64,000 bases of DNA from Agarivorans albus (GTDB taxonomy: Bacteria; Pseudomonadota; Gammaproteobacteria; Enterobacterales; Celerinatantimonadaceae). Below, one piece after another: positions 1 through 64,000 of this stretch. Made by a program: the position numbers and the translations under genes. The DNA is taken from contig NZ_AP023032.1 in assembly GCF_019670105.1 (NCBI RefSeq), forward strand, positions 2,412,972 to 2,476,971, in the 5' to 3' direction. The notes beneath the pieces are model-generated. The model saw nothing but the letters and a program-made list of their open reading frames with translations. It made no database searches and was not told where the DNA came from. Each line of letters begins with the position of its first letter. Within the stretch, counting starts at the first letter, position 1.

Positions 1-520
1 GGCGCTCTGCCAGTTTCTCAAAGTTGTCGCTAGTGACTTTATTGGCCAAGCTTTGAATACGGGCTCTAGCCTGCTTTGGCTTATTCTCTTCAAACTGTTC
101 ATTAATGGTAAGCAAAATGTGGTGTGCTGCCCGGCGCTCCACTTGTAAAAACTTGTCGGGATGGCGCTGATAAAAAGCTAAGGCCTGCTGCTCGGTAACC
201 TCGGGAATATCTTTGCTTACGTAAGCTAGCACCGCTTCACTGCTAAGCTCGCTACGTAGCGCCTCGCGCAAACCTGGTTCAGAAAGCTGATTGGCTAGCA
301 GCGCTTGCTCAAAAGCTGCCTCAGATTCAAAATTTTGCTTAATTAAAGCAATGGCTTTATCTAGTTGAGGCTCATCAACATACACTTTTTCTGCCTCTTT
401 AGCCGCAAGCACCTTTTGTTGAATGCCAATGGTTTTGCTCACTACCCGGTTTAACTCTACTTGCTGCTCTTCACTAAGTTGATCAGTATTTAGATCAAAC
501 AAAGCAATGCTGGTTTTCAT
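1..520 (-). CDS. nifM: NifM, nitrogenase Fe-protein maturation PPIase (partial)
   Basis: Seen: an open frame starts with ATG at 518-520 and runs off the left edge, giving the first 173 residues. The N-terminal part is helical and charged; the parvulin (PpiC) domain begins near residue 129 with RRAAHHILLTI and is cut by the window edge. Family knowledge: NifM is a peptidyl-prolyl cis-trans isomerase that helps NifH mature. It is the last visible gene of the leftward nifU-S-V-W-Z-M series, 19 bp after nifZ. A SurA/PpiC-like isomerase is the only alternative, but the N-terminal domain and position right after nifZ favour NifM. Confidence 0.9.
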   Translation of the reverse strand, partial: MKTSIALFDLNTDQLSEEQQVELNRVVSKTIGIQQKVLAAKEAEKVYVDEPQLDKAIALIKQNFESEAAFEQALLANQLSEPGLREALRSELSSEAVLAYVSKDIPEVTEQQALAFYQRHPDKFLQVERRAAHHILLTINEQFEENKPKQARARIQSLANKVTSDNFEKLAER

Positions 521-539
521 CGTTATATAAGCGTGGCTG

Positions 540-1004
540 CTATCCAACATAGGCTGGTTCCTCTTCTGTTAAAGCTGCTAGTGCTCGCTCGGGTACTTCT
601 ACATCTAGCTCACCGTATTGAATCCGGTAACAAGGGTCAGTTTTTGGTTTACGGCGTACTGCTAACACATCTACCACGCTACCTTTTTTGGCAACAACTT
701 CGCCCTGTTGAGACAAGCTAAGTGTTAACGCTGCTTTGTCGCCATACTCAAACTGATTAGGTTGCCAAACTAACTCGGCATCTATTAGCTCATGTTCTTT
801 GCAACCAATGGTTAAGCCACGATTAATAAACTGCACTTGATAAACAATTTGCTCTTGTAAGTAATATCCCGATTGGCGTACATAGCCAGTAGCGCCGCGG
901 CGCACTAACAAAGCGCCTTTTTTACAGCCAGGGAAACTACCGTCGTTACGAATATTTTCAACCACTCTTACTTTGCAGCCATATCCAAATTTTGCTGAGT
1001 TCAT
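540..1004 (-). CDS. nifZ: NifZ, P-cluster/MoFe maturation protein
   Basis: 154 aa, about the length of known NifZ proteins. The N-terminal half (FGYGCKVRVVENIRNDGSFPG) holds the SH3-like NifZ core, and a second beta-rich block (residues 75-145) ends in an acidic tail. Family knowledge: NifZ acts with NifH in forming the second P-cluster of the MoFe protein. The gene lies between nifW (16 bp upstream) and nifM, the usual order W-Z-M. No membrane or signal segment is present, so it is cytoplasmic. Expression is presumably from the nifU promoter far upstream. Confidence 0.93.
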   Translation of the reverse strand: MNSAKFGYGCKVRVVENIRNDGSFPGCKKGALLVRRGATGYVRQSGYYLQEQIVYQVQFINRGLTIGCKEHELIDAELVWQPNQFEYGDKAALTLSLSQQGEVVAKKGSVVDVLAVRRKPKTDPCYRIQYGELDVEVPERALAALTEEEPAYVG

Positions 1005-1020
1005 CTGCTATACCTCTTTA

Positions 1021-1305
1021 TTAACAGCCTTCACAAGCGTCGCAACTAGGCACTTGATGTGCCAACACAACGCCTTTTTCCAATAAACAATAGGCTTTGC
1101 TCACAGCAGCTTGGTACTCGCTATAACTGCTTGAAGCCTGTTTCGCTAATACTTGCTTGAGTAGGCGCATAAACAACACCCGCTTTACCCGAACTAAACC
1201 TGCTTGATAGTTAACGCCAAAGTAATTGAGAAAGTCTTCGGCACTGGCAAGCTCGTTAATGCCTGCAAGATCGGCAACTTGACTCTGCGCTTGATTCTCT
1301 AGCAT
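1021..1305 (-). CDS. nifW: NifW, nitrogenase-stabilising/protective protein
   Basis: 94 aa with the NifW core: an N-terminal helix, then AEDFLNYFGVNY and VKRVLFMRLLKQVL, followed by a helical second half. NifW is reported to associate with the MoFe protein and help its maturation or protection from oxygen. The start is 24 bp after nifV. Oddity: the protein ends in SCDACEGC, a Cx2Cx2C tail at the extreme C-terminus, which could bind metal or a cluster. Whether other NifW proteins share this tail is not judged here. Confidence 0.9.
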   Translation of the reverse strand: MLENQAQSQVADLAGINELASAEDFLNYFGVNYQAGLVRVKRVLFMRLLKQVLAKQASSSYSEYQAAVSKAYCLLEKGVVLAHQVPSCDACEGC

Positions 1306-1329
1306 CTACGCTCTCCTTAGCCTTAACGC

Positions 1330-2478
1330 TTAAATACACACGGCGTCTAAGTGCTGATTAATGCTCTGCCGATAAAAGTTCAATAGCTCTTTGGCATTAG
1401 GGCTACGTTTGTTAACTTCTGCCCATGTGCTTAATACCGAACGTAATGCCTGACACTGGGCAAAATTGAGCGCAATGCCTAAATCTTGATAAACCGATTT
1501 AATGGCAGCCACACCAGAGTGTTTACCTAATACAACACTGTGTTTTCGGCCAATAATCTCAGGCGCAAAAGCTTGGTAGTTATTGGGATCTTTAAGCAAG
1601 CCATCGACATGGATGCCAGACTCATGAGTAAATACCTGTTTGCCCACTATGCTCTTACTAAGCCCAAGCTTACGGCCAGAAGCCTTGGCAACTAACTCAC
1701 AAATAGGGTTTAGCGATTTTAAATCTACTGCAGGTATCGCCTTATTGCCGGCTAGTTGGGTAACATTTAGCGCCATAAGCACTTCTTCTAACGCGGCATT
1801 ACCGGCCCTTTCTCCTAAACCAATTACCGTGGTATTCACCGAATCGGCGCCGGCTTTAATTGCAGCTAAGGTATTCGCTGTTGCCATGCCTAAATCGTTA
1901 TGCGCATGCATTTCAATTTGTAGGTCGCTTCGTTGCTTAAGGCTGCCAATAAACACTTCTGTAGCAAAAGGGTCTAACAAACCCAGAGTGTCGGCAAAAC
2001 GTAAGCGCTGTGCACCAAAACCTTGGGCTTTCTCGGCAATAAGATATAACTCTTCTAAACTGGCGCGTGACGCGTCTTCCATGCCAACACAAACATCCAA
2101 GCCAAGCGCTAAAGCCTGTTTAATGCCCTGCTCCAATTGGGCAAAAAGCTGAGCAGTAGAAAGTTGCAGCTTAGATTCGCGTTGCTGTTTAGACGCTGGA
2201 ATAGATATGTCGATCAAATCTAAACCTAGGCCACTTGCCAGCGAAATATCATGCTGGTGTAAACGGCTCCAGCCCATGGTTTTTGCATGCGTTAGTTCAT
2301 CGCAAAGGGCTTTAATAACTTCCCGTTCAGAGTCGCCCATTGCTGGCACGCCAACTTCGAGCTCAGTTATCCCTGCTTGCTCCAAACTGGTGGCAATGGC
2401 GAGTTTTTCTTCGCCATTAAAAGCCACCCCAGCGGTTTGCTCGCCATCACGTAAGGTGGTGTCATTAATGATCAGCAT
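1330..2478 (-). CDS. nifV: NifV, homocitrate synthase
   Basis: 382 aa, typical for NifV. It condenses acetyl-CoA with 2-oxoglutarate to R-homocitrate, the organic ligand of FeMo-co. The DRE-TIM barrel signature [16 protein letters not shown] is at residues 5-20, the metal-binding HAHNDLGMA motif is near residue 195, and [14 protein letters not shown] follows. The C-terminal region is short, as in NifV, and lacks the long LeuA regulatory domain, so isopropylmalate synthase is unlikely. It sits between nifS and nifW in the nifUSVWZM operon. Confidence 0.95.
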
Positions 2479-2501
2479 AATGAGTCCTTCTGTGTTAACA
2501 C

Positions 2502-3737
2502 CTAGGCATAAACCGGACTAAAGCTTTCGCTCGCTGGCTGATTGGTAGTCACATCCCAATACGGCGATAACATGCGAAGCTTTTCAACAATCCCTGGCAG
2601 TACTGCAAGCACTTGGTCAACCATGGCCTCGGTAGTAAAGCGAGAAAGAGAGAAGCGAATCGCGCCATGTGCTGCGGTATAAGGAATGTCCATTGCCCGC
2701 ATTACGTGAGATGGCTCTAACGAACCTGAAGTACACGCCGAACCGGAGGATGCGGCGATACCGTGTTGATCTAACATCAACAATATCGACTCACCCTCTA
2801 CAAATTCAAAAGCAATGTTGCTGGTATTGGGTACGCGATGTTTTGGGTCGCCAGTAACAAAGCAATTAGGAACTCGCGCTAACAAGCCCATTTCTAGGCG
2901 GTCACGCATCAGCTTTATACGCGCGGAGTCTTGCTCGATAGATTGCATTGCTAGTTCGGCGGCTTTGCCTAAACCTACTATTCCGCTGCTATTCTCAGTG
3001 CCCGCTCGACGCCCTCGTTCTTGGTGGCCTCCACGCAATAGCGGTCTAAACTTAGCGCCGCGGCGTAAATACATAGCTCCAATGCCTTTAGGTGCGTGAA
3101 ACTTGTGACCAGAAATAGACAACAAATCAATGCCACTATCGGCAACTTGAATTGGCAGCTTGCCAGCCACTTGTACTGCATCGGTATGAAAAACGATACC
3201 GTGTTGCTTAGCTAACTCCGCCATACCTCGAATAGGAAACAAACTGCCAGTTTCATTGTTTGCCCACATAAAGCTTGCAACGGCTACGTTTTCACTTAGC
3301 GCGGCTTTGTAGGCTTCCATATCTAAACGGCCACGCTGATCCACGCCTATCCAATGAATGGTGTAGCCTTTGCGCTCAAGCATTTGACACAACTGTAAGG
3401 TAGCGGGATGCTCGATAACTGACGTAACAATTTCTTTGCGCTTTGGGTAAGCCTCAACCGCTGAAAGAATGGCGGTTGCGCTGGCCTCTGTTGCACAAGA
3501 GGTAAAGATCACCTCACTAGAATGGCTTGCGCCAATAAGCTTTTGAACCTGCTCCCTAGCCTGTTCAATCGCTTGACCGACTTGGCTGCCGAAGCGATGT
3601 ATAGAAGAAGGGTTGCCATAAAACTCGCTAAGAAAAGGTAGCATTTCTTGTAACACTGCTTGGTCCACTTGCGTGGTGGCGTTGTTATCTAAATACGCTA
3701 GCTCGGTTTCGGTGTTTAAAGAGGTTAAGTTACTCAT
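2502..3737 (-). CDS. nifS: NifS, cysteine desulfurase
   Basis: 411 aa, class V aminotransferase fold. It takes sulfur from cysteine and hands it to NifU for Fe-S clusters of nitrogenase. The PLP lysine is in [15 protein letters not shown], the quinonoid-binding His in EHPATLQ, and the persulfide Cys lies in [16 protein letters not shown]. The start is 11 bp after nifU. IscS is the close paralogue, but position directly after a three-domain NifU makes NifS the better call. It carries a C-terminal extension of about 20 residues ([14 protein letters not shown]) of unknown role. Confidence 0.95.
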
Positions 3738-3748
3738 GCTAGTGCTCC

Positions 3749-4609
3749 TTACGCTAAGCTAGCTGCGCCAACGGGATAAACGGTGATGGTTTCGCCAAGG
3801 GCTTGGCTGATCTTTTGCTCGATCATCGCAAGTGTTCCCGCAGACAAACCGCAGCCAGAACAGGCACCAGTTAACGATACAAACACCATGTCATCATCTA
3901 CATCAGATAGCTGAACATCACCGCCATCGGCTTGCAGCTGCGGGCGAACTTGCTCAAGTGCTTGTTCAATAATTCGTATTCGCGCCACAATGCTGGTAGC
4001 AGCCACTGGGCTTGCTTTTGCTACTTCAGGCTCCGCCAAGGGCGCACCTAGGCATTCTTCTAATACCCACTCAATTTTTTCGTGGCAGGCTGCACAGGCC
4101 CCGCCTGCCTTGGTGTAGTTGATAACCTCGTCTAAGGTCTCTAGTTTGTTTTGCGCAACCACCCGCTTGATAAGCGCATCGTCGATGGCAAAACACTTAC
4201 AAATCAATTCACCTTCTTCGTGTTCTTCCGCTACTTCTTCGCCGCGATATTGAGCAACTGCAGCATGCAAGGCTTCCATTCCCATTACTGAACAATGCAT
4301 TTTTTCTGGCGGCAAACCATCTAGGTAATCGGCAATGTCTTGATTAGAAATGCTCATTGCTTGGTCGATGGTTCGGCCGATGATCATTTCAGTTAAAGCA
4401 GACGAAGAAGCAATAGCGCTACCACAACCAAAGGTTTGAAAACCGGCATCTTCTATCACGTCACTATCGGGATTCACTTTAAGGCTTAAGCGTAAAGCGT
4501 CACCGCAGGAGATTGAACCCACATCGCCAATAGCGTTTGCATGGTCGACAGCTTTAGCATTTTTAGGTGTGAAGAAATGCTGTTTAACTTTTTCTGAATA
4601 ATTCCACAT
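3749..4609 (-). CDS. nifU: NifU, three-domain Fe-S scaffold
   Basis: 286 aa with all three NifU modules. The IscU-like domain (1-125) has Cys in ISCGDA, TFGCGSA and MHCSVMG. The central [2Fe-2S] domain (about 135-180) has CKC and CAAC. The C-terminal Nfu domain (about 208-286) has CSGCG. It assembles Fe-S clusters with NifS and delivers them to NifH and the cofactor pathway. It is the first gene of the leftward nifUSVWZM operon, preceded by a sigma-54 promoter, two NifA sites and a structured leader described separately. Confidence 0.96.
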
Positions 4610-4645
4610 ACGCTACCCCACAATGTTTTATAAATTGGTAGTGGC

Positions 4646-4761
4646 GATAACCCGTTGCTAAAGTCACATGCTGCCTAAAACTGAGTGTTGATAAGCCATT
4701 GGGAACCTAGAACACAGCGTTTCTTGCTCATTGGCAGCAAACTCATCAACAACGGGTTATC
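4646..4761 (-). promoter_or_regulatory. Structured leader of nifU operon (12-bp inverted repeat)
   Basis: Seen: GATAACCCGTTG at 4646-4657 and its exact complement CAACGGGTTATC at 4750-4761. Inside, TGCTGCC (4669-4675) and GGCAGCA (4733-4739) form a nested 7-bp stem separated from the first by internal loops. A strand of the internal loop (4742-4749) can also pair, with one G-U, to 4688-4695 in the apical loop, a possible pseudoknot. The element starts about 4 nt after the expected sigma-54 transcription start and ends about 36 nt before the nifU ATG. It may be a leader RNA, a stabilising structure or a small palindromic repeat; I recognise no known riboswitch. Confidence 0.55.
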
Positions 4762-4775
4762 TCCCAACTAAACTA

Positions 4776-4793
4776 TTGCAAGTGAAGTACCGG
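4776..4793 (-). promoter_or_regulatory. Sigma-54 promoter of nifU
   Basis: Read on the minus strand the site is CCGGTACTTCACTTGCAA: GG and GC are separated by exactly 10 nt, matching the -24/-12 rule (TGGCAC-N5-TTGCA). Expected start near 4765, giving a leader of about 155 nt before nifU. Confidence 0.75.
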
Positions 4794-4858
4794 ATAAGAA
4801 AATTTATATAAAGCACTGTATTTGTTAGCTTATTTACTTTTTTAACAGCCAAAACCAG

Positions 4859-4874
4859 TGTGAGTTACATCACA
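4859..4874 (-). promoter_or_regulatory. NifA upstream site that is also a perfect CRP-type palindrome
   Basis: The sequence TGTGAGTTACATCACA fits NifA TGT-N10-ACA and at the same time the CRP half-sites TGTGA-N6-TCACA. It is centred about 100 bp upstream of the predicted nifU start, a normal distance for a NifA enhancer site. Which protein binds cannot be told from sequence. Confidence 0.65.
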
Positions 4875-4886
4875 TTTAGGTAGCCT

Positions 4887-4902
4887 TGTAAGATATGCGA
4901 CA
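4887..4902 (-). promoter_or_regulatory. NifA upstream activator site
   Basis: TGT-AAGATATGCG-ACA is an exact TGT-N10-ACA match, centred about 130 bp upstream of the predicted nifU transcription start and 28 bp from the second site. Confidence 0.7.
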
Positions 4903-4996
4903 TCACATTGTTGGGTTAAACGACAATTTGTAAACTAGCGATCCGGTTTCAGGATACAAACAACTCTGGATTCGCTTTGCTTAATGCTAATTAGAA

Positions 4997-5035
4997 AGAA
5001 AAAGAGCTTACCGTTGCCGATAAGCTCTTTTTATT
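4997..5035 (-). terminator. Rho-independent terminator after the agarase gene
   Basis: A perfect 10-bp stem, AAAGAGCTTA (5001-5010) with TAAGCTCTTT (5021-5030), is followed on the minus strand by TTTTTCTTTCT. It lies 25 bp beyond the agarase stop and isolates the agarase transcript from nifU. Confidence 0.85.
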
Positions 5036-5060
5036 AACGCGTAATAATTACACCTATAGT

Positions 5061-7076
5061 TTATTCGTCAACGAGTTTCCAAGTGCGGATCCAATCAACC
5101 TTCATGGTATTGTTGTTATCGTTAAGCAAGTCTGTTTTTTGCGGCAAACCACCTACCCAACTTGAGTCTTGGCTCCATAAGTCCCAAATAACAAACTGCT
5201 CTAGTGTAAACGGCTGTTGTGTAGTGACTTTATTAACCGGTTCACCGTTTAGATAAAACTGTACAGTGTGTTCATCTTTCCACCATGCACCAAATACATG
5301 GTAATCATCTGTCCATAACACACCTTGCAAGGTGTTTTCATCTGACAAATCTGTACGGTTGTCCGAGTTGCCATGATTTCTTTCGGTTGAACCATTCTTA
5401 GCAATAAAGTACTGAGAGTTCATCTTCCACGGGAAATCTGGCTGACAATTACAGGTAGGAACCGGGTTAATTTCAATAATATCGATTTCGTCTCGATTAT
5501 TTATATCGCCATTGTTTAACCAAAAAGTACTGTAGGCAGAGATATTGGCCACCTTAATGCGGCTCTCTGTGTACATAGGAAACTTAATTTTGGCAACTGA
5601 ACGTACCCGTGAAGTTTCGAACCACTGATTAGGGCTATCAGCATTTAAGGTTGCTTGTATCCAAAGATTGCCATCCGACACACCCGAGTTTTTGTTCAAC
5701 ATGTTTACTGGGGTATTGCCATAGTTCCAGTTGGTTTTTATCCATTTGGCGCCATTCCAAAACTCAAACTCGTCGGACAAACTTTCTACTTTTTCCCAGC
5801 GCTTACCTAAAGGCGTTGTGTTGTTAAACGATACAAAGCTTGGCAAGTTAGCATCAGCGGTATTTACATCTATTACTCCAGGAGAGTTTGGCTCACATCC
5901 GGTGTTATCAACGGTAACGCCAGGAGGTGTGTTAGGGCATTGATCGACATCATTGCTGACACCGTCATTGTCATCATCAAGTTGCGATTGCGCACAGCCA
6001 TCTTGATTTACAGGCTGGTTGGCTGGAGTGTTAGGGCATAAATCATTTACGTCGAGTACCCCATCGCCATCGCTATCTAGCAAAGGTGGATCAACCGGGT
6101 CTGTAGGCTCACCTTGCCATTCCAATTTAAACGACGCTAAGTTCCACTGCCAGTCATTGCTACCCAGCGCGTGAATACGTAACTTTTGCGTGCCGGCCGC
6201 TAAAGACACTTCGTTAGCTGGGCTAAGTTCAGTAAAATTGTCCCAGCCATAAGCAGGAACCGACGCTTGAGCGTAAGACACCCAGCTGCCATTTTCTAAT
6301 ACTAAAAGCTCAATCTGTACGTTTGACGTAATCGCTGTTCCCACATTAAAAGTAACCTGGTACTTTCCTGCGCGGTCAATCTCTACGTTGTAGTCTACAA
6401 AGTCGCCGCTATTAATATAATTAATCGCCGACTGCCCCGCTACGTTGTAGATGCTTACTGGGCTTTGCTGATTATCATCAAAACTGCCTCCTTGACTTAC
6501 AAAGCCTGCGGCTTGAACTGTAATGGTGCCACTAGGATCGCTAGCAACATTTTCGTCAAAGATAAAACGAAACTCTTGGTTAGGATGGTCGGCTAAGCAG
6601 GCCCATTGGTGGAACTCTGAGCCTTTTTCAGTATATGCACCCGCTACGTCGAGGCATTTTCCGGTGGCACGGTTTTTAAGTTTAAACCAGCCATTATTCA
6701 TATCTTGCAGTGACCATTGCTGATTAACACTAGCATCTGCACAAGTGAGTTGCTGAATACGCGCGCCGTTTGCAGAGTTACTATCCGCAACCTCTAAACA
6801 CTTTTGGCTTGTTTTGGTTTTAATACTGTAAAAACCCTCGCCTTGCTCAACAAACTCAAGCCGTTGGTTGCTGTTGTTTTCGCCGCAAGTCCATTGGCTA
6901 AAACCAGAAAAATTAGCAGTGTTTCCCCCGGTCAAATCAATACACATTCCGCTATGTCGAATCTCAACATTGCGAAAATCTGCATTACTTACTGTAACGG
7001 CATGCACAGCATTGCTCGCCGAAAAAGCAAACGCCAAGGCAATGCCTAGCGAAAGATTATTTTTACGAATCATCAT
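5061..7076 (-). CDS. Secreted modular GH16 beta-agarase (CBM13-CBM6-TSP3-GH16)
   Basis: About 671 aa using ATG at 7074-7076, where a GGA sequence precedes and a signal peptide begins (MMIRKNNLSLGIALAFAFSA); the frame is open a further 33 codons upstream. Order: signal peptide; ricin-type CBM13 with QxW/NQ repeats (about 29-175); CBM6 (about 183-320); two calcium-binding thrombospondin type-3 repeats (DSDGDGVLDVNDLCP, DDDNDGVSNDVDQCP; about 332-393); GH16 catalytic domain (about 410-671). The catalytic motif is E530-I-D532-I-I-E535, as in agarases and porphyranases. It should cut agar-type galactans outside the cell. It lies alone between two nif blocks, with its own terminator. Exact substrate (agarose or porphyran) is not certain. 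Confidence 0.88.
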   Translation of the reverse strand: MMIRKNNLSLGIALAFAFSASNAVHAVTVSNADFRNVEIRHSGMCIDLTGGNTANFSGFSQWTCGENNSNQRLEFVEQGEGFYSIKTKTSQKCLEVADSNSANGARIQQLTCADASVNQQWSLQDMNNGWFKLKNRATGKCLDVAGAYTEKGSEFHQWACLADHPNQEFRFIFDENVASDPSGTITVQAAGFVSQGGSFDDNQQSPVSIYNVAGQSAINYINSGDFVDYNVEIDRAGKYQVTFNVGTAITSNVQIELLVLENGSWVSYAQASVPAYGWDNFTELSPANEVSLAAGTQKLRIHALGSNDWQWNLASFKLEWQGEPTDPVDPPLLDSDGDGVLDVNDLCPNTPANQPVNQDGCAQSQLDDDNDGVSNDVDQCPNTPPGVTVDNTGCEPNSPGVIDVNTADANLPSFVSFNNTTPLGKRWEKVESLSDEFEFWNGAKWIKTNWNYGNTPVNMLNKNSGVSDGNLWIQATLNADSPNQWFETSRVRSVAKIKFPMYTESRIKVANISAYSTFWLNNGDINNRDEIDIIEINPVPTCNCQPDFPWKMNSQYFIAKNGSTERNHGNSDNRTDLSDENTLQGVLWTDDYHVFGAWWKDEHTVQFYLNGEPVNKVTTQQPFTLEQFVIWDLWSQDSSWVGGLPQKTDLLNDNNNTMKVDWIRTWKLVDE

Positions 7077-7426
7077 ATATTCCATTATGTTTTGGCTAAT
7101 CACATTTAGTTCAAAAACCGAACAGTAGCCTAGAAACAAAACAAATAGAAATAAAAAATTAGCCAATAAAAACAATCAATTAAAATACAAAATCACAATA
7201 ATTGTTAAGCCATAAATAGTACTTAATAAAGCCATTTATAAAGTGAGGAGTAGATCATTTAAGTAAACATTTTCAAAAATATTTAGGCCTAATTTGGCGT
7301 GAATAAAGAGGAAGTTTTTAAGTATTACATTAGTAATTATCTAAAAAATAATTTTTCATAGTTGCTGATTAACAGCAAAGACCTAGCAGCGACAAGCATG
7401 CGCAAACAATAAACGGCCTGGCAGTA
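7077..7426. other. AT-rich gap upstream of the agarase
   Basis: About 350 bp, visibly richer in A/T than its neighbours. It must hold the agarase promoter. A weak hairpin (TTGCTG 7362-7367 with CAGCAA 7373-7378) lies downstream of the rseC-like gene but lacks an adjacent T tract. I see no convincing ORF, sigma-54 site or exact NifA site here. Confidence 0.5.
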
Positions 7427-7864
7427 TTACGGTGTGGGTTTAAGCGATAGTTTGTTGCGTAGCTCAGAGGCTAAACCACGCGATAAGCGTCGACTTACCA
7501 GCAAACCCAATACAAAACCCAAACAAGCAAAACCGGCACAGGCAATATCAAGTAAAGATGGTTCAAGAAAAAACAGTAATTGATTAGTGATCAGCGCAAA
7601 GCTAATTAAACCAAACAATGCAGGCATTAAGGCTGCCAAGATAGCTTTGAGTAGAAAGCTATCTTGGCAATTAAGGGTAATGTTTTGACCAAGTTCTAAA
7701 CCTTGAGTTGCTGAGAATTCTGCATTAAGTAGGTTTGGTGACTCTGGATTAACGGTTAAGCAACTACTCTTACTGGCGCACGAAGTACATGCACTGGCGC
7801 GCTGCCCTTGCAACACAACCTTGTCTTTGTCGACACTAATTACCTGCATGCTTATCTGCGCCAT
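7427..7864 (-). CDS. RseC/MucC-family membrane protein in nif operon
   Basis: About 145 aa using ATG at 7862-7864, which has AGAGG 8 nt upstream; an earlier in-frame start would overlap the ferredoxin gene. The N-terminal part has C26-x2-C29-x5-C35 (ACTSCASKSSC), the RseC/RsxC-linked cysteine motif, followed by two hydrophobic membrane segments (about 80-100 and 105-125) and a basic tail. Family members are linked to SoxR-reducing Rnf-type complexes and RpoE control. In a nif operon it may support electron supply or Rnf function; that role is inferred. It is the last gene of the nifENX-fdxB block. Confidence 0.75.
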   Translation of the reverse strand: MAQISMQVISVDKDKVVLQGQRASACTSCASKSSCLTVNPESPNLLNAEFSATQGLELGQNITLNCQDSFLLKAILAALMPALFGLISFALITNQLLFFLEPSLLDIACAGFACLGFVLGLLVSRRLSRGLASELRNKLSLKPTP

Positions 7865-7877
7865 AGCAACTACCTCT

Positions 7878-8183
7878 TTACACCAACGCACTGGCAGGCG
7901 TATGGGTATGACAATTTTTGGCGCAAACGGTAGAGCAAGCTGAGCAGCCGATACAATCGCCAGCGTTGGCTAATTCCATCACCATTACTACGTCGTCTTC
8001 ATAATCGTCAAACGCTTCATCGTCTTCGTCAATTTCACGCTCAACTAGATCAAATACGTCGCGAGGACATACTTTGTAGCAACGCCCACAACCTATACAA
8101 GCACCTTGATCTAGCGCTGTTACAAATTGTGGCTCCCAGGGCGTTCCATCGCGCGTTAAGCCCATGTATGTTTTATGACTCAT
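7878..8183 (-). CDS. fdxB: Nif-specific 2[4Fe-4S] ferredoxin (ferredoxin III, FdxB type)
   Basis: 101 aa with two full cluster motifs: C29-x2-C32-x2-C35-x3-C39P and C77-x2-C80-x2-C83-x3-C87. Between them is an acidic insert (EIDEDDEAFDDYEDD, 50-64) as in ferredoxin III proteins of nif clusters. It should carry low-potential electrons for nitrogenase or for cofactor assembly. It lies after nifX (33-bp gap) and before the rseC-like gene. Soluble, cytoplasmic. Confidence 0.9.
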   Translation of the reverse strand: MSHKTYMGLTRDGTPWEPQFVTALDQGACIGCGRCYKVCPRDVFDLVEREIDEDDEAFDDYEDDVVMVMELANAGDCIGCSACSTVCAKNCHTHTPASALV

Positions 8184-8216
8184 TATTTTTTCCTTATTTT
8201 GAAAGTTAATCTTGCC

Positions 8217-8687
8217 CTACCAGGGCTCGTCTAATAATTCGTTGAGACGTTGCTCTTGTTGTTGTGGGTCGAGGTTTTGGGAGTACATCCAAGGGAGGGG
8301 TTGATGTACAAACTGCAAGTGAATGTCGCCTAACAACACGCTTAGCTCGGTGTCGCTATCAACCATTAAACTGCAAATCCCTTGCTGTTTAAGCAACTCA
8401 TTTGCGCTATGGCCACAAGCATTGCTAAAAACAGCCGCGCAGCCAGCTAAGGCATCGATTCGTTGTTTTAAACGACCTTTGTCGTGACCTGGTTTTGCTT
8501 GGTCAAACTGTAGAGCCTCTAACAGTTGAATGTGGTGTTCGCCAAAGCCATACACCAAAAAGGTATGGGCACTGCCAAAATGCTGATCGACACAATGTTT
8601 ACTTTCGCTGGCAAACGCTACTTTAAAAACATGTTCACGCTGCTGGCCATCTTCAATCACTCTTAGCTGTCTTTGCATCGCATTCAT
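8217..8687 (-). CDS. nifX: NifX, FeMo-co precursor carrier
   Basis: 156 aa, usual NifX length. The core (VFKVAFASESKHCVDQHFGSA, residues 20-40) is the dinitrogenase Fe-Mo cofactor domain shared by NifX, NifY and NifB tails, with the conserved HFG. NifX holds NifB-co or the VK cluster during transfer between NifB and NifEN. Start is 9 bp after nifN, so they are co-transcribed. NafY/NifY are relatives; size and position after nifEN support NifX. Confidence 0.92.
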   Translation of the reverse strand: MNAMQRQLRVIEDGQQREHVFKVAFASESKHCVDQHFGSAHTFLVYGFGEHHIQLLEALQFDQAKPGHDKGRLKQRIDALAGCAAVFSNACGHSANELLKQQGICSLMVDSDTELSVLLGDIHLQFVHQPLPWMYSQNLDPQQQEQRLNELLDEPW

Positions 8688-8696
8688 AGTTAACCC

Positions 8697-10082
8697 CTAG
8701 CTGCTTAAGGCTGGCTGAGTGCAGCTAGATGGTTCAAAGCGATAGCTACTTTTATGGGCTGGTACTTCATCTTGATGGCTTGCTTTAAGTAAATTAGCCA
8801 TTGCAAACAAGCGTTGCCGCGCACCTTCATAGCCCACTTGCAAAATATCACTGTTACCAAACCGGTCGTGACAAGGAAATCCCGCGCGTAAAACAGGCGT
8901 AAGCGGTTCGCACATGTTGGCGCAGTGGGTATTACCTACAATCAGCTCACACTCATCAACACACAGTTCCAGATCCGACAAATCCCCTACCACCACACTG
9001 TTCGTTTTTAGCTGCGGTAAACTTGTCACATTAAGCGTGGTAACCACTCGCTCAACACTTGCTCCTACCTCAGAGAACACCTCGCAATAACCTGCAGCAA
9101 GGTCTGGCTCAAGTGCGATGGCCACTTTAGCGTCACTTAACAAAAAGTGGCTATCGAGTAAGGCATCTTGCAGCCGTTTACGCTGCCGAGTAATCCATTG
9201 TGGAACGGGTTTGTTAGACAGCTCAGCAAGTTTCATTACCAATTGGTCGGTCTGCTGCATGCCCATTCCTGTTCCCATGAATAAACTTGGTACCTGGTAA
9301 TGCTTTTCTAGCACACTTGCAGCTGGCAGCATCGACTCACCAAACACCAAACTTGCTTTACTGTGAATACAACTAGCTAGCTGACTTAAACCAGTGCCAC
9401 CTGTGGAAGTGACCGAAAAGTCATCATCGGCTAAGTGCCCGTCTAAAGAATCGCTGAGATTCGGTACTAACACCGGGTTAAAGCCAAAGGCTTCACAATA
9501 GCGGGCTATTAACTCCAAATCGGCACTGGTTAAGGCACAGGATACAAAAACATTTAATTGCTGAATGTTTGAATCGAGCTTTGGCACACTTAGTTGCTTC
9601 TCAACTAATAGCTGCTGCATGCAGGCTTCGATGGTACTGGCAAACCCACTTTGCATAGACCCGGTAAAATCTGGAGTATTTACGCTTACAATCCGCTTGT
9701 TAGAAAATTGAGGATGTTGCGTTTTAAACTCTCGCACAACCCTAACTACATCGCAGCCCTGCATCTCGGTTAAACCTGTTGTCATCACCACGATAAGTGC
9801 AGCTTGGTGCTTTTCGCACAGTAATTTAAGTGCACTTGATAAGTTGTCGTCACCGCCCATAACAGCAGCGATATGATCAATGGCAGTGTTTTGTAGCGGA
9901 ATGGGTTCTCGGTAATGTTGAATCAAATACACTTTAGCGAACGCCCCGCAGCCCTGCGAGCCGTGCATTAAAGGAATTGAGTTATCTAAACCCATACATG
10001 CTAATGTAGCGCCAGTGGCGGCACTGGTTTTTAAAGGTTGCTCAACCAATGCGCTGCGTTTAACTGATACCTTATTTGTCAT
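8697..10082 (-). CDS. nifN: NifN, FeMo-co scaffold beta subunit
   Basis: 461 aa, nitrogenase component 1 fold. Forms the NifE2N2 scaffold where the cofactor precursor gains Mo and homocitrate. Cluster-ligand cysteines C29 and C45 (GATLACMGLDN; HGSQGCGAF) match the NifK/NifN pattern. The start is a single base after the nifE stop, implying translational coupling and equal production of the two subunits. Confidence 0.94.
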   Translation of the reverse strand: MTNKVSVKRSALVEQPLKTSAATGATLACMGLDNSIPLMHGSQGCGAFAKVYLIQHYREPIPLQNTAIDHIAAVMGGDDNLSSALKLLCEKHQAALIVVMTTGLTEMQGCDVVRVVREFKTQHPQFSNKRIVSVNTPDFTGSMQSGFASTIEACMQQLLVEKQLSVPKLDSNIQQLNVFVSCALTSADLELIARYCEAFGFNPVLVPNLSDSLDGHLADDDFSVTSTGGTGLSQLASCIHSKASLVFGESMLPAASVLEKHYQVPSLFMGTGMGMQQTDQLVMKLAELSNKPVPQWITRQRKRLQDALLDSHFLLSDAKVAIALEPDLAAGYCEVFSEVGASVERVVTTLNVTSLPQLKTNSVVVGDLSDLELCVDECELIVGNTHCANMCEPLTPVLRAGFPCHDRFGNSDILQVGYEGARQRLFAMANLLKASHQDEVPAHKSSYRFEPSSCTQPALSS

Positions 10083-10083
10083 G

Positions 10084-11481
10084 TTACTTCTCCCCTACTG
10101 GCGCACTGCTGGTCCACGGCGGATTGCTGGTCACTAAAGGCCAAATGGCACTGTCTAAGGTACGACAAAGCTCTTTAGCAAAAGTAAGCATGCCTTGATA
10201 ACCTGCGTAAGCATGTTCACGTTCTTGATTAATATCTAGAAACGGCAGACGCGCTTTTAAGGCGGTATACATGTTACGCCCGCCGGCAATCATTAAATCG
10301 GCCTTATGTTGTTGAGCTACATTGAGTAGATTTCGGGCGCCACCTTCATCTAGCATCAGCGCATCCTCACCCATGATTTGCTTAATTCTTGCTTTGTCTT
10401 CTGCTGTCGATTTCTTGGTTCCGGTAGCTACAACGCTAATTCCTAGCTCTTGTAAGGCGGAAACGATAGACCAAGATTTAACGCCACCGGTATACAGCAA
10501 AGCCTTTTTGCCTTTTAGACGTTCTATGTAAGGTTGTAGTTGTAGCCGGATCAACGCTTCTTGTTGAGCAATAAGCACTTCGGTTTCTCGGCTAACTTGA
10601 GGGTCATCCAACAACTTGGCGAAACTACGCAACGAAGCAGAGGTATCCTCAATGCCATAAAAACTGCCTTCAAACCACGGAATGTTCCAGCGTTCTTTCA
10701 ACATTCGCGCGACATTTATTTGCGCTCTGGAACACACCACCATAGCAACATCGGCCTGGTGCATGGTTTGTATCTCGTGAAAACGAGTATCCCCCGACAT
10801 GCAACTTAATACTCGATAACCCAAACGTTCCAATAGCGGTGATACATGCCAAAATTCACCTGCAATATTGTATTCACCAATCAACACAATATCGTTCACC
10901 CGCCTTGTTGGATCGTGACGCATAAAAGGTTTCTCTGGCGGGTCAATGGTGCCCACCACCTGCTTAACCATCACTTCACCAGCTATCCGGTTACCTAGGT
11001 TTTTACTGCCATAAAAGCCTGCAGCATCTACCGCCACAACAGGAATATTCCAACGGCTTTGAGCCAATTTACAAATAGCCTCTACATCGTTTCCTTCAAG
11101 AGCGGGTACACAAGTGACATATACAAAAACCGCTGGAGGGGAATGTTTTTCTATGACCGTTTTTATCGCGTGTAACAAACGCTTTTCGGCCCGCCCCATA
11201 ATCACGTCTTGCTCGTTTAAATCGGTAGTAAATCCCAAGCGAAATAAATTGCGGCCCGATGCGCGAGTGCCTCGGTTGTTCCAGCTATTGCCCGCACAAG
11301 CTATAGGCCCATGAACAATATGGGCAACATCGGCAATCGGTAACAAGGTAATCTGCGCGCCATCAAAACTACAACCGCCTGCGGTTGCCCCAGGTACTGG
11401 TCTAGCACAGCCAGATTTTTCTCCAGTGTTATGCTCGCAAGCAGGTTCATCTAATAACTCGGCTATGTCGCTTCGCTTCAT
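10084..11481 (-). CDS. nifE: NifE, FeMo-co scaffold alpha subunit
   Basis: 465 aa. Partner of NifN in the cofactor assembly scaffold. Cysteines C37 ([11 protein letters not shown]), C62 ([14 protein letters not shown]) and one in [12 protein letters not shown] lie where the P-cluster-like ligands fall in NifD. The C-terminal segment ([14 protein letters not shown]) resembles NifD but lacks the FeMo-co His environment of HSWDYSGP, separating it from NifD. First gene of the nifENX-fdxB-rseC block, preceded by a readable sigma-54 promoter and NifA site. Confidence 0.95.
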
Positions 11482-11527
11482 GCTTACACCTCACAACAAC
11501 TATTTGGCTCAATGATTAATTGTTGTA

Positions 11528-11544
11528 TTGCAAAGCGTATTCCA
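11528..11544 (-). promoter_or_regulatory. Sigma-54 promoter of nifE
   Basis: On the minus strand TGGAATACGCTTTGCAA: GG and GC are spaced by 10 nt, -24 TGGAAT and -12 TTGCA. Expected start near 11518, about 37 nt before the nifE ATG. Confidence 0.78.
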
Positions 11545-11586
11545 TAGGAGAATAGCGGTATTAGCGGCTTTGAACGGCAGATTCTT

Positions 11587-11602
11587 TGTCGTAATTGCTA
11601 CA
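11587..11602 (-). promoter_or_regulatory. NifA upstream activator site of nifE
   Basis: TGT-CGTAATTGCT-ACA, an exact TGT-N10-ACA match, centred about 76 bp upstream of the predicted nifE start, on the near side of the usual range. Confidence 0.7.
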
Positions 11603-11672
11603 AACCATAACGACTAGAACAATATGTGGGAAATAGTGCGACTTTATCGAACTGAGTAAAATTGAAGGAGTG

Positions 11673-11696
11673 AGTCGCCCGTAGTATTGGGCGACT
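11673..11696. other. 8-bp hairpin between nifE promoter and GGDEF gene
   Basis: AGTCGCCC (11673-11680) pairs perfectly with GGGCGACT (11689-11696) across an 8-nt loop. It lies beyond the GGDEF stop codon but lacks a T tract on either strand, so a terminator role is uncertain. Confidence 0.4.
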
Positions 11697-11745
11697 ATCG
11701 TAAGAAGATGTGGCTACCAGCTAGTTTGAGTTACCCAAAAGAGGA

Positions 11746-12834
11746 TTAAAGAGAAAAGTCTTCAATAGAACCACTGCGCGTTACTACCTTATTACGTCCA
11801 GTTTCTTTTGCTTCGTATAGGGCTTTATCAGCAATCGCGATCATTTTGTCCGCTAGCATTTCAAAATCACTGGGTAAACTGCTCTCGTTAAAGCCGAGAT
11901 AATAAGCACCAATAGATACCGTAATTGGATCTTCTGTTAACTCAATACTGCCAATCGCCTTCATCACCCGACTAAATACCTTTGCACAACCGTTTAAATT
12001 ACTATTGGGCAGCCAAATTAGGAATTCTTCTCCACCCAAACGAGCAACAAAATCATAGTCTCTTAAGGAATTGCTAATTTGCTTCGCGGTTTCGACTAAT
12101 GCTTTGTCACCAAGCTGATGACCGTAGGTATCATTGAGTTTTTTAAAGTGATCAATATCCACAATAGCCAACGTGCCCTCACCGCCAGTTCGGCTTAACA
12201 AGTTCATACTTTTCTTTAGCTTTTTGTACATCCCACGGCGATTTGGTATCTCGGTTAAACTGTCGTAGTTCGCTAATCGTTTTAGCTTTTGATTAAGTTT
12301 GTTTAGCTGCTCTTCTTGTTGCCTGCGAATCAGTTCTACTTCTATCCATGAAGCCATTAATTGCACCGCATCAATATCAATTTCTTGGAAGTGACGAGGA
12401 TAAGGAGCAGGACTAGAAAAATTTAGGGTTCCGTAGAGTTCACCATTTAAACGAATAGGCATACCAATGTAAGACTCTAAACCAAATGCTTTGTAGGCCG
12501 GATGCCTGGCGTACATGTCATGTTCACCAATGTATTCTAGGGCTACCGGTGCTTGGGCTTCACAGGTGATTCCACAGTATGTGGTATCCAAGGTAAAACG
12601 ATCGCCAGCTTTGAGCTCAACAGCCTCTGGAGTGACGCAATATTGAACAACATAGTCGTTTCCCTGAATCTTAGACAAAATAGCGATATCCAAGTTAAAA
12701 CGCTCTAAGCCCATTTGAAGCAGCGCCAGGATCTGCGCTTCGAAGCCTTCGTTATGTGCATTTGTCACTTGATACAAACGACGAATAACTTGTTCGCTGC
12801 TAGTGTTAGCCTGATTAAGACAGGTTGTTGACAT
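11746..12834 (-). CDS. GAF-GGDEF diguanylate cyclase
   Basis: 362 aa. A GAF-type sensor domain spans about residues 16-165, a short coiled coil (EEQLNKLNQKLKRLANYD, 174-191) links it to a GGDEF domain (about 190-350). The active-site loop is intact (RLGGEEF, GGEEF at 267-271), and the inhibitory I-site R258-x2-D261 is present five residues before it, so the enzyme should make c-di-GMP under product feedback. No membrane segment, so cytosolic. It reads in the nif direction but lies upstream of the nifE promoter; no nif role is shown. A giant adhesin lies 9 kb away, a usual c-di-GMP target type. Confidence 0.88.
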   Translation of the reverse strand: MSTTCLNQANTSSEQVIRRLYQVTNAHNEGFEAQILALLQMGLERFNLDIAILSKIQGNDYVVQYCVTPEAVELKAGDRFTLDTTYCGITCEAQAPVALEYIGEHDMYARHPAYKAFGLESYIGMPIRLNGELYGTLNFSSPAPYPRHFQEIDIDAVQLMASWIEVELIRRQQEEQLNKLNQKLKRLANYDSLTEIPNRRGMYKKLKKSMNLLSRTGGEGTLAIVDIDHFKKLNDTYGHQLGDKALVETAKQISNSLRDYDFVARLGGEEFLIWLPNSNLNGCAKVFSRVMKAIGSIELTEDPITVSIGAYYLGFNESSLPSDFEMLADKMIAIADKALYEAKETGRNKVVTRSGSIEDFSL

Positions 12835-13074
12835 GCATTAAGTCCTTTAAACATTGGATTAAAACAGTATTTACTAACAATAGTATAACTAGCTTATTTT
12901 CACATGAATAGAGTTAAAACTCGTTAAAAATTAACCCACTAACGGTTCTCAATTAATGTTAGACCTACCTCACTCAATTTGGCCACTTAACCAATGAGGC
13001 TTAATTTGGTTTAGAGCAAATTTTTACTATTTTGCTTGTTATAAACTACTGCAAACTTTAGAAAGGATCCGGTG

Positions 13075-13611
13075 ATGAAACTATCGCTTTTTAACGTTAG
13101 TTTAGCGAGCCCCGTAACACAGTTATTTGAAAAAGTATTTGCTGACTCTGAAGGCGCAGAAGAAGGCCAGTTAATTAAAGCTTTAGTCGCTGAAATGATT
13201 GAGACTACGCCAGAGCAAGATTTAATCGGCTTTGTAGCAAGCACAAACGAAGAGCTGGCGGGTTGTATCTTTTTTAGTCGCATGTTGCTCGCATCTGACG
13301 ACGTGGCGTTTATATTGTCTCCAGTGGCTATAGCTACCAAGCAGCAAGGCCAAGGTGTGGGCCAAAAGCTGATAAATTACGGTGTCGAGCAATTACGCAA
13401 GCTAGATGTAGATTTGTTAATCACTTATGGCGACCCAAACTTTTATGGCAAAGTTGGCTTTAAGCAAATTACTGAGAAACAAATCAAAGCACCATGTAAG
13501 TTAAGCCACCCAGAAGGATGGTTAGCGCAAAGCCTATCCAATCAAGAAATCCCCAATATTAAAGGGGCAAGCCAATGTGTTGCCGCACTTAATAAACAAA
13601 AGTACTGGTAA
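13075..13611 (+). CDS. GNAT-family N-acetyltransferase
   Basis: 178 aa from ATG 13075, which has AAAGGA 7 nt upstream (a GTG sits one codon earlier). The acetyl-CoA-binding motif appears as LSPVAIATKQQGQGVGQKLI (about 84-103) followed by LITYGDPNFYGKVGFK, typical of YhbS-like GNAT proteins. Substrate unknown. It is divergent from the GGDEF gene and stands alone on the plus strand, with a hairpin after its stop. Confidence 0.8.
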   Translation: MKLSLFNVSLASPVTQLFEKVFADSEGAEEGQLIKALVAEMIETTPEQDLIGFVASTNEELAGCIFFSRMLLASDDVAFILSPVAIATKQQGQGVGQKLINYGVEQLRKLDVDLLITYGDPNFYGKVGFKQITEKQIKAPCKLSHPEGWLAQSLSNQEIPNIKGASQCVAALNKQKYW

Positions 13612-13615
13612 GCCA

Positions 13616-13642
13616 AAACCCAAGTTGCCAACTTGGGTTTGC
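13616..13642 (+). terminator. Hairpin after the GNAT gene
   Basis: AAACCCAAGTT pairs with AACTTGGGTTT (13630-13640) across a very short loop just past the stop at 13611. The T run after it is short, so termination efficiency is uncertain. Confidence 0.55.
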
Positions 13643-13710
13643 ATTGCTACTCAGCCAATTAACAACAAATACTAAGCCCTTAAAGTGCTTACTTTAGCTA
13701 TTTAGCTCAA

Positions 13711-14196
13711 CTAACTACCGGCAAGCTTTGCCAGTAAATGGTTTAGCTGTTTTTGTTCATCGCTACTTAATACCGACATAAACTGTTGTTCTTGATCATG
13801 TAGCTCAAGTGTTACCCGCTCAATAAGCTGCTTACCTTTGTTGCTCAACTTAACCAGCTTACTGCGTTTGTCTTCAGGATTGTCCACCCTTTCAACCAAA
13901 CCTGCCTCGGTAACTCGATTCAATACTTTAGTAAGCCCGCCAGAGCTAAACAACATAGCACTGTATAACTCTGTAGGTGTTAAAGAGTAAGGTGCTGGGT
14001 GTCGCCTTAAAGTGACCAAAACACCAAAATCAGCAGCTTGTAGCTGATATTGACCTATCAGCTGTTCCATTGCTTGGCTAAGCGTATGCTGGGTGCGAAC
14101 CATTCGTAATATCGCAGGAGTGATAGTGCTGTAGGCTTCTGGCCAATTTTTTTGGGTGGAGCTTAAAATGCTAGCGATGCTTTCTTGATGCTTCAA
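13711..14196 (-). CDS. MarR-family repressor
   Basis: 161 aa winged-helix regulator. DNA-binding part at about 65-125: LTPTELYSAMLFSSGGLTKVLNRV as recognition helix region, then the wing GLVERVDNPEDKRSKLVKLS. It is divergent from an MFS drug exporter, with a 96-bp shared intergenic region that carries two near-identical palindromes. By family and layout it most likely represses itself and the exporter until a small ligand binds. Confidence 0.88.
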   Translation of the reverse strand: MKHQESIASILSSTQKNWPEAYSTITPAILRMVRTQHTLSQAMEQLIGQYQLQAADFGVLVTLRRHPAPYSLTPTELYSAMLFSSGGLTKVLNRVTEAGLVERVDNPEDKRSKLVKLSNKGKQLIERVTLELHDQEQQFMSVLSSDEQKQLNHLLAKLAGS

Positions 14197-14230
14197 TATC
14201 GGTTCTCGGTTAGTAAGCTACGACTTCAAT

Positions 14231-14280
14231 ATATCTTGCCAGAAAGATAAACTCCAGCTAATATCTTTCCAGAAAGATAA
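14231..14280. promoter_or_regulatory. Twin MarR operator palindromes
   Basis: Two 20-bp copies, 14231-14250 and 14261-14280, differ at one base (ATATCTTGCC versus ATATCTTTCC, both followed by AGAAAGATAA). Each is an inverted repeat of TATCTT/AAGATA. Their start-to-start spacing is exactly 30 bp, about three helical turns. They lie between the divergent marR and MFS genes, ending 12 bp before the MFS start. Confidence 0.75.
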
Positions 14281-14292
14281 ATAGGTAAGCTT

Positions 14293-15492
14293 ATGCAACA
14301 GAGAATATCCAAGAAGCTCATTATTTTATTGGCATCAGTGTTTGCTATGACGCCGTACGCCATTGATAGTTATCTACCAGCTATCCCGATTATTGCTACA
14401 GACTTTGGGGTTAGTACCTCATTAGTGGCGATAACCGTAAGCATTTACGTATTTGGAATGGCTTTAGGGCAACTTATCGGCGGCCCTTTATCTGATAAAT
14501 ATGGTCGCAAACCAATAATGGTGATCGGTCTGCTTATCTTCGCTGTGTGCAGTGTGTTTCTGGCCTTAGCAAACAATTTAGCCTTGTTTTGGTTATGGCG
14601 AATATTGCAATCAATAGGCGGTGGTATTGCTGTTGTAGGAGTACCAGCAGTAATTAGAGACAATGCCGAGGGCAAAGAGGCTGCAAAACTGTTTTCGTTA
14701 GTTATGCTAATTATGATGATAGTCCCATCTATCGCCCCATCCGTTGGAACTTTTATTCTGCAAGTCTCTAATTGGCATTGGATATTTATTAGTTCGGGGG
14801 TATTTGCTTGTGTGGTTGCCTTATGGGCAATTGCTGTTATGCCCAAACAAGCCAACACACAACATGGCCCAAGCAATAAGGTAAGTTTCGTTGATGTATT
14901 GAAGCACAAACATGCTCTTGGATATTTGATTTCCCAAGCTTTTGCCTACGGTGTATTGATGACCTTTATTACAAATGCGCCGTTTGCATATATCGTAAAA
15001 TTTGGGATCTCAGAAGAGCTGTTTTCAATGTTGTTTATTGCAAACGTGGTGGGCGTTGTAATTGTTAACCGTTATAACTCTTATCGTTTAAATCACTCTG
15101 AGCCCGAACACATGTTAGTGAGCTTTTTGGCCATGCAATTTGTCGGAGCAACAGTGTTGGTTGCCTCAATCGTGTTCGCGCCCAACAACCTCTGGTTTGC
15201 GGCAAGTGGTTTTATTATTTGCATGGCTGCAACTGGCGGCACGATGTCTAATGCTAACGTATGTTTTTTGAAACACTTTGGTAAAGGCGCTGGCACCGCC
15301 CAGGCAGTATTAGGCGCTATTCAGTTCTTTGCTGGAGCAGCGATTAGCGCGGTAGCAGCTATGCTTTCGCACACTAGTCTGTGGCCAATGGTACTTACTA
15401 TGCTTGCATCAACTACCATAGCCTCGCTTAGCGCCCATAAAGCTAACATCTTGAATCAAAAAGAGAAGGCTGAGCTTTGTTGTGCTAAATAG
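14293..15492 (+). CDS. Bcr/CflA-type MFS drug exporter
   Basis: 399 aa, twelve predicted hydrophobic segments. N-terminal SYLPAIPIIATDFGVS and the motif A loop LIGGPLSDKYGRKPIM (residues 62-77) are those of the DHA1 Bcr/CflA group; motif C-like glycines follow in helix 5 (VPSIAPSVGTFIL). Inner membrane proton-coupled efflux is expected; substrate unknown. It is divergent from, and probably repressed by, the adjacent MarR protein. Confidence 0.87.
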   Translation: MQQRISKKLIILLASVFAMTPYAIDSYLPAIPIIATDFGVSTSLVAITVSIYVFGMALGQLIGGPLSDKYGRKPIMVIGLLIFAVCSVFLALANNLALFWLWRILQSIGGGIAVVGVPAVIRDNAEGKEAAKLFSLVMLIMMIVPSIAPSVGTFILQVSNWHWIFISSGVFACVVALWAIAVMPKQANTQHGPSNKVSFVDVLKHKHALGYLISQAFAYGVLMTFITNAPFAYIVKFGISEELFSMLFIANVVGVVIVNRYNSYRLNHSEPEHMLVSFLAMQFVGATVLVASIVFAPNNLWFAASGFIICMAATGGTMSNANVCFLKHFGKGAGTAQAVLGAIQFFAGAAISAVAAMLSHTSLWPMVLTMLASTTIASLSAHKANILNQKEKAELCCAK

Positions 15493-15513
15493 GTGAGACT
15501 GCAGCGATTTTGC

Positions 15514-15798
15514 TTAACAGCACTCTTGTTCAATTTTGTAAAGTAACTCTAAAGCCTGAGTGTCTTCACAAACTTCGAAGTACTCATACAAAGGATTAGT
15601 TTGATTACCGATAAAATTAAGGTTATCTCGCTGCATTTTTGCTTGTTCTGCGCGTTTATCATGAAAGTAAGTCAGCCAAAGTTCGCCTCCCCTTTTTGCG
15701 TTTAGATGCTGTTCAAGCATGCTGATTAGGCGGTCTGCATTTTCATCACAGTTGATGTTGCAAAAAGAGATATAGCGATCGGTAATATTACTGCTCAT
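15514..15798 (-). CDS. cowN: CowN, protects nitrogenase from carbon monoxide
   Basis: 94 aa. The family signature is clear: DRYISFCNINCDENADRLI near the N-terminus, then NPLYEYFEVCEDTQALELLYKIEQECC at the end, including the terminal ECC. CowN is known to sustain N2 fixation when CO is present. It lies at the end of the nifHDKTY block, about 70 bp after the CxC-rich gene and separated from it by a hairpin. Small, soluble, and helical with an acidic surface. Confidence 0.9.
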   Translation of the reverse strand: MSSNITDRYISFCNINCDENADRLISMLEQHLNAKRGGELWLTYFHDKRAEQAKMQRDNLNFIGNQTNPLYEYFEVCEDTQALELLYKIEQECC

Positions 15799-15817
15799 GA
15801 TTAACTAACCTGTTTAA

Positions 15818-15849
15818 AGAAACTGCCTAATGTTGGCACTAGGCAGTAC
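15818..15849 (-). terminator. Hairpin between CxC-rich gene and cowN
   Basis: On the minus strand CTGCCTA and TAGGCAG form a 7-bp stem with a 10-nt loop, followed by TTTCTTT. It may attenuate read-through from nifHDKTY into cowN. Confidence 0.55.
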
Positions 15850-15870
15850 ATAAGAATCTATTTTAATAAC

Positions 15871-16311
15871 TCACTCTTCGTGCAAAGCAATTACGACACC
15901 AATAGCTAGATCAACGCTATTGGTTAATCTGGCGCAGCTAGTGCCTTTAGCCATTAAGAATAAATCAAAATAACTGGCACTCATAAACGCTTCTCGTTCA
16001 GCCATATCATCTTCACTGCACTCGATAATTCGGATGCTTGGATGATGTTTTTTAAAACAACTAAGCTTTGCTTGGTAATCGTTTTTATCGGCCAAGCTTG
16101 CCACTAACTTATCAATTAGGCTTTGGCTTAGCTCTTCGGTGACAGCGTGATCTTCATGCTTACACCCGCAGCTATGCTCAGGTTTTGAGTCTTCTGACTG
16201 ATGGCTGTTACACTGACAACTAGATGAGTGTTTTGGGCCATGTAGCTGCTCTTCACCTTTGCAAGAACATTGCTTTGGCTCTGCTGTAACAGCCTGCTCT
16301 ATAGTAGACAT
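15871..16311 (-). CDS. CxC/His-rich small nif-associated protein
   Basis: 146 aa, function unknown to me. The N-terminal 55 residues contain three CxC pairs (C15-S-C17, C32-Q-C34, C48-G-C50) interleaved with His residues, a likely metal or Fe-S binding segment. The C-terminal part (about 63-146) is a compact, normal-looking domain with LIDKLVASLADK and FDLFLMAKGTSCARLTNS. Its start overlaps the end of nifY by 13 nt, so translation is coupled. Position inside the nifHDKTY-cowN operon implies a nitrogenase-related role, perhaps cluster or metal handling (inference). Confidence 0.75.
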   Translation of the reverse strand: MSTIEQAVTAEPKQCSCKGEEQLHGPKHSSSCQCNSHQSEDSKPEHSCGCKHEDHAVTEELSQSLIDKLVASLADKNDYQAKLSCFKKHHPSIRIIECSEDDMAEREAFMSASYFDLFLMAKGTSCARLTNSVDLAIGVVIALHEE

Positions 16312-16973
16312 GCTTCTGCCTCCTGTTTTTCTAGCAACTTAGCTAACCAACGTGGCGGACAATCCATCACTGTTTGCAAGCGTTCTAAGATAGATCTTGC
16401 GGCCTGAGGCGTAAGTTGTTTCAAGGGCAAAATATCAGCACGGCTCACTCGAGCAGCAGCAGGCCCGCCTATCGACAAGGTGGCGAGTAATTGGCAGTCA
16501 CCGATTAAGTCAATTAAGTAGCTAGTACGCGCATCGCCACTTAAGTTTTCAATTACCGGCCGAACATCTACTAACTGAAAACCTTGAGCACTCACTTGAT
16601 AAATAAGAAAACGTAAGCATGATCCAAAGTGTCCGTCGATACGCTCCAAATTATTAGAACTTACCGCAAGTTGTACAATCGGTCCTTTTAGCAAGGTTTG
16701 CTCCGGGACTACCGGCGCTTCCATAGGACTGATTTGCTCTGAGCTTAATATTGCGTGTAATTGATTTACTTGGGCGCGCTCTACACTGTAGCGAGAGCTT
16801 TGAAATACTTCGCGTAATACTTTAGGGCTTAAGGCTCTTAACTTTTTCTCGGTTAATGGTTCGCCGCAGTGACCCACCAGCAATGATACAAACTGCTTTA
16901 GTTCAATATCTGGAATCGCTTTAGACGCCACAGCCAATCGCAGCGCTAAGTTATCGTTAATGTTTGATTTCAT
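16299..16973 (-). CDS. nifY: NifY/NafY-type cofactor-binding protein
   Basis: 224 aa. An N-terminal helical domain (about 1-85; ALSPKVLREVFQSSRYSVERAQ) precedes a C-terminal cofactor domain (about 98-205) with RIDGHFGSCLRFLIYQVS, the HFG motif shared with NifX. NifY/NafY binds FeMo-co and apo-MoFe protein and assists cofactor insertion. It follows nifT, as in classical nifHDKTY operons. NafY is the alternative name; the two cannot be split here. Confidence 0.88.
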   Translation of the reverse strand: MKSNINDNLALRLAVASKAIPDIELKQFVSLLVGHCGEPLTEKKLRALSPKVLREVFQSSRYSVERAQVNQLHAILSSEQISPMEAPVVPEQTLLKGPIVQLAVSSNNLERIDGHFGSCLRFLIYQVSAQGFQLVDVRPVIENLSGDARTSYLIDLIGDCQLLATLSIGGPAAARVSRADILPLKQLTPQAARSILERLQTVMDCPPRWLAKLLEKQEAEACLL

Positions 16974-17018
16974 CGGTACTCCTTAGCGTATCAATCTCAT
17001 CACCAGGACTAACGCATA

Positions 17019-17231
17019 TTAAGCGCGTCTTGCACGAAAGGTTTTAGGTAAACTTGGCGCTGGATTTACTGGCTCAATATAAAATTTACTGCCGTCACTA
17101 AGTTCTATTTCCCCACCCCATTGATCTTGTTGATCAAACTGCAATGAGTTAATCGGCAACTCCAAATCTTTCTTTGCAATATAGGCTTGAAGCGCGCCAG
17201 AACTTTCTCGGCTAATAATTAGGTTTGGCAT
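17019..17231 (-). CDS. nifT: NifT
   Basis: 70 aa, the usual NifT size. Sequence MPNLIISRESSGALQAYIAKKDLE and WGGEIELSDGSKFYIEP match the small beta-rich NifT/FixU family. Its precise function is not settled in the literature. It follows nifK after a strong GC-rich hairpin and precedes nifY. Confidence 0.92.
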   Translation of the reverse strand: MPNLIISRESSGALQAYIAKKDLELPINSLQFDQQDQWGGEIELSDGSKFYIEPVNPAPSLPKTFRARRA

Positions 17232-17246
17232 ATCTCTTCCTTAAGT

Positions 17247-17268
17247 GGCCGGGGCTAAAGCCCCGGCC
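17247..17268 (-). other. Very stable hairpin between nifK and nifT
   Basis: GGCCGGGGC (17247-17255) pairs perfectly with GCCCCGGCC (17260-17268) around the tetraloop TAAA (TTTA in the transcript). All nine pairs are G-C and there is no T tract. It lies 20 bp after the nifK stop and fits an mRNA 3'-end stabiliser or processing stop that sets nifHDK apart from nifTY. Confidence 0.75.
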
Positions 17269-17288
17269 AGTCTTGTGGTGGGCAGTGA

Positions 17289-18860
17289 TTAACGCACTAG
17301 GTCGAAGCCATAGTCTGTTTTACCCATATCACTGGTATCTTGATCAAGTTTTGCCAGTACTTCGTTCACTAAGGTGGTAAGCATGTACATGCTGCCCTCG
17401 TAGCCTAGTGTGGTGTTGCGGTGTAAATGATGGCGATCAAAGATCGGGAAGCCTAAGCGAATTAGTGGTACTTCAAACTCTTCACCTTTTGCTTTGGTAT
17501 CACGCTGAATAAACTTGGCGTAAGAGTTACCAATCATAAAGTCAGGTTTATTGGTAAACACCAACGAGCGGAAGTGCCACAAGTCTTTACCTACATGGAT
17601 CTCGGCATTAGCGGTGCTTGGTGACTCAGCAATAAGCGCTTCCATTTTCTTACGCCAACGTTTAGCGCCGTTGTTACATAAGATGTGTTTAACTTCACAA
17701 CCCAATTCTTGTAAGAATTTAGTTAAACCCATTAGGTAATCTGGATCACCATAGATAGAGAAACTCACACCGTGTAACCAAGTGTGTGAATCGGTCATCA
17801 TGTCGACTAAACGACCACGCTCTGTGGCTAAGCTTTCTGGAATTTCTTTGCCAGTTAACTCGGCAATTTTAATAAGAAATTCGTCGGTCCAATCTAAGCC
17901 CATTGGAATTTGCAATGCAGGAACTTCATGTTTCCAAGTACCTTCTACAAACTTTTTGGTTTTAGTTAGCTGATCAGGCTGCAATAACACTGTTGTAATT
18001 GCGTTAGGTGCGTCTTCAAGCTCACTTAGCGGCGTACCACCAGCATACATGCGGTACTCGCCATCAGCAGGTGTATCCAACACTTCTGATGGGTCACTAA
18101 GTAGGCTGTAATCCACTCCCATTTGTTGCATCATTTTGTGAATAACACGGTAGTTACCTAAGTAGGTTTCAAAACCTGGTATTAGGTTAATTTTGCCATT
18201 ACTGCCTACCGTTTTATCGTCCATTTTGTTTAGGGTGAAATAGCGAGCAAAACCCTCAAACATCCCGTCCCAACCGGTTACATGGCTGCCTACAAAGCTC
18301 GGTGTATGAGCAAAAGGTGTAGGTAGTTCTTTAGGAATGTAACCTTCTTCTTTGGCATTGCCGATAAAGGCGTTTAAGTCGTCACCAATTACTTCTGCCA
18401 TACAGGTTGTAGACACGGCAATAACTTCAGGCTTATACAATGCTAAAGAGTTTTGCAGGCCATCAAACATGTTTTTCTGGCCGCCAAATACCGCTGCGTC
18501 TTCAGTCATTGAGTCTGATACACAGGCAACAGGCTCTTTGAAGTGGCGGTTAAAATAGGTACGGAAATAGGCTACACAACCCTGAGAACCATGCACATAT
18601 GGCAGGGTTTTCTCGAAACCTAGCGCACACAATACCGAACCTAATGGTTGGCAGGCCTTGGCTGGGTCTACGGTTAGGGTTTTACGAGAAAAGTTAAGAT
18701 CTTGGTATTCTTGGGTAGTGGTCCACTCAAATACTTCCTTGATCTTCTCGTCGCTGACACCTTCTTCATGATCGCTACGCTTACGCGCCATCATGTCTTT
18801 GTACTCTGGCTGTTCAAACAAGGGGTAGCCAGGTTTTATATCATCTACTTGTTGACTCAT
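17289..18860 (-). CDS. nifK: NifK, MoFe protein beta subunit
   Basis: 523 aa, full length. P-cluster ligands are at C70, C95 and C153 (TVDPAKACQPLG; HGSQGCVAYFR; STTCMAEVIGDD), the same numbers as in Azotobacter vinelandii NifK. The N-terminal extension of NifK is present. With NifD it forms the alpha2beta2 dinitrogenase that reduces N2. The gene starts 90 bp after nifD. Confidence 0.98.
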   Translation of the reverse strand: MSQQVDDIKPGYPLFEQPEYKDMMARKRSDHEEGVSDEKIKEVFEWTTTQEYQDLNFSRKTLTVDPAKACQPLGSVLCALGFEKTLPYVHGSQGCVAYFRTYFNRHFKEPVACVSDSMTEDAAVFGGQKNMFDGLQNSLALYKPEVIAVSTTCMAEVIGDDLNAFIGNAKEEGYIPKELPTPFAHTPSFVGSHVTGWDGMFEGFARYFTLNKMDDKTVGSNGKINLIPGFETYLGNYRVIHKMMQQMGVDYSLLSDPSEVLDTPADGEYRMYAGGTPLSELEDAPNAITTVLLQPDQLTKTKKFVEGTWKHEVPALQIPMGLDWTDEFLIKIAELTGKEIPESLATERGRLVDMMTDSHTWLHGVSFSIYGDPDYLMGLTKFLQELGCEVKHILCNNGAKRWRKKMEALIAESPSTANAEIHVGKDLWHFRSLVFTNKPDFMIGNSYAKFIQRDTKAKGEEFEVPLIRLGFPIFDRHHLHRNTTLGYEGSMYMLTTLVNEVLAKLDQDTSDMGKTDYGFDLVR

Positions 18861-18950
18861 TGTATCTCTCCTTTCGCGCCACTCATCTGTGAACTACGAA
18901 TTGAGTTAATTTTTTAAGCGCTATTGCACTCTTCCTGATCTTGCTAGTAC

Positions 18951-20396
18951 TTAAGCGGCTGCTTTGGCACTCTTCCATGGTGGCGTTAACTTGTCCCAAC
19001 AAGGGTTGTTTAAGGTCATGTCCATGTCGCGGGCAAAAATAGCGAAGCCATCAAAACCGTGGTACGGACCTGAGTAATCCCAGCTGTGCATTTGACGGAA
19101 AGGAATACCCATTTTTTGGAATATGTATTTCTCTTTAACACCCGCACCTATCAAATCAGGCTTGAGTTTGTCGGCAAAAGCTTCTAGCTCGTAACCTGTT
19201 ACGTCATCGTAAATTAGCGTGGCGTCTTTCACTTCTGGTACGGTTTTGCTGTAGTCATCGTTATGACCAAACTCATAACCAGCACCAACAATTTCCATAC
19301 CTAAGTCTTCATAGGCACCAATTACATGGCGAGGACGCAAACCACCTACATAAAGCATCACTTTCTTGCCTTCTAAACGAGGGCGATACTTATCCACCAC
19401 GGCTTGCCACTGTTCCTTATATTTGGCGATAACTTCTTCAGCTTTAGCTTGAATTTTCTCGTCAAATTTAGCGGCGATAGCGCGCAATGATTCTTCACAC
19501 TTGGTAGGACCGAACAAGTTGTACTCCATCCAAGGGATGCCATATTTCTCTTCCATATGACGACAGATGTAGTTCATTGAACGGTAACAGTGCACTAGGT
19601 TCATTTTCACTTTTGGCGTGTTCTCTAGCTCTGGTAAAGTACCGTCACCAGACCACTGCGCCACCACTCGAAGACCAATTTCTTCTAACAAAATACGCGA
19701 AGACCAAGCGTCCCCACCGATGTTGTAATCACCAATAATGGCTACATCGTAATCGCTAGTAGCAACTTCTTTGTCTTCCGATTTATCCAATACGTAATCA
19801 CGTAGAGTATCGTTAGCAATGTGGTGACCAAGCGACTGACTCACCCCGCGGAAACCTTCACAACGAACTGGAACAATGGTTTTGCCAATCTCGGCGCCTT
19901 TGGTTTTAGCCACGGCTTCGATATCATCACCAATTAGGCCAACCGGACATTCAGATTGAATCGAGATCCCTTTAGCTAAGGGGAATAACATCTCAATTTC
20001 GTCTACCATGGTTGCTAGCTTTTTATCGCCACCAAACACAATGTCACGCTCTTGGAAATCAGAGGTGAAGTTCATGGTGCCAAAGCTATTTACTCCGGTA
20101 TAACCGGTGTAATAGTTGCGACGACCAGCTCGAGAGTATTGACCACAACCCACTGGACCATGAGAGATATGCACCATATCTTTAATTGGCCCCCACACTA
20201 CCCCTTTTGAACCTGCGTAGGCACAACCGCGGGCAGTCATAACACCAGGAAGTGACTTACGGTTAGCAGTAATACAACTTCCACCTTCGCTGTCGTTTGC
20301 ACCTAGGTGTTTTTGGCGGTCTTTTTTAGCTTTTTCTGGATAGACTTCTAACACTTCATCAATCAGCGCTTGAGTCTCTGCTTTTTTATCTGACAT
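18951..20396 (-). CDS. nifD: NifD, MoFe protein alpha subunit
   Basis: 481 aa. P-cluster ligands C58, C84 and C150 ([33 protein letters not shown]) and FeMo-co ligands C270 ([11 protein letters not shown]) and H437 ([19 protein letters not shown]) are all present, so this is a functional Mo-type NifD and not VnfD or AnfD. It catalyses N2 reduction at FeMo-co. It follows nifH by 42 bp. Confidence 0.98.
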
Positions 20397-20438
20397 TGCT
20401 GCCTCCTATAGCATCAATTTACTCACTGAGATGAGTGA

Positions 20439-21359
<921 letters not shown>

Positions 21360-21362
21360 CTA

Positions 21363-21379
21363 TTGCCAGAACCGTTCCA
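21363..21379 (-). promoter_or_regulatory. Sigma-54 promoter of nifH
   Basis: Minus strand TGGAACGGTTCTGGCAA: GG and GC are 10 nt apart (-24 TGGAAC, -12 TGGCA). Expected start near 21353, about 36 nt before the nifH ATG. It overlaps one arm of an 8-bp inverted repeat. Confidence 0.75.
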
Positions 21380-21485
21380 AACTCTAGGGAATAATCTAAG
21401 TCATTGTATTTAAGTCACTTATAACTAATTGACGGCAAGTTTTTGAGTACATAAGACAAACAATTTAGGCTGCAAATGTAGGCTT

Positions 21486-21501
21486 TGTCGCAAACGGTAC
21501 G
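21486..21501 (-). promoter_or_regulatory. Near-match NifA site upstream of nifH
   Basis: TGT-CGCAAACGGT-ACG differs from TGT-N10-ACA at the last base and lies about 140 bp upstream of the predicted nifH start. A second candidate at 21519-21535 is TGT-N11-ACA. No exact site was found between nifH and the adhesin. Confidence 0.35.
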
Positions 21502-21729
21502 CACAACCTCACTGCTTTTGTTAGTTGCTTAGACACTATTTAGAGGTATAGCAGGGGCAAGAATCTCTTCTAGCTAACAGTAGATTTTTGAAATAAACAT
21601 CAATCAACAGACAACAAGATGAAGCCTTCAAAGGCTTTCTTAAGTAATTAGTTTACAAATTGCTCAATGTTGAAAAATATGTGCTAAACATAATGTTAGG
21701 CATATTTTGTTTACTGTAAGGGCTAAAGG

Positions 21730-24700
21730 ATGAAGCCAGTTGTCTACGTTGACATCGAAGGTCAAATTTGGAAAGTCATGGGTGATGGACGTTGGCTCAA
21801 GGTTGAACCAACTGAAATAATCGATAGCAGCATCCCCCTAGTTAAAAACCTAGTGAGTGATGCTGAACAAACCATCGCAGATAGCGAACTCGACTCCACT
21901 GAAACTAATAACAGCCAACAAGATAGTCCACCCTTGTACTCTGGGAATACTTCCCCCCTCAGCGGCGAGCAAGGTAGCCAAGGCGCGTCCTTTATCGTTC
22001 GTGTACAGCCCACATTAGATGAAACCCTCCCAGAAGCAGGCTTTAATACACAAGCGACAGAGCAAGCTGTAACAAATACCAATCAACAGGGTGCTCAAGC
22101 TGACCAAATTCCTCCTTTAAGTAACCAAGCGCAATTAACAGTGAATATTGTAGATGGCGGCGATGGCTACGAAAACCAGTTTGAAGTACCGGCTGTACTA
22201 ATTACCGGCGAGGCACCAGATGTAGAAGATGGTCGCATCGTAGTGATTACGCTTACCGATTCTGCAGGGCAAACTCTAACTGTAGAGGCTGTAGTACGTA
22301 ACAATAACTACAGTTACCAAGATCTCGATATTCAATCGCTAAACGAAGGACCGATTGATGTTTACGCTAGCGTGACTGATTACTTTGGGCAGTTTGTCGA
22401 TGCCAACGATTCAAGCATTAAAGATGTAACGGCTGTTATTGAAGCGGAAATAGATGGCCAAGGCGACAACTACGTAAACCAGTATGAACAAGCGATTACT
22501 CCCTTATATGGAAACATAATCGGGATAGAAGACAATCAAGTGGTACTGGTGCAAGTTGTTGATGAGTCAGGCCAGCAACTCAGTTTTACCAGCCAAGTGC
22601 TTAACAACAGTTGGAACATCGCCAGCGCCGATTTGACGGCCTTACAAGATGGCGTGTTAACCATTAACGTTAGCGCGGTAGACATAGCTGGAAACCCTGC
22701 ATCAGCTAGCTCTACAATCATTAAAGATACTCTCGCAAGCTTAACTGCCGATATCGATGGAGTTAACGACAACTATATAAATGCTATAGAGTCCCCTTCT
22801 ACTTTACTATACGGCCAAGTTGCAGCCGTTGAAGATGGCCAAATAGTTAGTGTTACGGTTACAGACAATAACGGTGAGCAGCTAAGCTTTCAAACCACGG
22901 TTACTAATAACAGCTGGCAAATCAGTAATGTTGATTTAACACCTTTAGCTGAAGGTAGCTTAACCATTACCGCCAACACCTCTGATATAGCGGGCAATCT
23001 AGCGAGTGCTAGCTCATCCATTGTTAAGGACACCTTAGCTAACATCAGCGCAAACATCGATGGCCAAGGCGACAATTATGTAAATGCCTTAGAGGTACCA
23101 GCGACACAGTTGTTTGGTGAAATAACTGATGTTGAAGATGGCCAGTTAGTTAATATTCAAATTACCGATATAAATGGTGCAAGCCTTAACCTAAAAACTA
23201 CCGTCGCCAACGGACAGTGGTTAATACCTAGCAGCAATCTGAGTAACCTAGCCGATGGGGAGCTTAACTTAACGGCATCTACCAGTGATATTGCTGGAAA
23301 CTCTGTTTCCGCAACCACCAGCATCATCAAAGACACCCAAGCTTCAATTAGCGCTCGTTTTGAAGGAAATGGTGATAACGCGCTCAACCAAGCCGAAGTG
23401 GGACAAAGCCTTTTAGAAGGAGAATTAGTTGATGTAGAAGATGGCCAGCCAATAAACATTACCGTTACCGATAGCTTAGGCACAAGTTTACAATTCACCA
23501 CCACCTCTCTAAATAACCATTGGCAAGTTGTAGAAAACTTAAGTGGCTTGGCCGACGGTGAATTGCAGTTAACAGTTACAAGTAACGACATTGCCGGTAA
23601 CCCGGCATCGGCTAATAACGTAATCACCCTAGACACCAGTATCCCCACCATCGATATAGATACTCTAGATGGATTTAGTATCTCTCAATTTAAAGCTGGC
23701 GTTCTCACCAGCCTCCAAGGTACTACAAGCGGCGTTGAACCAGGCCAACAAGTAATCATTACTATTACAGATGGCCCCCGTACTGTTATTGCCTTAGCCA
23801 CCGTTGATCAAAACGGTGACTGGCTAACTAACAATATAGATACCAGTGAACTAAATAAGTTGGCTAATTGGATACTGACAACCGAGGTGAGTGATGTAGC
23901 TGGAAACAGTACGCAAGATGCCCTACCGCTGCTTGCTGAGCCCGACCCTCATAACCTATTGGAAACCGACTTGTATCAAGCTGGTGTATTAGTCACAAAC
24001 TCCAACGTTAATATTTTCGATGCTCAAGAGATCACTTTTTCCGAGCTACAACCTGAACTGGTAAGTATCCAATCTGGCGGAAGTAACTTAACCATCTTTA
24101 ATTCAGCCGACAATAAAGTACTCGAAGGCAGAACCACAGATACCAATGAGTTGGTATTTAGATTTAGTGTATTGGCTGACAATTCCATTCAAACTCTAAT
24201 TTACAAAGCCTTAGACAATACCCTTGATACCGATGAAACCTTCTTAACACCGATTATTTCAGCCACTCAATATGATGCAGATGGCACAAGCGAAACCGTA
24301 CTTACCCCGCTCGTAATTTTGGTTAAAGACTCGGTGCCGCAGCTTTTTAACGACTATGCCCAAGTTACCGAGGGTGATAGCGTTTTTGGTAATGTTATTG
24401 CCAACGACTATAGCTTGGATGGCGAGCTCAAGGTTAACCAAGTCACTGTTGATGGTGTCACTAAAGATGTTGGAATTGTGCCTGCGGTATTCATTACTGA
24501 GCAAGGGTATCTGTTGGTTGATGACTCAGGTTATTGGTTATTTGTTGCTAACCGAAATTTAGATCATCAACAAGCACAAGAATTGCGCTTTGATTATCAA
24601 GCTATCGACAGCTCCGGTGACACAGCCTCAGCGCACAATAACATTGTGATAAGTGATGGTTCACAAGGCAGCTTTGTTAATGATTTTAAATACAATACCG

Positions 24701-27700
24701 AAGGTAGTCTTAGTGACTCGCCCAACGTGTTCACAGAAAGCTTTACCATTAAACCAGGTAGCGACAATCCAGATCCTGATAGCGTTAAGTTTAGTGAAGC
24801 GACACTGGTTGATTTAGAATCATTAGCGCTGACTAGTGGTAATAGTTTAATAGACCTTAGCTACAGCCTGAGTGATGACGGCAAAACCATAAGTGCAGAA
24901 GTACCGTTTATTGGATTGGTTTTTACCCTTAGTTTAAGCGCAATCGCGAATGGCGATGAGGTAAATGGCACTACAACGCTAACCATGTTTGATAGCATCA
25001 ATCAGTTTAGTAGCAGTGATTTAAGCTTTATTAAGCTCACTATTTTGTCTAGCGACTTAGACGGCACCGCAAACGAACCTGGCTTAATTGACTGGGTACT
25101 AGCCGACGGGACTGACCCGCAATTAACCAATAATGAAAGCCTAAACTTAAGTGAAGCGGAGTTAAACTTAGGCACAGTTACAGCCAGTGGCAGTATAGAT
25201 TTAACTATTGGTAGTGATGCGATTGACGAGTTGTTTTTCGATAATCAGCAAACGGCAATGACCAGTGGTGGAGAAAGCCTCTCATTTGCAGTGAGCCCTA
25301 GTGGCAATACCCTAACAGCCTATACAGATGACGTTAATGATCCAGTATTCACTATAGTCATTGACGATTTAACCGATGCTCATCAGAGTCAAACACTAAG
25401 CTATGAGTTTTCTCTGTATAAAGGGCTAGACCAAAACAACGGTAGCCATTTCCCTATTAAGATAAATGTACGGGATAGCGATAATGACACCCAATCACTA
25501 GCGCTTGATATAACTGTAACTGACAGTGATGACATTGCGGTCACCGTAGGAGACTTACAAGTAAGCGAAACACCGCGTGATCCAGACACAACGCTCACTA
25601 TCAATTCAACCGCCACAACCACCGTTTCGGTAACCGCTAATCAAGACCCAATAGAAAAGCTATTCCTTGATATCACCAACGGTAGCCCAGTTTTAGATAG
25701 CTTAGGCAATACCATCAGTCAAAATGGCCAAGCCTTAAGTTGGCAAGATAATGCTAATGGCACGTACGATGCTGTTTATGGCAATACAGTTGTATTCAGC
25801 CTCAGCTTACCCGACGACTTTGAGTTAGCCGCCAATAGTTCTATTGACGTAGAGTTAACATTTAACCTGTACAGCGCTATTGATCATTTAGATTCATCGC
25901 AAGATCATGCTCTGTCGCTTAGCCTACCAATAAGTGCCACCGATACTGATGGCACTAGCATTGCTGCAAGTTCAATAGTCACAATTTATGATGGCAGAGA
26001 CCCCAAAATTGAAACCGCGGGGCAAATTGATGTAAATGAATCCGATTTAGCCAATGGCAACATTGCAAGTGGCATTTCTACAGTTAGCCCAACCATTAAA
26101 GTAAGCGCTGGTAGCGATGAGATCACAGACATTCTTTTAGATACAGCAGCATTTAATGCCTTAGGTATTCAATCTGGAGGAAGCCCTGTCAATCTAGCGG
26201 CTGCAAATAACGACGGTTGGTACATAGCAACAAACGATCTAGCAGAGCCAATATTTCAAATAAAAATAAATACTGATGGCAGCACCGAATTTGAGCTATA
26301 CGCAGCCTTAGATCATCCCGATGGTAACGGCGAAAACTTACTAGCGCTAGATTTTGTCGCTACTGCTATAGACGCAGATAATGATGTTAGCGCAAGTACA
26401 AACTTTAGTGTCTCTGTTACCGACGATACGCCCCAAAGTGAAAACCGCAGCTTAGATTTGGTTGAAGGCGAAAGTTTTAGCACCCAGTTACTTAATGAAA
26501 CAGTTAGCGGCAGCGACGGGGCTAGTATTGTTAGCTTCAATTATATGGGCACTAACTACGCTATAGCAGCGAACAGCTCTGTGACCATAGACTTACTAAA
26601 TCCAAATTTGTTGAGCGAAGTTTACGGTGAACTAACCCTACACGCCAATGGCGAACTGGTTCTAACAACAGAATCCAATGTCACTGAATCTCCAGCATTG
26701 CTTGATTCCATTTCCTACGTAGTAGAAGACAATGACGGCGACCAGGTAACTAGCACAGCCACCTTAAACCTAGGTGATTCTCCAGGGGTAATTAGAACCG
26801 AAAACGCAGAAACAACAGAAGATAACAGCGTTACTTTATCTATTGAAGTTCGCCCCGGCGATACCGACCAAAATGAAGCCGTTACCAATATTATTATCGA
26901 CGAAACGTCGTTAAATGGCGGTAGCCTATTTCTTGGAAATACCTTATTGGTTGCTAGTGGTGGGTTGATTACCATCACCGATTTGCAGTTTAGCGGCAAT
27001 GTCGCTAAACCCAATGGAGTATTAAGCTATCAACCAGCCGAAAACGAGTCCAACACCACCAGCTCAGTATCCTTAGCGATTAGTTCTACCATTTCTACCC
27101 TTTCGGGTGACCGCGTGATCAGCAGCAATCTGGAGGTATCTGTTTTACCTGTAGCAGACCCCCCAACTTGGAGTGGGTCATCACAATATACATACAACAT
27201 GGTTGAAGACGACGATAGCAACCAAACCCTCGACATTACAGCTAACTTAGTCGATTCAATAGATGGTTCAGAAACACTTAGCTATCAATTTGCTGATTTA
27301 CCCGACGGGCTTCAACTTAGTTTAAATGGCAACCCGGTAACCGAAGGCAAAAGCTATAACCAAAACCAACTAGACCAAATAACAGTAAAAGCCGATAACA
27401 ACTTGGCAGGCCAATTCACCTTCACTTTAATTGCCATAGCAACCGAAGCTGGCAATGCATTTGCCGCTGCAAGCGACCAAACAGCTCAAACAAGCCAAAC
27501 AGTAACGATTAATGTTCAACCAGAAGCTGATTTACCTAGCCTTTCGGTGAGAAATATTAAAGGTTTAGAAGATCAAGCCATTAACCTAAGTGACGTGATA
27601 GCAGGCCAACTAAATGATACTGATGATTCAGAGACCTTAAGCTACAAAATTGTAGTGCAAGACGGCTGGCAAGTATCTGGTGGTTCTACAGTATTGAGCA

Positions 27701-30700
27701 GCCCAAACACCTACCTTGTGCAAGCTAATGAACTTGATGCTGGCATAGTGAGTTTAATACCCAAGCCAGATATAAGCTCCTTTACAGAGAGCTTAACGCT
27801 GAGTGTAACCGCAATTGCTAGCGAATCTACCATCGACGGTCTCGTTCCCTCTCCTGTCACTGCGGAAAGCTCTGCTCAAATCATCACAGTATCACTAACT
27901 GGTGTCGTTGATACCCCAACAGTAGCCGACGCAGGTGCCGGTAACTGGGCAATCGACCAAGTAAACAATGTAATAAGCAATCAAGCTAGCTTTAATGAAG
28001 ATCAATTATTTGCCTTAGACTTTGAGTTCTCAACTTCAGACGATGACGCCTCAGAGAACATCAACTTACTCATAACCAATCTGCCCGACAACATACGCTT
28101 AGTTGATAGCCTAGGTAATCCCTACCCATTAGAAGTGGTGGGGAAAGACCCAGTAACAGGGGCTATATATCAAGTAAACAATAGCATTCTGTCACAGCTA
28201 TTTGTAAAAACCGATGATGACTTTAGTGGTGAATTAAGCTTCGATATTAAAGCTATTTCTACTGAGCCCGATGGCGACAGCGGTGAATTTGAATACACCG
28301 TAAACATAGAAGTATCTCCGGTGGTAGATGAAAACGATGGTGCTAGTTTATTCACCCAAGCAGTAGAAGACCGAAATGTTTCATTAAATCTAATGCCTCC
28401 TTTAAGCGCAGATAGTGATGGTAGTGAAACTATCACTGCATACACCATCACTAGTTTACCTAGTGACTTACATTTATTTATCGACGGCGTCCCAGCATTG
28501 GTTCCGCCAGGAGGATTAGACTTAAGCACCTTGTTTGATCCTAACACCACTAACTTAGCCAACTTTTTGTCTAGCGGACAATTAACTATTCGAGCTGACG
28601 CTGATCTTAGTGGCGACTTTACTATTCCAATTAGTTACCAAATAGTTGATACCTCACCAACTGGCGCTACCGATACAAAAAATCTCACTGCAAATCTACA
28701 GATAGACGTGGAAGGCAGAGTTGAACTGGATACGCGTTTAGAGGCAATCACAAGCCCCTTAGAAAGCAACGACGGAAGCGCTATTTCACTTGATGGTAGC
28801 GTGCTTTTTGTTGATTCAGATTTAGATGGCTCTGAATACTTAGACTACATAGAAATCGTAATCCCAGAAGGTGAATTCTTTCAAGTAGAACACCCCAACG
28901 GTGCAATAATGGGAGCCAACAACAATTGGATTATTCCAGCAAACGGATTAACCAGTGATTCTGTGGCAGAAACCGCGGCAGACATTTTGGCTGGCGCAAG
29001 CTTATACAGCGCGCTGAATACAGATCAAGTCACTATTACAATTAGAGCAAGGGTGATTGACGATGAAGATGCACGCTACATTTCAGCCCCACTGCAAGTT
29101 CAAGTAAGCGGTCATTCTGGTGGAGACACAGTACCTTGTACTCCTTCAGCTCCCGGAGATTTATCTAATTCAATCGTTGATGCCAACGAAGGACAAGATA
29201 TAGACGTAAGCGGCCATTTAAATGGCGACATCGCCAATGACCCTAGCGACGTGATTTCATTTTACATATCTGTAGACGATTTACCCGATGGCGTGGAGCT
29301 AGAAGGTGCAGAAATATATCCCGAATACAACGCATTAGGAAACGTTACCGGCTATACAATTTCGGCTAGTGCCATCGAAACGATGACAATAACTGGCTTA
29401 GATGAAGATTACGCTGGCCAATTAGACATTCCTGTTACGGTGATCGTAACTGATACTTGTACTGGGGATAGCATCTCCGAGCAGCAAGCAATCAGTATTT
29501 TAGTACAGCCCATCGTCGACGACATATCCCTCACAATTAGTAACAACGTCATCCAAGAAGATACTAGTACAAATCTCAATATGGCTTTTGTTTTGGGCGA
29601 CTCGAATATACCAGGTGAAGGTATAGAAACCGTGAATAGCCTAATCTTTACTGTTCCAGCTAATAGCAGTTTTATTGGTGACTCAGCAATCATAACTAAT
29701 AACGGAGACGACACTTGGACAGTAATAGATCCATCTAGGTTAAATGAAATCGAGTTTAGACCACCCAACAATTTTAGTGGCCAACTTACTATCGACGTAG
29801 CAGCCAACATCACTGATTTAGCCGATGGCCTGCTGGATACCCAAACCAAAAACACCAGCTTAACGATAAAAGTTCAACCAGTTGCCGATCAAGTTCTGCT
29901 AGCAGCTATTAACAGCAGCGGAGATGAAGACAACTATATTAAATTAGATGGCTTAGCCGCCCACCAAATAGACTTAGACGGCTCGGAAACTGCGTCGTTA
30001 AGTATTCACGGCGTGCCAGAAGGAGCTGTACTCAGCTATTTTGATGGCAGTAACTATCAACTACTACAAAACAACGGTGCTGATGGCGGAAGCTTCAATG
30101 GCGCTCCAACGCATGCCTGGGGTGTAGGCAGTAGCCAGTTATCTGAAATCTACATACTGCCACCTCTCGATTTTAGCGGCGATATTCCGCTAATATTCGA
30201 AGCCATAAGCCTAGAAACTGCAAACAATGATTTTAAAGTAAGTACTCAAGACTTTGTGGTAGGTGTTAATCCGGTCGGTGATGATAGCCAATTCTTCGAA
30301 GTGCCAGAAAGCTTAAGCTCTGACGAGGGCATAGCCATCGACATCCCACTTAATATAAGCAGTTTTGAAACTGATAGTAATGAACAGATATTGGTTGGCC
30401 TAGAGGTTAATAACAGTTCTGATGCTTCAGCTCTAACGGGGTTAGATCGCATTGTTATTAATGGCCAACAAGCGCATTTTGTTTATAACGGCTCAGGCTA
30501 CATTGCTTCATTGCTGATTAATGCGGCTTCAGTGACAAGTTTACAACTGTATGCCGGAGACGCATTTGGCCAACTAGATGTAACACTTTTCTCCCAAACC
30601 AAAGATAGTGCATTTGTACTAGGTAGCGAAGTGAGTGATTTAGGCGATGTAACCACAGAAAACCTAACTATTAACATCAGCCCCCTGCCCGATCCTCCCA

Positions 30701-31455
30701 TTGTAGAACTGCAGTATTCCCACATTTATGCTGAGCAAAGTGGCGATATTCCTCTAGGAATAAGTATGGATTTAATTAACCCAGCCGCTGGAGAGGAAGG
30801 CAAAATAACTATTTCCGGGATCCCCGACGGCATAGAAATAGCTGGCCAAGCGGGCAATAACGGCCAGCTAGAATTTATGATGAACGAAGTTGCAGATCTA
30901 GCAATTACAGGCGGCCATAACTCAGCAACCAATTTCACATTACTAATCGACAGTTCGGCAACGCTAGATGACAACAAAGCTGAAGGTATTAGCCAAGAAC
31001 TCGAAATATCACTAAGCCCTGTTGGCGATAATACTTTAGATGGCGAAATTCAACAGGATCTAATTATTGGCGGTGCCGGTAACGACCTACTATCAGGCGG
31101 ATTAAATAACGATGTTTTTGCTTTTAGAACAGAAGATCTTGGCAGCACCGGCAATCCAAATCTCGATACCATTAGCGATTTTAACGCAGCAGAAAAAGCA
31201 GATGCCATAGACCTGAGCAGTATTTTGCATGGCTTAGGTGTTAACAACGGAAGTAGCGCCGAAACATACATTCAGCTTAGCGAACAATCAGGCTCTACCT
31301 TATTAGAAATAAAACCTGACACCACAAACGTCACCCAAAGTATCCAGTTATCGGGCGTGAGTTTGGATGAACTTTACAAAGGCGACGCTAGCCTTGCTGA
31401 CCAATCGGATTTACTTCAAAAAATGATTGATGACCAAAACCTAATAGTGAGTTAA
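21730..31455 (+). CDS. Giant type I-secreted repeat adhesin
   Basis: 3241 aa, acidic, without an N-terminal signal peptide. Residues 1-35 (VVYVDIEGQIWKVMGDGRW) resemble the start of LapA-type retention modules. Then come about six Ig-like repeats of about 100 aa (residues 135-735), a block of T1SS-143-type repeats (about 950-1570), and about ten cadherin-like repeats marked by DxDGSE-LS and D-SG-L (about 1570-3090). One RTX nonamer region (IIGGAGNDLLSGG) and a T1SS C-terminal signal (VFAFRTEDLG to the end) finish it. It should be exported by the adjacent ABC-HlyD-TolC system and mediate surface attachment. No double-alanine LapG site was seen. Only two cysteines exist, C2470 and C2577. Confidence 0.9.
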   Translation: MKPVVYVDIEGQIWKVMGDGRWLKVEPTEIIDSSIPLVKNLVSDAEQTIADSELDSTETNNSQQDSPPLYSGNTSPLSGEQGSQGASFIVRVQPTLDETLPEAGFNTQATEQAVTNTNQQGAQADQIPPLSNQAQLTVNIVDGGDGYENQFEVPAVLITGEAPDVEDGRIVVITLTDSAGQTLTVEAVVRNNNYSYQDLDIQSLNEGPIDVYASVTDYFGQFVDANDSSIKDVTAVIEAEIDGQGDNYVNQYEQAITPLYGNIIGIEDNQVVLVQVVDESGQQLSFTSQVLNNSWNIASADLTALQDGVLTINVSAVDIAGNPASASSTIIKDTLASLTADIDGVNDNYINAIESPSTLLYGQVAAVEDGQIVSVTVTDNNGEQLSFQTTVTNNSWQISNVDLTPLAEGSLTITANTSDIAGNLASASSSIVKDTLANISANIDGQGDNYVNALEVPATQLFGEITDVEDGQLVNIQITDINGASLNLKTTVANGQWLIPSSNLSNLADGELNLTASTSDIAGNSVSATTSIIKDTQASISARFEGNGDNALNQAEVGQSLLEGELVDVEDGQPINITVTDSLGTSLQFTTTSLNNHWQVVENLSGLADGELQLTVTSNDIAGNPASANNVITLDTSIPTIDIDTLDGFSISQFKAGVLTSLQGTTSGVEPGQQVIITITDGPRTVIALATVDQNGDWLTNNIDTSELNKLANWILTTEVSDVAGNSTQDALPLLAEPDPHNLLETDLYQAGVLVTNSNVNIFDAQEITFSELQPELVSIQSGGSNLTIFNSADNKVLEGRTTDTNELVFRFSVLADNSIQTLIYKALDNTLDTDETFLTPIISATQYDADGTSETVLTPLVILVKDSVPQLFNDYAQVTEGDSVFGNVIANDYSLDGELKVNQVTVDGVTKDVGIVPAVFITEQGYLLVDDSGYWLFVANRNLDHQQAQELRFDYQAIDSSGDTASAHNNIVISDGSQGSFVNDFKYNTEGSLSDSPNVFTESFTIKPGSDNPDPDSVKFSEATLVDLESLALTSGNSLIDLSYSLSDDGKTISAEVPFIGLVFTLSLSAIANGDEVNGTTTLTMFDSINQFSSSDLSFIKLTILSSDLDGTANEPGLIDWVLADGTDPQLTNNESLNLSEAELNLGTVTASGSIDLTIGSDAIDELFFDNQQTAMTSGGESLSFAVSPSGNTLTAYTDDVNDPVFTIVIDDLTDAHQSQTLSYEFSLYKGLDQNNGSHFPIKINVRDSDNDTQSLALDITVTDSDDIAVTVGDLQVSETPRDPDTTLTINSTATTTVSVTANQDPIEKLFLDITNGSPVLDSLGNTISQNGQALSWQDNANGTYDAVYGNTVVFSLSLPDDFELAANSSIDVELTFNLYSAIDHLDSSQDHALSLSLPISATDTDGTSIAASSIVTIYDGRDPKIETAGQIDVNESDLANGNIASGISTVSPTIKVSAGSDEITDILLDTAAFNALGIQSGGSPVNLAAANNDGWYIATNDLAEPIFQIKINTDGSTEFELYAALDHPDGNGENLLALDFVATAIDADNDVSASTNFSVSVTDDTPQSENRSLDLVEGESFSTQLLNETVSGSDGASIVSFNYMGTNYAIAANSSVTIDLLNPNLLSEVYGELTLHANGELVLTTESNVTESPALLDSISYVVEDNDGDQVTSTATLNLGDSPGVIRTENAETTEDNSVTLSIEVRPGDTDQNEAVTNIIIDETSLNGGSLFLGNTLLVASGGLITITDLQFSGNVAKPNGVLSYQPAENESNTTSSVSLAISSTISTLSGDRVISSNLEVSVLPVADPPTWSGSSQYTYNMVEDDDSNQTLDITANLVDSIDGSETLSYQFADLPDGLQLSLNGNPVTEGKSYNQNQLDQITVKADNNLAGQFTFTLIAIATEAGNAFAAASDQTAQTSQTVTINVQPEADLPSLSVRNIKGLEDQAINLSDVIAGQLNDTDDSETLSYKIVVQDGWQVSGGSTVLSSPNTYLVQANELDAGIVSLIPKPDISSFTESLTLSVTAIASESTIDGLVPSPVTAESSAQIITVSLTGVVDTPTVADAGAGNWAIDQVNNVISNQASFNEDQLFALDFEFSTSDDDASENINLLITNLPDNIRLVDSLGNPYPLEVVGKDPVTGAIYQVNNSILSQLFVKTDDDFSGELSFDIKAISTEPDGDSGEFEYTVNIEVSPVVDENDGASLFTQAVEDRNVSLNLMPPLSADSDGSETITAYTITSLPSDLHLFIDGVPALVPPGGLDLSTLFDPNTTNLANFLSSGQLTIRADADLSGDFTIPISYQIVDTSPTGATDTKNLTANLQIDVEGRVELDTRLEAITSPLESNDGSAISLDGSVLFVDSDLDGSEYLDYIEIVIPEGEFFQVEHPNGAIMGANNNWIIPANGLTSDSVAETAADILAGASLYSALNTDQVTITIRARVIDDEDARYISAPLQVQVSGHSGGDTVPCTPSAPGDLSNSIVDANEGQDIDVSGHLNGDIANDPSDVISFYISVDDLPDGVELEGAEIYPEYNALGNVTGYTISASAIETMTITGLDEDYAGQLDIPVTVIVTDTCTGDSISEQQAISILVQPIVDDISLTISNNVIQEDTSTNLNMAFVLGDSNIPGEGIETVNSLIFTVPANSSFIGDSAIITNNGDDTWTVIDPSRLNEIEFRPPNNFSGQLTIDVAANITDLADGLLDTQTKNTSLTIKVQPVADQVLLAAINSSGDEDNYIKLDGLAAHQIDLDGSETASLSIHGVPEGAVLSYFDGSNYQLLQNNGADGGSFNGAPTHAWGVGSSQLSEIYILPPLDFSGDIPLIFEAISLETANNDFKVSTQDFVVGVNPVGDDSQFFEVPESLSSDEGIAIDIPLNISSFETDSNEQILVGLEVNNSSDASALTGLDRIVINGQQAHFVYNGSGYIASLLINAASVTSLQLYAGDAFGQLDVTLFSQTKDSAFVLGSEVSDLGDVTTENLTINISPLPDPPIVELQYSHIYAEQSGDIPLGISMDLINPAAGEEGKITISGIPDGIEIAGQAGNNGQLEFMMNEVADLAITGGHNSATNFTLLIDSSATLDDNKAEGISQELEISLSPVGDNTLDGEIQQDLIIGGAGNDLLSGGLNNDVFAFRTEDLGSTGNPNLDTISDFNAAEKADAIDLSSILHGLGVNNGSSAETYIQLSEQSGSTLLEIKPDTTNVTQSIQLSGVSLDELYKGDASLADQSDLLQKMIDDQNLIVS
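22132..23637 (+). repeat. Tandem ~300-bp repeats encoding Ig-like domains
   Basis: Units begin near 22132, 22443, 22743, 23049 and 23352, so the period is about 300 bp (100 aa). Each unit encodes a start like IDGQGDNYVN, a middle VEDGQ and an end SDIAGNxASA. The DNA copies have diverged at many silent sites, so this is an old array and not a fresh expansion. Confidence 0.8.
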
Positions 31456-31462
31456 AAACTAC

Positions 31463-33586
31463 ATGGATAAGCAGGATGCTTGGCTAGAAAGCATAGAGTG
31501 GCTATGCAAATATTTCGGTCTCCATTTCAATAAGTCGGTGACTGTTAGAGGCTTACCGCTTGCAAACGGCAAGCTAGAAGCTGACTACTATGCACGAGCT
31601 TGTGTACAGGCGGGGCTTTCAGCCACACCGATTAAACTTATTCAACTTAAGCAATTCACTGGACTTTTGTTGGTGGTTGATAAACAGCAACAGTTACGCA
31701 TTGTCTCTTCGATCACCAAAGAAGTAGTTATCTATCAAAACACCAACCAGCCTAATAGCCAGCGACAAGCTATCGCAGACTTTATGGCAGAAGCTACCGA
31801 ACAAGCATGGTTGATAACCCCGCTACAAAACACCGATCAAAGAGTTGAACAATTACACCAAGGTAAAAAAACGCATTGGATTTATAAGGCTCTTGAACAA
31901 GCAAAACCATGGTTTAGAGATTTACTGGTCGCGTCTATCTTCATCAATCTATTAGCCATGGTAGTTCCGTTGTTTACCATGAATGTTTACGACCGCGTGG
32001 TGCCAAACCAAGCCTTTAATACCCTATGGACACTTGCTATAGGCGTAACTATTGCACTGATATTTGATTGGTTGCTACGTAAAGCGCGTAGCAACATCAC
32101 CGACATGGCAGGCAAGCAAATAGATAACACCATCTCAGCTAGCATTATGGAGAAGGTATTAGGCATGCGTTTAGAAAACAAACCACAATCAGTGGGTGCG
32201 TTTTCTAGGCAAATACAAGACTTTGATAGTGTTCGAGATTTTTTTACCTCGGTAACTTTAGTCACCTTGGTTGACCTTCCTTTTACGCTTTTTTTCTTAG
32301 CCTTGATTGCATGGCTCGGTGGTCCAATGGTGTTTGTTCCATTAGCTGTATTAAGCGGTTTAATTGTCTTTAGTTTGATAATGAAAGCTAGAATCGCTGC
32401 CAGTATGGAACAAAGTGCAAAGCTCTCTACCCAACGACAGGCAGAGCTTTTTGAAAGCCTCACTACCCTTACCGAGCTCAAGCAATTTAACGCTGAAGGC
32501 GTCAATCAGCGAAAATGGGAGCAAACAACAAGCCAAATGGGCGACTGGCAAATTCGCTCTCGCCATCTAAGCAATCTAATCAGCCACTCAATAGTTACTA
32601 GCCAACAAGTTGTCACCATTGGGCTGGTGGTTATTGGTGTTTACCGTATCTCAGAGGGATTACTGAGTATGGGCGGATTAATCGCAATTGTAATGTTAAG
32701 CGGACGAGCAGCTGGTTCAATTAATCAGTTATCTATGCTTATTTTACGTTACCAACAATGCCAAGCAGCAATACAAGGGCTCGAGCAAGTGATGGCATTA
32801 CCGCAAGAACATCAAGCAGAGCATAAAGTCCAAGCAAACAACTTTGAAGGTAAAATCAGTTTTGAAAACGTGAGCTTTTGCTATCCAGAGCAAAATTTTA
32901 ATGCCTTAAGTGACATTAACCTACAATTAATGCCCGGTGAGCGCTTGGGGCTAATTGGCAACGCAGGCTCTGGCAAGTCTAGCCTTATCTCATTAATGGC
33001 TAATCAATATGCACCTAGCTCTGGTCAAATCAGTTACCAAGACATCGATGCCTCCTTGTGGGCACCAACAGTATTACGCCAACACATAGGCTGGTTAGGA
33101 CAAGACCCGGTATTGGTGTTTGGCTCGGTAATACAAAACATTTTGCTAGGTACCACATCGCTAGATGAGGAAAAACTAACCTGGGCAATTCAACATTCTG
33201 GCTTACAGGCCCATTTAAGCAGAATGAGTAACGGACTCGAAAGCCAAGTGGGCGAACGCGGTATGTTGTTATCAGGAGGCCAGAGGCAAGCAGTTGCTCT
33301 AGCTAGAGCTTTATACCGTAAACCCAAACTACTGCTGCTAGACGAACCTGTCAGTGCCTTAGATAACAACAGCCAAAGTTTAGTGAAGCACAGCTTAGCT
33401 AAACTCCCCCGCGACATAAGCATAGTCATAAGTTCGCACCAACAAAGCTTACTTAGTATTTGTGATCGGATCATCGTATTAGAAAGAGGCCATATCGTCG
33501 CCAATGATAAGGCCGATGTGATCCTAGGGCTTCAAAGTAAAAAACGCCACTCTGTTAGTGTGGTAAGAGAGGCCAAACATGACTAA
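31463..33586 (+). CDS. T1SS ABC exporter with C39-like domain (LapB/RtxB type)
   Basis: 707 aa. An N-terminal peptidase-like domain (about 1-130) is followed by a transmembrane part (about 155-430) and an ATPase (about 465-700) with Walker A GNAGSGKSS (near 500), signature LSGGQRQ (near 603) and Walker B LLLLDEP (near 630). The N-terminal domain does not show the catalytic Cys-His arrangement of a bacteriocin peptidase, as in exporters of long RTX adhesins. It starts 7 bp after the adhesin and its last 8 nt overlap the HlyD gene. Confidence 0.92.
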   Translation: MDKQDAWLESIEWLCKYFGLHFNKSVTVRGLPLANGKLEADYYARACVQAGLSATPIKLIQLKQFTGLLLVVDKQQQLRIVSSITKEVVIYQNTNQPNSQRQAIADFMAEATEQAWLITPLQNTDQRVEQLHQGKKTHWIYKALEQAKPWFRDLLVASIFINLLAMVVPLFTMNVYDRVVPNQAFNTLWTLAIGVTIALIFDWLLRKARSNITDMAGKQIDNTISASIMEKVLGMRLENKPQSVGAFSRQIQDFDSVRDFFTSVTLVTLVDLPFTLFFLALIAWLGGPMVFVPLAVLSGLIVFSLIMKARIAASMEQSAKLSTQRQAELFESLTTLTELKQFNAEGVNQRKWEQTTSQMGDWQIRSRHLSNLISHSIVTSQQVVTIGLVVIGVYRISEGLLSMGGLIAIVMLSGRAAGSINQLSMLILRYQQCQAAIQGLEQVMALPQEHQAEHKVQANNFEGKISFENVSFCYPEQNFNALSDINLQLMPGERLGLIGNAGSGKSSLISLMANQYAPSSGQISYQDIDASLWAPTVLRQHIGWLGQDPVLVFGSVIQNILLGTTSLDEEKLTWAIQHSGLQAHLSRMSNGLESQVGERGMLLSGGQRQAVALARALYRKPKLLLLDEPVSALDNNSQSLVKHSLAKLPRDISIVISSHQQSLLSICDRIIVLERGHIVANDKADVILGLQSKKRHSVSVVREAKHD

Positions 33587-34898
33587 TCAACTTGCTTGGC
33601 AACAACAACGCTTAGCGCAACAATCTAGGCACATAATATGGCTTTGCGGATGCCTTATCATCTGCTTAGTTGTATGGGCTGCATTGGCTACTTTAGATGA
33701 AGTTATTGTGGGTAATGGCAAAGTAGTACCCTCATCTGCCATTAGCAAAATTCAAAGTTTAGAAGGCGGCATTGTTAAACAGCTATATGTAGAAGTGGGT
33801 GATCAAGTTAGCCAAGGCCAACATCTATTGTCTTTAGAAGACACCCGTTTTAGAGCGGCTTTTCAAGAGAGCGAACAACAACGTAGCACCCTGCTCGCTC
33901 AAGAAACTCGCCTCATAGCCGAGTTAGCCAGCGTTAATATAAACAATGCTAGCAACAATTGGACGAATCAAGTGTTAGTTAAACCTCTTGAGTTAAGCTT
34001 TATTAACCAAAACCAACGGGCTCAAACTAATGCTACTGCCAACTACCAACAACGGATCCGCCAACTTAACGCCCAATTAGAAGAAGCAACTTTAGCAATA
34101 GAACAACAAACCCAAGCACTTAACGAGGCGCTTGGCAATCAGCAAACTCTACAACACAGCTTAGCCGTAGTCGCGCAAGAAATATCAATGTTAGAAGACG
34201 TAGTTGCTAGCGGTGCTGTTGCAAAAGTCGAATTACTAAAACTACAACGCGACAAAATTCAGCTGGATGGGGATATCGCAAGCGCACAACTGATGGCCAG
34301 TAAACTGAAGGCTGCTATTAACGAAGCAATCTTAGAGCGCCGCAATATAGCCGTTGAATTTAGAACCAAAGCCCAAGCACAGCTTAACGAGGTATCAGCA
34401 AAACTCGCTCAATTAGACGAAAGCCAACACGCTGTCGCTGATCAACTAAATAGAACCAAGCTGGTTGCTCCCATAGACGGGACCGTTAAGGATATTCTTG
34501 TTAGATCTGTCGGTGGCGTGATTCGCCCAGGTGAAGCAATAATGGAAATTGTCCCAAAAGATAGTCAATTGATAATTGAAACTAAAATTGCCCCTAAAGA
34601 TATTGGCTTCATCCGGACAGGCTTGCCCGCCATGGTGAAGTTTACCGCCTTTGACTTTGTAGTGTACGGCGGCCAACAAGGGGTTGTGAGCTACGTTAGC
34701 CCAGATGCCCTTCAAGACGAAGATGGCAGCACCTATTACCAAGCCCATATTCAATTAGACCAAACAAACAACACTAACTTGCAAGTAATCCCCGGTATGC
34801 AAGCTATGGTGGACATACTAACCGGGGAAAAATCTGTATTGAGCTACTGGCTGAAACCTTTATTGCGGGCTAAAGCTAACGCTCTTCGTGAACCCTAA
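33579..34898 (+). CDS. HlyD-family T1SS membrane fusion protein (LapC type)
   Basis: 439 aa. A single membrane anchor (about 18-40) is followed by the biotinyl-lipoyl half-motif ISKIQSLEGGIVKQLYVEVG (60-79), a long coiled coil (about 100-280) and the C-terminal HlyD signature LVAPIDGTVKDI. It bridges the inner-membrane ABC exporter to the TolC channel. The start overlaps the ABC gene by 8 nt (ATGACTAA), giving coupled translation. Confidence 0.93.
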   Translation: MTNQLAWQQQRLAQQSRHIIWLCGCLIICLVVWAALATLDEVIVGNGKVVPSSAISKIQSLEGGIVKQLYVEVGDQVSQGQHLLSLEDTRFRAAFQESEQQRSTLLAQETRLIAELASVNINNASNNWTNQVLVKPLELSFINQNQRAQTNATANYQQRIRQLNAQLEEATLAIEQQTQALNEALGNQQTLQHSLAVVAQEISMLEDVVASGAVAKVELLKLQRDKIQLDGDIASAQLMASKLKAAINEAILERRNIAVEFRTKAQAQLNEVSAKLAQLDESQHAVADQLNRTKLVAPIDGTVKDILVRSVGGVIRPGEAIMEIVPKDSQLIIETKIAPKDIGFIRTGLPAMVKFTAFDFVVYGGQQGVVSYVSPDALQDEDGSTYYQAHIQLDQTNNTNLQVIPGMQAMVDILTGEKSVLSYWLKPLLRAKANALREP

Positions 34899-34914
34899 CG
34901 GATGAGGAAAAGGA

Positions 34915-36231
34915 ATGCGATCATCTGTAATAACCGCTGTGGCTTGCCTATTTAGCGCAAATGCCGCAGCGTTGTCACTTGAACAGTCGGTAGCTTACGC
35001 TATTGATTACAGCCCAGACATTGCTGGGCAATACGCACGCTTTCAATCTGTGTTGCGCGATGTAGACGGTGCTCAAGCAGACTATTTGCCACAACTTAAT
35101 GTTTACGCCGCAGCTGGTTACGAAGACACCTACTATAACAGTGGTGTACAAATACCCAGCGACGAGCGAAACATGAACCGAACAGAGGTAGGCATTAAAG
35201 CGTCCCAATTACTATTTGACGGCTTAAAAACCAACGCCAATATATCTCGATTAAGCTTTGAGGCTGAATCTGAACGTTTATTGCTGTTATCAGACGCCGA
35301 AAACGTTGCATTAGATGTAATACGCGTTTATCTGAATACTTTAAAAGCTCAAACGGTATTAGAGTTAAGCGAGCGAAATGTTGTTGAGCATGAAGAAATT
35401 TATGATGATATTTTGGAGCGCACTCAAAAAGGTTTAAGTAGTAACTCAGACCTTGCACAAATATCGGCTCGTGTGGCCACTTCAAAAAGCTCTATGATTG
35501 CGGCAACCAACAACCTCTACGATTTGCGCACTCAATACACCCGCTTAGTCGGTAAAACTCCCGATAATCTGGTTAAACCACAATTCGATTATCAGCTTAT
35601 TCCACCCAATAAAGAAATTGCCATTCAGCAAGGTATTGACGCGCACCCAGAAATCCAGTCAGCAATGGCTGACATAGAAGCCGCTCACCAAGAAACTCGC
35701 CGAGAAAAAGGTAATTACTACCCAGAGTTTAATATCGAAGCAGTGGCCAACCGCAATGAAAACGTAGGTGGATTAAGAGGCCCTGATCGCGATGCTCGAA
35801 TCATGCTTACCATGAGTTACGACATTTTTAGCGGTGGCAGAACCATAGCCAATACCGAAGCAGCAGCATGGCGTAGCGAACAAGCCAGAAATACCAGAAT
35901 TCGCGCCCAACGCGAGGTTGTAGAAGGCACTACATTAGCTTGGCACGCCTACGAGCTTCTGGCTCAACAAAAACAGCTATTACAGGTAAATGTAGACGCA
36001 GCAAAAGCTGCAGAGCTGGGGTACATCGAGCAGTTTAATGTTGGAAGACGCAGCTTGTTAGACGTATTAGATGCCAAGGTAGAGGTGTTTCTAGCCCGTA
36101 AGAATTATATAGAAACCGATTACGAACACACCCTAGCAGCTTATAGGATCTTAAATGCAATGGGACGATTAACATACGCGTTACGTGTTGAGTATCCCGA
36201 ACAATGGCAAACAGGAGCGAACAATAAATGA
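34915..36231 (+). CDS. TolC-family outer membrane channel (LapE/AggA type)
   Basis: 438 aa with a signal peptide (MRSSVITAVACLFSANAAA). Mature start LSLEQSVAYAIDYSPDI and the repeated long amphipathic helices (QADYLPQLNVYAAAGYEDT, then EKGNYYPEFNIEAVAN) are the two structural halves of TolC proteins. It forms the outer membrane conduit for the adhesin. The start has AAAGGAA just upstream, and its stop overlaps the next ATG by 4 nt. Confidence 0.92.
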   Translation: MRSSVITAVACLFSANAAALSLEQSVAYAIDYSPDIAGQYARFQSVLRDVDGAQADYLPQLNVYAAAGYEDTYYNSGVQIPSDERNMNRTEVGIKASQLLFDGLKTNANISRLSFEAESERLLLLSDAENVALDVIRVYLNTLKAQTVLELSERNVVEHEEIYDDILERTQKGLSSNSDLAQISARVATSKSSMIAATNNLYDLRTQYTRLVGKTPDNLVKPQFDYQLIPPNKEIAIQQGIDAHPEIQSAMADIEAAHQETRREKGNYYPEFNIEAVANRNENVGGLRGPDRDARIMLTMSYDIFSGGRTIANTEAAAWRSEQARNTRIRAQREVVEGTTLAWHAYELLAQQKQLLQVNVDAAKAAELGYIEQFNVGRRSLLDVLDAKVEVFLARKNYIETDYEHTLAAYRILNAMGRLTYALRVEYPEQWQTGANNK

Positions 36232-36833
36232 TTAAACTTATCGCAACTGTTTTTAGTGCCAGCTTATTAATAGCTTGCTCCCACCAACCAGACACTCAGC
36301 TAAGTCGCCACCAAATTGATGATCTACGAGATCACGACAACGACGGAGTAATCAACCAACGAGACAAGTGCCGAAACACTCAAGCTGGAACGATTGTCGA
36401 CAACAATGGCTGTGCTGTTTGGCTTAGTCACCAAAGCTATCTGGTTCAAAGTATTCTATTTGATCTGGATAGTGCGACTCTCAGGAGTGATCAAACAGAG
36501 ACATTAAACAAAATTGCTCTTCAGCTTAAACAACAACCCACACTGCAAGTTACCTTAATTGGCGATACCAGTAGTGAAGGTAGCGAAGATTACAATCACC
36601 AACTAGCCGTAAAGCGCACCAATGCCATTAGCCAAGCGCTATTTGATAAAGGCATAAGCCCAGACCAAATACTGGTGCAAGAGTACTACCAAGAAACTGA
36701 ATACACCGCAAAACTAGAACAGCGAAAGCGGCGAGTGATAGCGGTGTTTAAAGAGCAACAATTGCAAGCCCAACAACAGTGGACCATATACAGCTCAGAA
36801 CAAGGTACGAACCAACAAGGAGTTAAACAATGA
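36228..36833 (+). CDS. OmpA-like lipoprotein with TSP3-type segment
   Basis: 201 aa. Lipobox LLIAC at residues 13-17 predicts a lipoprotein. One calcium-binding type-3 segment (DHDNDGVINQRDKC, about 36-49) precedes an OmpA-C peptidoglycan-binding domain (about 75-185; ILFDLDSATLRSD and LAVKRTNAISQALF). Overlaps both neighbours by 4 nt (ATGA junctions), so it is an integral part of the T1SS operon. It may tie the secretion complex or surface-held adhesin to the cell wall (inference). Confidence 0.85.
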   Translation: MIKLIATVFSASLLIACSHQPDTQLSRHQIDDLRDHDNDGVINQRDKCRNTQAGTIVDNNGCAVWLSHQSYLVQSILFDLDSATLRSDQTETLNKIALQLKQQPTLQVTLIGDTSSEGSEDYNHQLAVKRTNAISQALFDKGISPDQILVQEYYQETEYTAKLEQRKRRVIAVFKEQQLQAQQQWTIYSSEQGTNQQGVKQ

Positions 36834-37741
36834 TTCTATCTCGTAGCGTTTTTGTATTTGTTTGTTGTTTGTTTAGCTTTAATGCTCAGGCTAATAATCA
36901 TCATCGCGTAATTGTAGAAAATGAGCTGGTAGAGCCAGTAATAGAGCTAGTTAAACATGCGCAACTAAGCAAGCAACTTGGCATCATCAGAACTAATAAT
37001 GTTGCGCACAGTTTTATTCAAGGTAAAGGCTACGTTGGCATTAGCTCTGAACGTTGGCTAGACAGCGACATGGCCGAGTTTGTTAGGCGTTATGGTTACC
37101 AACCCACCGAACTGTTTTTCAGTTCTGATGCAGCAGCAATATTAGTTCACCCAGAGAATCCGGTTAACGCCATAGATATGCCCTCTCTAGCAAAACTATT
37201 TGCATGTAACGACACAAACACCTCACCGAGCTGGAATGCACTAAAACTGAGCTCCAGTGAGGATCAGATACAAACTTACGCAGGCTTAAACGAACTCAAG
37301 CAACACAAGAAGTTTACCGATCTCGTTGCCTGCAAAGGCGAACAACAAAGCTCTGTAAAGCAGCTTGAAGCAGCTCAACTTTTAGATACCCTTAACCAAC
37401 AGCCAAATGCTATTGCCTATACCCTATATCAAAGCAATTTCGACCAAGCCAAAGCCCTGCAGCTAATTGATGCCAGCGGCGACTATTTTGACCTAAACCA
37501 CGAAACTATTTTGTCGGGTCGTTACCCCCTCGCCAACGTCTACTATATGTACGTAAATTTGGCACCTAGCGGCAGTTACCCTGCCCCCGCATTTAAACAG
37601 TTTGTTCAATATGTTCAGACTCAAGAAGCGCAACAAAAAATGCGCAAATACGGCTTTATTCCGCTGCCAGAAGAAGCCATACAACGCAATTTAGTTACCC
37701 TAAAACAAGTAGAACCAGAAATAGCCGGGGGATACAAATAG
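36830..37741 (+). CDS. PstS-like periplasmic binding protein in T1SS operon
   Basis: 303 aa with signal peptide (FVCCLFSFNAQA). The body looks like the PstS/PBP-like fold: GYVGISSERWLDSDMAEFV, then RYGYQPTELFFSSDAAAIL and HPENPVNAIDMPSLAKLF, and the late GRYPLANVYYMYVN, all close to phosphate-binding protein landmarks. No permease or ATPase of a Pst system is nearby. The gene overlaps the OmpA-like gene (ATGA), so it is translated with the adhesin exporter. Role unknown: possibly sensing or scaffold rather than transport. Confidence 0.75.
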   Translation: MILSRSVFVFVCCLFSFNAQANNHHRVIVENELVEPVIELVKHAQLSKQLGIIRTNNVAHSFIQGKGYVGISSERWLDSDMAEFVRRYGYQPTELFFSSDAAAILVHPENPVNAIDMPSLAKLFACNDTNTSPSWNALKLSSSEDQIQTYAGLNELKQHKKFTDLVACKGEQQSSVKQLEAAQLLDTLNQQPNAIAYTLYQSNFDQAKALQLIDASGDYFDLNHETILSGRYPLANVYYMYVNLAPSGSYPAPAFKQFVQYVQTQEAQQKMRKYGFIPLPEEAIQRNLVTLKQVEPEIAGGYK

Positions 37742-37780
37742 ATGCAGCGTTTAGCTTGAAGTAAGTTTCAATTAACCAAT

Positions 37781-37811
37781 AAAAAAGGCTTATCTTTCGA
37801 TAAGCCTTTTT
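37781..37811. terminator. Bidirectional terminator between T1SS operon and PTS operon
   Basis: AAAAAGGCTTATC pairs with GATAAGCCTTTTT across a TTTC loop; T runs follow on both strands. It ends the rightward adhesin operon and the leftward PTS operon. Confidence 0.9.
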
Positions 37812-37828
37812 GCTGTAGCTTCTAAAAC

Positions 37829-38746
37829 TTAGTTTACTTCTTTTCTAAGTTGCTCTACTTGATCAAGTGAACCTAAATCAGTGCCCTGCCTGCTAGCGGA
37901 TGCAGCGCCACAAGCCAAACCATAAGGTAAAGCCTGAGCTAATGATTCGCCTAAACTTAGGCGCCAAACCAATCCGGCCACCATAGAATCTCCGGCCCCA
38001 ATTGGGTTAGCTTCAACAATACTCGGGCTGGTAAACTCGGCGCATTGCTGTTCATTTGCCATTAGCGCGCCTTTTTTACCTAGAGACACAACTAAGTTCT
38101 TAGGTCCCATGGCGAGTAAAGCTTGGGTCCAGCCTTGAGTTTGTTTTAACTCCTCGCTACTTAAACCCAATAGCTCTTGAGCTTCGTCTAGGTTAGGTTT
38201 AACTAAGCTTGGCTGAGCCAATATCCCTTCTCGCAGAGCCTCTCCACTGGTATCTAATACCGCATGTGCGCCAGCATTTTCAATCAGTGTAATAAGCTCT
38301 GCATAAAAGTTTGCTCTTACGCCCTTAGGTAAACTGCCACCCAATACCCACCAGTCACCTGCGTGGAGGTTTTGCTTAACTTGGTCGACTAAGCTTTTTA
38401 GCTCTTCTGGGCTAACTTCTGGGCCCGCTTCATTCACCTTAATATGTCGCTTGTTCCCCGCTTCCACAACGGTAACGTTGGTGCGGGTTTCGCCTGCTAT
38501 TTGAGTAAATTGGCTTTTAATGTCCATTTTACTCAATTCGCTTGCTAGGCGTTGACCAGTAAAGCCACCAATAAAACCCATTGCGGTGCTTGTTACACCA
38601 AGGTTTTTAAGCATCCGAGATACATTAAAACCCTTTCCACCGCAATCTAGGCGTGAGTGATTGGCACGACTTACACTATCAAAAGCAAACTCATCTATTT
38701 GCAGCTCTAAATCAGCAGCTGGATTTAGTGTTAATGTGTAAATCAT
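37829..38746 (-). CDS. fruK: 1-phosphofructokinase-type PfkB sugar-phosphate kinase
   Basis: 305 aa using ATG 38744-38746, with AAGGA 6 nt upstream (an ATG two codons earlier sits on the Shine-Dalgarno itself). Motifs: LTLNPAADLELQID at the start, GGKGFNVSRMLKNLG, and the catalytic NPIGAGDSMVAG near residue 250. FruK makes fructose-1,6-bisphosphate from fructose-1-phosphate; LacC-type tagatose-6-phosphate kinase is a close alternative. Last gene of the PTS operon, supplying the final phosphorylation before aldolase. Confidence 0.82.
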   Translation of the reverse strand: MIYTLTLNPAADLELQIDEFAFDSVSRANHSRLDCGGKGFNVSRMLKNLGVTSTAMGFIGGFTGQRLASELSKMDIKSQFTQIAGETRTNVTVVEAGNKRHIKVNEAGPEVSPEELKSLVDQVKQNLHAGDWWVLGGSLPKGVRANFYAELITLIENAGAHAVLDTSGEALREGILAQPSLVKPNLDEAQELLGLSSEELKQTQGWTQALLAMGPKNLVVSLGKKGALMANEQQCAEFTSPSIVEANPIGAGDSMVAGLVWRLSLGESLAQALPYGLACGAASASRQGTDLGSLDQVEQLRKEVN

Positions 38747-38755
38747 TGTCATTCC

Positions 38756-40486
38756 TTATAAGTAAGCTTCGAACAAGGCTTTTTCTGCTGCAATGTTCCA
38801 GGTGTTACCTTTACCTAAGGCATTTGCCACAGTAGGTAACTGTTCAGCTAGTTCATCTAACCCTAATAGCGGTAAATCTTCTAGCTGTGGGAAGATCAGG
38901 ATCTTGCCTGGGTATTTAGCATCAATCATCGCTTCAATACCATCTTTAGCCACATTCATACCGCCAATAGCTGCTACACAAATGGCAGGAGCAATGTTAC
39001 CCGCTACAGTGTTATCCATCACCACTGTTTGGTCTTCAATTGTTAAGCCTGACGTACCTGTGTATTGGGCATTACTAAGGTAAACAGAACTAAAGTCTAC
39101 CGGTGCCAAGGTGCCATTAGGAACACCAGCAAACAATACCAACATGCCGTCATCTTTCATAAAGGTAGCTGACTCGGCCATGATATCGGCATTTGGTACA
39201 CACACCACTACGTCGTCAGCTAACTTGCCTTTACTATGAGACTCTACAAATTCTGGCAGGCTCACTGGGTTGTTAATTGGGTTGTAAGTCACCAATTCAC
39301 AGTTGTTGCTTTCGGTTAAGCTAGCAAAACGCGCTTCAATTTCAGCTAAACGCTGGTCGTTAATGTCGGTCACAATCACTTGACGTGGACCGTCTTTAAG
39401 CTCAATTGCGCGCTGAACATGCATTTGACCCATTGGGCCACCGGCACCAACAAAAACAGCAAAGCCATCTTTTCTTAAATCACAGCGGTTGCGCTGCTCA
39501 CCGTAGGAGTCGGCTACATCTACACCACTATTACCAATAAAGGCTACGTAGTCGTAATGTAAACGGCCAACATCGGCATTTACTAAACCATCTACTGGTT
39601 TCTTACCGACCATATTCATGGTGCCGCGACGGGCAACATGTTTAGCAATACTCGTTAGTTCGTCGGCTGATTGTGGTGCTAGTACCACAATGTCATCAAA
39701 GCCTACGCCATCGGTAAACTCAGCAACTGCTTGCTCTAAGTTGCCAGCGTTAATGTCGTTGCGAATCAACACATTTTTAGCTTTGCTTTCTACCAAAAGA
39801 CGAAAAGCTTCCGGTACGTTGCTAAGAATTACAGTGGCAGGTGCTTCTAGGCCTTTAGAAAAGCCATAAGCTATTTGGTCATCGGCTTGGCCAGTAATCC
39901 ACATTACACCGCCTTGTTTTGGCTCTAAGCGACGACGCTGGGTATAAGACGCCCAAACACATCCCCAAGGTTCAAGTAACGCTGCTTCAGCAAAACCTAA
40001 TTCGTCAGACACTTTAAGCAAACATGAACCTGTATCAGTTTCTAATACTTCTGGCCCAATTAAGTGATACTGAGTTAAGCCGCCAGGAACCGTGTAACCG
40101 TAAGCGGTACTCTTACCATTTTGGTAAATATCTGGCTGCATCGCATAACGCTCACCCACTTTGTATTCACCACTAAGGCCTTCGCCCACTTTAACTACAG
40201 TGAGAGTGGCTTCATGGCCCAAACGCGTTGGTTCTTTGCGTAAATCTCGGTTGTACAGTTTAGGGTGCGAGCTACCTTGGTTAATTAACTTAACGTCAGA
40301 AAAGCACAGGCCTACTGCGTCAACTCGCACTAGCAGTTGGTTATCTGCTGGTTCAGGTACATTGAATAGTTCTGGCTGATTATCTTTACCAATGTTTTCC
40401 ACACCGGCGCCGTACATGTTCCAAGTGCTGGTGGTATTTGGTGTTGCTTGGTCTAGTTGTTGATATTTTTCGTATTGACTAGTCAT
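38756..40486 (-). CDS. SorE/YggP-like sugar-phosphate dehydrogenase with duplicated Rossmann unit
   Basis: 576 aa, about 150 longer than the related SorE/YggP enzymes (about 425). The zinc-type alcohol dehydrogenase domain (about 20-185) has C61 (VGLCFSDV), H91-E92 (RLGHEATL) and E172 (LLEPWG). It is followed by two Rossmann-like units: the first (about 193-325) has lost the glycine motif (ITGQADDQ), the second (about 341-500) keeps it (VGAGGPMGQ). The C-terminal part resembles SorE/YggP. It likely interconverts a hexitol phosphate and a ketose phosphate using NAD(P). It lies between the PTS fusion and the kinase. Confidence 0.8.
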   Translation of the reverse strand: MTSQYEKYQQLDQATPNTTSTWNMYGAGVENIGKDNQPELFNVPEPADNQLLVRVDAVGLCFSDVKLINQGSSHPKLYNRDLRKEPTRLGHEATLTVVKVGEGLSGEYKVGERYAMQPDIYQNGKSTAYGYTVPGGLTQYHLIGPEVLETDTGSCLLKVSDELGFAEAALLEPWGCVWASYTQRRRLEPKQGGVMWITGQADDQIAYGFSKGLEAPATVILSNVPEAFRLLVESKAKNVLIRNDINAGNLEQAVAEFTDGVGFDDIVVLAPQSADELTSIAKHVARRGTMNMVGKKPVDGLVNADVGRLHYDYVAFIGNSGVDVADSYGEQRNRCDLRKDGFAVFVGAGGPMGQMHVQRAIELKDGPRQVIVTDINDQRLAEIEARFASLTESNNCELVTYNPINNPVSLPEFVESHSKGKLADDVVVCVPNADIMAESATFMKDDGMLVLFAGVPNGTLAPVDFSSVYLSNAQYTGTSGLTIEDQTVVMDNTVAGNIAPAICVAAIGGMNVAKDGIEAMIDAKYPGKILIFPQLEDLPLLGLDELAEQLPTVANALGKGNTWNIAAEKALFEAYL

Positions 40487-40518
40487 CTTGATACCTACTC
40501 TTTATATTCTGTTTTCTA

Positions 40519-43143
40519 CTAAATAAGATCATCATGGTTTTTGTACATCGCCATGACGGCTTCGGAGCTACACATTTGCAGGGCTTTTTCTGCTTTAGCC
40601 TGCAACTTGCTGTAAGACACCGAACGAATGATGTTTTTTACTGCTGGAACATTAGCTGGACTTACCGACAGCTCTTGAACCCCCATTCCCACTAATAAAC
40701 AAGCAATGTTAGGGTCGGCTGCCATGTTGCCGCACACGCCTACCCACTTACCGTTGGCAGTGGCTGCTTTAACGGTCATAGAAATTAACCTCAACAAACC
40801 TGGATGGTAACTGTCAGCTTCACAGCACAACTCAGGGTTTAGTCTGTCCATCGCTAAGGTGTATTGGGTTAAATCGTTAGAACCGATAGAGAAGAAATCG
40901 ACATGTTTAGCTAAGGTGTCTGCCACTAAAGCGGCAGATGGCACTTCAACCATAATGCCTAAGGGCAGTTCAGGTGCATTAAGCGACACTCGAATCTTAT
41001 CGGCCATTTCTTTGGCTTTGGTCCATTCAGACATTTTGGCGATCATTGGGAACATAATGTGGATCCCTGATTTGCCAAATTGCTCTACTTGCCAAATTGC
41101 TGTGCGATAGATGGCTTCTAGTTGACGTTCAAACATGTCTTGGTGTTTAAACGATAAGCGTACTCCACGAACCCCTAAAAATGGGTTATCTTCGTGCGGC
41201 ATATCCATCCACGACACCGGTTTGTCACCACCAATATCCGCTGTTCTTACAACAAGTTGGCGATCGCCAAGCTCTTTCGCGATGCTTTTAAGTGCGTCTA
41301 TCTGTTGCTCAATGGAAGGTTCTTCGCTTGAAGCTTCAAACAAAAACTCGGTTCTAAGTAAGCCTGCGCCTTCTCCGCCATTTTCCAAGATACTTGGTGC
41401 ATCTTTAGGTTTAGCGATGTTACAAACTACTTCAATATGGCGACCATCTTTAGTTACAGCAGGTTCATGTTGATGCTCTGCTTCGGCTAAACGCATTTGT
41501 AACCAAGTGTCGATGTTTTGGCGTGCTTGCTCTAGTGTTTCGCTACTAGGGTTAATCACTACGCTAGCGCTTTGTGGATCGACCACTGCCATTTGTTGGT
41601 CTGCCACTTCGCACAACTTGCCAGCGCCAACACCAACCACTGCAGGAATACCCAAGCCTCGTGCAAGAATTGCCATATGACTGTTAGGACCACCTAACTC
41701 GGTAGCAATGGCTTTTACCGCTTTTCCCTCTAAGCCAGCAGTTTGCGAAGGTGAAAGATCTTTTGCCAACAAAATGAACTCTTCATCAGGGAAACTTAGT
41801 GTTTCAGCTGAGGTAAGAATGGCGATAACACGCTGGCTTACATCATTTAGGTCGGCTATACGTGCCTTTAGTCGCTCGTCTTCAACTTTAGATAAAGCAT
41901 CAATTTGTGACGTTAAGGCTTGTTGCCAAGACCAAGCAGCACTGTTGCCTTGCTCAATATATTGCAAGCATTCTTGATTTATCGTTTCGTCGCTTAGTAG
42001 CTGCTTTTGCGCTTTTAAAATAGCGGCCTCTTGTGGGGCTTTTTCTAACAGCTTGTTATGTAACTCGTCGCTTTGTTCAGCGGCTTTACTTAGCGCTTCT
42101 TGTAGTGCTTGCTTTTCATTACTTTCGCCACTGCCTTGCTGCTCAACATTAATGTTTGAGGCGCGCAGTACAAATATAGGAGCAGCGGCAATGCCGGGTG
42201 AGGCTGCCATCCCCTGCAGCACCGCATCACCAGTGGCATTAACTAAAGCCGGCAAGCCCGTTAAAGGATTAAACTCAGCATTAGCGTTATCTTCCTCACT
42301 GTCTAGGCCCGCTTTGATCATGTCTGCCAATAGCTGAACAGCTTGTTCGGCTTGCTCACCTTCGGCAGAAACAACTACTGAATCTCCCAGTTTTGCACCC
42401 ATGGCCAATAATGCAGCCATAGATTTTGCATTGGCAGATTGCTCACCGTTTCGAATGCGGATTTGAGTATTGGCAAAACTGGCCGCTTGTTCACTAAGCA
42501 AACTTGCTGGGCGAGCATGCATACCCGCTTCATCAACAATGAGAGCACTTTGGCTAATAGCAAAATCATCTTCAACCACTGCTTCTGCCGAAGCACCAGC
42601 TCCTAATGCGTTAATAATGTCGAACTTATCTTCTGTAGATGCTAGTTGAGCTGACAAAGTCTCATCCATTACAACCGTAGTTAGGGTTTGTAAAAGACTA
42701 AGATGGTCTTCGCCCTTAGCTGCAATGCCGACAACCAGCTTCACGCTATCGCCGTTGTCATTCCAACTAATGCCCTGGGGAATTTGCACAATAACCACAC
42801 CACTTTGCGCAACTAGGGGTTTTGCTTCGTTAACGCCATGGGGAATAGCCACGCCGTTAATTAAATAGGTACTTACTTTGTTTTCTCTTGCTTGCAAAGC
42901 GTCAAAGTAATCGGCGTTTACTAAACCTAGTGCCAACATTTGTTCAGACACAAAACGCAATACTTGTTCTTTGCTATTAAAATTTTGATTTAGAAAGATT
43001 TGCTTAGTTTCCACCTGTAGCGAATCTGGCTCTTTTTTAGCAGCAACTGGCTGCTCAATAGTGGCTGACTGCACCAATTCTGGTTGAGAGGCAACCTCTG
43101 TCTCTTTCTCACTGGAAGCGAATAAACTTTTAAAAAAGGACAT
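40519..43143 (-). CDS. EIIA-HPr-EI fusion PTS protein
   Basis: About 874 aa from ATG 43141-43143; a TTG nine codons upstream, with AAGG before it, is an alternative start. Domains: fructose/mannitol-type EIIA with active His in NGVAIPHGV (H111 of the longer form), HPr with EAGMHARPASLL (H218), and Enzyme I with GGPNSHMAILARG (H498) and a full PEP-binding barrel. It resembles FryA/FrwA-like multiphosphoryl transfer proteins. It would pass phosphate from PEP to the neighbouring EIICB without the housekeeping PtsHI. Cytoplasmic. Confidence 0.92.
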   Translation of the reverse strand: MSFFKSLFASSEKETEVASQPELVQSATIEQPVAAKKEPDSLQVETKQIFLNQNFNSKEQVLRFVSEQMLALGLVNADYFDALQARENKVSTYLINGVAIPHGVNEAKPLVAQSGVVIVQIPQGISWNDNGDSVKLVVGIAAKGEDHLSLLQTLTTVVMDETLSAQLASTEDKFDIINALGAGASAEAVVEDDFAISQSALIVDEAGMHARPASLLSEQAASFANTQIRIRNGEQSANAKSMAALLAMGAKLGDSVVVSAEGEQAEQAVQLLADMIKAGLDSEEDNANAEFNPLTGLPALVNATGDAVLQGMAASPGIAAAPIFVLRASNINVEQQGSGESNEKQALQEALSKAAEQSDELHNKLLEKAPQEAAILKAQKQLLSDETINQECLQYIEQGNSAAWSWQQALTSQIDALSKVEDERLKARIADLNDVSQRVIAILTSAETLSFPDEEFILLAKDLSPSQTAGLEGKAVKAIATELGGPNSHMAILARGLGIPAVVGVGAGKLCEVADQQMAVVDPQSASVVINPSSETLEQARQNIDTWLQMRLAEAEHQHEPAVTKDGRHIEVVCNIAKPKDAPSILENGGEGAGLLRTEFLFEASSEEPSIEQQIDALKSIAKELGDRQLVVRTADIGGDKPVSWMDMPHEDNPFLGVRGVRLSFKHQDMFERQLEAIYRTAIWQVEQFGKSGIHIMFPMIAKMSEWTKAKEMADKIRVSLNAPELPLGIMVEVPSAALVADTLAKHVDFFSIGSNDLTQYTLAMDRLNPELCCEADSYHPGLLRLISMTVKAATANGKWVGVCGNMAADPNIACLLVGMGVQELSVSPANVPAVKNIIRSVSYSKLQAKAEKALQMCSSEAVMAMYKNHDDLI

Positions 43144-43275
43144 GCTTATCTCGTTTTGTTGATTTAGCAAAACACCTTGCCGCGTAGGCTGGGCAATTTG
43201 ACGTAAATGGTTAATAAAGATGCGGCCTACAGCGGTACTGCTGTGCTGTAGGCGCTACCTAAAGAATGACTAAGC

Positions 43276-44676
43276 TCAGGCTTTAAGGCTTGCGACTAAT
43301 TTGTCGTAGAAGCTTGCATCCATGAAGTTTCCGATGCTCACGTGACGGGCACTAGGTAACTTCTCTTTGGCTCTGGCAGACAACTCTTGTTGAGTAATTA
43401 CAATGTCGGCATCATGCAAATCGTTGATGGCTGAATTGGTGACATTAATATCTAAGCCTGCATCTTTAATCTTGCCTCTTAGCACTGTGGCGCCCATGGC
43501 TGATGAGCCCATACCTGCATCACAAGCAACAACAATAGATTTCACTTCACCGCCGGCAGCTATTGAAGCGCTAGCACCTGCAGGGATTTGACCTTTTGAT
43601 TCTGCTTTGTTGGCATCAACCGCTGCTTGCGCTGCTTCTAAGTCATCAGTCTCTGATGCGTCTCGACGAATAATCACCGATGCAACTAGGAATGAAGTTG
43701 TTGCTGCAACAGCAATGGAACCTAGGGTTAGCAAGATACCCATACCACCAGTAGACATAAGCACTAAGGCAAATACCGAACCTGGAGATGGTGGACCTAC
43801 TAAGGCATTACCAGTAATCATATTGAAAGCAACGCCTGCCATACCACCAGCAATTACCGCGATGATTAAGCGTGGCTTCATTAAGATGTATGGGAAGTAA
43901 ATTTCGTGGATACCACCAAAGAAGTGGATAATAGATGCACCATACGCTGATTTTTGAGCAGTACCTTTACCTACAACCATGTAGGCAAGCAAAATGCCTA
44001 AACCAGGACCAGGGTTAGTCTCGATAAGATAGAAAATAGAAGCGCCAACTTCAGCTGATTGCTCAGCACCAAGTGGAGTAAATACGCCGTGGTTAATTGC
44101 ATTATTCAAGAACAAGATCTTAGCTGGCTCAACAATAATCGATACTAGCGGCAATAAAGAACGGTCTACAATCCAGCCCACACCATCGCCTAACGCGGTA
44201 GTTAGCACCGAAACCACAGGGCCAATAATCACATAAGCAACCATTGCCATGATCATGCCGATGATCCCAAGCGAGAAGTTGTTTACCAACATCTCAAAAC
44301 CCGGTTTAATTTTACCATGCACCCAAGTATCAAACTTAGAGATAGCAAGACCACCCAGCGGACCTACTATCATCGCGCCCATAAACATGGGGATGTCGGT
44401 TCCCACAATAACACCCATGGTGGTCACGGCACCGGCAACAGCTCCGCGATCTCCGCCGACAATTTTACCGCCGGTGTAACCAATGAGTAGAGGTAGTAAA
44501 TACAAGATCATTGGTCCAACTAAGGCGGCCAAACTCTCGTTAGGTAACCACCCTGTTGGGATGAATAAAGCTGTAATTAAACCCCACGCGATAAATGCCC
44601 CGATATTTGGCATAACCATCGCACTCAAAAAACGTCCGATTGACTGAACGCCAACCTTTAAATTGTTAGCAGACAT
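43276..44676 (-). CDS. Mannitol-type PTS EIICB transporter
   Basis: 466 aa. EIIC membrane domain (about 1-340) includes GGIHEIYFPY with E258, the substrate-site glutamate of MtlA. After a linker (345-375) the EIIB domain has the phosphocysteine C385 in VVACDAGMGSSAMGA, one residue off E. coli MtlA C384. There is no EIIA domain; it is supplied separately. It imports and phosphorylates a hexitol or similar polyol. Related to MtlA and CmtA; the real substrate is unproven. Confidence 0.88.
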   Translation of the reverse strand: MSANNLKVGVQSIGRFLSAMVMPNIGAFIAWGLITALFIPTGWLPNESLAALVGPMILYLLPLLIGYTGGKIVGGDRGAVAGAVTTMGVIVGTDIPMFMGAMIVGPLGGLAISKFDTWVHGKIKPGFEMLVNNFSLGIIGMIMAMVAYVIIGPVVSVLTTALGDGVGWIVDRSLLPLVSIIVEPAKILFLNNAINHGVFTPLGAEQSAEVGASIFYLIETNPGPGLGILLAYMVVGKGTAQKSAYGASIIHFFGGIHEIYFPYILMKPRLIIAVIAGGMAGVAFNMITGNALVGPPSPGSVFALVLMSTGGMGILLTLGSIAVAATTSFLVASVIIRRDASETDDLEAAQAAVDANKAESKGQIPAGASASIAAGGEVKSIVVACDAGMGSSAMGATVLRGKIKDAGLDINVTNSAINDLHDADIVITQQELSARAKEKLPSARHVSIGNFMDASFYDKLVASLKA

Positions 44677-44688
44677 TAGTCTAACTCC

Positions 44689-45189
44689 TTATTCCTTTAT
44701 GCTCGTAGTTGCTTTGAAATTTGACTCAAAGGCCAAGTTCAAGCTGTCGAGTATCACTCGCTCTTCATTTGTTGTTAGCCATAGTTCTATCATCGAAGGA
44801 TCTGTCATTAATTGAGCAATCGACGAAAATACATATGACTGAGACTCTCTAAGCTTTTTTAAATTTTCTTTTAGAGGTACAGCAAGCAAGAAGATGATGC
44901 GAACATCCTCATCCTCTTCATTCCAGTAAAACTCATCACTCTTTACTCGAACGAAACACAACACCGGTTCATTGATGTGTTGAGTAATTACGTGGGGAAT
45001 AGCAGTATGTTGCCCGGCAAATGTACTAACAATGTTCTCGCGTTTAATAATGTCGTTATATAAGCCGGTTGGGTCTGTGGTTTTGCGTAACAAAAACAAT
45101 TGAGCACATATGCTGTATAAAGCTTCATCTTTAGACTCAGCTTCGAAGTCGAGCAATATGCTTTGTTTTGTTATCAGATCCTGATTCAT
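44689..45189 (-). CDS. PTS EIIA of the mannitol/fructose family
   Basis: 166 aa using ATG 45187-45189, which has GAGGG 7 nt upstream. The active histidine lies in GQHTAIPHVI (H66), with the typical fold marks FAGQHTAIPH and EDVRIIFLLAVP. It would phosphorylate the EIIB domain of the next gene. First gene of the five-gene leftward PTS operon, divergent from a DeoR regulator. The operon therefore carries two EIIA domains, this one and that in the fusion. Confidence 0.88.
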   Translation of the reverse strand: MNQDLITKQSILLDFEAESKDEALYSICAQLFLLRKTTDPTGLYNDIIKRENIVSTFAGQHTAIPHVITQHINEPVLCFVRVKSDEFYWNEEDEDVRIIFLLAVPLKENLKKLRESQSYVFSSIAQLMTDPSMIELWLTTNEERVILDSLNLAFESNFKATTSIKE

Positions 45190-45430
45190 TGTTATCCCTC
45201 GCATCACGTTAAACCGAGTATAGAAAGTGAAATTTATGTGTCAAAGAAGGTGATTAGATTTGACGTCATATAACGATTGGCTTTAACAAAACAGCAACAC
45301 TCGCATTTTTATAGTCATATCTAATCATAGGCGATCATTTGCAATCAAAAACTCTGTGATCGGGGTAAAAGTTTTCAAATCGTAATCAACTACAATCTTT
45401 TTTAATCAAGAAGATTTCAAGAGTTTTCAA

Positions 45431-46198
45431 ATGCCAGCCAAGCTTCGTCATAATAGAATTTTAGACCACCTCCAAGAGAATACTGTGGCCAGTGTTCAAC
45501 AATTAGTAGAGCTTCTAGATTGCTCTCCTGCTACAGTTCGCCGCGACATTATCGACCTAGATACCCAAGGAAAATTAAAAAAGATACGTAACGGCGCCGA
45601 GAAGATACTCTCGCCCAATGTTGTTAGTTCACCCGGTATGGTGGGGTTTTATCCAAACATATCTGACTATGAAAACTATGAAGAGTCAGACCGCATTGCG
45701 CGTAAAGCAGTAGACTTGTGTGAAGTAAGAGACAACATTTTTGTTGGTGAAGGGCAGATCCCATTCTTAATGGGGAAATATTTAACTGATACTCATGTGC
45801 ATGTTTACTCTAACTACCTGCCTTTGCTTACTTATTTGATTTCTCAGAGCTACCCTCACCTAGTTGTTTTGGGTGGGCAGTACATTAAAAGCCAAAGCTT
45901 ATTAGTGTCTCCAGATAACCATACTTCGTATCAGGGGCGCTATTTAATAGTAAGCGGCGACGGCCTTACCGAAGCGGGTTTAACTAAGTCTGCCTTACTT
46001 ACCTTTATGGAAGAAAAGAAGATGCTGCAATACGCCGACAAAGTTGTCGCGATGGTATCGGCAGATAAAGTGGGCGTATTTGGAGGGCTATCGCTGTTTA
46101 GTTTAGATGAGATAGATATTGTGATTACCGGAGAAAACGCCGATAAGGCGATGATTGAACTGCTTCAAGAGAATAATATTCAGGTGTATTTGGTCTAA
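45431..46198 (+). CDS. DeoR-family sugar regulator
   Basis: 255 aa. The N-terminal helix-turn-helix (about 5-55) reads RILDHLQENTVASVQQLVELLDCSPATVRRDI, split by the family's usual pattern, and the C-terminal DeoR sensor domain follows (about 80-250), with FVGEGQ in place of the common DSGTT phosphate loop. It is divergent from the PTS operon across 241 bp and most likely represses it until a phosphorylated sugar binds. A shared terminator follows. Confidence 0.87.
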   Translation: MPAKLRHNRILDHLQENTVASVQQLVELLDCSPATVRRDIIDLDTQGKLKKIRNGAEKILSPNVVSSPGMVGFYPNISDYENYEESDRIARKAVDLCEVRDNIFVGEGQIPFLMGKYLTDTHVHVYSNYLPLLTYLISQSYPHLVVLGGQYIKSQSLLVSPDNHTSYQGRYLIVSGDGLTEAGLTKSALLTFMEEKKMLQYADKVVAMVSADKVGVFGGLSLFSLDEIDIVITGENADKAMIELLQENNIQVYLV

Positions 46199-46212
46199 AT
46201 ATTACAGATAGT

Positions 46213-46240
46213 AAAAAGGGCGCTAATTACGCCCTTTTTT
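46213..46240. terminator. Bidirectional terminator between deoR-like and RND genes
   Basis: AAAAAGGGCG (46213-46222 region) pairs with CGCCCTTTTT around CTAATTA, with T runs on both strands. It separates convergent genes ending at 46198 and 46244. Confidence 0.9.
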
Positions 46241-46243
46241 CAT

Positions 46244-49200
46244 TTATGCTTCGCTAGGTTTTATTCGATAAAACAAGGCATACAATACCGGAACAATCAC
46301 TAGAGTTAGCACGGTTGCAAAACCAAGTCCGAACATGATGGTTACCGCCATTGAGCCAAAGAAGGCATCAAATACTAAAGGCATCATACCCAATATCGTG
46401 GTTAATGCTGCCATACTCACCGGCCTTACCCGGCTAATTGCGCTATCAACTACTGCTTGGTAAGGGTCTTTGCCTGAGTGAGTCTCAATGTTAATTTGAT
46501 CCATTAATACAATGCCGTTTTTTAACACCATACCACTTAAACTCAACACGCCTAATAAAGCGGTAAAGCTAAATGCCGAGTTGGTTGCAAGTAGGCCAAT
46601 AGCCACACCAATTACCGCCAACGGCACCGTGAGCCAAATAACAATAGGCTGGCGAATAGAGTTAAACAAAAACACCGTAATGATGAACATAAACAGATAA
46701 CCCATTGGTAATGAGCTAAATAGTGCTTCCTGTGCATCGTTTGATGACTCGTACTCACCACCCCACTCTATTGAATAACCAACAGGTAAATCAATAGCTT
46801 CCACTTGAGGGCGTAAACGACCAAACAAACTAGCCGCAGTTTCATCGCCAAGGATGTCATGGTCTGCTAATACCGTTAGCGTGCGCTTGCGGTCCTGGCG
46901 TTGAATAAGCGGTTCAACCCAATCTAAGCTAATGTCATCCACTACTTGTTGAATAGGCACATAAGTTTGTAGCGCTGGGCTCCAAAGCTTTAGGTTTTGC
47001 ACCGTTGAAAAATCAACCCGCTCTTCTTCTGGTAAACGAACAACAATTGGCAGCATCTCGGTGCCATCTCTAAACAAGCCGATAGCGCTTCCACCAAAGG
47101 CCATTTGTAAGGTGTCAGCCAAATCTTGTTTAGAAATACCTAAGCGGCGAGCTTGAGACTCATTAAACTGAGGCAGCAAGTCTTTAGTTCGTTCGCGCCA
47201 ATCATGGCGAATGTTTCGCGCTCCAGAGTCGGCATTAAAAATGTCCTCAACCTGAGTGGCTAAATCTCTAAGTACTTGCGGATCAGAACCAATAATTCTC
47301 GCTTCAATCTTAGAGGCAGGAGATGGACCAATTTCCATTAATCGGAACTGAAAGCTCACTTGCCTAAAAGAATCACGCAAACTGGTATCAAGCTCGCGCA
47401 TCAGATCTAGCATTTGTTCACGGTCAACCACTCGAACTTGCAGCTGAGCAAACGCTTCGTAGCTTTTTTCTGGGCTGTAAGTAAGGCTAAAACGTTGCAA
47501 GCCTTGACCAGTAGTAGAAGTAACAAACTCTACTTGCTCTTTGTCTAACAAAAAGTCTTCTACTTTTTGAACTTGCTTGTAGGTATCACGGATATCGGTG
47601 CCTTCTGGCATCCACATATCAACGTAGAACATTGGCGTATTTGAAGGCGGAAAGAATGAGTTCTTTACTAGGCTAAAGCCGTAAAATGCTCCAGCTAACA
47701 TCATTATCATCACTGCTACCGTAAGCATTCTAAAGCGCAAACAGAACTTCAATAAACGGCCAAACACAACAAATAAAACACCTTTGTAGGGATCATCATT
47801 GTTTTGTTGTTTCTCGCTGGTTTTAGACGACAACAATAAGTCAGCAAGAAAAGGCGTTAAGGTAATGGCGGTAATCCAGCTTAAAAAGAGTGAGAAACAA
47901 AGTACCCAAAACAGTGAGCCCATAAACTCACCCGTTGCATCGGGCGATAAGCCTATTGGTGCAAAGGCTACAATGGCAATCACCGTTGCGCCTAATAGCG
48001 GCCACTTAGTTTGTTCTACGATGTCTTTAGCGGCTTGGACTTTAGTTCGGCCTCGTTGCATGCCAACCAAAATACCTTCAACAACGACAATGGCATTGTC
48101 GACCAACATACCTAGCGCAATAATTAATGCGCCAAGCGAGATCCGCTGCAATTCAATGTCGTAGATACTCATCAATATGAAAGTACCCATCACCGTTAAT
48201 AGCAACACCGCGCCAATGATCACTCCGCTGCGCAAACCCATGGTAAACAACAGCACCACAATCACAATACCCACCGCTTCGGCCAAACTAAGCACAAAAC
48301 CGTTAACCGACTGCTCAACTTCTTTGGCTTGATTGTAAAGCGTGTGAATCTTAATCCCGGCAGGTTTAATGTTTTCAAGCTCAGCTAAACGCGCGTCAAC
48401 AGCCTCTCCCACCTTAACCACGTTAACCCCAGAGGAAAACGAAATACCTAGGTTTAGTGCAGGTTCGCCATTGTAATTAAGCAAGTTACTGGGTACTTCC
48501 TGCACATCACGGGTAACGGTAGCTACGTCTTTTAAGCGAATAAGATTACCGGTATCGCGACCATGAATAATTAGGTTTTCAAAGGTTTCGATAGAATTTA
48601 GTTCACCGGTTGGGCGCAATGTAAGCGTTTGGGAGTTAACAGTAACCTCACCTGCACTAATCACTGCATTTTGCTGGGCTAATAATCCAGCTACAGTGTT
48701 CATATCTAGGTTTAGCGCTGCCACTCGTTTAAGCGACATTTCTACAAACAATTGCTCTTGTTGGTCACCCGCTAAGCTGATTTTCCCAACGCCATCAACT
48801 ACTTCCAACTCACGGGTTAAGTAATCAACATAGCGCTTTAACTCTACGTAAGAATAGTTCTCGCCGGTAACCATTAACATTACGCCATAAACATCACCAA
48901 AGTCGTCCATAACCTGAACAGGGTTTACACCTGGCGGTAACGAGGGCTCCAGATCATTTACTTTACGTCTTAACTCGTCCCATATTTGCGGCAGTTCATC
49001 AGGACCATAGTCCATCTTCATGCTCACCATAATTTGCGACAAACCAGCCGATGATGTAGAAGTAACCTTATCCAAATAAGGCAACTGGCGAATCGCCTTT
49101 TCTAGAGGATAGGTCAGCTCTTCTTCTACTTCTGTAGATGTAGCGCCAGGGTAAGAGGTAATAACCATGGCGTCTTTAACCGTAAAGGCAGGATCTTCCA

Positions 49201-49303
49201 AACGCCCAAGGTCTGCAAAAGACACTACGCCACCAACCGCCAGAATGACCAAAAACATCCAGCTTATAACTTTATTTTTTATCGAGTATTCAGCAATAGT
49301 CAC
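46244..49303 (-). CDS. RND-family efflux pump (HAE1/AcrB-like)
   Basis: 1019 aa, full RND length, twelve membrane segments and two large periplasmic loops. Helix 4 carries the proton-relay pair in GMLVDNAIVVVEG. The start (IKNKVISWMFLVILAVGGVVSF) and the ATSTEVEEELTYPLE loop are of the VexH/VmeC-like branch rather than classical AcrB. It exports drugs or other small molecules with the two adaptors encoded upstream. No outer membrane channel gene is in the operon. Confidence 0.92.
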   Translation of the reverse strand: MTIAEYSIKNKVISWMFLVILAVGGVVSFADLGRLEDPAFTVKDAMVITSYPGATSTEVEEELTYPLEKAIRQLPYLDKVTSTSSAGLSQIMVSMKMDYGPDELPQIWDELRRKVNDLEPSLPPGVNPVQVMDDFGDVYGVMLMVTGENYSYVELKRYVDYLTRELEVVDGVGKISLAGDQQEQLFVEMSLKRVAALNLDMNTVAGLLAQQNAVISAGEVTVNSQTLTLRPTGELNSIETFENLIIHGRDTGNLIRLKDVATVTRDVQEVPSNLLNYNGEPALNLGISFSSGVNVVKVGEAVDARLAELENIKPAGIKIHTLYNQAKEVEQSVNGFVLSLAEAVGIVIVVLLFTMGLRSGVIIGAVLLLTVMGTFILMSIYDIELQRISLGALIIALGMLVDNAIVVVEGILVGMQRGRTKVQAAKDIVEQTKWPLLGATVIAIVAFAPIGLSPDATGEFMGSLFWVLCFSLFLSWITAITLTPFLADLLLSSKTSEKQQNNDDPYKGVLFVVFGRLLKFCLRFRMLTVAVMIMMLAGAFYGFSLVKNSFFPPSNTPMFYVDMWMPEGTDIRDTYKQVQKVEDFLLDKEQVEFVTSTTGQGLQRFSLTYSPEKSYEAFAQLQVRVVDREQMLDLMRELDTSLRDSFRQVSFQFRLMEIGPSPASKIEARIIGSDPQVLRDLATQVEDIFNADSGARNIRHDWRERTKDLLPQFNESQARRLGISKQDLADTLQMAFGGSAIGLFRDGTEMLPIVVRLPEEERVDFSTVQNLKLWSPALQTYVPIQQVVDDISLDWVEPLIQRQDRKRTLTVLADHDILGDETAASLFGRLRPQVEAIDLPVGYSIEWGGEYESSNDAQEALFSSLPMGYLFMFIITVFLFNSIRQPIVIWLTVPLAVIGVAIGLLATNSAFSFTALLGVLSLSGMVLKNGIVLMDQINIETHSGKDPYQAVVDSAISRVRPVSMAALTTILGMMPLVFDAFFGSMAVTIMFGLGFATVLTLVIVPVLYALFYRIKPSEA

Positions 49304-49305
49304 GC

Positions 49306-50370
49306 TTATTGCTCCTGAGATTTAGTGGTTACAGAAAGTCCATTTCTAAGCTTGGCTAAGCTTGAAACAATGATTTGGTCGCCTTGGCTTAAGCCTTCAC
49401 TTACTAACACGCCTTTGGTATGTATTTGTGCTACTTGAACTTCAACCTTTTGGGCACGCCCTTCAGTCACTTTCCATACGTAAAATTGTTGATCGTTATT
49501 GCCAGGGTCTAATGCTGTCATAGGTAACAAGTATCCACTGCGGCCAACAAGGCCAGCCGCATCTAAATCAACATACATAGTGACAGAGGTTCCAGGCAAA
49601 ATAGCTGGCTCGACTTGTGGCATACTCATCCATACCTCAAACGCTTGGGTCTCGGGGTTAGGCTCCGAGGTATGTTCTAAAAAGGTAATTGGGTAAAGTG
49701 TATCGTTACCTGCGTATTTAGCTTTAGGTTGGTAATTATAGTTACGTTCCGTTGGGTCTATTTGAGCAAGCAAGTTATCGGGCAACTGCAGGCGAACATA
49801 AACTAAATCATCTTGGTAAATAGATACTGCCGTCTCGCCAGGCGTTACTGTTTCAAAAGACTGCTTTGGTACTTCTGCAACTAGGCCTTCAAATGGTGCG
49901 CGTAACTGGCTGTATTTAAGCTGCGCTTTAGCCAACTGATAATCTACACCTGCCAACTCATAGTTAGCTTTAAGCACATCGTATTCTTCTTGAGACAATA
50001 AGCTTTTACCTACCAAGCCTTGGGCGCGGTTTAACTGGCGCTCGGCTAGACTAAACGTTGCTTGGGCATCGTCTACTTGTTGTTTTAGCTTTCTATCATC
50101 AAGCTGAGCTAATAGTTGACCCTTTTGAACGTGTTGACCAGGCTTGATCGACATTTGGGTCAATTCGCCAGCAATACGAAATGATAAAGGCGTCAATTCA
50201 GCTGGCTCAACGCGGGCATTAAACTCTCGTTCCGGCTGAGCTGCAGATTCATTAATACTAATTGTTAATACCGATAAGGCATTATCAGTGACAGTTTCTA
50301 CTGGCTCACTGCAAGCAGTAAGCAATGTAGTAACGGTTAACGCAGCCAAGGTATGGATTCTTAACAACAT
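49306..50370 (-). CDS. RND periplasmic adaptor lipoprotein 2
   Basis: 354 aa using ATG 50368-50370, preceded by a perfect AAGGAGGT with 7-nt spacing; a GTG six codons earlier lies inside that Shine-Dalgarno. Lipobox LLTAC near residue 20. Lipoyl half GELTQMSIKPGQHVQKGQLLAQ, a short coiled-coil hairpin, then RAPFEGLVAEV and a beta barrel. Follows the first adaptor by one base and precedes the pump by two, so all three are one operon. Confidence 0.9.
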   Translation of the reverse strand: MLLRIHTLAALTVTTLLTACSEPVETVTDNALSVLTISINESAAQPEREFNARVEPAELTPLSFRIAGELTQMSIKPGQHVQKGQLLAQLDDRKLKQQVDDAQATFSLAERQLNRAQGLVGKSLLSQEEYDVLKANYELAGVDYQLAKAQLKYSQLRAPFEGLVAEVPKQSFETVTPGETAVSIYQDDLVYVRLQLPDNLLAQIDPTERNYNYQPKAKYAGNDTLYPITFLEHTSEPNPETQAFEVWMSMPQVEPAILPGTSVTMYVDLDAAGLVGRSGYLLPMTALDPGNNDQQFYVWKVTEGRAQKVEVQVAQIHTKGVLVSEGLSQGDQIIVSSLAKLRNGLSVTTKSQEQ

Positions 50371-50371
50371 T

Positions 50372-51451
50372 CTAAATACCTCCTTCACGTTGCCAAGGCC
50401 GTATTATCTGGCCAGCATTTAACGATTTAGCACCTGCAACTACAATGCTATCTCCGGCATCTAAACCTTTAATAACCAAACCTTGTTGATTTAGTTGTAC
50501 GTCCACTGCTTCTATTCGCATTGTTTCAGGCACCACTCGCCATACTTGTGCTTGCTGCTCATCAATTTGGATGAAAGCACCTTTAGGTAAGGCTAAACCG
50601 TTATCGGTTTCAGACTCATTACGCACATAAACCGCGCCAGACATGCCAGGTAAGATGTTTAGGTGCTCTGGCCTTATGATGGTTAAGGTAACCGTATAAC
50701 TATTGGTATCGGGATCTGGTTGGGTAGAGATCTCTTTAAAACGAGCGGGTAACTCGACACCTTTAAAGTTTCCTAAGGTTACCCATAGTTTTGCTTCGCG
50801 CAGTTCGGCTAAATTCAGGCGCTCGGTAATGGTAACCGGTAAGTTAAAGACTAAGTCTAATTGCTCATCACCCAACAAACTCAACACTGGCTGTTTTGCA
50901 CCGGCAAACTGGAATTGCTTTGCGTAAGTCAGTGATACAACCCCGGAGAACGGCGCATGAAGTTTGGTGTAGGCTAAATCAGTGGCCGCTTGGTCCAAAT
51001 TAGCTTGTGCTTCTGTGTAGGCAGTAAGAACTTGATCGTAGTTATCCTCAGAAATCAACTTCTTAGCAAATAACTGCTCAGATCTTGTACGACGAGCTTT
51101 CTCTAAATCAAATTGAGCTTTACGCGCATCAACAGCTAATTGAAAATCATGAGGGTCAAGAGCGGCAAGTAAATCTCCTTTATTTACAAACTGCCCCATT
51201 CTTACGTTTAATTGCTGTATTTCACCTGATACTTGAAAGGCCAACTGAGCTCGGCTTGTTGCTTGAACCTGCGCTACAAAGTTGTAGTCAACAGCGTTGA
51301 ACGTTTCTGGCACTTCCAATAATTTCACGGGTTTTACAATTTCAGTAACTGGCTCTGAATGAGCGGGTTCGCAAGCTTGCAATACCAGCATCATTAGGCC
51401 TACAAAACTAAGCCGCTGCCAAACGGCCTTGTTTGTTAAATTTGTTCTCAT
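50372..51451 (-). CDS. RND periplasmic adaptor lipoprotein 1
   Basis: 359 aa. N-terminal signal with lipobox LVLQAC (residues 22-27). The lipoyl half-motif SGEIQQLNVRMGQFVNKGDL, a helical hairpin (about 100-150) and LHAPFSGVVSLTYA are typical of AcrA/MexE-like adaptors. It is the first gene of the efflux operon, divergent from the TetR gene whose twin palindromes lie 29-102 bp upstream. Confidence 0.9.
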   Translation of the reverse strand: MRTNLTNKAVWQRLSFVGLMMLVLQACEPAHSEPVTEIVKPVKLLEVPETFNAVDYNFVAQVQATSRAQLAFQVSGEIQQLNVRMGQFVNKGDLLAALDPHDFQLAVDARKAQFDLEKARRTRSEQLFAKKLISEDNYDQVLTAYTEAQANLDQAATDLAYTKLHAPFSGVVSLTYAKQFQFAGAKQPVLSLLGDEQLDLVFNLPVTITERLNLAELREAKLWVTLGNFKGVELPARFKEISTQPDPDTNSYTVTLTIIRPEHLNILPGMSGAVYVRNESETDNGLALPKGAFIQIDEQQAQVWRVVPETMRIEAVDVQLNQQGLVIKGLDAGDSIVVAGAKSLNAGQIIRPWQREGGI

Positions 51452-51480
51452 TAGTTGCTCCAGTTGAACAAACAGTCATA

Positions 51481-51504
51481 TATACTTTCCAGGCGGAAAG
51501 TATA
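51481..51504. promoter_or_regulatory. TetR operator palindrome 1
   Basis: TATACTTTCC and GGAAAGTATA form a perfect 24-bp palindrome around AGGC, 29 bp upstream of the first adaptor start, between the divergent efflux operon and tetR. Confidence 0.8.
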
Positions 51505-51529
51505 TTGATCACTTGCTTGCCGATCAAGC

Positions 51530-51553
51530 TTTACTTTCCACATGGAAAGTAAA
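51530..51553. promoter_or_regulatory. TetR operator palindrome 2
   Basis: TTTACTTTCC and GGAAAGTAAA form a perfect 24-bp palindrome around ACAT. Its centre is 49 bp from that of palindrome 1 and it shares the core ACTTTCCAnnnGGAAAGT. Confidence 0.8.
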
Positions 51554-51616
51554 TTTTATGATAGACTACGCTTAGTTTAAAAAGCACTGTGAATTCGAGT
51601 TAAGTAATTATAGAAG

Positions 51617-52351
51617 ATGACTGAAAAACGCACCGGACGACAAAGCGCCAAAGTAGCAGAAGAAACCCGCACTAAGATTTTAATCGCAGCCGCAGATCTT
51701 TTTGCCAGTAAAGGCTATGCCGTTGTATCACTGCGCGCGATTAGTGAACAAGCTGGTGTGTCTCATACCCTCATCCGCCATCATTTCGGCTCTAAGCTAC
51801 AGATTTGGCAACATATATGTGACTGCATGCACCAGCAATTTTTAGCCTACGTAAACTTATTGGTTGCTGAGCAAAAACATGGCCTTTCTTGTCGTCATCA
51901 GTTGTTTGATTTGCTAATTAAGATCTTAGCTGCACTGCAAGTAGACCCTCAGCCGGTTAGGCTGCTTAATGATGCAGTAAATAACGAACAAGAATTGTTT
52001 GAGTATTTCTTAGAAGAAGATGATCAAGTACGAAAGATTCTTGAAGACCTTGTGATTGAATGCCACAAGCAAGGATATGTAAAACACTTCAACATTGGCG
52101 AGCTAAAATGGTTACTAACCATTTTTGCCACCTCTTCTTCAACCTTAGCGCCATTACTAGCTAAACCCTATCCTGGCGAAACCGAAGAGTTTTGCCAATT
52201 AAAAAGCTGGCAAATGTTTAGCCGCTTACTGGCTAGCCAACTAGATATTGATGAAAAAGATATCCCAAAACCGGAGAGACTAAGTGATTTAGTCATTGAT
52301 GGTTCGCCCTGCCCATTTAAAGCTCAGCGACAAGCCATGGAAATGGCTTAA
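51617..52351 (+). CDS. TetR-family repressor of the RND operon
   Basis: 244 aa, somewhat long for the family. The N-terminal helix-turn-helix (about 15-65) reads RTKILIAAADLFASKGY and then VSLRAISEQAGVSHTLIRHHF. The C-terminal ligand-binding domain is helical and has no close landmark I recognise. It is divergent from the efflux operon and most likely binds the twin palindromes in the 165-bp gap. Confidence 0.9.
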   Translation: MTEKRTGRQSAKVAEETRTKILIAAADLFASKGYAVVSLRAISEQAGVSHTLIRHHFGSKLQIWQHICDCMHQQFLAYVNLLVAEQKHGLSCRHQLFDLLIKILAALQVDPQPVRLLNDAVNNEQELFEYFLEEDDQVRKILEDLVIECHKQGYVKHFNIGELKWLLTIFATSSSTLAPLLAKPYPGETEEFCQLKSWQMFSRLLASQLDIDEKDIPKPERLSDLVIDGSPCPFKAQRQAMEMA

Positions 52352-52362
52352 GATTGCCAAGG

Positions 52363-52719
52363 CTAATCTGGAAAGATGACCTTATTCCACTCAGGAATGG
52401 GTGTGTTATAAGGGTTTAATCGCCAAGGCCTAGCTTTGGTTTTCTGCTCGATAATCTTGCAATACAAGCTCAGGTGATGAGTTTTATAGCCTTTGGCAAA
52501 TTTAAAATTCTCTTGTTTGTCTTGAATCTCCATCCACACAATATCTGGGCCAGCAGAAAGTTGACAACGGATTGGCCGATCAGTGTTTGAGGTGACGGTT
52601 GCCTTTAACTCTTCACCTTCAAAATGGGTGGTTAAATTGCCAGGGTAAGCAAACGCTATACTTGGCCATAACAATATGGCCAATACTAATAAAGATGAGT
52701 GACGCGTTTTAGCTTGCAT
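52363..52719 (-). CDS. Small secreted protein of unknown function
   Basis: 118 aa with a signal peptide (LLVLAILLWPSIAFA, cleaved near residue 24). The mature part of about 94 residues has two cysteines (IRCQLSAG; LYCKII), likely a disulfide in the periplasm, and is beta-rich. I do not recognise the family. Its ATG follows the stop of the ClC gene without a gap (TAA-ATG), so its translation is probably coupled to the channel. Confidence 0.65.
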   Translation of the reverse strand: MQAKTRHSSLLVLAILLWPSIAFAYPGNLTTHFEGEELKATVTSNTDRPIRCQLSAGPDIVWMEIQDKQENFKFAKGYKTHHLSLYCKIIEQKTKARPWRLNPYNTPIPEWNKVIFPD

Positions 52720-54078
52720 TTATTTGCTTCGTTTTTTCAACCAAGACACCAAACGGTTATTGGCCGCCCTAATTTCACCCAATGTTTTTTCGTGCGCCGC
52801 AAAGTTTGTAGACTTTGGTACTGCCACCCGTTGCGCCGAATAAATACCAGTGTGACCACTAAAGTAATAGGCTACAAAACAAGCTACCGCAAAATACAGT
52901 AAATGATCGGAGCCAAACAACTCAACACCCATAATAGTACAGGCTAAAGGCGTATTGGTAGCTGCGGCAAACACTGCAATAAAGCCAATTGCTGCAAATA
53001 AATCCACTGGTGCGCCCATTATCCACGCCAAAGTGTTACCTAAGGTAGCCCCGATGAAAAACAATGGAGTTACTTCACCGCCTTTAAACCCAGCAGCAAG
53101 GGTGATTGCCGTTAGCAACAACTTAAGCATCCAGCTGTACCACTCTGCTCCACCTTCGTTAAAGGCACTTATTATACTTACCCCACCTTCTCGGTAACTG
53201 TTAACTCCCAGACCTATGTAGTCTTGATTGCCAATTAAGCTCACAATGCCAATGACTATCAGTCCACCAATTACTGCTATCAAATAAGGGTTCTTAAATA
53301 CGTGTTTAAAGATATCTTTAAGTACAAACACCGTTTCGCCAAACAGGTAACCAGTTATACCAAACGCTACCGCGGCAATAAGCACCTTACCTAACATGAT
53401 CAAATCAACATGAACCACATGCTCAAACAGCATCACGTGTTCCAGAAAATCGATTTTGTATTGGGTATGAGGCGTGCCCCAAGCAGAACACACTAAGTCA
53501 GCTAATATTGCTGCAAATAAAGCAGGGATAACTGAATCGAAGCGGATCCTACCTACCGCCAAGACTTCAATCGCAAAAATAGTGGCAGCAAGAGGCGTGC
53601 TAAATAAGGCGGAGAATCCTGCAGCTACGCCAGCGCTAAGCAAAATCTGATAGTCTCGACCACTAAGTTTGAAAAGCTTCCCGTATGCGGCACTGCATGC
53701 TCCACCGATTTGAACGGCAGTTCCTTCGCGACCGGCAGAGCCACCAAACAAATGCGTAACTACTGTGGAAATAAGTACCAAAGGCGCCATACGAGCAGGA
53801 ATACCTGCACCAGGTTGATGGATCTCATCAATGATGAGATTGTTGCCTGATTCGGAGTTTTTTCCAAAGCGGCGATAGATAAAAACCACCACTAAGCCAG
53901 CCAAAGGCAAGAAGTACAACAAGTAAGGGTTATCGGCTCGGGTATGGCTAGCATAATCGAGCAAATACAAAAATAAAGCGTTTAACGAACCCACCACAAA
54001 GGCCAAGGGGATTAGCAATAACAGCCACCTTAGTAAAACAAGTAAAGTGCTCGGGCTATTTGGCAAAGGGTGCGGCAT
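52720..54078 (-). CDS. ClC-family chloride channel/transporter
   Basis: 452 aa, membrane protein with the ClC signatures: GGSAGREGTAVQIGG including the gating glutamate, SALFSTPLAATIFAIE, and FKGGEVTPLFFIGATLGN. There is no cytoplasmic CBS domain. It moves Cl- (possibly F- or in exchange for H+) across the inner membrane. Transport mechanism cannot be fixed from sequence alone. The small secreted protein is directly downstream. Confidence 0.9.
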   Translation of the reverse strand: MPHPLPNSPSTLLVLLRWLLLLIPLAFVVGSLNALFLYLLDYASHTRADNPYLLYFLPLAGLVVVFIYRRFGKNSESGNNLIIDEIHQPGAGIPARMAPLVLISTVVTHLFGGSAGREGTAVQIGGACSAAYGKLFKLSGRDYQILLSAGVAAGFSALFSTPLAATIFAIEVLAVGRIRFDSVIPALFAAILADLVCSAWGTPHTQYKIDFLEHVMLFEHVVHVDLIMLGKVLIAAVAFGITGYLFGETVFVLKDIFKHVFKNPYLIAVIGGLIVIGIVSLIGNQDYIGLGVNSYREGGVSIISAFNEGGAEWYSWMLKLLLTAITLAAGFKGGEVTPLFFIGATLGNTLAWIMGAPVDLFAAIGFIAVFAAATNTPLACTIMGVELFGSDHLLYFAVACFVAYYFSGHTGIYSAQRVAVPKSTNFAAHEKTLGEIRAANNRLVSWLKKRSK

Positions 54079-54208
54079 TTTATTTCCTATAAAACGTTAA
54101 TTACTTAAGCAATCTGGAAAGCGAGGCTATCACAAAACATTGCTTTTAATCATGACCTTAGATAACAACATAGCTAAGCAGCAAGCGCTTGTATAGCTTT
54201 AAAACGAC

Positions 54209-54241
54209 AAAAAAAGCAGCGCTTAGTGAACGCTGCTTTAA
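54209..54241 (-). terminator. Terminator after gabT
   Basis: On the minus strand AAAGCAGCG and CGCTGCTTT form a 9-bp stem followed by TTTTTTT, 16 bp past the gabT stop. Confidence 0.88.
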
Positions 54242-54256
54242 GTTAACTTGTTTGAA

Positions 54257-55537
54257 TTAACCGGCTAAAGATTTAAATAAGCGACAAAACTGCTGCATGC
54301 CTTCATCAACTATCTCATCCTCAATAGTTAGTGCTGGTAGAAAGCGAATCACATTCCCATAAAAACCACAGGCTAATAGTACAAGGCCATAATTCGCGGC
54401 GTTGGCAATAAGCGCTTGAGTTAATGCGGTATTGGCGCGAGTTACATCGCCATCTTCGATGAGCTCCATGGCAATCATCGCCCCTGAGATCCGAATGTCG
54501 CCAATCAGGTTTGGAAATTGCTGCTGCAAGGAATGCAAGTATTCGCCAAACTGTTGGCCAATTTGATTAGCACGCGCCACCAAATCTTGCTCTTCAATCA
54601 CATCAAGAACCGCTAAAGCCGCGCTACAAGCTACCGGTGAACCACCGTAGGTACCGCCTAATCCACCAGGTAAAGGAGCATCCATGATTGATGATTTCCC
54701 AACCACCGCCGACAATGGAAAGCCGCCAGCAATGCCTTTTGCCATGGTAATCAAATCAGGCTCAACTTCGGCATACTCGCAATTAAACATTTTGCCGGTT
54801 CTTCCAAAGCCCGTTTGAATTTCATCCATGATTAACACGATACCGTGTTGGTCACAAAGCGCTCTAAGTGCCTGTAAGAATTCTTTAGGAGCAGGATAAA
54901 AACCACCCTCACCTTGAATCGGCTCAACGATTAATGCCGCTACATCTTCTGCAGCGATATCTACTTTAAAGATATTGTTGAGAACTTGCAGGCTTTGCTC
55001 ACTGCTTATACCGTGCATTTGCATAGGGTAAGGGGCGTGATAAATGTCTCCGGCAAAGGGGCCAAATTGATGTTTGTAAGGCGTAATTTTTCCGGTTAAC
55101 GCCATAGTAAGATTTGTTCTACCATGAAAACCACCATTAAACGCAATAACCCCGCGACGCCCAGTAGCAGCGCGTGCGATTTTAACCGCATTTTCGACCG
55201 CTTCTGCCCCGGTGGTTACAAACATGGCCTTTTTATCGCTATCACCTGGCGCAATAGCTACAAGCTTTTCTGCTAACTCTACAGCGCTCTCGTAAGGATT
55301 AATCATTACACAAGTATGGCTAAACTTATCCAGTTGCTGTTTTGCTGCAGCCACAACTTTTGGGTGGCTATGGCCGGTATTACATACAGCAATACCAGTG
55401 GCGAAATCGATATAACGCTTACCTTCTACGTCCCACAGCTCTGCATTTAATGCTCGCTCAGCATAAACTGGATAAACATTGCCTTGGCCGCGTGCAATAA
55501 CGCTTTGTTTTCTTTCTTGTAGTTGTTGGTTATTCAT
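54257..55537 (-). CDS. gabT: 4-aminobutyrate aminotransferase (GabT)
   Basis: 426 aa from ATG 55535-55537, with AGGAGA upstream (a GTG lies one codon earlier). Class III aminotransferase: GAEAVENAVKIARAATGR, LIMDEIQTGFGRTGK and the PLP lysine in DLITMAKGIAGGFPLSAV. It transfers the amino group of GABA to 2-oxoglutarate, giving succinic semialdehyde. It follows gabD by 12 bp. Other omega-amino acids are possible substrates. Confidence 0.9.
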   Translation of the reverse strand: MNNQQLQERKQSVIARGQGNVYPVYAERALNAELWDVEGKRYIDFATGIAVCNTGHSHPKVVAAAKQQLDKFSHTCVMINPYESAVELAEKLVAIAPGDSDKKAMFVTTGAEAVENAVKIARAATGRRGVIAFNGGFHGRTNLTMALTGKITPYKHQFGPFAGDIYHAPYPMQMHGISSEQSLQVLNNIFKVDIAAEDVAALIVEPIQGEGGFYPAPKEFLQALRALCDQHGIVLIMDEIQTGFGRTGKMFNCEYAEVEPDLITMAKGIAGGFPLSAVVGKSSIMDAPLPGGLGGTYGGSPVACSAALAVLDVIEEQDLVARANQIGQQFGEYLHSLQQQFPNLIGDIRISGAMIAMELIEDGDVTRANTALTQALIANAANYGLVLLACGFYGNVIRFLPALTIEDEIVDEGMQQFCRLFKSLAG

Positions 55538-55552
55538 CACTGTCTCCTATTG

Positions 55553-57010
55553 TTAGCTGTTTACGCCGCCCATACACAAATACTTAATCTCTGTGTAGTC
55601 ATCTAAACCATAGTGCGAGCCTTCTCGCCCGTTACCCGATTGTTTAACGCCGCCAAAGGGTGCAGCCGCATTTGAGATAATCCCTTCGTTTATGCCCACC
55701 ATGCCATATTCCAACGCTTCACCAACACGCCATACTCGACCAATATCGCGAGTGTAAAAATAAGCTGCTAAGCCATATTCAGTGTCATTGGCCAAGGCTA
55801 TGGCTTGCTCCTCTGTATCAAACATAATTATCGGTGCTACGGGACCAAATATTTCATTTTTCGCAATCGGCATATCGTTGCTTACCTGAGTCATAATGGT
55901 GGGTTGATAAAACTGTTTACCCGCTTGATGAGCTTGCCCGCCATAAATAACCTTTGCGCCAGCTTTCTGCGAATCTACTACCAACTCATGCACGGCTTCT
56001 TTCGCTTGCTCACTTATCATTGGGCCTATATCGACATTTGATTGCATCCCATCACCCACTTTGAGTTTTGCTAGTGCCTCTGCTAGCTTTTCACTAAACT
56101 GTTGATAAACACCCTTTTGAACCAGAAAGCGGTTAGCACACACACATGTTTGCCCAGCATTTCGGTATTTTGAAGCTATCGCTCCTTGCACCGCTGCATC
56201 GATATCCGCGTCATCAAATACAATAAATGGCGCGTTTCCCCCTAACTCCATAGATACTTTTTTAACCGTACTCGCACACTGAGCTATCAACTGTTTGCCC
56301 ACCGCCGTGGAGCCAGTAAAGGTAAATTTGGCCACATCTGGGCTTTCGGTTAGTAACTTGCCCATGCCCCTGGCATCTTCACCTACAACTACATTAAACA
56401 CGCCTGGGGGAATGCCGGCTTCTTCGGCCAATTGCGCCAACGCTAGCGCTGAGATTGGAGTGAGCTGAGCTGGGCGAACCACAAAAGTACAACCTGCCGC
56501 TAAGGCAGCTGCAGCTTTTCGTGCAATCATGGCGTTAGGAAAATTCCAAGGCGTTACTGCAGCCACTACACCCACCGCTTGCTTAAGCACAACAATACGC
56601 TTGTCATCAGCTGGCGCTGGTATTACATCGCCGTAACAGCGCTTACCTTCTTCAGCAAACCAGTCTAAGAAAGCGGCGCCATAAGCTATTTCCCCCTTTG
56701 CTTCGGCTAAGGGCTTACCTTGCTCTTGGGTGAGAATGCTCGCTAAATCGTCTTGATGCTGCATAACCAGTTGATACCATTTTCTCAGCAAATTGCCCCG
56801 CTCATTGGCTGATTTAGCAGCCCACGCCTTTTGAGCAGCCTTAGCGGCTTGAATTGCCAATTCAACACCTTGCAAGCCGCAGTCGTCTACCTCAAGCAAG
56901 CATTGCTGATTAGCCGGATTGTTTACTGGAAAACGCTGCTGAGAAGCATGCCAACAGCCATTGATGTAAGACTGTGTTTTTATCAAACTTGAGTATCGAA
57001 TCGCTTCCAT
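55553..57010 (-). CDS. gabD: Succinate-semialdehyde dehydrogenase (GabD)
   Basis: 485 aa. Aldehyde dehydrogenase fold with TPWNFPNAM (153-161), FTGSTAVGK, catalytic E255 (SMELGGNAP) and C289 (NAGQTCVCANR). It oxidises succinic semialdehyde to succinate, completing GABA use with GabT. Note R179 in VVRPAQLTP where most family members have lysine for cofactor ribose binding. Adjacent Cys (TCVC) is typical of NADP-dependent GabD. Divergent from a LysR gene. Confidence 0.9.
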   Translation of the reverse strand: MEAIRYSSLIKTQSYINGCWHASQQRFPVNNPANQQCLLEVDDCGLQGVELAIQAAKAAQKAWAAKSANERGNLLRKWYQLVMQHQDDLASILTQEQGKPLAEAKGEIAYGAAFLDWFAEEGKRCYGDVIPAPADDKRIVVLKQAVGVVAAVTPWNFPNAMIARKAAAALAAGCTFVVRPAQLTPISALALAQLAEEAGIPPGVFNVVVGEDARGMGKLLTESPDVAKFTFTGSTAVGKQLIAQCASTVKKVSMELGGNAPFIVFDDADIDAAVQGAIASKYRNAGQTCVCANRFLVQKGVYQQFSEKLAEALAKLKVGDGMQSNVDIGPMISEQAKEAVHELVVDSQKAGAKVIYGGQAHQAGKQFYQPTIMTQVSNDMPIAKNEIFGPVAPIIMFDTEEQAIALANDTEYGLAAYFYTRDIGRVWRVGEALEYGMVGINEGIISNAAAPFGGVKQSGNGREGSHYGLDDYTEIKYLCMGGVNS

Positions 57011-57112
57011 TTGTGCTCACTTCCCTTGTAACTTGTTTTAGTCCATTGAATACCAATCTAAAACGATGTTAAATATCAAACAATAAAACTTTAGTTTGGT
57101 ATATATAAAACT

Positions 57113-58036
57113 ATGTTAGATCCGTTATCCGGCAAACAGCTTAGTGAATATGATTTGCGCTTGTTAAGAGTATTTAAGGCAGTAGTTGAACATGGCGGCT
57201 TCGCAGCTGCTGAACATAGTTTGGGGATCACTCGTTCAACCATTAGTGTTCATATGTCTAGCCTTGAAAGCAGAATGAACATTAAGTTATGTGTTAGAGG
57301 CAGAGCCGGTTTTGCCCTTACCGAGCGAGGCCAAACTGTTTATCAAGCTTGCCTACAGCTGTTTTCCTCTATTCAAGAGTTTGCATCGCTGGTAGATAAC
57401 TTGGGTAAACCCCTTACTGGCGAGCTTGTTATCCTTTATTCCGATCTGCTTGATCACAGGAGTATTGAAAACATAGCCAAGGCAGTGACTGTAATTAAAC
57501 AGCAAGCACCAAGACTTTGTATATCACTTAACATGGAATCGGTCGCAAACATTGAGTCAGCATTGATCAATAACCAAGCTCATGTTGGGTTTTACCCCGC
57601 TTATCGAAGCATTGACGGGCTTTTGAGTGAAGTAGTGTTTAGTGAATCTATCTATTTGTGCGCCAGTAAACAATCACCGTTATTTGGCACTCTCGATGCA
57701 GATATAGATCGCGAGCTACTAGCAAAACATGCAGCGATTCACCCTAGTATTGAACTAAACCCTAAAGGACGAGCTCAACTTCAACAACTTAACTTTGGCG
57801 CTAAGGGATACCAATTCGACAGCCGGTTGGCCCTAATACTATCTGGTGCTTACATTGGCTATTTACCCTTAAGTGAAGCGCAGCCCTATATAGACCAACA
57901 AACCATTCGCCTAATAAAACCCAATGAATACAGTTATCCCTTTGAGCTTAGCTTGGTGCATAAAGTTAACCCCAACGAAAAGCAAAAAGTTCAGCTAGCC
58001 ATGGATGCCCTGCAAACGCAATTTGTCACTCATTAA
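57113..58036 (+). CDS. LysR-family regulator next to gabTD
   Basis: 307 aa. N-terminal winged helix (about 14-75): LRLLRVFKAVVEHGGFAAAEHSLGITRSTISVH in family order, then the linker helix and a periplasmic-binding-like effector domain (about 100-300). Divergent from gabD across 102 AT-rich bp, so it probably controls gabTD. No obvious Shine-Dalgarno precedes its ATG. The stop overlaps that of the next, convergent gene by 4 nt. Confidence 0.87.
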   Translation: MLDPLSGKQLSEYDLRLLRVFKAVVEHGGFAAAEHSLGITRSTISVHMSSLESRMNIKLCVRGRAGFALTERGQTVYQACLQLFSSIQEFASLVDNLGKPLTGELVILYSDLLDHRSIENIAKAVTVIKQQAPRLCISLNMESVANIESALINNQAHVGFYPAYRSIDGLLSEVVFSESIYLCASKQSPLFGTLDADIDRELLAKHAAIHPSIELNPKGRAQLQQLNFGAKGYQFDSRLALILSGAYIGYLPLSEAQPYIDQQTIRLIKPNEYSYPFELSLVHKVNPNEKQKVQLAMDALQTQFVTH

Positions 58037-58413
58037 GCGTTAGCCATAGCGACAAACCAAAGTGCCCAACTAAGGCTATGCACCAGCCCGGCTATAATAG
58101 CGATAAACCAATGCCATTTTGCGCTAACATCGGGCTGCTGAAGTGACCGAATGCACCGATAAACAGGAAACAATACCACCGCTATTAGCATTAAAGGCGG
58201 TACAATTTTTCCCATATTCGGACCAAAGCTGAAGACCATCAACGCACTAGTCAATCCTGAGAGCAACAGAAAAACGATTAAAGGCCTACGAAGGTTTGCC
58301 TTAGCAACTGCCACGAAAATTAAATAACCATAGGTAGGAATAAGCAAATACGGCATTAGCAGTATTTGCTCAAATGCTAATAATTGTTTTGGGAATAAGT
58401 GCCATAAATTCAT
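58033..58413 (-). CDS. Small integral membrane protein, unknown
   Basis: 126 aa with four hydrophobic segments (about 15-35, 44-62, 68-84, 102-122). No recognised domain or conserved charged motif in the membrane parts. Convergent with the LysR gene, whose last 4 nt it overlaps; no operon partner is evident. Reading frame and membrane pattern support a real gene; function unknown. Confidence 0.65.
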   Translation of the reverse strand: MNLWHLFPKQLLAFEQILLMPYLLIPTYGYLIFVAVAKANLRRPLIVFLLLSGLTSALMVFSFGPNMGKIVPPLMLIAVVLFPVYRCIRSLQQPDVSAKWHWFIAIIAGLVHSLSWALWFVAMANA

Positions 58414-58494
58414 TGTTTAAGACTAGCAAATCTTATTAGCAAAAGCGCCATCTCTACGCAAAGCTTGGTTTCTAATTGCCTTTTACTTACAAGC

Positions 58495-59778
58495 TTAGCT
58501 AGCCTGCTTATTCTTCATTGTAGCGATAATGGCTTCATCCGTAGAAAGCATGGCGGTTTTAGACATAATTCCGAGCTGAGCAATACTATCATCGGCTGAT
58601 TCAAACACAATTCCTTGTTGAGCCGATACGCTACTACCCGCAACGGCGAGAATGGCAGACTTAACTGCACTGCTGGCTCCAGTTGATACTTTCATTGCAC
58701 AACCAGCTTTAGCGCCATCGCAAAACACCCCGGAAACATCTCCAACCATGGAGTTAATTGCACGATGAATTGCAGCCAACTTACCTCCCATCAACCAAGT
58801 GAGTGCTGCACTGGCCCCCATAGCCGCGGTGGTGGCAGCGCACAAGGCTGACAATTTGTTTTGCTTCGACTTAACGTAAATAGCAACCAAGTGGCTTAGC
58901 ATTAAAGCACGAACAAAAGCATCATCATCTAGTTGCTTTATTTCTGCATAAGCCACAACCGGCATGGTTGCAGCTATGCCTTGATTTCCGCTACCTGAGT
59001 TACTCATTGCTGCTTGTTGAGCTCCACCCATTCGAGCATCCGATGCCGCCGCCCCCAAACGCATTGCTCGATTTATCAAATCATCGGCAAGTAGCCCCTG
59101 CTCCACTTGCGCTTGTAAACTAGCGCCTAGCGCCAAGCCATAATTCCCCGACAACCCAGTCTCAGCTAACGCTCGGTTTAAGCTAGCGGCACGTTTAATA
59201 AAGGCAATCTGTGTAAGCGGCACGTTTTCAACAAAGTCTACGATCTGCTCTATTGAAAGTTTAAGGTGATTCGTTTCAGTGGCTTGAACACATTGCACAA
59301 CTTTGGCTTGCTGCACTACTGCTCCGTTCTTTACGATGTATTCAAAGCGGGTATGTGACTTTGCTATGCAAACCTCAACCTTATCTTGATTGCGGCTGGC
59401 ATTTACCACCGTATACAACACGTCATCATTGCTTACCATTGACACACTAACTTGGCGTTTACTCAGCATTTGATTTGCCTTGCGAAGCGCTTCTTCCGAG
59501 ATTGTCGCCAATACCTCTAAGCCTTTACTCGCATCTCCAGCTGTCGCTCCTACAGCAGCAGCTATAGGTAAACCTGCCTTACCAGTACCAGGTACAAATA
59601 CTCCCATTCCATTCTTGTAAAGATTTGGGGTTACTTTAACTTGAATAGAGTCTGGTAAACCGCCAAGTAATTCTGCAGCTTTAGCGCTAGCAAGCGCAAC
59701 AGTAACGGGTTCGGTGCAACCTAATGCAGGTACAACTTCAGATTGAACTAAGTCTATGTATTGTTGCCACTGTTTCAT
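58495..59778 (-). CDS. L-cysteine desulfidase-like protein (CyuA/UPF0597)
   Basis: 427 aa. N-terminal VVPALGCTEPVTVALASA and later SGVFCDGAKAGCAMKVSTGA are landmarks of the CyuA (YhaM) family, with cysteines that bind an oxygen-sensitive [4Fe-4S] cluster. Family members cleave L-cysteine to pyruvate, ammonia and sulfide, and are related to iron-sulfur serine dehydratase alpha chains. Stands alone, with no CyuP permease or CyuR regulator next to it. Serine as substrate cannot be excluded. Confidence 0.85.
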   Translation of the reverse strand: MKQWQQYIDLVQSEVVPALGCTEPVTVALASAKAAELLGGLPDSIQVKVTPNLYKNGMGVFVPGTGKAGLPIAAAVGATAGDASKGLEVLATISEEALRKANQMLSKRQVSVSMVSNDDVLYTVVNASRNQDKVEVCIAKSHTRFEYIVKNGAVVQQAKVVQCVQATETNHLKLSIEQIVDFVENVPLTQIAFIKRAASLNRALAETGLSGNYGLALGASLQAQVEQGLLADDLINRAMRLGAAASDARMGGAQQAAMSNSGSGNQGIAATMPVVAYAEIKQLDDDAFVRALMLSHLVAIYVKSKQNKLSALCAATTAAMGASAALTWLMGGKLAAIHRAINSMVGDVSGVFCDGAKAGCAMKVSTGASSAVKSAILAVAGSSVSAQQGIVFESADDSIAQLGIMSKTAMLSTDEAIIATMKNKQAS

Positions 59779-59959
59779 GGATTATCTCGGCTAAGTGCGT
59801 TTGATACAGTGTACAAATATGTTTGTAGAAAAGGTTGGCGCAGTTTTAATAGCTAAGACGAATATTAAAATATGTTTCCAATAAATAGAAAATCATAAGA
59901 AAATATTTTCGTATATTTAAATACGGGTGAGAAAGTGGCCCTAAAGCCACTTTAGGTAT

Positions 59960-60556
59960 TTACCAATCAATACCCTGGCGAGCTTTGATTCCTGATTCAA
60001 AAGCATGCTTAACATTTTTTACTTCAGAAATGGTATCTGCAATATCAAGCACTTTACGATGACATGCACGGCCAGTTACTACTACCGATTGCTCTGCGGG
60101 TCGCTGCTTAATCGCTTCGACAACCTCTTCAACATCTAGGTAGTCATAACTTAACATGTAAGTAATTTCGTCCAACAATACCAAGTAGATTGATGGATCA
60201 GCTAGCCACTGCTTACAGCGTTGCCATACTTCTTGCGCAGCTTGGGTATCAAGTTCTCGGTTTTGAGTCTCCCAGGTAAACCCTGTTGCCATAGTGGCAA
60301 ACTCTACCCCGTTATTTTGCAGAAGATTGCGTTCTCCGCATTCCCAGCCGCCTTTAATAAATTGCGCCACCGTTGCTTTGTAACCATGCCCAGTAGCACG
60401 CGCAACATTACCAAAACCAGCTGTCGATTTACCCTTACCGTTACCGGTAATAACCAGCACTAAACCCTTTTCAATTTGTGCATCTTCAACTTTAGCATCC
60501 ACACTTGCTTTCAACTTTTCCTGTCGTTGCTGATGCTTTTCTTGATCTTTACTCAT
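59960..60556 (-). CDS. cobO: Cob(I)yrinic acid a,c-diamide adenosyltransferase
   Basis: 198 aa, BtuR/CobO/CobA family. P-loop GNGKGKSTAGFG near residue 38, then VAQFIKGGWECGERN and LLDEITYMLSYDYL. It adenosylates the corrinoid cobalt, using ATP, in coenzyme B12 synthesis or salvage. The N-terminal 25 residues (KDQEKHQQRQEKLKASVDAK) form a charged helix as in E. coli BtuR. Divergent from RNase II. Confidence 0.92.
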   Translation of the reverse strand: MSKDQEKHQQRQEKLKASVDAKVEDAQIEKGLVLVITGNGKGKSTAGFGNVARATGHGYKATVAQFIKGGWECGERNLLQNNGVEFATMATGFTWETQNRELDTQAAQEVWQRCKQWLADPSIYLVLLDEITYMLSYDYLDVEEVVEAIKQRPAEQSVVVTGRACHRKVLDIADTISEVKNVKHAFESGIKARQGIDW

Positions 60557-60687
60557 CCCTGCTCTTTAGTCGTTACTGATTTGTTTTTAGTTTAGCTCGA
60601 GCCAAACCCAATAAACCAGTACTGTTTCGCTAGAATAGCGATAAACCTTTGGGTATAGTGCTTTCACGATAAAAAATGGAAGCCTTT

Positions 60688-62613
60688 ATGCTTAAAGATA
60701 ACCCTCTATTGGCTCAACTAAAGCAGCAAATTAGAGAGACCATTCCCACTGTTGAAGGTGTAGTAAAAGCTACTGAGAAGAACTTCGGTTTCCTTCAAAC
60801 AGACAACAAAAAAAGCTATTTCATCTCTCCTCCAATGATGAAAAAGCTAATTCACGGCGACCGGATTAGCGCTGCTATTCGCGAAAATAACGGTAAAGAA
60901 GCAGCAGAGCCAGAAACACTAGTGGAAGCCGCTTTAGATACCTTTGTTGCCCGTGTAAAGTTTGTTGATAAACGCACTAAGCTGCAGGTTGACCATCCAT
61001 TGATCAACCAGTTATTAAGTGCAAAAGTGATAAAAGATAGTGGATTCTCAATCAAACAAGGTGATTGGGTGTTAGCTAGACTGGTTAAACACGCACTTAA
61101 AGAACAACACTTCCAAGCCGAGATCTTCGAGTTTATCGCAGAAAGTGACGATAACTTTGCCCGATGGAAAGCTACTACTAAAAAGCACCAATTAGCTTGG
61201 GACCAGCCTGAACTCACTGAAGACCTGGCGATTATTGATCAACAAGTTGAGCGTCGTGATCTAACCAACGAGTTGTTTTTCACTATCGACGGTGAAAATA
61301 CCAAAGATATGGATGATGCAGTCTCAATCACGCGCGAAGCAGAACATTGGAAGCTAAAGGTCGCTATAGCGGATCCGAGTGCTTACATTAACAGTGAAAG
61401 CAAACTTGAAAAAGCTGCCAAACAACGAGCATTCACTTTGTACTTACCAGCACGCACTGTGCCGATGATGCCAAGTAAGTTGGCTAACGAACATTGTTCG
61501 CTAGTCGCTGACCAAGTTCGTCCAGCCTTGGTATGTGAAATGCTGATTGGACTTGATGGTGAGTTACAAGAAAATGCTGAGTTTTACTTAGCCACTGTTC
61601 AGTCCAAACATCGCCTAAACTACAATCAGGTGTCGGACTTTATAGAGCAAAAAGCCACTGAACTCGAATCAAACGCTGAGCTAGCTGAAGCTTTACAACA
61701 ACTTAACTTGTTTAGTGAGCAACGTAATCAATGGCGCGCAGAGAACACCTCGGTGTTTGGCGATCAAGCAGACTACGAGTTTGTCTTAGATAATAAAGGT
61801 CAGGTTATTGATATTCTTCGCCAATCTCGTCGTAGTGCAAACCGTATGATTGAAGAAGCAATGGTGGCAGCCAACATTTGTGGCGGACGCTTCCTAGATG
61901 AAAAACTCGGTTTTGGGGTGTTTGCATGTCATTCTGGTTTTAAAGAAGAGAAGCTAGACGGACTAGTAGAGCTACTGGCCAAGTTTAAGTTACCGGTTGA
62001 GCGAGAAAAGCTCAATGATCTCGATTACTTCTGCCAACTAAGAAGAACCATCGCAGCGACTGGCGATAAATGTTTAGATCAGTTGGTAAAACGCCACTTT
62101 AATTTTGGTGTTTATAATGAAAAGTGTTTGCCTCACTTTGGTTTAGGTGAAGCTAAGTATGCAACTTGGACCTCTCCAATACGAAAATACAGCGACCTAT
62201 TAAATCATCGCCTTATTAAATCAGTGATTAATGGCGAAACACCGTCTTCACCATTATCTGAAGAGCTATCCGAACATCTAAGTGATAATCGCAAGAAGCA
62301 AAAGTTTGCTGAACGAGAAATGGCCAACTACTTGTATTGCGAGTATTTTGCAGAACAAGATCCAAATACATGTTTGTTGGCAGAAATTAGCAATATAAAC
62401 CGTGGTGGCCTTAATATTCGTCTAGTTGACAGTGGTGCCTCGGCTTTTGTTCCAAAAACCAAGCTTGCGGGTAAAGATGAAGAACTCACCATCGAAAGTG
62501 AGTTGGGCCGTTTAGCCACTAAAGACAAACAGTATTGCGTGGGTGATACCATCTCTGTAAAGATTGTAGAAGTGAAAAAGCTACAACAATCAATCGTTGC
62601 AGCCCCCTGTTAG
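60688..62613 (+). CDS. rnb: Exoribonuclease II
   Basis: 641 aa from ATG 60688, giving the family start MLKDNPLLAQLKQQ; an ATG four codons earlier is open but unlikely. Order: cold-shock-like OB domains (about 20-180), RNB catalytic domain with D201, D207, D209 and D210 (DGENTKDMDDAVSI), and a C-terminal S1 domain (about 555-635). It degrades single-stranded RNA 3' to 5'. The catalytic aspartates fall at the same numbers as in E. coli. A terminator follows. Confidence 0.95.
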   Translation: MLKDNPLLAQLKQQIRETIPTVEGVVKATEKNFGFLQTDNKKSYFISPPMMKKLIHGDRISAAIRENNGKEAAEPETLVEAALDTFVARVKFVDKRTKLQVDHPLINQLLSAKVIKDSGFSIKQGDWVLARLVKHALKEQHFQAEIFEFIAESDDNFARWKATTKKHQLAWDQPELTEDLAIIDQQVERRDLTNELFFTIDGENTKDMDDAVSITREAEHWKLKVAIADPSAYINSESKLEKAAKQRAFTLYLPARTVPMMPSKLANEHCSLVADQVRPALVCEMLIGLDGELQENAEFYLATVQSKHRLNYNQVSDFIEQKATELESNAELAEALQQLNLFSEQRNQWRAENTSVFGDQADYEFVLDNKGQVIDILRQSRRSANRMIEEAMVAANICGGRFLDEKLGFGVFACHSGFKEEKLDGLVELLAKFKLPVEREKLNDLDYFCQLRRTIAATGDKCLDQLVKRHFNFGVYNEKCLPHFGLGEAKYATWTSPIRKYSDLLNHRLIKSVINGETPSSPLSEELSEHLSDNRKKQKFAEREMANYLYCEYFAEQDPNTCLLAEISNINRGGLNIRLVDSGASAFVPKTKLAGKDEELTIESELGRLATKDKQYCVGDTISVKIVEVKKLQQSIVAAPC

Positions 62614-62632
62614 TTAGGCTTTAAACCAATAC

Positions 62633-62662
62633 AAAAAAGCCAGCGATTAGCTGGCTTTTTTT
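62633..62662. terminator. Bidirectional terminator between rnb and prc
   Basis: AAAAAAGCCAGC pairs with GCTGGCTTTTTT across GATTA; T runs lie on both strands. Serves the convergent rnb and prc genes. Confidence 0.92.
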
Positions 62663-62680
62663 ATCGACAACTAAATTTGT

Positions 62681-64000
62681 TTAGCTTGGATTACGAAGTT
62701 CTAAGTAATCAACCGCAATCTCTGCAGCTTCAGTTAAAAAAGCATCATCCAAATCAATATCTTTTGGCGCGTCTTCTAAGTCTTTAACAGGTTCCAGTTC
62801 AAGGCGAACTAAACGCTCATTTAAGCGAGCAAGTTGTTTCTGCTCTTTTTCATCGCGCTGAGAGATCCTCGCTTTTTCATTAAGACTTACCGACTTCATA
62901 TCTTTGTCTTTACGATAATCAGCTATATCACTAATGATGTATTGAAACTCTGGATCATTTGCAATGCGAGCCTGATGCTTTTTATCTAAAGCTTCAATAT
63001 AAGGGCTAACATCGCCAAGCAACTTATAGTTAGCCGCTTTAATTTTATCCCAAGGCAAAGCATTATCTTCAACGCTCTCTCCCGTTTCTTCCGGCAACAA
63101 GGCAGAAGGATAAGAGATATCAGGAATTACGCCGCGATGTTGAGTACTACCACCGTTTATACGGTAAAACTTAGCAATGGTGTACTGCACATGGCCAAGT
63201 TCATTTTCGTACAAGTCGTAAATTCGACCTAAACCGCGGTGCTGCTGCACAGTACCTTTACCGTAACTTTGCTCTCCAATAACAATGGCTCTGCCATAAT
63301 CTTGCAAGGCAGCGGCAAAAATTTCAGATGCTGAAGCGCTGTAACGGTCGATTAGAATAACCATTGGGCCACTGTAAGTGACTGAATTACTAGTATCGTT
63401 GTTTACCGTAATTCGACCAAGCTGGTCGCGCACTTGTACAACTGGACCTTGTGGAATGAATAAACCGGTTAATGCGGTAGCTTCTGTTAATGCTCCACCG
63501 CCGTTGCCACGTAAATCAACAATCAAAGAACTGATATTCTCTTCGTCTAATTTACGTAACTCTTTGCTGGCATCTTCACTCAAATTTACATAGAAACTAG
63601 GAACATTAAGCACCCCTACTTTCTTGCCTTCAATTTCTATTACTTCGCTTTTCGCGGCGCGGTCTTCTAGGCGAACTTTGTCGCGAACGATATCAACGAT
63701 TTTAGTTTTACCATCTACTTTGCCACCTGATGCAAGTATCTCAAGGCGAACAGTAGTGCCTTTTGGACCTTTAATTAGGTCAACTACGTCATCTAATCGC
63801 CAACCAATAATGTCAACGATTTCATCTTCACCTTGAGCAACGCCAACAATTTTGTCTTCTGGACCTAATTGGTTGCTCAGCGCTGCAGGTCCACCAGGAA
63901 CCAAACTTCGAATCACGGTGTACTCATCTTCACCTTGCAGCACTGCACCAATGCCTTCTAATGAAAGATTCATTTCCATTTTGAAGCGTTCTGCAGTGCG
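62681..64000 (-). CDS. prc: Tail-specific protease Prc/CtpA (C-terminal part; 5' end outside window)
   Basis: The frame is open to the right edge, giving about 440 C-terminal residues of a protein usually near 680. A PDZ domain (NLSLEGIGAVLQGEDEYTVI, then GWRLDDVVDLIKGPKG) is followed by the S41 protease core with the catalytic serine in YSASASEIFAAAL and lysine in GEQSYGKGTVQQ. Prc is a periplasmic protease that removes C-terminal tags and trims penicillin-binding protein 3 and lipoproteins. The last 100 residues are charged and helical. Confidence 0.94.
   Translation of the reverse strand, partial: RTAERFKMEMNLSLEGIGAVLQGEDEYTVIRSLVPGGPAALSNQLGPEDKIVGVAQGEDEIVDIIGWRLDDVVDLIKGPKGTTVRLEILASGGKVDGKTKIVDIVRDKVRLEDRAAKSEVIEIEGKKVGVLNVPSFYVNLSEDASKELRKLDEENISSLIVDLRGNGGGALTEATALTGLFIPQGPVVQVRDQLGRITVNNDTSNSVTYSGPMVILIDRYSASASEIFAAALQDYGRAIVIGEQSYGKGTVQQHRGLGRIYDLYENELGHVQYTIAKFYRINGGSTQHRGVIPDISYPSALLPEETGESVEDNALPWDKIKAANYKLLGDVSPYIEALDKKHQARIANDPEFQYIISDIADYRKDKDMKSVSLNEKARISQRDEKEQKQLARLNERLVRLELEPVKDLEDAPKDIDLDDAFLTEAAEIAVDYLELRNPS

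Follow-up and report, generated by a model that had tools for sequence, protein, structure and literature searches.

The predicted leader of the nifU mRNA of Agarivorans albus contains a long RNA hairpin whose basal stem has kept its pairing through compensatory changes across the genus, and whose conserved apical core, GGUUCCC, has its complement at the very 5' end predicted for the nifHDK mRNA, with one compensatory change between the two partners. On balance we consider it somewhat probable from these comparisons that the nifHDK mRNA is bound there in trans by the apical loop, a pairing that would couple the two operons. NifU and NifS build the Fe-S clusters needed by NifH and the rest of nitrogenase, and because of this dependence supply and demand have to be balanced. 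Coordination of nif genes is usually credited to their common NifA/sigma-54 promoters; a direct link between the nifU and nifH mRNAs, if true, would add a post-transcriptional layer.

A covarying hairpin in the nifU leader

The window, by which we mean the whole stretch of 64,000 nucleotides analysed, comes from a genome of 4.79 Mb in one contig (G000). Since nifU lies on its minus strand, this is also the RNA strand of the leader, for which the following features were assigned:

3749..4609, minus strand: nifU coding sequence, 286 aa (NCBIfam TIGR02000 NifU_proper, 435.5 bits)
4610..4766, minus strand: predicted 5' leader of the nifU mRNA, about 157 nt (predicted from the promoter)
4643..4661, minus strand: basal stem P1, 3' arm (covariation across the genus alignment)
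4669..4675, minus strand: inner stem P3, 3' arm (covariation across the genus alignment)
4733..4739, minus strand: inner stem P3, 5' arm (covariation across the genus alignment)
4746..4764, minus strand: basal stem P1, 5' arm (covariation across the genus alignment)
4778..4791, minus strand: sigma-54 -24/-12 promoter element of the nifU operon, GGTACTTCACTTGC (consensus match)
4887..4902, no strand assigned: candidate NifA-type upstream site TGT-N10-ACA (consensus match)

The pattern GG-N8-TTGC at 4791-4778 fits the consensus of a sigma-54 element. Within the window the pattern occurs at chance level (41 found, 41.4 expected), and the promoter assignment is therefore carried by its place and by its recurrence before nifU in relatives: of 26 nifU genomes compared, 24 have it ahead of the gene, the exceptions being G010 and G011, which have no recognisable promoter directly before nifU. 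From this element the nifU transcript is predicted to start at about 4766, so that the hairpin lies between the predicted start and nifU and P1 begins at +3. The initial annotation, made from the letters of the window, had the structure begin almost exactly at the expected sigma-54 start and end about 36 nt before the nifU start codon, and both placements hold, the 12-bp repeat described below ending 36 nt before the ATG. A TGT-N10-ACA sequence, presumably a NifA-type site, is present no more than 420 nt ahead of nifU in every one of the 24 genomes scanned, including all 14 with the hairpin element. Separately, a perfect palindrome TGTGA-N6-TCACA lies upstream of the nifU promoter at 4859-4874, kept in all seven genomes of the genus and imperfect in the three genomes of genus g305; we assume it to be CRP-type, though it also fits the TGT-N10-ACA pattern assumed for NifA, and carbon control of nifU through it is possible.

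A perfect 12-bp inverted repeat (4646-4657 with 4750-4761) and, nested within it, a 7-bp stem (4669-4675 with 4733-4739) had been read from the sequence, and both are present, the former extending to 15 nt at a 93% match (4643-4657 with 4750-4764). The minus strand from 4766 to 4600 folds better than all of 200 dinucleotide shuffles (z -3.60), and the plus strand over 4640-4800, for which 2 of 200 shuffles did equally well, gives z -2.28. In the genus alignment, P1 carries changes on both sides in 8 of its 18 pairs (13 such cells) while 94.4% of cells stay paired; none of 500 shuffles was as good and slid controls were 28-58% paired. P1 is thus an RNA stem. P3 shows both-sided changes in three of its seven pairs, and its covariation score was matched by 14 of 500 shuffles. 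The third helix proposed, an 8-bp crossing pairing that would make a pseudoknot, can be drawn on the RNA strand with one G-U pair, but there is no covariation to sustain it: both-sided changes were absent from the genus alignment, six of the eight pairs have an unpaired cell, and the helix is broken at three of eight positions in G004 and at four (plus one gap) in G005. The covariation check on the three helices was thus strong for P1, moderate for P3 and empty for this one. An alternative crossing helix, 4741-4744 with 4683-4686 plus adjacent pairs, shows almost no variation among the genomes of the genus and, being nearly invariant, lies beyond the reach of covariation. The suggestion of a cis-acting RNA is supported in part, in that the P1/P3 covariation and conservation throughout the genus speak for an RNA fold conserved within the predicted transcript of nifU. 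A transcription attenuator seems unlikely, as no terminator-like site was found in 4550-4950.

All seven genomes of the genus have nifU, and all seven have the element, with one blastn match each. The search for further copies called for by the initial annotation returned a single copy in G000, by blastn as well as by a covariance model, which also gave one match in G005. The apical stretch GAGCAAGAAACGCUGUGUUYUAGGUUCCCAAUGGC varies in the genus alignment only at a single C/U site and by the loss of one base in G005, and the promoter region upstream is much more variable. With blastn the element found no match in the other five genomes of the family, two of which (G008, G009) carry a diverged counterpart. 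Plasmids gave no match to the element, and viral contigs no exact site of the pattern. A pattern search of 369 genomes of the class, allowing up to three mismatches, returned the element's own site and nine sites with three mismatches, and the reversed pattern, used as a control, gave five sites in five genomes. Among at least 560 nifU loci from further contigs, the best 80 lack the core, save for two unrelated GTTCCC matches.

Some neighbouring genes of the window may be recorded here. Between the nifENX genes and nifU, 5061-7175 encodes a protein with ricin-type lectin and CBM6 domains, agarase-like by eye; in G000 and G003, and in none of the other five genomes of the genus, short marker strings from it lie in the 1500 nt before nifU, so that the gene is perhaps a recent insertion into the nif cluster. 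The reading frame at 7430-7891, directly after a ferredoxin-like gene in the nifENX group, has a weak match to the RseC/SoxR-reducing system (39 bits, far under the model cut-off), and the one at 540-1004, in the position of nifZ, has no NCBIfam match at E 0.001. Adjoining nifH, 21730-31455 encodes a 3241-aa repeat protein with Big_13 and a sub-threshold RTX match, followed by genes that by eye resemble a type I secretion system.

The apical core and the 5' end of the nifHDK mRNA

An order-wide survey of 394 genomes found 37 with a close nifU, for which 30 nifU loci were fetched. All genomes available for family f200 (7) and for the family to which the window belongs (12) were searched. The nifH comparison rests on 26 genomes, 14 with the element and 12 without, and takes in none of the 11 genomes of family f185, of which 7 nifU loci were not fetched and four nifU leaders were read, no core being seen in them. 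The 14 element-bearing genomes belong to five genera including that of the window, since four further genera (g292, g305, g3 and g319; seven genomes, loci L105 to L111) have a diverged counterpart before nifU. These seven leaders are 106-188 nt long, with a long hairpin that begins about 10 nt or less from the predicted start and bears GGUUCCC near its apex; those of g305 also have an 18-nt string, CUGUGUUCUAGGUUCCCA, in common with the window. Fold z-scores lie between -0.69 and -8.18 for the leaders of the 14 genomes with the element. For the ten others with a promoter, whose leaders measure 32-85 nt, they lie between +1.52 and -1.85, a range into which G418 (z -1.05) and G469 (z -0.69) of the first set also fall. 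The covariance model built on the genus recovered no nifU leader of other genera except that of L111 at E 0.098, and as no covariance-model score supports it, the link across genera rests on place, the long 5' hairpin and the core. In a tree of NifH and NifU, the 14 genomes form one clade, split from the 12 others by a branch with support 0.991, so that the co-occurrence of the core with its nifH motif counts as one origin.

The core and its predicted partner are located as follows:

4700..4707, minus strand: apical core GGUUCCCA, including GGUUCCC, the only sequence common to all genera and complementary to the predicted 5' end of the nifH mRNA
20439..21317, minus strand: nifH coding sequence, 292 aa, of the proposed trans partner operon nifHDK (TIGR01287 nifH, 473 bits)
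21346..21353, minus strand: predicted first 8 nt of the nifH mRNA, UGGGAACC, complementary to the nifU core (from the promoter position)
21365..21378, minus strand: sigma-54 promoter element of nifHDK, GGAACGGTTCTGGC

The nifH mRNA of the window is predicted to begin UGGGAACCGUUUAUC, and its first eight bases are perfectly complementary to GGUUCCCA, the core of the nifU leader. All 14 element-bearing genomes have GGAAC where nifH mRNA is predicted to begin, and 12 of them have GGGAAC there, G008 and G009 having CGGAACC instead. None of the 12 nifH leaders from genomes without the element contains GGGAAC, and two contain GGAACC or GGAAC, at the ribosome site in G665 and near +1 in G591. Only two hexamers, GGUUCC and GUUCCC, are common to at least 13 of the 14 nifU leaders, and only three, GAACCG, GGAACC and GGGAAC, to at least 12 of the 14 nifH leaders; the complements of both nifU hexamers are among the latter. 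In six representative genomes the motif begins at +2, counted from the start predicted for nifH; none of the remaining sigma-54-like matches has it within its first 27 nt, in a scan that covered these six of the 14 genomes and, outside the genome of the window, the stretches fetched.

At least GGUUCC/GGAACC is kept as a complementary pair in each of the 14 genomes, or GUUCCC/GGGAAC in the case of G005. The match is 7-9 nt long in 12 genomes; G008 and G009 have six perfect pairs together with one wobble or bulge. The core of G005 is short of one G (UAGUUCCC) and its nifH reads GGGAACUA, a double change by which a G-C pair becomes A-U and an A-G mismatch becomes a new U-A pair. When the columns of the nifH leaders of the six representatives were permuted, none of 200,000 permutations had the complement in all six, a control that breaks conserved runs and hence flatters the result. 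By a stricter control, in which the letters of the motif were rearranged, the real sequence was the only one among 210 versions of GGTTCCC with a complement in all six. Duplexes of core and nifH have computed energies of -10.8 to -17.2 kcal/mol, for opening costs of 2.2-4.6 on the nifU side and 0.2-4.7 on the nifH side.

Several findings weigh against pairing in trans. Swapping core and nifH partners between genera gave pairs as good in 416 of 720 permutations, and a second test gave p 0.88; own pairs are no better than swapped ones because the motif hardly varies. Covariation between the partners amounts to the single compensatory change in G005. Shuffle tests in single genomes were mostly non-significant (longest match p 0.015-0.57), the longest reported match lies outside the core in 4 of the 14 genomes (G396, G418, G008, G009), and G621, without the element, has an 8-nt match. 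For G008 and G009, the core fits their own nifU ribosome-binding region (-16.0) better than nifH (-10.9 and -10.8). The conserved UGUUCUA 5' of the core is unexplained by nifH pairing, and in predicted folds part of GGUU is already paired.

As a side observation, G002 and G005 (L086, L088), the earliest-branching genomes of the genus, have UUUUA 5' of the core where the others have UUCUA, and AAAAGG or AAAGG at the nifH ribosome site, where the other genomes of the genus have AAUAGG. By eye, the UUCUA region and the nifH Shine-Dalgarno sequence are a possible second contact.

Proposed pairing and competing explanations

According to the mechanism that we propose, the 5' end of the nifU mRNA would form the long hairpin, holding the conserved C-rich core GGUUCCC near the apex, and the C-rich loop would meet the G-rich extreme 5' end of the nifHDK mRNA, which, once paired, might as a first guess be shielded from 5'-end-dependent decay. 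An effect on the stability of nifHDK is favoured because the duplex would cover the first nucleotides and leave the nifH Shine-Dalgarno sequence free. The core may also pair in cis with the Shine-Dalgarno region of nifU (GUGGGG), from which the nifH mRNA might free nifU for translation, and this second effect is favoured because the core fits the nifU ribosome site in cis. The computations establish the basal stem as RNA, the conserved core, its complementarity to nifH and the single compensatory change; from the sequences we infer the transcription starts, the pairing in the cell, its direction and its effect. Tentatively, and with more doubt than confidence, the nifU leader may be viewed as a bifunctional RNA, in what would be a new kind of control over nitrogen fixation. 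Its apical loop would bind either the ribosome site of its own mRNA or the nifHDK mRNA at its 5' end, so that the output of the Fe-S cluster machinery would follow the amount of nitrogenase mRNA, which the hairpin would also cap and protect. The feature on which the cis step turns is the following:

4610..4621, minus strand: nifU ribosome-binding region GUGGGGUAGCGU, unchanged in all seven genomes of the genus and complementary in part to the core

The same feature figures in a rival reading, a translational switch acting in cis only, in which the core pairs with the Shine-Dalgarno region of nifU and is released by a ligand, a protein or temperature. Element-bearing genomes have unusual, G-rich nifU ribosome regions (GUGGGG, GUGGG, AGGGG), which within the genus do not vary down to the ATG; pairing energies with the core range from -6.4 to -16.0 kcal/mol, with nine contiguous pairs in G008 and G009 (UUGGUUCCC/GGGAACCAA). 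With the widest core, in 9 of 36 settings, own partners surpassed swapped ones (p 0.021-0.049), but not with narrower cores (p 0.14-0.34, 27 of 36 settings) or in a first swap test (117/720), core shuffles gave p 0.04-0.57, and G454 pairs poorly (-6.4). Pairing of the core with the nifU ribosome site is therefore suggestive. As the whole explanation a cis switch is unlikely, since it leaves the nifH motif and the double change in G005 unexplained.

We give little credence to three further readings. A plain stabilising hairpin, blocking 5'-end-dependent decay irrespective of its sequence, would agree with the stem seen in the genus, which starts near +3 of the transcript as predicted and carries compensatory changes, but it has no need of a genus core that hardly varies over about 35 nt or of GGUUCCC across five genera, and its probability seems small. 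A ligand-binding riboswitch of unknown class before nifUSV, for which a conserved core enclosed by covarying stems, placed where a biosynthetic operon begins at its 5' end, would speak, is equally improbable: no Rfam family reached its gathering score anywhere in the window, a permissive search of 4560-4900 returned one chance miRNA match only, the core shared across genera is just 7-18 nt in widely different surroundings, and both a terminator in 4550-4950 and support for the 8-bp pseudoknot helix are lacking. The complementarity of the cross-genus GGUUCCC to the predicted 5' end of the nifH mRNA also leads away from a classical ligand riboswitch. Thirdly, GGGAACC/GGTTCCC could be recognised as DNA by a protein that attaches to both operons close to the transcription start, the complementarity being a by-product of opposite orientation. 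Both sites are altered together in G005, as co-evolving operators could be, but in nifU the site falls close to the apex of the covarying RNA hairpin, at about +60, in nifH it falls at about +2 and in the opposite orientation, and it is not palindromic, which makes this, too, a poor candidate. Weighing against DNA sites and trans pairing alike, GGGAACC occurs in the window at chance frequency (3 found, 3.4 expected).

The small palindromic insertion that the initial annotation named as its main alternative (MITE-like, or else an attC-type site) would account for the long inverted repeat but fails on a single copy in G000, one match per genome at the same place in 7 of 7 genomes of the genus and compensatory changes in the stem, and is barely credible. 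A leader peptide of 23 codons from an ATG at 4746 (MSLLPMSKKRCVLGSQWLINTQF), whose frame is open in G000 with the single C/U site of the core synonymous, is ruled out with negligible residual probability, as the ATG is missing in G004, the one-base deletion in the core breaks the frame in G005, and by eye there is no ribosome site at the usual distance.

Comparison with known systems

Pairing in trans between the nifU leader and the nifHDK mRNA, the reading that we prefer, gives a precise 8-base prediction and, if true, would be a new form of riboregulation between mRNAs in trans; should the trans step fall away, there remains a covarying nifU leader RNA with counterparts in five genera that is new to Rfam. 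We know of no earlier mRNA-mRNA pairing among nif genes, so that to our knowledge nifU-nifH would be the first. Among the matches listed, by title, in the open-access PMC literature, none concerns a structured nifU leader or nifU-nifH mRNA pairing. With Rfam families and metabolite riboswitches the leader has in common a structured leader with a conserved core, and it differs from them in that the window holds no match at gathering score.

Nitrogenase mRNAs are described as being stabilised by base pairing or sRNA action in the cases of NfiS-nifK, NfiR-nifD and sRNA154-nifH (PMC9170634). These regulators differ from the nifU leader in being separate non-coding RNAs with other targets and sites, and the word nifU is absent from the main text of the review of nif sRNAs in which they are treated (PMC9170634). 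Another case is the pairing of hly and prsA2 in Listeria, where two mRNAs of functionally linked genes pair in trans with an effect on stability (PMC8079631). As in our proposal, one mRNA pairs with another and the 5' UTR of one partner is the target, whereas the other partner there is the hly 3' UTR and the interaction is experimentally proven, compared with a 5' leader hairpin and a computed pairing here (PMC8079631). The pairs irvA-gbpC and vigR-folD/isaA are likewise instances of an mRNA that acts also on another mRNA, and differ from the nifU leader in genes, phyla and architecture (PMC12559287). The nearest likeness to the possible protection of an mRNA end is found in RoxS-yflS, where a C-rich region of the sRNA sits on the extreme 5' end of the mRNA and blocks decay from that end, with FasX-ska as a second case (PMC5419742). 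RoxS and FasX are free-standing sRNAs of Firmicutes, RoxS acting against RNase J1, whereas the core described here lies within the leader of another mRNA in a gammaproteobacterium; common to both is a C-rich core, here by prediction, that meets a G-rich extreme 5' end, which it may protect (PMC5419742).
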